Below, piece by piece: positions 1-29,563 of a stretch of DNA of 29,563 bases. The stretch is taken from positions 1 to 29,563 of the IMG/VR virus record IMGVR_UViG_3300021378_000106. One strand, written 5' to 3'. Each line of letters begins with the position of its first letter. The stretch's first letter is position 1. The translations under genes were made by a program, and so were the position numbers. Origin of the DNA: a virus. The notes beneath the pieces are model-generated. The model did no database searches. It had not been told where the DNA came from and worked only from the letters and a program-made list of their open reading frames with translations.

Positions 1-71
1 TTACTTAATTGTAGCGGCTTTTTTATTATAGAATTTTTAAGGTGTGGTAGCCTGTTTTGTTTAATTCTATT
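1..71. other. Noncoding A/T-rich stretch at the left edge
   Basis: This region lies downstream of the last gene in transcription order and is cut by the window edge. I found no start codon on the minus strand and no stable hairpin with a U-tract. The short GC patches (GTAGCGGC near 11-18 and GGTAGCC near 47-53) share a GTAGC core but pair poorly. It may be the leader of a further gene beyond the window. Confidence 0.3.
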
Positions 72-176
72 TTAATCGTAATTTTTAAACATTAATAAAT
101 AAAGTAATGAGTTCCATTTACCCATTAGCCATATAAGAAATTGTTTAAACTTTGATTTTTTCTTTTCGTCAGTCAT
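72..176 (-). CDS. Putative 34-aa membrane microprotein overlapping the thioredoxin-like gene
   Basis: The ATG at 176-174 overlaps the TGA stop of the preceding gene in the classic ATGA arrangement, which is good evidence for a coupled start. The product has a short basic start (MTDEKKKSKFKQ), one hydrophobic stretch (FLIWLMGKWNSLLYLLMF) and the end KNYD followed by TAA. Such a protein could sit in or on the membrane. Its place after a membrane protein and an exported protein would suit a small lysis or envelope factor, but nothing beyond hydrophobicity supports that. The gene is short enough that chance cannot be excluded. Confidence 0.45.
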   Translation of the reverse strand: MTDEKKKSKFKQFLIWLMGKWNSLLYLLMFKNYD

Positions 177-502
177 AATTGTTTTTTTCTTTTGTTAAAT
201 ACTTCTATTGCTTTTTTTATTTCTTCTTCTGTAACATATAATTTAAGATTAATACCTGCTCTCCATTGAGCAATGCTTTTACCTTCATTCATCAATACTA
301 AAGTTGGTACAGAAATTACACTTCTTTGTATTGATTCAGGTTGATCTTCTAACCATGCAAATTGTATTTTAATATCTGCAAGTTTATTAACAGGTAAGTT
401 ATTATGTTTATTCCACTTTGCATTTATTTCAAGCAAAGTAAAATTTTGACTATAAGAGGTTAAACAGGTTAATAATAATATTAAAGTTATAATTTTTTTC
501 AT
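173..502 (-). CDS. Exported thioredoxin-fold protein without the CxxC site (109 aa)
   Basis: Residues 1-19 form a signal peptide: Lys-Lys, a leucine-rich core, then LTSYSQ, a cleavage style frequent in Flavobacteriia. The mature part resembles a short thioredoxin: LLEINAKWNKHN where a 'FWA-xWCxxC' strand-turn would be, then KIQFAWLED, then SVPTLVLMNEGKSIAQW at 64-80, which matches the cis-proline strand 'VPT-hydrophobic-hydrophobic-hydrophobic' and the following beta-turn. It ends in a C-terminal helix. The redox cysteines are missing; the only cysteine (residue 13) lies in the signal peptide. It is therefore probably not a disulphide oxidoreductase but a binding or folding factor in the periplasm. 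It ends in TGA overlapping the ATG of the 34-aa gene (ATGA). Confidence 0.7.
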   Translation of the reverse strand: MKKIITLILLLTCLTSYSQNFTLLEINAKWNKHNNLPVNKLADIKIQFAWLEDQPESIQRSVISVPTLVLMNEGKSIAQWRAGINLKLYVTEEEIKKAIEVFNKRKKQL

Positions 503-504
503 GG

Positions 505-783
505 TTATTTTTTTTCAATTATTTCATACAGCTTTTCATCTATTTTATCTAATTTATCACTATTTTCTTGAACCTTATCCTGAGTATTCATAATTGTTTC
601 TCGAACTAATTGATCTTTAAGATCGTATTCGGTCCTTGTAATAGTAGGCTTGGGCAATTCTTTGGCAAGTTCTATATCTTTTTGTAATGTAAAATATAAC
701 GTTGCTAAAGAAATAGCTCCTCCAATAACTATCCCTATTGTTTTTAAATCTAAGGTTACTTGTGTTTTTTCGCTTAAGTTCAT
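505..783 (-). CDS. Small membrane protein with coiled coil (92 aa), possible holin- or spanin-like
   Basis: Residues about 14-34 (LKTIGIVIGGAISLATLYFTL) are one clear transmembrane segment, preceded by a short polar N-terminus. After it come a polar ELPKPTITRTEYDLKDQ segment and a coiled coil (about 62-92: NTQDKVQENSDKLDKIDEKL). Single-span proteins with a soluble coiled coil occur among phage holins and spanin-like proteins, so a lysis role is conceivable. A virion or membrane adaptor role is equally possible. I believe I have seen similar N-termini in marine phage hypotheticals, which supports reality of the gene but not a function. It is ten bases behind the giant gene and two bases before the thioredoxin-like gene, so it is co-expressed late. 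Confidence 0.75.
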   Translation of the reverse strand: MNLSEKTQVTLDLKTIGIVIGGAISLATLYFTLQKDIELAKELPKPTITRTEYDLKDQLVRETIMNTQDKVQENSDKLDKIDEKLYEIIEKK

Positions 784-793
784 AAAGCTTTTA

Positions 794-3700
794 TTATTTT
801 AGTGAATCTTTTCTTTTTTTACTTTTGTTTAAAGCCTCTAAGGACATTATTTTATTAATCCTATCTTCTTCTTTAGTTAATTTATTTATTTGTTTTTTAC
901 TTAATTTATATTTATTAAATAGTATGGCAGTTTGTTCTTCCTTTTTAAGTTTTTTAAGATCATATCTTCGTAATTCATCTCCGCTTAAATCTCCTCTTTC
1001 TTCTTTTATTTTGTTTTCTTTTTTAATATTTTTTCTGCGTTCTTTTTCTTTTTCGTATTTTTCATCACCGCTAGGATCATTAGCGGATTGTTCTAATTGC
1101 CATTCAGGATATCCTAGTAATAAAAAAGGTTTATAAGCATCTTTAGTTTCTTCCTGTAGCATGTCGATTAAATTACTTGCTTTAGCAATAGCTCTGTCTA
1201 AAGGAACGTTAGTAAGAGCAGAAGTTAAATCCCCTACAGCTCTAACACCGGGTAACTTAAGCAAATCACCTTTAGAAACGCCTTCTTTATCAAACATAAA
1301 TCCTGCATTCCACTCAAAAGCATCAACACCTCTATAAATTTTACCAATTTTACTTCCTATGGGGGGAGAAATATTTGCTAAATTTTTAACAATATACTTG
1401 CTATAATTAGGCTTTTTCTTTTCAGATCTTTCTATAAGTGTTAATCCAATATCTTTTGCCGCAGAAACAACAGCCCCATACAGACCCATACCTCTTAATA
1501 AAGAGTTTGACATAGAATTAGCTACATTAATAGCTTTATCTTTTTTAGATGTATCCTCATTCTCATCATCATCAAATGCCATTGCAAATAAACCTTGTTG
1601 TAAAAATGAAAAAATTGCATTTTGCAAAAATCCATAATAAGCTATTTTAGCTAAGTTTTCTTTTCTACTGCCACGTCCATTTTTAAGGTCTAGAATAGCT
1701 TTTTTTATTATTCTAGCATATTGTTGAGGAGTGTTAGCAAAAGCTAATATATAGCGCCCTATTGGCTGAGACTGTTCTTTACTAATTTTATCAGGTCTAC
1801 TTGATTGCTGAGATTCTTGAGCTATCTCTGTAAATTCCAGCATTGCCTGTTTTTTAGCATCAGCGGGTTTTACACCTTGTTTTATTAATGCGTCGTATTT
1901 AGTTCTATAAAAAGAAGCTCCTCCAAAAGATATCGCAAGCGAATCAGCATATTTAGTAGGGGCAAACCCAGCTTTTAGTAATTTTGCAATAACCCCCTGC
2001 ATTCCTTGAGTAGCAGCTACATTAGCTAAGTCAGCTTCGTTAACATTAAGTTTTAATCCATCACGTCTATCAACTAAAAAGTCACTATTCCAAAGCATAA
2101 CAAAATCTGACCAAAATTGCTTTTGATTTGCAAATGCTTTACCTGCCGCAAAAATATTATTTTCTCTAAAGTTAAGAAAGTTAGTTGCAGAAATCAATTG
2201 AAGCACAGCAGATCTTGAATTAAGGAACATAATATTACCAACAGAATTAGTAAGAAAATCACTCCAAGCATTAGTTTCCTCCATTCCTTTGTCAACTTTA
2301 GAAATTCTATTTCTACCTGTTTCCATACGTGTTAATGAATTTTTTAACGCGCTTACATATTTATTTCCAAAGGCTACCTGTAATTTATTTAAGTTTTCAG
2401 GAGAAAATATTACATCAACATTATTTTTCCATACTGTAAGTAATTCTTTTCTTCCAGTATTATTTAATGCGCTCATTAAATCAGTAGTAATAGTTCCTCC
2501 TGCCCAATTGTTTTTTGGCTTAGTATCTTCCCCTGTGTTTAATCTAGATAATTCTTGAGCAAACAATCTAAGCTCAGGATTTTCTAAAATTTCGTTTAAC
2601 ATTATTTTTTTATTCTCTTCCTTAAGATTAGGAATTTCCATACCCTTTTGATCCCACATATAAACTCTTACTGCATTTTCTTTTGTAAATGGACTTTGAA
2701 TTATATCTCCATTTTCGTTTTCATAAGTAATTTGTTCTTTAAGATCATCAGGAATTATATTAAGATCTTCTTTTAATCTTTTATATTCTCTTCCAATTTT
2801 ATTACGAGCCATTTCTAACCCGGTCATAGCTTTAGCGTATGGATTTAATAAATTCTTTTTGTAAAAATTCATCATTTGTTCCCCTTTTTTACCTTTAGGT
2901 AAGGTTTTGTATAATAATCCTACAAAATCTTCTGCTGAAGGAGGTATAAAAATATCAAGTTTACCTATTCTAGAACCTATTTTTTGAGCTTCAGAAGCAT
3001 CAAATGTTTCAAATGATTCTATACCGGTTTTATATTCTAAAAATTTATTAAACATGACATTCATTTTCTTTTCTATGCCTCTGCCATTGCTATACACATC
3101 TGGATTAAATTGTTGTTTTTTAGATTCCATTAAAACATTTTTTCCAGCCGCAAGATCTTTAACTGTCATAGGATCTAACCCAATTTGAGGAGATCTACTT
3201 AGCTCATTTGAAATCATTTTATTAGTAAGTCTTAATATACTTAATAAAGTTTGAGCTTCTTTACTTTTTGGTTTTGCTACTAATTTAGGCTTGCCATCTA
3301 CTATTTTGCCACCTATTGATTTTAATAGTTCCTCATAAGCCTTTTTAGGTGTACTTGCATCACGGTTACCAGTACCTGTAGTTTTTCTAACTATATTATC
3401 ATAACTAAAATCTTGCAAGTTTCTACCTACACCCGTTGCTTTACCTTGATATCTTCCGGGCCTACCATTAGCATATCTGTAATCAGCATTTGATAAAGTT
3501 GGTAATATTCTAAAAAATGTTCTTAAAATACTTTGGTTAGCTACCCTTTCAAATTTAATTCCTTTATCGGTTAATTCTTTTTCGTAAGCTTCTGCATCGC
3601 CGTTTGAATCGTCTTTTCTAACTTCTTTCATTTTACCATCTTCAAAAACTTTAAAAACACCGTATTCTTTAGTTATTTGTTCAAAAGCTCTAGGATATTG

Positions 3701-6700
3701 TTGTGCGTTTAAATTAGGAGACCGAGATATTCTTTTGTCAAATATTGCCGCGGGAAGACCAAACATTTCGCCCATTACTTCAGCTGTAAATCCGGGTAAT
3801 TTTTTAAAGTTTTCCAAAGGAGAATTACCTTCATTTTCTTCCCAAAATTTAATTGCTGCCTCCATTGCTTGCTCATATCTAGTATCACTAGCTAATATAG
3901 AGGATATTTTAACTTTACCTAAAGGATCAATTATAGTTTTTCCATTAACTTTGACGTCAGTATCTTCAGTTGCCATATTAACTAAAGCATCTTCCCCTTT
4001 AGTTATACCATCTTGCTCAACACCTAATCTTTTTGCTAAATTTCTTACACGAAGACCTCCTCTTTGAAATATTATATCTTCTAAATCATTTGTTATAGTT
4101 TCGCCTTCTCTATTAACTGTTTTAGGTTTAAACTCGTTAATAACCATAGTTAGCATATCCGATTCCATTGATGCTTTAAAAAAGTCTCTGCTTATAGCCT
4201 CTTTAGCTTCAGCGGGTATTTTATCATAAAATAACTTAGTGAATATAGTATTAGCCTTTCCCAAGGGAATTTTTAAATCTTCCGCTATTTCTTTTTCTAG
4301 TCTTATTAATTCAACAGGTTTAGGAGATCTAGGCGGGTTTGCCTCTATTTTAGCTTTTGCTTCAGCTTGTTTAGTTCTAGATAATTTTTTTTCATCTTTA
4401 GGTATTTTGTCTAAAGCTTCTTGTTTAAGTTTTTTATCTCTAGCCTTGCTCTCGTCAACAAGCTTTTTTGCTTTAGCAACTTTAATTTCAATAGGGGCTT
4501 TTTCTTTAGTCTCTAATGAATATCTTCTAGTAGATTTATCCTTTTTTTCTCTTTTTATTTTGGGTAAGTCAGAAACGGGTTTAATTTCTCCGCCTGACTG
4601 AGCTCTAGCCTCGGCTTCATCCAAAATTTCTAAAGCTTTTCCAACTCTGGTCTCTAAAGCGGGGTTGTCAGGATCATTGTTGTAGGCGTCTAAAGCATCG
4701 TTGTATCTGTCAGTAGCCTCTTCTACTGTTAATTTTAAAGAAGCCTTAGGTTCTTTTTTTCTTTTCTCAACTTTTTTCTTAGAAGTTTCAGGTTCTTTTG
4801 CCCGCTCAATCTTTCTTAGCTCATCAATTTTATCTTGGATATTTGCTTCATTAATCATCTGTGTACCAGGATCTATAGTGCCATCTTGCATATAAATTTC
4901 TTCCTGTTGCATCAGTAATGATCTCATTTCAGGCGAAGCATTTTTCATAGATTCTTTAACGCCTTTTAGTTTATTCACAATTCTTTGGTCAACCTTAGAA
5001 ATATCTATTTTCTCTATAGTTTCTTTAGCTTTAGCTATATCTATAGACCCATCTTTTATTCCTTTAGCTAATTTAATAGCAAAAGCAGCAAAATCATCTG
5101 TTCCTCTAAAATCATAATCATAAACATCTTTACCAACTGCATCTTGGACCATTTGGGCCATCATACCATTTAATGGCAAATTATTTGACGATGTTAAGTC
5201 AATACGTTTTTCATTTACCATTTCTAAAAATTCCATGAAGGCTTCTTCAGATACACCCACTAAATTGTAGTTGGGGTCATTTTCATAATTTTGCATTGCA
5301 TCTTCCATTCTAGCCGAAAGAGAAGAATTATTTACTTTTAGCCATTCTCTTATTTGGTAGCCTAGCTCATATAATTGACGCCCTTTACCTCCTTCAAAAA
5401 TTAAACCTACGGTTCCATGCGCAATTTCGTGTTCCTGTACAAATTGTTTGTTATTTTCAGCTTCAGCTTCAATAACAACATAAGGAACAGTACTTCCGTC
5501 TTGAGTTGTTACACTTGCCCCAGCATTTCCCCTTTCTATAGAAGTTATAACTTCTTCTTTTGTGGATTCAGTCAAGTCAGGTCTTTCGTCCATGTAGTCC
5601 ATAGCCTCTTCTTTGGTTCCAAAAACTTGAAGGTTTGGGTTTATTTTTTTATTCTGCTTAACTCTTTTCCAAGACTGATCTATATTGTATTGTTTAGTAG
5701 CTTCTAATACTACTTCGTTATTTTTTGTAGAATATATTTTGCCAGAGTTTTCTCTCTCAAGTTTAGCTCTAGCTTTTTTTATGTAATTATTATAAGTTAT
5801 AGGGTTAGACACTTCCATAAGAGCAAATTCATTTCTAAATCCAGAACCTATATATAATTCTTGTGCTGCTTTAACTGATGCAAATTTTTGTATTTTATCG
5901 TTTATTATACTTTGATCAACGCCTTTGGTATTAGATAAAATAGCAATTTCTCTTTTTAATGTAGAAGCTATTGTTTGTAATTTTGCAAAACTTTCTGATC
6001 CTCTTTGTGTTATTCCGTTTAAAGGTTTTTGTAAAATTTCAACAGCTGCATCATTAGCTTGTTTTATAGCTTCATTTAATGATTGTTTTAAAGTTTTTTC
6101 TGCGACCTTAGCATTAAGAAGCACATCTCCCGTCAATCCTTTCATTTGTGACTGATGATTAGACAAGCTTTTCTTAGCAGCTAAAATAGCATCAGCATTT
6201 TTACTTAAAGTTTCTATTTCAGAATTATTAGCAAAAGCTCTAGCGTTAATGCCCTTAAAAAAAGGTAAACCAGAAAATACAAAACTAAATCCAGTACTAG
6301 AAACGGCTACATGCTTTATGTTTTCTAAAGGATCATTACCATAAATAGCGTTTTCAGCAAAGTTAGTTGCAATTTCTCCTACGTTTTCTAATAGCACATC
6401 GTTTACTACGTCTTTATATTGTGACTTTACAAAGTCTTTAACCCCTAAAGCATATTGCTGAGCCCCATCTACACCAAACTTTTCGCTCGAAAAAAATTGT
6501 TTTTTTGCTTTTCTTAATATAGGAATAGTAGTCAATTGTGTAGGTATGGCATTAGCTAATCCTATTCCGGCCATAGTTAAAAATTGATTTACTCTTTTGG
6601 TATCTCTACCCATTAATGCGTCTTTAAAAGCCATTTCCATACCAGCTTGCCCGCCCGTATACACCCCAACGGTTAAAGCACCGTAACCACCAGTTGCCAT

Positions 6701-8560
6701 CATAGCCATAATAACGGGCGCTTGAGCGGAAACCTCTTGTAAAAAGAACTTACCAAAATTTTCAGGAGAGCTAAATCCCTCATCTACACTAACATCTCTA
6801 ACGTAACCTCTTTTACTTACATCTTTAGCTTTTGAATATCTGTTAGCTATAGCGTCAACACTTTTCATAGAAGTATCGTATATGTCCGCAACAGAAGGAG
6901 CGGCTTCGCCCATATTAGCTGCTGCTGCAGCCCCTCCAATTATAGATGCAACACCAGTACCTAGTGCAGTAACTGCATATCCCGTTCCCGTAATTATATC
7001 TGAAACACCCCAACCAAAAGTACTAAATGCTTTTTCAGCAAGACTATAGTTAAGTGCATTAGCTCTAGATATAGCCAAGGCTTCGGGCATTTTATCTGCT
7101 ATAGTTGCATTATTAGCTACCGTATCGCTATAAGTTTTATACGTAGCATTGTAATTAACCTGCATGCTCTTTAGCTGATCATAATTAGCTTGAGTTATAG
7201 GTATATCGTTCCAAGTACCAATAGTTTCTTCCCCCACTTCTCCCCATTGTATACCATCTATAATAATAGGTTTGCTGGGATCTTCTTTAAAAGAATTTAG
7301 TTTATTAAGATCTTTGGCCATGCTATCTAAATCAATTTCTAAAGATTCAGTTAGCAAGGTATTGTCTTGAAAATCAGTAACTAATTTGCTGTTTTTTAAA
7401 TTTTGAAAAACAGTAAACTCATCTCTAAGCTGTGGATATTGAGATAAAAACGTTTCTCTTTTTTGCCCTATTAAATTTAAGCGCTCAGCCGCAACCATTT
7501 TTGCATAGATGTCAGCTTTAGCTTGGTCTTCAGCGTCTTGGTAAGACTTAAAGGAATTTTTAAGAAGAAGCTTTTCTGTAGTTTCTTTTATTTCTTTCTC
7601 GTAAGGCTGAACAATTAATTCCATAGTTTCACCTTTACCTTTTCTTATTGTTTCTGTTTTAGGAGCAAACATACTTTCTAATGTACCTAAAGATTTTTCA
7701 GCTTCTTTATTTGTGACTTGGAATTCTTTTATTAAAGGAGACTCAGCAAAATTTTCTGCTTTAACCCTTAAAGTAGCAGCATCTTGAAGGTTCATAGTAT
7801 TAGCTATAAAATCCGCAAATTCTTTTCCTTTTCCTTTAGATTTTTTAGTAGTCCCTGATCTATCTGATAACGTTTCTAATTCAAAAGTTGTTTTTTCTTT
7901 TGTTTCTGGATTAATATGTGTTACTATAGTACTGAACTTAGGGTTGTCATACTTGCCCCCACGATTACCTGAATCTACAGTATATTCATCTAAGCTTTTG
8001 AATTGCGTTTCTAAAGCTCTAATTGCAGTGTCTCCATAACCATTAAAGGTTTCTTCCCAAACATCCGCATTAACTATTTCTCTACCAGGCTTTTCTTTAT
8101 CTTTAAAGTTTGATATAACTATCTGATCTAATTCGCCCCCTTGTGTGGTAGCATCTTTAGGCAAAGTCTGAGCTTCTGTTCCAAACTTTTTAGCATATTC
8201 ATCAAAAGATTCAGGATAATTTCCTGTGCCTGCATATTGTTCTAAATATTTATCCTCGTATACGGTAGTGCCGCTTTTAAACTTAATGTATCGTAATCCC
8301 GAAAAACCATCTTCCGATATTAATTCCGTATCTTGTGCTGGTGGTATTTCCGATACTACATCCGCACTCTTTGCAGCATCTGGGAGAAAACCCGGTTTTC
8401 CTATAATACTATTTTGTTCTTCAGCAATAGTAGCTTCCTCTGTTTTTGGATCCTGTACTAGTTCTACAGTATCTTCTGAGCTTAGTGTAGCTAAATATTC
8501 GTTTGCTTCTTCTTGCGACTCAAACTCGTTTAGTATTCCGTTTATTAAGTACTTAACCAT
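794..8560 (-). CDS. Giant internal virion / polyvalent protein with HExxH metallopeptidase motif (2588 aa)
   Basis: This is the largest protein here and third in the ejection-protein order, in the place of T7 gp16 but twice as long. Visible parts: an N-terminal VKYLINGILNEFES hairpin; several Gly/Ala-rich hydrophobic segments at about 515-770, likely to enter membranes; a peptidase-like region with EHEIAHGTV (HExxH at 1044-1048) and, some 60 residues on, SEEAFMEFLE (1104-1113) that could supply the third zinc ligand; a Lys/Glu-rich linker at about 1250-1415; a helical region to about 2100; and a C-terminal region with QPIGRYILAFANTPQQYAR (2265-2283), which I recognise from giant proteins of marine phages. 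It fits the polyvalent proteins that enter cells with phage DNA. Peptidase activity is inferred. No DxDGD RNA polymerase motif was found. Confidence 0.85.
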   Translation of the reverse strand: MVKYLINGILNEFESQEEANEYLATLSSEDTVELVQDPKTEEATIAEEQNSIIGKPGFLPDAAKSADVVSEIPPAQDTELISEDGFSGLRYIKFKSGTTVYEDKYLEQYAGTGNYPESFDEYAKKFGTEAQTLPKDATTQGGELDQIVISNFKDKEKPGREIVNADVWEETFNGYGDTAIRALETQFKSLDEYTVDSGNRGGKYDNPKFSTIVTHINPETKEKTTFELETLSDRSGTTKKSKGKGKEFADFIANTMNLQDAATLRVKAENFAESPLIKEFQVTNKEAEKSLGTLESMFAPKTETIRKGKGETMELIVQPYEKEIKETTEKLLLKNSFKSYQDAEDQAKADIYAKMVAAERLNLIGQKRETFLSQYPQLRDEFTVFQNLKNSKLVTDFQDNTLLTESLEIDLDSMAKDLNKLNSFKEDPSKPIIIDGIQWGEVGEETIGTWNDIPITQANYDQLKSMQVNYNATYKTYSDTVANNATIADKMPEALAISRANALNYSLAEKAFSTFGWGVSDIITGTGYAVTALGTGVASIIGGAAAAANMGEAAPSVADIYDTSMKSVDAIANRYSKAKDVSKRGYVRDVSVDEGFSSPENFGKFFLQEVSAQAPVIMAMMATGGYGALTVGVYTGGQAGMEMAFKDALMGRDTKRVNQFLTMAGIGLANAIPTQLTTIPILRKAKKQFFSSEKFGVDGAQQYALGVKDFVKSQYKDVVNDVLLENVGEIATNFAENAIYGNDPLENIKHVAVSSTGFSFVFSGLPFFKGINARAFANNSEIETLSKNADAILAAKKSLSNHQSQMKGLTGDVLLNAKVAEKTLKQSLNEAIKQANDAAVEILQKPLNGITQRGSESFAKLQTIASTLKREIAILSNTKGVDQSIINDKIQKFASVKAAQELYIGSGFRNEFALMEVSNPITYNNYIKKARAKLERENSGKIYSTKNNEVVLEATKQYNIDQSWKRVKQNKKINPNLQVFGTKEEAMDYMDERPDLTESTKEEVITSIERGNAGASVTTQDGSTVPYVVIEAEAENNKQFVQEHEIAHGTVGLIFEGGKGRQLYELGYQIREWLKVNNSSLSARMEDAMQNYENDPNYNLVGVSEEAFMEFLEMVNEKRIDLTSSNNLPLNGMMAQMVQDAVGKDVYDYDFRGTDDFAAFAIKLAKGIKDGSIDIAKAKETIEKIDISKVDQRIVNKLKGVKESMKNASPEMRSLLMQQEEIYMQDGTIDPGTQMINEANIQDKIDELRKIERAKEPETSKKKVEKRKKEPKASLKLTVEEATDRYNDALDAYNNDPDNPALETRVGKALEILDEAEARAQSGGEIKPVSDLPKIKREKKDKSTRRYSLETKEKAPIEIKVAKAKKLVDESKARDKKLKQEALDKIPKDEKKLSRTKQAEAKAKIEANPPRSPKPVELIRLEKEIAEDLKIPLGKANTIFTKLFYDKIPAEAKEAISRDFFKASMESDMLTMVINEFKPKTVNREGETITNDLEDIIFQRGGLRVRNLAKRLGVEQDGITKGEDALVNMATEDTDVKVNGKTIIDPLGKVKISSILASDTRYEQAMEAAIKFWEENEGNSPLENFKKLPGFTAEVMGEMFGLPAAIFDKRISRSPNLNAQQYPRAFEQITKEYGVFKVFEDGKMKEVRKDDSNGDAEAYEKELTDKGIKFERVANQSILRTFFRILPTLSNADYRYANGRPGRYQGKATGVGRNLQDFSYDNIVRKTTGTGNRDASTPKKAYEELLKSIGGKIVDGKPKLVAKPKSKEAQTLLSILRLTNKMISNELSRSPQIGLDPMTVKDLAAGKNVLMESKKQQFNPDVYSNGRGIEKKMNVMFNKFLEYKTGIESFETFDASEAQKIGSRIGKLDIFIPPSAEDFVGLLYKTLPKGKKGEQMMNFYKKNLLNPYAKAMTGLEMARNKIGREYKRLKEDLNIIPDDLKEQITYENENGDIIQSPFTKENAVRVYMWDQKGMEIPNLKEENKKIMLNEILENPELRLFAQELSRLNTGEDTKPKNNWAGGTITTDLMSALNNTGRKELLTVWKNNVDVIFSPENLNKLQVAFGNKYVSALKNSLTRMETGRNRISKVDKGMEETNAWSDFLTNSVGNIMFLNSRSAVLQLISATNFLNFRENNIFAAGKAFANQKQFWSDFVMLWNSDFLVDRRDGLKLNVNEADLANVAATQGMQGVIAKLLKAGFAPTKYADSLAISFGGASFYRTKYDALIKQGVKPADAKKQAMLEFTEIAQESQQSSRPDKISKEQSQPIGRYILAFANTPQQYARIIKKAILDLKNGRGSRKENLAKIAYYGFLQNAIFSFLQQGLFAMAFDDDENEDTSKKDKAINVANSMSNSLLRGMGLYGAVVSAAKDIGLTLIERSEKKKPNYSKYIVKNLANISPPIGSKIGKIYRGVDAFEWNAGFMFDKEGVSKGDLLKLPGVRAVGDLTSALTNVPLDRAIAKASNLIDMLQEETKDAYKPFLLLGYPEWQLEQSANDPSGDEKYEKEKERRKNIKKENKIKEERGDLSGDELRRYDLKKLKKEEQTAILFNKYKLSKKQINKLTKEEDRINKIMSLEALNKSKKRKDSLK

Positions 8561-8578
8561 GTTTTTAATTTAATTGTT
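8561..8578 (-). promoter_or_regulatory. Leader of the giant gene with repeated 14-mer
   Basis: The minus-strand ACAATTAAATTAAA (8577-8564) lies three bases from the ATG at 8560. It is identical to the 14-mer in the leader of the gene starting at 29495, and nearly identical to that at 11288. It may be an A-rich ribosome recruitment element, as used by Bacteroidetes instead of a Shine-Dalgarno. Confidence 0.45.
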
Positions 8579-10078
8579 TTATTGTTTATTAATTATTGCA
8601 TTAGCTATTTTTCTAGCTTTTACTCTATTTTTACTACCGTAACCTTGAGTTCTTAATATTAAGTTAGTAAGGGAGCTAGCATTACTTATATCATATATAT
8701 CTGTTTTGTCTACATTATCGCCCGGTAAGGATTCTGTTATGGTTATATTATTACCCTCAGATGTTACATCTACATTGTATTTTGAGCCGGATAGTGCTTC
8801 CATGCCAGAAGAAATATTTAATAAATCTGTAACATTAACAGTTTCAGCATTTTCAACTGCGCTAACCATGCTATTTACCATTTTATTTATTTGATCATCT
8901 GTATATTGAGCTGCAAATTTATACCCGCTTTTATCATCTTTTGACCCTGCGGGCGGCTTAAATTCTTCTCTGTTTTCTTCTCTATAAAATCTTCCAGTAG
9001 GCTCTCCGTTTTCGTCTACTTCTTTTGTAATTTCGGTTCCATCAAAAAATAAAGCTTCTGTAGGTTTGTTTACTGCTTCTTGTTGTTCATTATCACTTAA
9101 AGCTCTAAATTCGTCAGCAGTAAGATCTATATTAAATTTATCTAATAAATGTTGTTGTACTTGCTTATTATCATTTTCGTTTCGCAAAGCTATTACATTA
9201 CTTGCAGCAAGCTCGCTAACCGATCCTTTTATTACTTTGCTATTAAGATACTGTTTGTTATAAGAAACTTTTTTACCTTTATCATTGACTCCAGGCTCAA
9301 GTACGTATTCGTTTTCTTGGCCGTCTGTAAGAGTCGTTAAAAACTTTTTTCCGCTTTCATCATAAATTAATTTATCTTGAGAGGCAATTTGATCTCCTAC
9401 AGCATCAGGAGCTGTAACAGTAAATCCATTAGATCTACCAGGAAAATCTTCTGCATTTATTTCATAATAATTACCTTGATCATCTTTAGCCCACGCAACT
9501 AGCTGCCCATCCTCTTTATAGTTCATACCTGCCTCATATCCTTCAGCTCCGCCTATACCCATTACAAAAGCTTGTGATTCTGCAGTAGTTCCATCTTTTC
9601 CTTCCGTAAAAAATTCGGTACGTCCAGCTTTAGGCCAATTATCCACCATTTCGCCTAGAATAGGTATACTACCTAACATTGATTCAGCTAAACCATTATA
9701 AGTGTTAGTTTTTCCTAGTAAAACAGCTAATTCTTCAGAAAGTTCGGGGTTAGCATCCCCATAAAGTTGTGCCTTTTTAATTTCATATATTCTGTCTAAA
9801 TTAATATTATTTGCTATTGTCATTTGCTCACGCATTGACTTTGATAATCCTTTTATTCCTTTATTAAATGCAGCAGAATCTTGAGCTTTTAGATTACCTA
9901 GCTCAATCATTTTTTCGCCTAATAGCTTATTTTCAGCATCTCTTTTTTCACGCTCTTTTCTTCTTTGAGCACCTAATGCATTTATGCCTTGGGCTATTGA
10001 AGCTCCAAAGTTCTCAAAGCCTTTAGCTAAAATCTCGCCGGATCTGTCTTGTATTATTTGTGGATTTCTATAACTCAT
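8579..10078 (-). CDS. Internal virion (ejection) protein, T7 gp15-position (499 aa)
   Basis: This is a hydrophilic protein between the gp14-like and the giant gp16-like genes. Residues about 1-115 are helical and basic (GAQRRKEREKRDAENKLLGE), with an amphipathic ASIAQGINALGAQ start. The middle (about 150-260) is beta-rich with Gly/Asp turns (GQLVAWAKDDQGNYYEINAE). The C-terminal part is charged, with EEFKPPAGSKDDKSGYKFA and a final basic NRVKARKIANAIINKQ. I do not recognise a catalytic site. Length is below T7 gp15 (about 750 aa). Function as a component of the DNA ejection tube in the periplasm is inferred from gene order only. The leader is A/T, with a 17-bp gap to the upstream neighbour and 18 bp to the next gene. 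Confidence 0.68.
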   Translation of the reverse strand: MSYRNPQIIQDRSGEILAKGFENFGASIAQGINALGAQRRKEREKRDAENKLLGEKMIELGNLKAQDSAAFNKGIKGLSKSMREQMTIANNINLDRIYEIKKAQLYGDANPELSEELAVLLGKTNTYNGLAESMLGSIPILGEMVDNWPKAGRTEFFTEGKDGTTAESQAFVMGIGGAEGYEAGMNYKEDGQLVAWAKDDQGNYYEINAEDFPGRSNGFTVTAPDAVGDQIASQDKLIYDESGKKFLTTLTDGQENEYVLEPGVNDKGKKVSYNKQYLNSKVIKGSVSELAASNVIALRNENDNKQVQQHLLDKFNIDLTADEFRALSDNEQQEAVNKPTEALFFDGTEITKEVDENGEPTGRFYREENREEFKPPAGSKDDKSGYKFAAQYTDDQINKMVNSMVSAVENAETVNVTDLLNISSGMEALSGSKYNVDVTSEGNNITITESLPGDNVDKTDIYDISNASSLTNLILRTQGYGSKNRVKARKIANAIINKQ

Positions 10079-10095
10079 TTTATATTTTTTAAATT

Positions 10096-10836
10096 TTAAG
10101 TAAAACTGTCTGGATTGCTTATTACCGAACTTGCTATATTACCAATACCCGATATCATTCCAGCTGTTGATGCAGCACCAGCTTGATTTGCTTGAGCTTG
10201 ATTTGCGCTAGCCTGCGTAAGACCTGCGGCCATTCTGTCAAGCTTAGCTTGATCTCTTCCTTCTTGAGCTTGAAATTCAAAAGCTTTGCCTTGTGCCTGT
10301 GCCATCTGAGCTCTACCTCCTTCGGATATTTGTATTCCTTGTATTCTTGCTTTTTCAGCCATTTGTTTAGCTTGTAAATCAGCTTCACCTTGGGCGGCTA
10401 ACTTTTCATTTTGAGCTTCTTGTTGCTCTATATTAGCAGAAACATCTTTTTTACTTCTTGCGGCAGCATTAGCTAAAGCGGTAGCACCACCAGCACTTGC
10501 TCCGGTAGCCTGTAGAGTATCTAGTGTTGCAGCTAAAGCTAAATCAGTTTGTTCCATTTGTATTTCTGCAGCGCTTGTAGCCACACCTAAATCCGCGTAA
10601 GGGTTTGACAATTCTCCACTAAGATCTTTAGCAAAACCAGCTAAAGATTTAACATCAGAATAAGGATTTATAACATCTTGCCTGTTATTTTCAAATAAAG
10701 TTATTGCTCTATTCATTTTTTTCTTTTCCTCTTCAGCCGCTGCTGCTTGTCTTTTAGCTTTTTTATTGCCAAATATTCCACCAATAATTTGAGTTGCCGC
10801 TCCTATACCAGCCGCTGCTAACGCTATTCCTCCCAT
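10096..10836 (-). CDS. Internal virion (ejection) protein, T7 gp14-like in size and plan (246 aa)
   Basis: The N-terminus is a Gly/Ala/Ile-rich hydrophobic stretch (MGGIALAAAGIGAATQIIGG) followed by a basic patch and long Ala/Gln/Glu-rich helices (for example KLAAQGEADLQAKQMAEKAR). A Gly/Ser/Ala-rich C-terminus (GAASTAGMISGIGNIASS) completes it. This layout is that of podovirus gp14-type ejection proteins, which form a channel in the outer membrane during infection. The family-level match is by composition and position, as no conserved motif is diagnostic. It is first of three ejection-type genes in the T7 order (small, medium, giant). It starts at ATG 10836, inside the end of the cupin gene. 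A 77-aa reading frame overlapping it on the same strand is a shadow. Confidence 0.75.
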   Translation of the reverse strand: MGGIALAAAGIGAATQIIGGIFGNKKAKRQAAAAEEEKKKMNRAITLFENNRQDVINPYSDVKSLAGFAKDLSGELSNPYADLGVATSAAEIQMEQTDLALAATLDTLQATGASAGGATALANAAARSKKDVSANIEQQEAQNEKLAAQGEADLQAKQMAEKARIQGIQISEGGRAQMAQAQGKAFEFQAQEGRDQAKLDRMAAGLTQASANQAQANQAGAASTAGMISGIGNIASSVISNPDSFT

Positions 10837-11288
10837 AATTTTTCTTTTTTATTATATTCTTCCATAGTTATTGAAAAAAAATTGTTTTCTACTTCTTCCA
10901 TGTTTCTTGTGTCTGTAGGATTTGCTATTATGTTTATCCAAACACAATCTTCTACACACTTAATTAATCTTTTAGTTCCTTTTAAAGAGTACGACCAACA
11001 AGGAGCTATATGCTCTACAGTTTCATTGTCGGCCTGTACTATTACTTTTCCAGATAATAAAAACCAAAAATGATTAGTATGGTGCAAAGCACTTATAACC
11101 ATAGTATCAGCTTTCATTTTCATTTGACGCATATACAATCCGTCGGTAAAATTATTAGTTATTGGAAATTCTTCATTGTTAACTAAATTTTTACCATCTC
11201 CATATATTCCTTCTTCATTACTTTCTATAAGTGCATTTTGTAATACTTCTAATTGTTTTATAAAATTAATTGATAATTCATTGTTCAT
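10824..11288 (-). CDS. Cupin-fold phage protein (154 aa)
   Basis: Residues about 50-120 show the cupin beta-barrel pattern: GLYMRQMKMKADTMVISA, then HHTNHFWFLLSGKVIVQ at 69-85, then IAPCWSYSLKGTKRLIKC and VWINIIAN. The HHxxH (69-73) followed by a LLSGKV turn resembles cupin motif 1, where His residues bind a metal. The motif 1 glutamate and the motif 2 histidine are not evident, so the metal site may be incomplete. Similar small cupin proteins sit among tail and ejection genes in many phages, with unknown role. Possibilities are a virion component, a scaffold for tail assembly, or a sugar-binding or modifying protein. It overlaps the next gene by 13 nt, so translation is probably coupled to the ejection proteins. 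The stop is TAG. Confidence 0.68.
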   Translation of the reverse strand: MNNELSINFIKQLEVLQNALIESNEEGIYGDGKNLVNNEEFPITNNFTDGLYMRQMKMKADTMVISALHHTNHFWFLLSGKVIVQADNETVEHIAPCWSYSLKGTKRLIKCVEDCVWINIIANPTDTRNMEEVENNFFSITMEEYNKKEKLWEE

Positions 11289-11300
11289 TTAATTTAATTT
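11288..11300 (-). promoter_or_regulatory. ATTAAATTAAA-type leader of the cupin gene
   Basis: The minus-strand sequence AAATTAAATTAAA runs straight into the ATG of the cupin gene's downstream neighbour junction at 11288. It nearly matches the 14-mer that precedes the genes starting at 29495 and 8560. No Shine-Dalgarno is present. In Bacteroidetes, A-rich leaders are known to replace Shine-Dalgarno pairing, and this repeat may be such an initiation element. Confidence 0.4.
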
Positions 11301-12897
11301 AAGATGATTGCACAAAAGTTGTGCTTACTGCAAATAATTCTTTTTTGCCTGTATTTTGATTATTTATTTCCATTTTTACTTCTCCAAAAAATCCTTTTAA
11401 TCCAGAAGAAGATCGCCCAAAAACAACTTCCCCATTTTGAGAAGGAGTACTATTAACAAGATCTGCATAATATTTATCTTCTTTAAGTTTAAAATTATTT
11501 ATTAATAAAGAATTTTGCATTTCTGTTAATGTAGAGGCAAATGCTGCTTGGGTAATTGGTAAAGCCGTATCAGTATTAGTAATAAACCTTGTCATTTGCC
11601 AGCCTGTGCTTCCTTCATAATTTATTGTTTGGAAGTTTTTAACGGTTGACGGAGCTCCATTAAACACAAAAGTTACATTGGAATTATAGCTAATCCCATA
11701 AAACACAGCCCGCTCGTTAGTATTAGGAGCAAATGTATAATGCTTATATATTTTGCCTAAATTGGTTGTAAAATAATCATTATTCAAGCTTATTAATTGA
11801 TTAGGATTGTAGTCAAAAAAGCTAGTCCAGCCTTTTACAGTATCGTCAAATGTTAAGGTGTTATTTTCAACTGTTGATCCTTCTTTATTTGAAATTTCCG
11901 ATGTAACCGACAGCACATATTGCTTATTGTGAGCATCCCAACCTCCTTTAATTCCTCCTGTTATAGCGGTAGACAATTTATCTCTAAAATAATCAGTCAT
12001 ACCATAGTTTGATATTACTGTTATTCCGTCCATAGATAATCTACAAACTACATTTTGATCTTTGTCTGTAAAATATTTTCTATAGCCATTAACAGCAAAT
12101 GATTCCGGGTCTGTACTAATACCATACTCTCCTGCAAATGCTACGTTTTGACCTATAACTAAATTACGACTGGTAACACTAGCATTTCCTTCTGCTGAAA
12201 ATATAGCATCTTTATCAATTAAAGATTTACTTACTTTATTTTCTTGAAATACAATAAGGTTGGTATCTTCTGCATACAATTTTTGTATAGAGCCCCTAGA
12301 TGGGTCTATGGTTCTGGTTATATCTTCTCCTACACTAAATTGGTTAGTTTGGTTTATACCTGTTCTAGAATTAAATATACCGGAGTATATAAGCCCGCTA
12401 AATTTGTGTGATTGTTTTGGTTCATCTTCTACTATATAAGCCTTTACTCCAAAGTCTACAGAAGTATTATTGTAGCCCCCTTTTATTCTAGATTCTTCTA
12501 TTAACCAATCGCTTTCTTCTACAAGACTATAAGCTTGAGGTATCTGATCAAAATTTATAATCTTTCCAAAAACAATAGGGGTTCCTGTGGGGGGCAAAGA
12601 TTGCAAAGTATCTTTTGTTTTAAAAACTGTAGCAGAAACAATCTCTGTTATATAGCTATTAAAAACAACAGGTGTTCCTAAATTAATATAACTTATAGTA
12701 ACTTTTTGCCCTACGTTTATTACATTATCAGGTATTAATAAAGTATTTGATTGTACTTGAATTCCAGCACCGGTTACTCCTTGTACGGCTAAAGGTGTTG
12801 TTGGGTTTTCTTGAGCGCCTGGTAACACCTTGGTTATGTTTTTCATTTTCTTTAACCAGAACGTGTTGAAATATTTAAGTTCTATATTTGCTGCCAT
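11299..12897 (-). CDS. Tail structural protein, nozzle/stabilisation type (532 aa)
   Basis: The N-terminus (MAANIELKYFNTFWLKKMK) leads into an extra beta-rich segment at about 40-115. The core follows: ESDWLIEESRIKGGYNN, VDFGVKAYIVED, LIYSGIFNSRTGINQTNQFS, GSIQKLYAEDTNLIVFQENK, and later YRKYFTDKDQNVVCRLSMDGI and ISNYGMTDYFRDKL. These are among the most recognisable sequences in the window. From memory they are strongly conserved in tail proteins of marine Bacteroidetes phages, and related motifs occur in the crAss-like muzzle/stabilisation proteins. The C-terminal third includes a beta-propeller-like WTSFFDYNPNQLISLNNDYF. It probably forms the lower part of the short tail with the 1440-aa neighbour. 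It has no signal peptide or enzymatic motif. The stop is ten bases before the cupin gene. Confidence 0.83.
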   Translation of the reverse strand: MAANIELKYFNTFWLKKMKNITKVLPGAQENPTTPLAVQGVTGAGIQVQSNTLLIPDNVINVGQKVTISYINLGTPVVFNSYITEIVSATVFKTKDTLQSLPPTGTPIVFGKIINFDQIPQAYSLVEESDWLIEESRIKGGYNNTSVDFGVKAYIVEDEPKQSHKFSGLIYSGIFNSRTGINQTNQFSVGEDITRTIDPSRGSIQKLYAEDTNLIVFQENKVSKSLIDKDAIFSAEGNASVTSRNLVIGQNVAFAGEYGISTDPESFAVNGYRKYFTDKDQNVVCRLSMDGITVISNYGMTDYFRDKLSTAITGGIKGGWDAHNKQYVLSVTSEISNKEGSTVENNTLTFDDTVKGWTSFFDYNPNQLISLNNDYFTTNLGKIYKHYTFAPNTNERAVFYGISYNSNVTFVFNGAPSTVKNFQTINYEGSTGWQMTRFITNTDTALPITQAAFASTLTEMQNSLLINNFKLKEDKYYADLVNSTPSQNGEVVFGRSSSGLKGFFGEVKMEINNQNTGKKELFAVSTTFVQSS

Positions 12898-12898
12898 T

Positions 12899-15800
12899 TT
12901 ATACAGGTGTTTTTATTCTATTAAATCCGGATTCTTGTGCTCCAGTTGGTTCAGCACCTTGATAATTTATAAAAGTAGCCCCTGTATTAACGCGTGCCTG
13001 TATTGGATTGGTCACCCTAACCCCAGATTGGTCTAACTCTAATGAAAATGTTGCTTCTAATAAATCTACTCCTTTCCAATCGGTAAGATTACTAGGTGCT
13101 ACTGGTAAATCTACGTATGCACGATTAAGCTGAACTCCTATATAAGGGGTTTCTGCAGGGGGTACATAAGGAACTTGCATTTGGGTATCTGTAAAAAATT
13201 GATTAACATATTCTGCATAAGGAGTTTCAGCATACAAAACATTCGTTGTCATAGGCTCCTCATTTACGCTATCGCTTCCAGGAGCAGACCTAAAATATTG
13301 ATACTCATTATTATCACCCCATGTTTGATCAGGCGCTATATTAACACCTTGCCATGGAACACATTTTGGATAATGTAAATCAGCACAGTTAATCCACCCT
13401 ATGCCTGGATACGAAGTTGTATCTCCTGTTGTTTGTTTAAACTCCTTAATTATAAAAACATATTCGATTCCTACAGCATTACTGTTTTCCGTTACTGCCA
13501 AGTAATCAAAACATCTTAAGGTTTGAACACTTTTATGTGTTTCTTGTCCACCAATTTGTTCATTAGACAAAGTAGCCCAAGAACTCTGAGATCCGGTTGG
13601 TCCGTTTGGTAGAAGATATTGAGGAGCATTCCATCTAGGCGTTTGAACTACTGACTTATTATATTCTACAGTTCTTGGAATTAGTTCCCACTCAGAAGTG
13701 CTTTCATCAGCAAAAACGTATCTATAGTAATATTGTATATCTTTTACCGCAATATTAGACTGATTTAAGCCTTGACTTGGTTCGTTTTCTTGCCTAAGGT
13801 TTGCAGTTATAGCTACAACTCCTGATTTATGACAGTCTGTTCCAATTCTATTCCACTCATTATTAGGCGGAATGATAGCATCAAAAACAGAATTATCATT
13901 TGTAATATTTAAGTAAAAGTCAGTTGGAGAAATCCCGGCGGATATATACCATAAACCCGTTATAGTTTGTGGAATATTAGTAAACGGATTAGTAGTGTAT
14001 ATATATTCTGGGGAAATTCCAAAAGTTGGTGCAACCACACAAGTTTCGCTGAGCGCTTCTTCGTTAACCACTGCGTACCCAAGAGTTATAGGAGTAGTAA
14101 ACTCAACATACAAAGTTCCATAAGGATCATTACTAGGCAAAGAAGAGTCTCCGTTTGCATCTGTTACACGTATTGTGATATTATAAAGAGCAGAAGTATT
14201 TCCTCCAAAAGTAACTCCATCTATTATATCCCCTGGTATTGCTTGAGTGAGTTCACCGGTAGCCGAATTCATTTCCCAATTATCTGGTAGATCCTGAGGA
14301 TTTTGTATTGTATATTGTAATTGTAATGTATTATTAGTGGCTCCTGTTCCATTTTGAGGATTAGCAGCAGGCCAAGGACTTCCGGTATCACTATAACCAG
14401 GTATTATTACTCTAGTTTCTCTAGATGTAGATATGGCAGGAATTCCAGCTGCTATTGTAGGGTTTAAATTTTTTAAAGCTCCAAAACCGCCCACTACTCC
14501 TGGAATAGGAATAGTACTAATATCTCCATCAGCAGTCGTTATTTTTACTGAAAAAGAATAAACGTCTGTTATTCTACTAGAATCTATAAATACCAATGGG
14601 CTAGCCCCTATGTATCTTATTCTAAATTGGCCTGCAAAACTACCTGAGCCTGGCCGAAGATCAAATAAGCCAGTTACTGTTTCTCCGTCTCCATTTGTTG
14701 TAGCTATTAATTCTGCAGTTGTAGCTACTGCAAAAACCTCTCCTGAGGAATTTACAGGTTCAAAGTAACCAGTTACAAAAGTATTTTGTATAGTTTGTTC
14801 GGTAAAATCCCATGTTAAATTTATAAAAGATGTAGCACCCCCCGTTCCACTAAGAACATCCGCGTTTAAATCAACAATTAATCCTTCACTTGTGGTTTCC
14901 CAATAAATATCTAATAATGATTCTACCGGAGCTGTTTCATATATTGCTAAGTAGGGTAGCATGTTAGATGTATCTAAAGGGTTATTAAGGTTGTCGGCAT
15001 CGTAAGTGATACCTCCTGAAGTTTGTCGTTCTAAAACAAAGTTTAAATCAGTAGCCCCTATAGATTTATTTACCGTAGATATCCTACATATTAAAGGGTT
15101 TGTATCTATTTGATAAAAAACTAAATTGCCATTAACGGCTCCCGTATTAAATGCTTTTAAAGGATCGTACAATTGATCATTATCTGTGGACAAATCCGCA
15201 TACCCCATATTAACTTCCTTGGCTCTAGCTATAGCTGTTGATGTATGAGAAATTGCAGTTTTACCTTCAGAATCTATTCTAGCATAATATTGCTTATTAA
15301 ATGTAGACGACCCTGAAATGCCTGTTACTGCGTCATAAGTACCCACTGTCATTATATTGGTTACTCTACCAAATAAGGTAACTGAACTTCTGTATTGCTT
15401 TTGATCGGGCCCAACTTCTGCTAAATCTCTAGGAATTTTATTTATATTGTCATTAAATAAAACAGTAAATGCTGTTTTGTTAGTTTCATCATCGGGAAAT
15501 ATTCCATTGTCAATTCCTCCAGGCTCAGGTGGGTGTTGAGGCCCATTAAGCGCCCCAGATTGCCCTGGATAACCATTAAGTATTCCAGGTAGGTATACAT
15601 TATAATATTCTTGCTGCGTTTGTTTTACAACTATTTTATAACTATACCAGCCTAAATCATTTATAGTATAAGCAAATTTTAAATCAGGCTGTCCAGCAGG
15701 AAGATCATCTTGTCTTAAATAAACATCGCTGACTTGTCCATCTGTAGTAGCCTGCCATTGATTTTGGACAGGATTAGTTTCTGTTACTGTTAAAACTTTA

Positions 15801-17221
15801 ACGAAGTCTTGATAAGCCCCTCTAAGATAATCCCCCACTCTAGGTATATTATTATTGTTATTATTTGGAGGAGTAACATTAAGCCTAAAATTGTATATAT
15901 TGTTAACTATATTATTACCAGACAAAGCTACTGCATAGCCTTCTCCGTTTCCTGAACCAGCATCTTGTTTTACCGCATAAAGCCCAGGAGTCCCTAGCGC
16001 TAAATTTTTTGTAGAACTTATTTCTGAATTCACTAACACCATTATAGCGTCTCCAAACCAGTCTTTAACAGTAGTATCAGGGGAAGAAATATCATAAGGA
16101 CTATATATTGTAGAACCAAAGTAAAATTGACCATCACTAATTATTCCTTTATCCACAGAGGATAATATTACAGGTGATTGTCTACCAAATTTATCGGCTA
16201 ATATAAATCCTACTTGATAATTTCTATTTCTTTTTACGGAATGGTTAGGGTACTCAATCCAATTATTGTATTTTCCTGTGCTACTTTTTTTAGATATTCT
16301 ACAGTTATAATTTATATTTGCAGGCGGAGTGTGTTGATCCCTATAATTACCATAAATTATTCTGTTTCCTGAGCTTTCTTGAGTAAATGCTCTTATAGGA
16401 ACTTTGTCATAAACCCTAACGGTTTGTGCTTCGGGCAGAGTTTTATAAGGTTTACGAGATTGATAATCATAAGTATAATAATTATTAATTCCGCTAGACC
16501 CGGCTATTGTTCCTGCTGAAATACTTTCTAAAACTTTAACGGCTACAGCATCACTTTCTCTAAATAGTATTTCTACTTCTTTTATTTTGTAATCATTAGC
16601 TATTCTACTCGCACTAGTAGGCAATGGAATAACTAACCCTATATTCTGAACTTGATTTTCCATAAAAGAAACAATGGTAGATTGATAAGCTGCATCTTCA
16701 TCTCCATTTAAAAAATATCCATCTTGCTTAGGAATGTACGCAATTTGAGTAAATGGAGCCATTAAAGAATATTCATTGTCGTCGTACTTAAATCTATAAC
16801 TAAATCTAACAAACTTATCTTCCAAATAATCTGGATCTCCAGGCCATGTGTCGTCGCCTGTTTTGTTTGTCATTGTAGACATAATTAAAGAAACATAAGT
16901 ATTAGCAATTAGCGCTGCGGAAAAAGATGGGGAGACGTTTACTCTTGTTTCATTAAATGCACTAACATATTGAACTCCAGTAACTTTTATATGATCTAAG
17001 CCTGTTATACTAGGAGTTTGCTCAGCAGAAACTACAGTAGCCCCGACAAAAGGAGTTATAGAAGCTTCAACATCCCCTGCTAAACTAAAGTATATGGTTC
17101 CACCGCCTGTTGTTACCAAGTTTATTCTATTGTATAATTTTATTGCTTGATAAGGGCTATATTTGGCTACAGATATTTGGTGTTCCTGCGTGTAATAATC
17201 TTCGGCTGCTTGACCTCCCAT
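12899..17221 (-). CDS. Large tail structural protein, main part of the split protein (1440 aa)
   Basis: Residues 8-27 (DYYTQEHQISVAKYSPYQAI) fit directly behind the end of the preceding 163-aa product. The rest is almost entirely beta-structured, with very few cysteines, and is rich in Asn, Thr, Gly and Tyr, as in podovirus tail nozzle proteins. A cadherin/Ig-like domain is suggested at about residues 905-1035, with NSATGELTQAIPGD and YNITIRVTDANGDSS. Around 760-790 there is an LDIYWETTSEGLIVDLN segment that recurs in marine phage tail proteins. The end is Pro/Tyr-rich (VPYVPPAETPYIGVQLNRAY). It could be the nozzle/muzzle and may include receptor-contacting parts, since no separate tail fibre gene is recognisable. 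The exact role is inferred from position and composition. Its TAA stop lies one base from the next ATG. Confidence 0.8.
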   Translation of the reverse strand: MGGQAAEDYYTQEHQISVAKYSPYQAIKLYNRINLVTTGGGTIYFSLAGDVEASITPFVGATVVSAEQTPSITGLDHIKVTGVQYVSAFNETRVNVSPSFSAALIANTYVSLIMSTMTNKTGDDTWPGDPDYLEDKFVRFSYRFKYDDNEYSLMAPFTQIAYIPKQDGYFLNGDEDAAYQSTIVSFMENQVQNIGLVIPLPTSASRIANDYKIKEVEILFRESDAVAVKVLESISAGTIAGSSGINNYYTYDYQSRKPYKTLPEAQTVRVYDKVPIRAFTQESSGNRIIYGNYRDQHTPPANINYNCRISKKSSTGKYNNWIEYPNHSVKRNRNYQVGFILADKFGRQSPVILSSVDKGIISDGQFYFGSTIYSPYDISSPDTTVKDWFGDAIMVLVNSEISSTKNLALGTPGLYAVKQDAGSGNGEGYAVALSGNNIVNNIYNFRLNVTPPNNNNNNIPRVGDYLRGAYQDFVKVLTVTETNPVQNQWQATTDGQVSDVYLRQDDLPAGQPDLKFAYTINDLGWYSYKIVVKQTQQEYYNVYLPGILNGYPGQSGALNGPQHPPEPGGIDNGIFPDDETNKTAFTVLFNDNINKIPRDLAEVGPDQKQYRSSVTLFGRVTNIMTVGTYDAVTGISGSSTFNKQYYARIDSEGKTAISHTSTAIARAKEVNMGYADLSTDNDQLYDPLKAFNTGAVNGNLVFYQIDTNPLICRISTVNKSIGATDLNFVLERQTSGGITYDADNLNNPLDTSNMLPYLAIYETAPVESLLDIYWETTSEGLIVDLNADVLSGTGGATSFINLTWDFTEQTIQNTFVTGYFEPVNSSGEVFAVATTAELIATTNGDGETVTGLFDLRPGSGSFAGQFRIRYIGASPLVFIDSSRITDVYSFSVKITTADGDISTIPIPGVVGGFGALKNLNPTIAAGIPAISTSRETRVIIPGYSDTGSPWPAANPQNGTGATNNTLQLQYTIQNPQDLPDNWEMNSATGELTQAIPGDIIDGVTFGGNTSALYNITIRVTDANGDSSLPSNDPYGTLYVEFTTPITLGYAVVNEEALSETCVVAPTFGISPEYIYTTNPFTNIPQTITGLWYISAGISPTDFYLNITNDNSVFDAIIPPNNEWNRIGTDCHKSGVVAITANLRQENEPSQGLNQSNIAVKDIQYYYRYVFADESTSEWELIPRTVEYNKSVVQTPRWNAPQYLLPNGPTGSQSSWATLSNEQIGGQETHKSVQTLRCFDYLAVTENSNAVGIEYVFIIKEFKQTTGDTTSYPGIGWINCADLHYPKCVPWQGVNIAPDQTWGDNNEYQYFRSAPGSDSVNEEPMTTNVLYAETPYAEYVNQFFTDTQMQVPYVPPAETPYIGVQLNRAYVDLPVAPSNLTDWKGVDLLEATFSLELDQSGVRVTNPIQARVNTGATFINYQGAEPTGAQESGFNRIKTPV

Positions 17222-17233
17222 AATTTTATTATA

Positions 17234-17725
17234 TTATTCCGCTGTAGTAGCTAAATTAATGTTAATTTTTCTAGGCTGATTTCTATTATCAGTCCAAAAT
17301 AATAAATTTTCAATTAAATTTATTCCTATTATACGATTAGTAGTAGAAAAATTTAAAAATTCTCCTCTAACTAAAGCTCTGTATTCTTGAGTAATATTAT
17401 TATAAACGTATATATAATGATTTGTTCCCGCGGGAGCATCTGTTGGATTGGATGGGTCAGGATCTGTATAGTCTGTTAAAAAAACAAACAACTGATCAGT
17501 AGCATTGTTTTGTTTAATTCCTATAATAGTGAAACCGGTCCCTATATTTGTGGTGCTTATTAATGCATTACCTATAATATTTTCTAAGGCACCAACATCG
17601 TCGTCTTCGGATCTACCAACAGATATATTCCGAGCATCTCTATATTCGCCGTTAGGCAATATTCTATCGTCAAGATCTTTATTCATCTTAGACTTTAGAA
17701 ATGTGTTTTTTATTTGTTGAGCCAT
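17234..17725 (-). CDS. N-terminal part of a split tail structural protein (163 aa)
   Basis: The sequence starts KNTFLKSKMNKDLDDRILPNGEYRDARNISV and continues through DVGALENIIGNALI. It ends ENLLFWTDNRNQPRKININLATTAE. I recognise this as the usual beginning of a long tail protein in marine Bacteroidetes and crAss-like phages, where the 'FTDNRNQPRKIN' strand is normally followed in the same polypeptide by a 'YYT-x-(E/D)-(D/H)QISVAKY-P' segment. Here a TAA intervenes. The matching continuation opens the next gene, in the same frame, after only four more codons. It therefore looks like the first module of a beta-propeller or nozzle-type protein, made as a separate chain. There is no signal peptide. 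Whether the two chains assemble together is inference. Confidence 0.75.
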   Translation of the reverse strand: MAQQIKNTFLKSKMNKDLDDRILPNGEYRDARNISVGRSEDDDVGALENIIGNALISTTNIGTGFTIIGIKQNNATDQLFVFLTDYTDPDPSNPTDAPAGTNHYIYVYNNITQEYRALVRGEFLNFSTTNRIIGINLIENLLFWTDNRNQPRKININLATTAE

Positions 17726-17729
17726 TTAA

Positions 17730-18944
17730 TTATGATTTAATCCATTTAGATTTGCCTCGCATTACTTGAACTATTTCTTCAAGTTTAATATTTGATAATC
17801 TTATTTTTGCATTTCTTAGTTTAGCTGATCTATCTCTTTTTAATCTTTGCACTATGTACTCAGGCTGATTAATTCTAGATGCTAATATAGAATATAATAT
17901 ATGTGCATATAAAGCATCCTCCGCCATTTTAGGTATTCTTGCATCTAATTCATAAGCTAACCCGTCTGAAATATATTCAAGTACTATTAATCGATCAATT
18001 AAATTAGAAGAAAAGGCTATTGTACCATCTCTTTCATTCATATTAAACCAACCGTTTCTTTGAGTATATTGAGGATTGTTTCCGTATCTTTGCCCATAAA
18101 AAGGGTTGCCTGTAAGCCACCCGGCATAAGACCAATAGTCTTCTACAGTAATATTACCGTTAAGTAAATTATCATTAGCATCTCCCCATCGTTCTAATGT
18201 TTGAGAAGATCCTTCTAAGTTATCCCCAAAGTTATCTTGAACTGGGTCTCCTTGAGGCTCATCTTGTAATGGAACTTCATAAGGAGCTATAGTTAAATTA
18301 TTAGCGGGATAAATAGGATGCTTGGTTCCTTGAGAATCAATATAACTTAATGCAACGTAATTAACATAGTCCTGAGGAATTATAACACTTAAGCTAGCGG
18401 GGATAGTTAACTCTTGAGATTTTATACTTTTTAAAGTATCATAGCTAAATTCTTGTAATCCTCTTTTAGCATGAAATATGACATCAGTTCTTTTAACATC
18501 TGGTATTAATTTATGTTCGCCTACATAAGTAGCTATAAAACCATTAATTATGTCGTTTAAAGAAGTATATCCATATTCACCGTAATTTTCTTGTACAGCT
18601 GTACCTATAGCTTCGTTATTACCATAACTTCCGCCGTCCATTGATTTTAGCTGCACTACTACATAAACACCTGCTACTGGAGGCGCTGCTATAGTTATCG
18701 TATTTTCTATAACCGTAAAAGGCAATACATACCGGGTATAAGATCCTGGCATATTAGTTGCACTAGTGTAAAGAACAAAATTATTTAAAGTATAATTAAC
18801 GGAAGCTGGGTCGGAAGAAGCAAATGCTAAATTTGTATTAAATGTAGTTGTAAATATTCCAGTGCCGTCAGATATAAATTTTTGAGCTCCAGCATAATAC
18901 TGGGCATTAGTTTCGGTTATTAAACCTCCATTTGGTTTAGGCAT
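17730..18944 (-). CDS. Adaptor / tail-tube type structural protein with N-terminal beta-domain (404 aa)
   Basis: The core begins at about residue 125 with GYTSLNDIINGFIATYVGE, followed by KLIPDVKRTDVIFHAKRGLQ and FSYDTLKSIKSQELTIP, then IIPQDYVNYVALSYID. It continues to a C-terminal helical part with RLIVLEYISDGLAYELD and PKMAEDALYAHILYSILASR. This pattern is one I associate with a highly recurrent structural protein of marine podoviruses, a plausible tail ring or tube component. The first 14-104 residues look like a separate beta-sandwich (FISDGTGIFTTTFNT, RYVLPFTVIENTITIAAPP, GVYVVVQLK) similar in plan to the insert of the preceding gene. A basic C-terminus (QRLKRDRSAKLRNAKIRL) may face DNA or the portal. 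Function is inferred from order and resemblance. Confidence 0.8.
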   Translation of the reverse strand: MPKPNGGLITETNAQYYAGAQKFISDGTGIFTTTFNTNLAFASSDPASVNYTLNNFVLYTSATNMPGSYTRYVLPFTVIENTITIAAPPVAGVYVVVQLKSMDGGSYGNNEAIGTAVQENYGEYGYTSLNDIINGFIATYVGEHKLIPDVKRTDVIFHAKRGLQEFSYDTLKSIKSQELTIPASLSVIIPQDYVNYVALSYIDSQGTKHPIYPANNLTIAPYEVPLQDEPQGDPVQDNFGDNLEGSSQTLERWGDANDNLLNGNITVEDYWSYAGWLTGNPFYGQRYGNNPQYTQRNGWFNMNERDGTIAFSSNLIDRLIVLEYISDGLAYELDARIPKMAEDALYAHILYSILASRINQPEYIVQRLKRDRSAKLRNAKIRLSNIKLEEIVQVMRGKSKWIKS

Positions 18945-18947
18945 ATC

Positions 18948-19865
18948 TTATAGTGTTGAGCGTTGTACTTCTTGTTGAACTTGTTGAGCAGCTACACTAA
19001 TTATTTGAGGATCTCTTATAACAACACCAGAATAAAGTAATATTTTTAATATAATATTAGTTTGCTCTGTTTTTGATAATTCAAAATCAACAGAATTAGT
19101 TGGGTCCCATTGGTAATAATTTTGCCCAGAAGGTATTGTGAAATTCCAAATAACATCTAAAGGTTTTCTTAAATAACTTACTGTTATATCCGATGTAATA
19201 GTTTGCGGATATAAATATAATTTATGATTTTCATATAAATATATAGGATATGTAGTAGTAGGAGCTACTAAAGGCGTAGTGTTTATATATAAAAGCTCGT
19301 TTCGCTGCACTAATTGAGCTTCTGTAGTATCTTTATATATTACTGTACCAAGCTTATAAAAGTCCTCTGGGGTTGCCGTAACAACTATAGCGGCTAAATT
19401 AGCTGGAATAGTATTAAATATTATGTTAGCTCCACTAATAGTAAAAGCAGTTGTAATAACACCATTAATAGTAACGGATATTACACTACTTGCTAATTGA
19501 GAAGACGTTATTGATGTAAAAGGAAATGATATAGTTGTACCGTTTCCTGTAAAATTTTGTGTAGCTACACTGGCCCCTGATGTGGTAGGCAATGTAAAAC
19601 ATTTATCTGGAGCAACATAAGTAGCTGTTCCGTATTCTTTAAATATAGAAATGGCTTGATCAACATTTTTAATCCGGTCACCATATTCCGTGTCATTATC
19701 TGGTCTACGAAGTTGTAGATTTAATGTATCAAAGTAACTTTCAAATATTTCAAGCTGAACTTGCGTTGCAACTTTATTAAATTCATCTGGTGATAAGTTA
19801 CCTCTCTGTTCTTTATTAAGAATAAGTAACACCGTTTTATAAACTATATCTACGTTTACTGCCAT
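18948..19865 (-). CDS. Head-tail adaptor / tail ring type structural protein (305 aa)
   Basis: I chose ATG at 19865 (MAVNVDIVYKTV). An upstream in-frame GTG at 19901 would add 12 residues, but it lies inside the RNA hairpin and the extension looks like untranslated leader. Residues about 1-85 are helical (LLILNKEQRGNLSPDEFNKV). Residues about 101-165 are an apparent inserted beta-domain (FTGNGTTISFPF, ITINGV-like strand, FTISGANIIFNTIP). The core resumes at about 167 with EDFYKLGTVIYKD, RNELLYINTTPL and TTTYPIYLYENHKLYLYPQ. The C-terminus is helical. To me the core matches a recurrent podovirus structural protein of marine phages encoded between capsid and tail genes; a connector role is inferred from position. 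It is three bases from the next gene and probably co-translated with it. Confidence 0.78.
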   Translation of the reverse strand: MAVNVDIVYKTVLLILNKEQRGNLSPDEFNKVATQVQLEIFESYFDTLNLQLRRPDNDTEYGDRIKNVDQAISIFKEYGTATYVAPDKCFTLPTTSGASVATQNFTGNGTTISFPFTSITSSQLASSVISVTINGVITTAFTISGANIIFNTIPANLAAIVVTATPEDFYKLGTVIYKDTTEAQLVQRNELLYINTTPLVAPTTTYPIYLYENHKLYLYPQTITSDITVSYLRKPLDVIWNFTIPSGQNYYQWDPTNSVDFELSKTEQTNIILKILLYSGVVIRDPQIISVAAQQVQQEVQRSTL

Positions 19866-19886
19866 TTTATTTCTTTTGTTATAAAT

Positions 19887-19918
19887 ATTAACCGGCCTCA
19901 CTTAAGAAACCGGCTAAT
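19887..19918 (-). promoter_or_regulatory. 13-bp RNA hairpin in the 5' leader of the adaptor gene
   Basis: The minus-strand RNA can fold with AUUAGCCGGUUUC pairing to GAGGCCGGUUAAU around a UUAAGU hexaloop: 13 pairs without bulge, three of them G-U. The G-U pairs fall so that the fold is much better on the minus strand than on the plus strand, which suggests selection at RNA level. It starts 48 nt after the preceding stop codon (19966) and ends 21 nt before the ATG at 19865. No U-tract follows, so it is not a typical terminator. A processing or stabilising element, or a translational control hairpin, is more likely. Confidence 0.6.
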
Positions 19919-19965
19919 AATAATTCACCATCTATAATATAATCACGTGTTTTTAAAAAAAACTA

Positions 19966-20820
19966 CTAATTAAATTTCTTTTCTATAGATCTATATACTT
20001 CAACTCCTTCGTCAGTCTTAAAATAAGCTGCCATAGCTGAGTATGGGTTTTCATCAAAAGGTACAGACATTAATTTTCTGCCATTAGATGTCCAAGAAAA
20101 AGTTCTTTGGTCCTGAGACAAAGTAATTATATTTGCTTCCGTAGCTTTTATTGCTACATTTCTAAGACCTACATTCTCATCTTGAGCTAATTCTAAAAAT
20201 AATTCAGGGTTGTTATTTGCAAACAATCTTAAATCTCTTTTAATTTCTTTAGAAGATAAATTGTTTACTGCATTACCCATTTCAACTCTTAGTATAGCCT
20301 CGGCATCGTCAATATCCATATCTCTAGCGAATACTGCTGCATCAGTTTGCAGATCAAGTAATTCTAAATCATCGTAAGCTTCTTCAACGGGATCATATTC
20401 CTCGTAAATTCTGCCTTTTAACGGATGATACAATGAAAGAAGTTTTTGTAAATTTTGTTGTGTTTTAGGAACTCTTAAATCCCCATCTCTAAACATGATA
20501 TGTCCTAATGTAGCTTCACCATCCTGTTCACTTTTAAAAGGCGAATCATGATTAGTAGCATATCTAATTTCTTTTTGTATTCCAGTTTCTTCATCAAAAT
20601 ACAACAATGCATGCTTTCTAGTATGCTTTCCTGGAATAGTTAATGTAAGAGGAGTGTGTCTACCTATTAAGTAATACAGCCTGTCTTTAATTTCCCATTT
20701 AGGTTTTGTTGATTTTTTTGGTGTTTCTACAACTGGTTTTGTAGCAACTACTTCTGGTAGTCCATCTGTAATTGGTTCTTGTGGTGCAGCTTTTTTAGCT
20801 GCGGGTTTTTTATTTGCCAT
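19966..20820 (-). CDS. Conserved structural protein next to the capsid gene (284 aa)
   Basis: The first 45 or so residues are a disordered Lys/Ala/Pro-rich arm (KKPAAKKAAPQEP). A globular domain follows with IKDRLYYLIGRHTPLTLTIPG, RKHALLYFDEETG, GEATLGHIMFRDGDLRVP and NLQKLLSLYHPLKG. The C-terminal half is acidic and helical, with an LFLELAQDENVGLRNVAIKA segment, and ends in VYRSIEKKFN. I recognise the 'GRHTPLTL-IPGKHTRKHALLYFD' type of sequence as recurrent in marine Bacteroidetes phages directly downstream of the capsid gene, without a proven function. A virion auxiliary or head-completion role is inferred from position. The basic arm could contact DNA or the acidic shell interior. It is first after the capsid terminator, and its leader is AT-alternating with no Shine-Dalgarno. 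Confidence 0.8.
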   Translation of the reverse strand: MANKKPAAKKAAPQEPITDGLPEVVATKPVVETPKKSTKPKWEIKDRLYYLIGRHTPLTLTIPGKHTRKHALLYFDEETGIQKEIRYATNHDSPFKSEQDGEATLGHIMFRDGDLRVPKTQQNLQKLLSLYHPLKGRIYEEYDPVEEAYDDLELLDLQTDAAVFARDMDIDDAEAILRVEMGNAVNNLSSKEIKRDLRLFANNNPELFLELAQDENVGLRNVAIKATEANIITLSQDQRTFSWTSNGRKLMSVPFDENPYSAMAAYFKTDEGVEVYRSIEKKFN

Positions 20821-20842
20821 AATATAATATAATTAAATAGTT

Positions 20843-20871
20843 AAAAATAAAGGGAGGACCCGAAGGCCCTC
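20843..20871 (-). terminator. Rho-independent terminator with UUCG loop, after the capsid gene
   Basis: In the minus-strand RNA, GAGGGCC pairs with GGUCCUC across a UUCG tetraloop closed by C-G (20871-20854): seven pairs including one G-U. The run CCUUUAUUUUU follows at once. It begins 20 nt after the capsid stop codon and is the only GC-rich hairpin with a U-tract that I found in the window. It probably ends or attenuates capsid transcripts, so the genes downstream would depend on readthrough. Confidence 0.85.
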
Positions 20872-20890
20872 ACCCCTAGTATTGAAATTA

Positions 20891-22354
20891 TTAGATTCCT
20901 CTAAATAATACAAAGTTGTTAGCTGCTTGAGTAATCAAACATCTTTCAGATAGGAAGTTTACTTCCATTGCATCAAGAGTTGAATTACTAGCACCTCCTA
21001 CAGATCCTGTTAACCAAGACTTCATTCTACGGTCATCAGTTTGAGAAGCTCTGTATCGTACGTGTAAAAATGGACGACGAATGTTAGTTCCTAAAACTTG
21101 ATCGTAAACAGTTGAAGTTCCAGCAGGTACTAATACACCTTCAATTGAATTAACTCCATTGATAGCTCCACGAGTAGACGCATCATTTAAGTATTTCCAA
21201 TCTGTTTTGTAAAAGTCATAAGATCCTCTACGGAATCCGCTGAATCCTAAGTTAAGTGCCATGTCTTCTGAATTTTCAAATAATCCATAAGCAACACCAC
21301 CTGAAACTCCTGAAGAAATACTTGCTAGCATATCATCAAAATCTAAAGCAGTTTGACGGTTTAAGAATAACATGTTCTCCTCAATTGCTCCTTGAGTATC
21401 AAGGTTTTTAAGAATTGCATCAAATTCAGTTAATCCGTTTGCAGCTGTAAATCCAGTTTCTACGTTTCCTCGAGCTTGAATAGCCGCAAATAAACCTTGT
21501 GTTCCTGGCTGAGTTAATGGGTTAAGTGCAGATGCATTTAATTCACCTTCTACCATTGCCATTTCTAAGTAATCTTCAAAACGTAAACGAGTTTCAGATT
21601 CAGCTTTCAAATACCATAAGTACCCGTCAGTTCCGTCTTCAGTCGCTACATTTACCCATCCGATTTGTGCAGTATCAGATCCAGATACAACGTACTGATC
21701 TCTAATAATGATTGGAGAGTTAGAAAACTGTGTTAATACAGGCTCTACACTATTTCGTACTGCAGAGTTACCTGCACCACCTGCTGCCAATGTAGTTCCT
21801 TTAGAATAATCAGATCCGTAAACGAATACTTTTAATCCAGCTGCAGAAAAACCTTGAGTTGTCAAAGTTGTTCCAGCAAATGGCTGAATAGTAATTGTTC
21901 CAGCCGCACCAAGTACAGAAACTGTTACAATACCTTTAGCCTCTAGCCCAGTAGCTGGATCTAAAACAACAACAGTATCATTTACTGAAATTACGTTACT
22001 AACTCCTGCTGTAGCAGCTGGGTTAAGAGTAATTACAGATAATGTACCAGCTCCGTTAGCTTGAGATACTCCAGCGTAAGAGATGTGTAATCTGTTTTGT
22101 TCAGACCAAATAACCTGATCAGATGTCATTGGCATTTCAGCTCCAACCATTCTTAAAAATCCAGATAACGTTCTGTTTCCATAACGCTCTACTTCTGCTT
22201 CGTAGATTTCTGGTAAATACTGCTGAGCAAAGTCAGCAAAGTTTCCTGGAACCCCAGCACCTCCGCCGTTGTTGTTCCATTGTAAATAATTTGACGCAAG
22301 CAATTGCTGCGTTTGTGATGGGATTATACTCCCAAATTGTGGTAATAAACTCAT
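20891..22354 (-). CDS. Major capsid protein, HK97 fold (487 aa)
   Basis: This is the shell protein, identified by position after portal and scaffold, by length and by sequence character. Residues about 1-100 fit the N-arm and E-loop region (FADFAQQYLPEIYEAEVERYG). Residues about 100-185 are beta-rich and Gly/Ala/Thr/Val-rich (VNDTVVVLDPATGLEAKGIV), which looks like an inserted surface beta-domain. From about 205 onward come P- and A-domain segments such as RLRFEDYLEMAMVEGEL, RRPFLHVRYRA, and the conserved-looking C-terminal SERCLITQAANNFVLFRG. That ending reminds me of crAss-like capsid proteins. It is probably the most abundant product: a rho-independent terminator lies just behind the stop, which would separate its transcript from downstream genes. 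The start is ATG at 22354, five bases from the scaffold stop. Confidence 0.9.
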   Translation of the reverse strand: MSLLPQFGSIIPSQTQQLLASNYLQWNNNGGGAGVPGNFADFAQQYLPEIYEAEVERYGNRTLSGFLRMVGAEMPMTSDQVIWSEQNRLHISYAGVSQANGAGTLSVITLNPAATAGVSNVISVNDTVVVLDPATGLEAKGIVTVSVLGAAGTITIQPFAGTTLTTQGFSAAGLKVFVYGSDYSKGTTLAAGGAGNSAVRNSVEPVLTQFSNSPIIIRDQYVVSGSDTAQIGWVNVATEDGTDGYLWYLKAESETRLRFEDYLEMAMVEGELNASALNPLTQPGTQGLFAAIQARGNVETGFTAANGLTEFDAILKNLDTQGAIEENMLFLNRQTALDFDDMLASISSGVSGGVAYGLFENSEDMALNLGFSGFRRGSYDFYKTDWKYLNDASTRGAINGVNSIEGVLVPAGTSTVYDQVLGTNIRRPFLHVRYRASQTDDRRMKSWLTGSVGGASNSTLDAMEVNFLSERCLITQAANNFVLFRGI

Positions 22355-22359
22355 TTCTA

Positions 22360-23514
22360 TTAGTTTTTAAACTTTTTAATTTTTAGTTTTGCGGAGTCCG
22401 CTCCAGAAATTGATTTGACTTTATATGCACCGAAACGAGCACTTTCAACAGGTGCCGCTTTTCTAGCTTCCGTAGATGTGTTATTAGATTTGTTTACAAC
22501 ATCTCTAATAGCATCTGCTTTGCCTTGTTCGTAAAAGTGATTTGCTATTTTATCAGCATTTGCTCCTGCGTATAAAGCTTTGTGATACCCTTTAGTATCT
22601 TTAATCGTACCATCTTCTCCAAGGAACTTCCCTATGAAATTACCGATGTCCGATTGTTTTTCCCCCACTTGAGCAGCATTTTGAACTCCATATCTAAACT
22701 TTTTTTCTCCTAAATCGAAATCGAAACCTTCGAAATCTTTATTAAATAATTGTTCAGTTTGAGTTTTAAACTTCTCATGATTTTGGGAGTTTCTTTCCTG
22801 GTCCTCCTTATATCGATTAAAAAAGTCCGATGCCTTTTGTTGATCTTCAGAAAGACTAGGTGACTTCAACTTGATGTCATCATAATATTTTTCTTTAGTA
22901 TCTTCTAAAAACTTACGGGCTTTCGAAACCTCTTCTTTGTATGCGAGTTTTTTTCTTTTGATGTCTCGCTCTTCATCAATATCTTCATCAAATGCGAAAG
23001 TGTCCTCGATCATAAAATCAATTTCTTCTTGCGACAAATGAGGTTTAGTACTTTTATAATATTCTTTTACGAGAGTGTCTCTGTCAACATCTTCGTAGTT
23101 AGTGCTAAGCCTAATGTAATCTTGCATAGTACCCCCTGTTTCTTTCATAAAGTCTACCAGTTTATTTATATTTTCTGGCAAATCATTTTGAATAGGCTGA
23201 GTTTCTGCTGTCGGTTCTTCGGCTTTTACTTCTACTTTTTCTTCTACTTTTTCTTCTTCGGTAATTTCTTTAATGACTGGTTCGGGTGTTCCTTCCGCCA
23301 CTTCTTGTACATCTCCGGCTGGTTTATTCTCATCCATACCATCTGGGCTTGACTCTTGAACGGCATCTTTTTCTTCTTTAGGAATTACTACTCTAGTTAC
23401 ATTACTTGGAACGTCTATTAAAGGCTCCTTGTTTTTTGCGGCAAACTGCTCATCAGTTAGCTTTGGCTTGGATTGTATCTTAAAAGATCCTTCCGTTTTT
23501 GTTTGTTCATTCAT
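22360..23514 (-). CDS. Scaffolding protein (384 aa)
   Basis: Scaffolding proteins sit inside the prohead, guide capsid assembly and are then removed. This one lies between portal and major capsid genes and has the expected composition. The N-terminal third is disordered and very acidic (about residues 40-120, including the short repeat EEKVEEKVEVK). A helical, charged middle covers about 125-270. The C-terminal tail is Lys-rich and basic (SGADSAKLKIKKFKN), as expected of a capsid-binding end. There are no cysteines and no enzymatic motif. I see no protease domain here or elsewhere in the head module; whether prohead proteolysis occurs is unknown. Evidence is position plus composition, so sequence-level confirmation is missing. 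Confidence 0.78.
   Translation of the reverse strand: MNEQTKTEGSFKIQSKPKLTDEQFAAKNKEPLIDVPSNVTRVVIPKEEKDAVQESSPDGMDENKPAGDVQEVAEGTPEPVIKEITEEEKVEEKVEVKAEEPTAETQPIQNDLPENINKLVDFMKETGGTMQDYIRLSTNYEDVDRDTLVKEYYKSTKPHLSQEEIDFMIEDTFAFDEDIDEERDIKRKKLAYKEEVSKARKFLEDTKEKYYDDIKLKSPSLSEDQQKASDFFNRYKEDQERNSQNHEKFKTQTEQLFNKDFEGFDFDLGEKKFRYGVQNAAQVGEKQSDIGNFIGKFLGEDGTIKDTKGYHKALYAGANADKIANHFYEQGKADAIRDVVNKSNNTSTEARKAAPVESARFGAYKVKSISGADSAKLKIKKFKN
23229..23258. repeat. 12-bp tandem repeat inside the scaffold gene
   Basis: On the plus strand the unit CTTCTACTTTTT occurs twice in direct succession (23229-23240 and 23241-23252), followed by a half copy (CTTCTT). It encodes the EEKV/EEKV/E part of the acidic region of the scaffold. 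Two-and-a-half in-frame units of 12 bp suggest slippage-driven length variation in a disordered acidic linker. Confidence 0.7.
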
Positions 23515-23546
23515 GATATAATATTATATAATTATTAAATACTTAT
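23515..23546 (-). other. A/T-only leader between portal and scaffold genes
   Basis: This is a spacer between the portal start side and the upstream scaffold reading frame ends. It is almost entirely A and T with alternating TATAAT-like steps and no Shine-Dalgarno. The end nearer 23515 is the leader of the scaffold gene, whose ATG is at 23514. Similar AT-alternating leaders precede the genes starting at 20820 and 17221. Confidence 0.35.
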
Positions 23547-25958
23547 TTAGTTGGGATCAAACGAAGACAGATCAAATCCCCCCATTACGTCATTGCCTTG
23601 TGATTCAAAGTTCTTAGGCATTCCTTCCGTTTGTCTTTGCTGTATTAATTCGCTTTGTTGAGTTCCCTGTATTTTTATTCTTTTGTCTTTTCTATCTTCT
23701 ATTTCCGCCTCTTTTTGTTTAGTAGCGCCTAATTGAGCTTGAGCTAATTGCATATTGTATTCAAACTCTGTTGCCATTAGTTGTTTCTTTATTTGAGCTT
23801 CCCTTTCCATTCTTTGTATTTCAAATTGGGACTTAGCTTGTTCTATAGCAACTTTTTCAGACGTAAGAGCTTGTTGTTTTTGCACTTCCGCCATTGCGGC
23901 TTTTTCAGAAGCTTGAGCATTTGCTTCTGCTTGAGCTTGTATGTTTTGCTGTGTTACAGCTTGTTCTCTTTCTAATTTTTTCTTGCGCTTAAGTTTTAAC
24001 ATTTGATTAGCTAACTTAAGGTTTTTAATTTCACGTATATCAATAGCATCTTCTATATCAATACTACCTTGTTGCAAAGAGGCACTTATATTAGCAGTTA
24101 GCTCAGCTTTTTCTTCATCATCAGGTTCCATTTCTAAATATATACCAAAATCATGCAAATTTAAGTTTTCCATTTCTCTTAAAGTTTCCACATTAAAAGT
24201 GGACACACTATTCATTAATGAATTTTTAGTAAGAGGAAAATTTAATACATCCGCTATTTTTAAAGAAATGTTTTCGCAAGTACTAAGGGCTAAGAAAAGA
24301 CTAGCATCTTGTATGTGCTTAGTTGCTACATTAGAAGCATTAGCTGCCATTTTTTGTAGACCTACTAACGAATCCGCGGATGGTAAAGAACCGTCTCTTG
24401 CTTCGTTTAATCCGGTAACATCTCTAATCATTTGCATATTATAATTATAAGCAGTAATAAGAGATTGTATCTTTCCTATTCCACTGGAAGAAGACAATTC
24501 TTGAATTGGCACCTTAGCTCTATTCATATCTCCATCTTGAGTAAGAGATCTACCTACAACAGAACCAGTTTGGAAGTACATGTTTAATGCCTCGGCTGGA
24601 TTATAATTTGTTCCATTACCTAAGTCTACCTCAGCCAATCCATCCATATCTAAAAATATACCATCGGGTACCATTCTAGATAATACTTGCTGTATTTTTA
24701 AATGAGTTAATTGAATAACGTCGGCAAAGCCTATACATTTACTTATTAATGATTGTATTTTTCCTTTATACATTCTAGGAGCACATAAAGAATAACTCAT
24801 TTCAACGCGAGTTGTATCAGCTAGAGGTCTTGTCATATTTTCTGACATTTCCCACTTAAGCATCGTATCCGTACCAATAACTTTAGCTCCTTCATATAAT
24901 ACCTCTATAGACCTCGAAACTCTTTCAAAATTGTCATTTGGTGGAGGATTAAACTCATCAGTTTTTTCAATAGCTTTTTCTAAACCAGAATCTGTTCTTT
25001 TTATTTTAAATACTTGATCTGTATAAGTTTTATATTCAAAGTATAATATTTGAACAGTATTGTAATCATAGTTTTCAAATCCCCGTATCATACTTCGATT
25101 TCCGGGCATTTTTTGAATTCTTTCTAATTCTTCATTAGATATATTAGGGAATTCCTTTTTAAGTTCAGGTATAGTTATTGATTTAACTTCTCCTACATAA
25201 TATATATCATTAAAATGAGGATCTTCCGTGTAAGACCAAACACAATAAGCAGGATCAACATAATCAACTACAATGCCCTCTGCTGTGTTAAAAGAGGTTT
25301 TTGTTATCCCTATACCTATATTAACTAAATCCTGATTTACTCTTGCTTTAGTTAAATCAAATTCATTAGTAGCTAAAACAGTATTAACAGCTTCTTCTTC
25401 GGCAATTTCAATAGCTTGTTTATAGCTAAGCTGCATGTGAAGATCTCTTTCTTCTAAAGATTCAGGTAAATTATCTGGTGAAATATTAGATCTACTTAAA
25501 TTAACATTAATTATTTCAGATGCCTGAGCTTGCTCATTTTTTGTGAGCATGTCAAATAATAAATCTTCAGCAAAATCTGTTCTCTTTTTTAAAGATTCGG
25601 GATCTTGTGCATACGAAGTTAAATCGTATTGTTTTTGAGTTATGCCATTAGCTACTATATTAGAAAACTTAGATAATATAGGAACCGGTTTCCAATCTAA
25701 ATTAAGATAAGATAAGTCCCCATTAATAGCTAGCTCATCTTTATATTTTTGAACGCTTTGTTCTCCTCTAGCATATAAACGTAAACTATGAAAATTATTC
25801 CAATTTGTTGCGTAACGATTTGAACCACTTCCTCCGTAATTAAACCACTCTTGTTCTATAGCTCTACTTACTTGAAGTCCGTATTCCCAGGTAGCTTTCT
25901 CAGCATCGCTTACTACTTGATCTGGAAATGGGCTATTAGTATTTGTACTTACATTCAT
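23547..25958 (-). CDS. Portal protein (803 aa)
   Basis: The portal forms the dodecameric ring at one capsid vertex, through which DNA is packaged and ejected. It sits directly after the large terminase and before the scaffold and capsid genes, the usual portal position. Length (about 800 aa) agrees with crAss-like portals. Residues about 1-600 form the mixed alpha/beta core. Recognisable stretches include VDPAYCVWSYTEDPHFND, MVPDGIFLDMDGL and MQMIRDVTGLNEARDG; the last fits the clip/stem region of this family. Residues about 645-770 are a long helical segment very rich in Gln, Ala, Lys and Glu, consistent with an extended barrel or crown reaching into the capsid. The tail is Gly/Asp/Ser-rich. 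I see no frameshift. Family placement rests on remembered resemblance plus context. Confidence 0.88.
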   Translation of the reverse strand: MNVSTNTNSPFPDQVVSDAEKATWEYGLQVSRAIEQEWFNYGGSGSNRYATNWNNFHSLRLYARGEQSVQKYKDELAINGDLSYLNLDWKPVPILSKFSNIVANGITQKQYDLTSYAQDPESLKKRTDFAEDLLFDMLTKNEQAQASEIINVNLSRSNISPDNLPESLEERDLHMQLSYKQAIEIAEEEAVNTVLATNEFDLTKARVNQDLVNIGIGITKTSFNTAEGIVVDYVDPAYCVWSYTEDPHFNDIYYVGEVKSITIPELKKEFPNISNEELERIQKMPGNRSMIRGFENYDYNTVQILYFEYKTYTDQVFKIKRTDSGLEKAIEKTDEFNPPPNDNFERVSRSIEVLYEGAKVIGTDTMLKWEMSENMTRPLADTTRVEMSYSLCAPRMYKGKIQSLISKCIGFADVIQLTHLKIQQVLSRMVPDGIFLDMDGLAEVDLGNGTNYNPAEALNMYFQTGSVVGRSLTQDGDMNRAKVPIQELSSSSGIGKIQSLITAYNYNMQMIRDVTGLNEARDGSLPSADSLVGLQKMAANASNVATKHIQDASLFLALSTCENISLKIADVLNFPLTKNSLMNSVSTFNVETLREMENLNLHDFGIYLEMEPDDEEKAELTANISASLQQGSIDIEDAIDIREIKNLKLANQMLKLKRKKKLEREQAVTQQNIQAQAEANAQASEKAAMAEVQKQQALTSEKVAIEQAKSQFEIQRMEREAQIKKQLMATEFEYNMQLAQAQLGATKQKEAEIEDRKDKRIKIQGTQQSELIQQRQTEGMPKNFESQGNDVMGGFDLSSFDPN

Positions 25959-28172
25959 TTATTGTATTATTTTTGAAGTAGATCCCTCGTTGTTATATTT
26001 TTTAAAACCCAAAGAATATGATTTAATTTTAGTTAATCCTTTAGGACTATATCTATGCTTATTGCATGCCATTAAAGCTAATCCTGAACTTATAGAAGCA
26101 TCATGCTTTGTTCTATTATTTATATCAAACTTGGCCCAATCTTCTAAAGTTCTTTGAAGATATATATCTCCATAACCATCTTTTTTTTCTCCCACAAAAT
26201 CTTCTATATACGTTTCTATAGCAGAGGCATGAGCTTGTTTTATATCTTCACTTGAATTAGGTATTCCTCCTACTTCTCTTTCTGCTAATGATAATTTGTT
26301 ATATATTTTATCTGGCCTATTAATACTAAATCCTCTATATCCCCTACGTTTTAAATAATAAAGTAATCTAGGTTTATTATTTTCTGCTAATAAAGGCATG
26401 CCATAAAATACTATAGCCATAAGCACATCTTCAAAAAACATTTCTGCTGTTGAAGGTCTTGCAATATATTCAAGAAAAAAATGATTAGGTGGTACATTTT
26501 CTATAGAAAATTTTGTTAATCCATGAAGCGATCCGTTAGATCCACCACCACCAACAACACCGCTAATGTCATAGCTATCACATCCAAAAGCTCCCAAATG
26601 CTCATTGCCAGGATATTTAATACCATTTTTTATTATTAAGTTATTTTGTTGTTCTTGATCTGGCACCCAAGTAATAAAAAATCTACCATTTTTATTTGGA
26701 TAGAACATTACTTTAGTGTCTTTAATTCCGTTTTCCCACTGAAAGTTACCTTGAGTAACCATAGCAGAATTTTTTAATTCTTCGTTATAATCTATTTGTT
26801 GATAAATTTTTGTTAAATTAAAAATAGATTGTTTAGCTTCATCTCTAAAAGCGTGCTGCTCTGTTCTTGGAAACTGCCGATAGTATTCGTTTAATGCATC
26901 AGCATCATCTTTTAATCCATCAACCTCATTTTCCCAGTGTTGTATTACACCTTCTGTAATTAAATTTCCTTGTGGATCTAACGTTTCTTTTTTTGGAGTA
27001 TCAAACACAGGATAACCGTACTGATCAATAAAACCCTCATAATTCCATTCCATAGGAATAAACAGTTTGTATAAACCTGTTTTAGTTTGTCCATTTTTAT
27101 TTCTTAATGACGCATCCGAGCCATCATATAATTTTTTAAAGTTTTTACCTCCTTTATCTAGTGCATTTGATGTTGACCCCATCATACATTTACCTACGAT
27201 TCTACTACCTAATCTTAAACAAGTTTTAGTTACTCGCCAGTTGTTAAGTATATTTGTAGGTTTTTCCCATTTGCCTGATTCATCGTGAACTAATAATTTT
27301 AGTTTTTCCCCATCATAACTATTATCACCTGTGTTTTTCCAATCAATAGTTGTGTCTAGTCCGTCAAGCTCGGTAGCCATTTGATTATCTTCTAGTTTAC
27401 GTCTTGTAAATTTAGAAGCAGGTACTCTATAAGCTAATTCTGTTTTTGGACGATCCATACCGTCCTGTATTGGTTTAAAGAAAAAAGGATAGTTTACTGA
27501 AATTGGTACAACTTTATCGGTAAACATTTTTTTAGCATCAGCCCCTGACTTAGATAATATGCCGAATCTAGAGTCTGAAGATATCGTGGCTGAATTAACC
27601 GTTTCTCCTGATGACATAAATGAAAATCCAGAACGTCTATTTTTAAGGTAACAAATACCGTACGATCTTGAATCCGCTTTGCAGGCTTCCCAGAATATAT
27701 AGAATAATCTATTTGATTCTCTAAAATCTGGTAATCCGACGTCAATCTTAGACCACTGCAGGTACATGTAGTGAGTACCAGTAATGTAAGTAGGCTTATT
27801 CTTGTTAATAAACCAAAAACCTTTTTCCCGTCTTTCAAATTCTTCATCTATATATGGATGCCATTGTTCTTTAAAACCATTTGGATAAGCATTCCAATCC
27901 TGAACACTTTTAATTTTTTTTAATACTTTGGGATATTCAGTAGCTTTCCACTTATTTTCCCCTAAGTCTTTTATATCTTCAGCTTTAGGTAATGCAATCA
28001 TTATACCGCCGATTTCATATATTTCTCCAATCTTTCCAGTTTTACTGATTACAACAACATCGTATTCTTTGTTATAACCGTATTCCCATTTAGAATAGCG
28101 ATTTTTTTTACTAATTACAGAGGATTTAATGTGGTCTTTAACAACTCTGTATAATGTTTGTTCATAAGCCAT
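25959..28172 (-). CDS. terL: Terminase large subunit, packaging ATPase-nuclease (737 aa)
   Basis: This is the motor that pumps DNA into the prohead and cuts the concatemer. The N-terminal ATPase is visible: a variant Walker A YLKNRRSGFS at about residues 175-184, Walker B LKLLVHDESG at about 291-300 with the catalytic Asp-Glu at 297-298, and a coupling motif CMMGST at about 329-334. The C-terminal RNase H-like nuclease is suggested by GAFGCDSYDISG at about 528-538, whose Asp532 is a likely metal ligand, and by a late acidic residue in KHDASISSGLALMA near 700. The arginine-rich Walker A without a classical GKT/S is, from memory, typical of the crAss-like/Cellulophaga terminase group. Length is normal for that group. 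The TAA stop is directly followed by the portal ATG. Confidence 0.93.
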   Translation of the reverse strand: MAYEQTLYRVVKDHIKSSVISKKNRYSKWEYGYNKEYDVVVISKTGKIGEIYEIGGIMIALPKAEDIKDLGENKWKATEYPKVLKKIKSVQDWNAYPNGFKEQWHPYIDEEFERREKGFWFINKNKPTYITGTHYMYLQWSKIDVGLPDFRESNRLFYIFWEACKADSRSYGICYLKNRRSGFSFMSSGETVNSATISSDSRFGILSKSGADAKKMFTDKVVPISVNYPFFFKPIQDGMDRPKTELAYRVPASKFTRRKLEDNQMATELDGLDTTIDWKNTGDNSYDGEKLKLLVHDESGKWEKPTNILNNWRVTKTCLRLGSRIVGKCMMGSTSNALDKGGKNFKKLYDGSDASLRNKNGQTKTGLYKLFIPMEWNYEGFIDQYGYPVFDTPKKETLDPQGNLITEGVIQHWENEVDGLKDDADALNEYYRQFPRTEQHAFRDEAKQSIFNLTKIYQQIDYNEELKNSAMVTQGNFQWENGIKDTKVMFYPNKNGRFFITWVPDQEQQNNLIIKNGIKYPGNEHLGAFGCDSYDISGVVGGGGSNGSLHGLTKFSIENVPPNHFFLEYIARPSTAEMFFEDVLMAIVFYGMPLLAENNKPRLLYYLKRRGYRGFSINRPDKIYNKLSLAEREVGGIPNSSEDIKQAHASAIETYIEDFVGEKKDGYGDIYLQRTLEDWAKFDINNRTKHDASISSGLALMACNKHRYSPKGLTKIKSYSLGFKKYNNEGSTSKIIQ

Positions 28173-28444
28173 TATTTAGATCTCCCCTCTGCAAACCCTT
28201 TAAATGTAGGTTTATCTGCTTTATTACCGGAATCAGCAATCATTTGTTCTTCCTCTTGAATTTTATTCAATATTTCGAAAGCGTCAAATATACAAAGCTT
28301 TTTAGTAGCGGCAGCATTTTTAAGTCTGTCAGCAGATATATCTTCTTCTGAGTCAACGATCTTTTCCTTTGCTACCTTTACTAATTCTTTAATTGCTTCT
28401 CGCCCAGCTGCTATTATATTCTTCTTCGTTTCTATCGAGCTCAT
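28172..28444 (-). CDS. Candidate terminase small subunit (90 aa)
   Basis: This is an all-helical, charged 90-aa protein immediately upstream of the large terminase, with which it shares a TAATG stop/start junction. Visible features are an N-terminal helix (about residues 5-35), a central conserved-looking segment ADRLKNAAATKKLCIFDAFE (about 39-58), a glutamate-rich helix, and a disordered Gly/Lys tail. Size and position match small terminase subunits of podoviruses (T7 gp18 is of similar length), but no helix-turn-helix is obvious. The role is therefore inferred from context. The start at 28444 puts the first 56 nt inside the end of the GroES-like gene in another frame. No in-frame ATG exists between there and residue 68, so the overlap is probably real. 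Confidence 0.6.
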   Translation of the reverse strand: MSSIETKKNIIAAGREAIKELVKVAKEKIVDSEEDISADRLKNAAATKKLCIFDAFEILNKIQEEEQMIADSGNKADKPTFKGFAEGRSK

Positions 28445-28994
28445 ACTTTATAACAATATCATTTGATTTCATACAATACATAACTTGATTATCTATAACA
28501 AATTCCCATTCGCTATTTGGTGTAAATCCAATTATGTCCCCTGGATTGATTCCAGCACGTTCTAAGGACTTATTACCTATTTTTAGTATACCAATAAGAC
28601 TAGCTGTTTTATCACTGCTAAAAGGGTCTTTATTTTTGACCGGAGCAACAAAGCATCTATCTCCAAATGATTTCCAATTCTTTTTATTTTTGTACAAATA
28701 TATTTGATCTATTGCGCACATAAAAAGTCCATCTTTAAGGAACGATCTACTATTTTTTTTGAGTCCTTTCATGTCATAAAAAACTCTAAACACGTTATGA
28801 TGAACTACAATTAGATCCCCTTTTTTTATAGGGGTTGCAAATGCCGCGGGAGTTTCTACAACTTCCGCTATATTATTAACGTGCTTAAAACTTTCTATAG
28901 AAGTATTAGTTACTAGGTCTACTTCCCCAACCTTTACCGTATTATCATATCTTTGGCCTACTGGCTTTATGATAAAATCGTATATACTTCTCAT
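28389..28994 (-). CDS. GroES-like co-chaperonin with two barrel-like halves (201 aa)
   Basis: Two successive halves each follow the GroES pattern. Residues about 4-101 run from IYDFIIKPVG through GDLIVVHHNVF to FLKDGLFMCAIDQIYLYK. Residues about 111-185 run from GDRCFVAPVK through GILKIGN and PGDIIGF to FVIDNQVMYCMKSNDIVIKY. The second half follows bacterial GroES closely: 'DRV-hydrophobic' start, mobile-loop region, 'G-hydrophobic-hydrophobic-x-hydrophobic-G', 'GD-hydrophobic-hydrophobic-F', and a final 'hydrophobic-D...SDI-hydrophobic'. Known phage co-chaperonins such as T4 gp31 replace GroES so that the host GroEL can fold the capsid protein. A similar role for the capsid gene downstream is inferred. 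GroES is normally about 95 aa, so 201 aa fits a tandem duplication. The gene overlaps its upstream neighbour by one base and the next gene by 56 nt. Confidence 0.72.
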   Translation of the reverse strand: MRSIYDFIIKPVGQRYDNTVKVGEVDLVTNTSIESFKHVNNIAEVVETPAAFATPIKKGDLIVVHHNVFRVFYDMKGLKKNSRSFLKDGLFMCAIDQIYLYKNKKNWKSFGDRCFVAPVKNKDPFSSDKTASLIGILKIGNKSLERAGINPGDIIGFTPNSEWEFVIDNQVMYCMKSNDIVIKYELDRNEEEYNSSWARSN

Positions 28995-29221
28995 TAGTAC
29001 TCCAAGTCATACTCAACGGATATTGCCATGTTAGAATTAAACTTCTTCCATGGCATTACCTCGTCTTCTTTTTTTATAAATATATTATAAGAATTATCAG
29101 ACTCTTCAAATATTATATGAGAAATTTCGTGCCCACCGTAAACTGTCTGCTTAACAGAGTAATGCATTGCTTCGTTCTTATAGTCAGCACCTATACTTAT
29201 CTTTCTTATAATATTACCCAT
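28994..29221 (-). CDS. Conserved small phage protein (75 aa), function unknown
   Basis: This is a compact, probably all-beta or alpha/beta protein. It has an N-terminal 'RKISIGADYKNEAMHYSVKQ' segment, a central beta-rich part and a C-terminal 'PWKKFNSNMAISVEYDLEY'. The GADYK near the start and the 'W-K-x-F-x-x-x-M-(P/A)-x-(S/A)-V/I-E-(Y/F)' ending are patterns I associate with a recurrent hypothetical of marine Bacteroidetes phages. It has no transmembrane segment, signal peptide or cysteine. Its TAA stop overlaps the ATG of the GroES-like gene by one base (TAATG), which implies translational coupling to that gene. I do not recognise a catalytic motif and assign no function. Confidence 0.8.
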   Translation of the reverse strand: MGNIIRKISIGADYKNEAMHYSVKQTVYGGHEISHIIFEESDNSYNIFIKKEDEVMPWKKFNSNMAISVEYDLEY

Positions 29222-29225
29222 GACC

Positions 29226-29495
29226 CTACTCTTTTTTATCCGTAGGTATTACTTCATAAGTACCGTCAGTTAAATTAATGTTAATAGGTCCATACTCGTC
29301 TTCAATAGATTTTTTAAAGTCCTCCATTTCTTTTTCAAGCATATTTATTTGATAAATAGCTTTTGCTTTTTGAACCTCTAATCCTCCAATGTGCGCACAA
29401 AACTTTTGTAAGTCTGCTTGCAGCGTTTGTACTTTTTCTAATTGTTCTTTACTAATTGATAAGTTTTCTGATTTCATTTTTTTTACTTTACTCAT
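29226..29495 (-). CDS. Small coiled-coil protein (89 aa), conserved phage hypothetical
   Basis: I cannot assign a function. Residues about 14-66 form a strongly charged helix with a heptad-like pattern, and then comes a short conserved-looking tail (EYGPININLTDGTYEVIP). To me it resembles small proteins of uncultured marine phages that end in a similar 'EYG-x-(V/I)-x-I-N-hydrophobic-x-DG' segment. It starts with ATG at 29495 after an A/T leader; an internal Met at residue 7 is a possible alternative start. It ends in TAG, four bases before the next gene, so the two are probably co-transcribed and translationally coupled. It has no signal peptide or membrane segment. Its place ahead of the terminase genes fits an assembly or accessory role, but that is only inference from context. 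Confidence 0.8.
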   Translation of the reverse strand: MSKVKKMKSENLSISKEQLEKVQTLQADLQKFCAHIGGLEVQKAKAIYQINMLEKEMEDFKKSIEDEYGPININLTDGTYEVIPTDKKE

Positions 29496-29563
29496 TTTGA
29501 TTTAATTTAATTGTTAATAATTATTGTGTTTAGTTTTGGGCTCGGCTAGATGCTTGATTAAAT
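29496..29563 (-). promoter_or_regulatory. A/T-rich leader of the first gene, no clear promoter
   Basis: This is the noncoding stretch upstream of the 89-aa gene and it runs off the window edge. It ends with the 14-mer ACAATTAAATTAAA (minus strand, 29514-29501) just before the ATG. The same 14-mer precedes the 2588-aa gene. There is no purine-rich Shine-Dalgarno sequence. I see no TAnnTTTG box of the Bacteroidetes type. A GC-rich patch at about 29536-29546 stands out but cannot be interpreted without the flanking sequence. Confidence 0.4.

Follow-up and report, generated by a model that had tools for sequence, protein, structure and literature searches.

HExxH domains are common in the giant proteins of phages, and to our knowledge almost none of them has a known substrate. 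Among the systems closest to the protein described here, the vRNAP of phage N4 comprises a membrane-spanning N-terminal domain, an RNAP, a C1 domain with an HExxH and a large helical C2 domain (PMC12633501), and is packaged unprocessed, at full length (PMC5512222). The zincins of polyvalent proteins have been proposed to process their own chains, and DdrB of phage P1, which has a C-terminal MPTase, is processed before encapsidation (PMC5512222). By description, our protein can also be likened to the Crassvirales cargo proteins C1 and C2, large proteins of phages with Bacteroidota hosts that are presumed to be ejected together with the genome, one of which has a transmembrane helix (PMC10136315).

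Here we describe a giant gene of IMG/VR virus record IMGVR_UViG_3300021378_000106, a 29.6 kb stretch of DNA (29,563 nucleotides) that was analysed whole and is called the window below. Its product very probably carries a zincin-like metal site, and we consider it moderately probable that the reading holds as a whole, namely a zincin-bearing giant ejection protein that acts by cleavage, a predicted activity, during entry. With N4 gp50 it shares its place as the giant last gene of the virion block beside two smaller ejection-type genes, an N-terminal membrane-like part, an HExxH domain ahead of a large C-terminal part, and freedom from Cys, of which the 3342 N4 vRNAP residues examined also contain none. 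It differs from gp50 in having no recognised RNAP domain, and sequence similarity between the two is limited to the HExxH motif; the window protein may therefore be likened to N4 vRNAP by analogy of layout and a shared motif, minus the polymerase. Scans of the window protein against Pfam, PHROGs and NCBIfam gave no family match to a single-subunit RNAP. A deeply diverged RNAP in the giant protein was considered and rejected, there being no family match and a single DxDGD, at an unlikely place in the relative L161.

The domain resembles the zincin-like MPTases of polyvalent proteins (Iyer et al. 2017, PMC5512222) in its HExxH helix and later helix with an invariant Glu, in the variable inserts between both helices, in residing in giant multidomain phage proteins made with the virion genes, and in the other enzyme-like domains found in relatives. 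It differs from them in that neither the window protein nor its domain matches MPTase-PolyVal (PF18818), a family also absent among the 25 listed for 57 domains, and in that the catalytic and membrane-like parts of the window family are often exchanged or diverge together.

Position and layout of the giant gene

The window portal shares 50% identity with that of a Manatee Spring podovirus and 41% with those of the Flavobacterium elemo phages, followed in similarity by Maribacter, Cellulophaga and Tenacibaculum phages, and the best explanation is that the phage is a podovirus of flavobacteria, with Elemovirus and Pervagoviridae/Pachyviridae as relatives. A scan of bacterial genomes returned three contigs only, in metagenome-assembled genomes and one of them filed as an archaeon, and so provides no firm host link. 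In the window's relatives the giant gene stands at the end of the virion block, behind smaller virion-type genes, and gp123 of Cellulophaga phage phi18:3, which corresponds to it by synteny, was annotated from MS/MS of virions. The order in the window of giant gene, 499-aa gene and 246-aa gene is that of N4 gp50, gp51 and gp52 (Table 1). Immediately beyond them, at 10824-11288, lies a gene for a small protein (154 aa) that by eye looks like a cupin; it is flanked by virion genes, at a place where relatives have similarly small genes.

The initial annotation had called the giant reading frame a DNA-ejection protein of several segments, and the frame is indeed open for 2588 codons from an ATG start on the minus strand, with the hydrophobic Gly/Ala segments, the charged linker and the conserved C-terminal region all where they had been placed. 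The Gly/Ala-rich block, whose hydropathy peaks at residues 529-550 and 616-634, is a possible membrane or channel segment. Several breaks in inter-phage identity begin at the place equivalent to the linker in relatives. The zincin is the only domain recognised in the window protein itself, for which Pfam, PHROGs and NCBIfam scans gave no significant domain.

Table 1. Features of the giant gene and its two companions (coordinates are window positions; residues are those of the giant protein)
Feature	Position	Strand	Evidence
Giant protein P0001, putative virion/ejection protein, 2588 aa, 0 Cys, 5 His	794..8560	-	ORF call; position syntenic with phi18:3 gp123
Conserved N-terminal cap, residues 17-150	8111..8512	-	51% identity to G008 over ~145 residues
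Gly/Ala-rich hydrophobic block, residues 510-770	6251..7033	-	Hydropathy; blastp region common to phi18:3, elemoE and Gundel homologues
Zincin-like domain, residues 972-1161	5078..5647	-	HMM match; AlphaFold2; relatives' matches to Pfam M78
HEIAH, residues 1044-1048; putative zinc ligands His1044 and His1048, putative general base Glu1045	5417..5431	-	
Glu1106, putative third zinc ligand	5243..5245	-	Invariant in 65/65 aligned domains
Charged linker, residues ~1200-1440, directly after zincin	4241..4963	-	Inter-phage identity breaks
Conserved C-terminal module, residues 1826-2490	1091..3085	-	Alignment with relatives
499-aa companion gene, Cys-free	8579..10078	-	Position of N4 gp51
246-aa companion gene, Cys- and His-free	10096..10836	-	Position of N4 gp52; weak phrog_805 internal virion protein match, E 0.0045

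The products of the giant gene and of its two neighbours (window positions 794-10836) are devoid of Cys and have 5, 1 and 0 His respectively, unlike terminase or portal, and the Cys content across the giant-protein family is 0.024%. The only His residues of the giant protein are at 215, 750, 802, 1044 and 1048, two of the five falling in the motif. Absence of Cys together with scarce His may be a signature of proteins that are threaded through the tail, and synteny and composition together make it a good inference that the giant protein is an ejection protein.

Conservation and fold of the zincin-like domain

Searching phage records by tblastn with the window protein gave a short match to Gundel_1 only, and a scan of viral contigs with this single protein gave no relatives; relatives were then reached via the portal and afterwards via an alignment of the C-terminal part, an alignment designated A1 being too diverged to serve as a query. 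The resulting family set consists of 80 environmental loci (L104-L183), drawn by the C-terminal module (A2) and blind to the motif. It comprises 77 unique proteins with 191,471 residues, of which 72 are full length (>1800 aa), the window protein counted in.

The motif EHEIAHGTV claimed at residues 1043-1051 is present and gives H1044-E1045-x-x-H1048, and SEEAFMEFLE, claimed about 60 residues downstream, occupies residues 1104-1113. From the window protein's own composition ~0.0008 HExxH would be expected by chance; the motif occurs in 63 of the 72 unique full-length proteins, against ~0.15 expected over all 77 unique proteins. Identity between the window domain and those of relatives is 10-34%, and in alignments of 57 rows (the window and 56 loci) the H, E, H and Glu1106 columns are the only invariant ones. 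A further alignment of 65 rows is made up of HExxH-bearing domains, including elemoE and G014, so that both His and the first Glu are fixed by the choice of rows and Glu1106 is the free test; this column is Glu in every one of the 65. Thus, of the two residues that had been put forward as third ligand, Glu1106 is conserved and Glu1110 is not. His1044, His1048 and Glu1106 are, from the pattern of conservation, probable zinc ligands and Glu1045 the probable general base, and the domain is accordingly one that is predicted to bind zinc.

AlphaFold2 models of residues 954-1179 (pLDDT 91.5, pTM 0.86) and 972-1120 (pLDDT 94.0, pTM 0.84) were obtained, the order of elements being a short strand, two helices, two strands, the HExxH helix, two helices and the Glu helix, with Glu1106 inside helix 147-163 of the model. 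In these predicted structures the order of helices and strands agrees with that given for the zincin core of polyvalent MPTases (PMC5512222). Foldseek searches of the PDB with the 226-residue model and the trimmed 149-residue model gave nothing significant; in BFVD the search matched giant phage proteins weakly, some of these being named polyvalent. The gluzincin-like character ascribed to the site by the initial annotation therefore draws support from the conserved HExxH and Glu1106 and from the order of elements, and none from the PDB search.

Among family members, 14 of 57 match Peptidase_M78 (PF06114) at E values up to 1, the best being 1.1e-7, and one (L125) passes the curated cut-off with 23.1 bits against 22; in members scanned singly the match is confined to the stretch around HExxH. 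There are also weak member matches to SprT-like, DUF3267 and Zn_peptidase_2. The window domain itself has no match to a Pfam zincin family, Peptidase_M78 included. Its likeness to Peptidase_M78 / ImmA-IrrE lies in a strand followed by the HExxH helix, whereas its putative third-ligand Glu is placed ~58 residues past HExxH in a long-helix arrangement.

A profile comparison of the window-family zincin with 11 Schitoviridae C1 domains (A6) aligned the HExxH helices of the window family and the N4-type C1 in register, with a score of 32.4 against at most 15.5 in 40 column shuffles. Once the four catalytic columns were masked this score fell to 15.4, so that the match to the N4 profile is motif-driven and constitutes no independent evidence of homology.

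Loss and exchange within the family

Whether homologues might lack the HExxH residues had been raised as a check on the site, and the picture is mixed, the motif being kept as counted above and absent in 9 of the 72 full-length relatives. L104, L106, L107, L108, L122 and L147 have [LI]EEL[FS]H, in which the first His is replaced by Glu and the later Glu is kept; these EExxH proteins are set apart by a single branch (support 99/93; recovered in 99% of bootstrap trees), adjoined by L124 with HEVSH, and are a natural candidate for a pseudo-peptidase or an altered metal site. L157, L159 and L173 have no HExxH and no convincing domain match, and HExxH is absent from the cultured phages phi18:3, phi38:1 and Panino. 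Such relatives and cultured phages imply that the site is dispensable for ejection itself and, because one clade swapped its first His for Glu and others lost the domain, zincin activity is, to judge from the sequences, accessory and not essential. At L171 (5170-11362), where no zincin is detectable, the sequence for the giant protein is divided between two ORFs of 1335 and 734 aa that overlap and differ in frame, which is either a natural split or a frameshift.

The polyvalent character attributed to the protein is borne out by several unrelated domains in the giant proteins of relatives, and by its position in the late virion block. An AAA_33/Zeta kinase and DUF3293 are found above cut-off, GNAT-like and LPD14 domains below it, together with a HAD-like motif. 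This HAD-phosphatase-like motif, FDFDDTLA, lies ahead of the C-terminal module in 18 relatives (at 1966 in L104, 1954 in L140, 2436 in L163 and 2064 in L175, in protein coordinates, and in 14 more), and it is followed in L163 and L175, ~35 residues on, by the start of a P-loop kinase (AAA_33/Zeta, E ~3e-10) that gives the impression of an insertion into the HAD domain; the window protein has neither motif nor kinase. DUF3293 and a weak GNAT acetyltransferase match are located upstream of HExxH in two relatives from cultured phages, L094 (elemo gp18, residues 1323-1392) and L084 (Gundel gp074, residues 896-966). The protein of the Manatee Spring phage (L093) has two HExxH sites (HEFGH), at residues 1621 and 2506, the second being closer to that of Tenacibaculum phage Gundel_1 than to that of the window.

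Pairs of relatives with 90-97% identical C-terminal modules share a zincin identity of only 12-22%, and in L124/L140 and L112/L118 an identity of ~20-35% through the end of the zincin rises to 60-100% directly past it. About a third of 74 pairs with a diverged zincin and a similar C-terminus break within 90 residues past the domain, these pairs not being independent (by eye they amount to some six or seven separate cases) and having been chosen in a way that excluded breaks ahead of the zincin. Such comparisons suggest that the front half, zincin included, is often exchanged or diverges as a unit, a mosaic pattern that fits a peptidase at a joint and a front half adapting to the host.

Possible roles of the zincin in entry

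Under the mechanism we propose, the middle of a giant ejection (‘cargo’) protein would be a diverged polyvalent-type zincin metallopeptidase, its zinc coordinated by His1044, His1048 and Glu1106 and Glu1045 serving to activate the water. The giant protein would be packaged and then pass out as a threaded chain, together with the DNA or before it, after which the zincin would refold and act. The most likely cut would fall in its own chain, in the adjoining charged linker, and so separate the membrane part at the N-terminus from the C-terminal part; second in likelihood would be cleavage of a host protein. What the computations show is the reading frame, the motif, the conserved quartet of residues, the topology of the predicted fold, the position by synteny and the mosaic pattern; from these we infer zinc binding as well as ejection, catalysis and substrate. 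Given a zincin-like metal site, we favour a zincin that acts after ejection over one that acts in the capsid. Cutting of its own linker and cutting of host proteins are close rivals; we incline towards the former in view of where the domain lies, of the linker and the break points, and of the own-chain proposal made for polyvalent zincins (PMC5512222). A more specific version, which as a whole we hold to be rather unlikely, places a self-cutting zincin at the joint between an exchangeable, membrane-associated and host-adapting N-terminal half and a conserved C-terminal half, as a polymerase-free counterpart of N4 vRNAP that is common in marine flavophages. If this were true, phages could exchange their front halves while a built-in protease continued to release them.

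Alternatively, the zincin may be an injected effector that cuts a host protein, for example of defence or of the envelope, after ejection. The extreme divergence and exchange of a domain that keeps its catalytic residues would suit such a role, as would its presence in most but not all relatives and the further enzyme-like modules that relatives have in this protein, all of which are expected of host-specific effectors. However, it is the whole N-terminal half that diverges and not the zincin alone, which could equally follow differences between host envelopes, and we regard the effector as possible, if somewhat unlikely. Processing of the giant protein in the capsid during maturation, before ejection, has a precedent in P1 DdrB with its C-terminal MPTase, but appears improbable beside the full-length packaging of N4 vRNAP (both PMC5512222), which by analogy would argue against processing before packaging, at least in N4; the MS/MS data from virions, moreover, concern phi18:3 gp123, a protein without HExxH. 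More doubtful still is that a former peptidase has been kept purely as a folding or assembly module. The well-supported EExxH clade does retain the domain, which such a structural role would explain, yet the loss of the first His is confined to that one branch, and 65 domains that otherwise differ greatly all keep the four catalytic residues. That an unrelated helical domain carries the HExxH by chance, as the fruitless PDB search might suggest, is hardly credible against the frequency of the motif, the unvarying Glu1106 and the Peptidase_M78 matches of relatives.

Self-cutting after ejection, the reading to which we lean, and its rival with a host target would both give a testable enzymatic step in genome entry to abundant, little-studied marine flavobacterial phages. 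One family supplies natural versions that are intact, EExxH or free of the domain, and relatives infect cultured hosts (the elemo phages of Flavobacterium sp. BAL314 and the Tenacibaculum phage Gundel_1), so that the substrates of ejected zincins can be sought directly. Elsewhere in the window, at 12899-17725, a large tail/virion protein is present as two ORFs (1440 and 163 aa), where the elemo, Manatee and phi38:1 phages have a single ORF of ~1324-1551 aa; this is either a real split or a sequencing frameshift.
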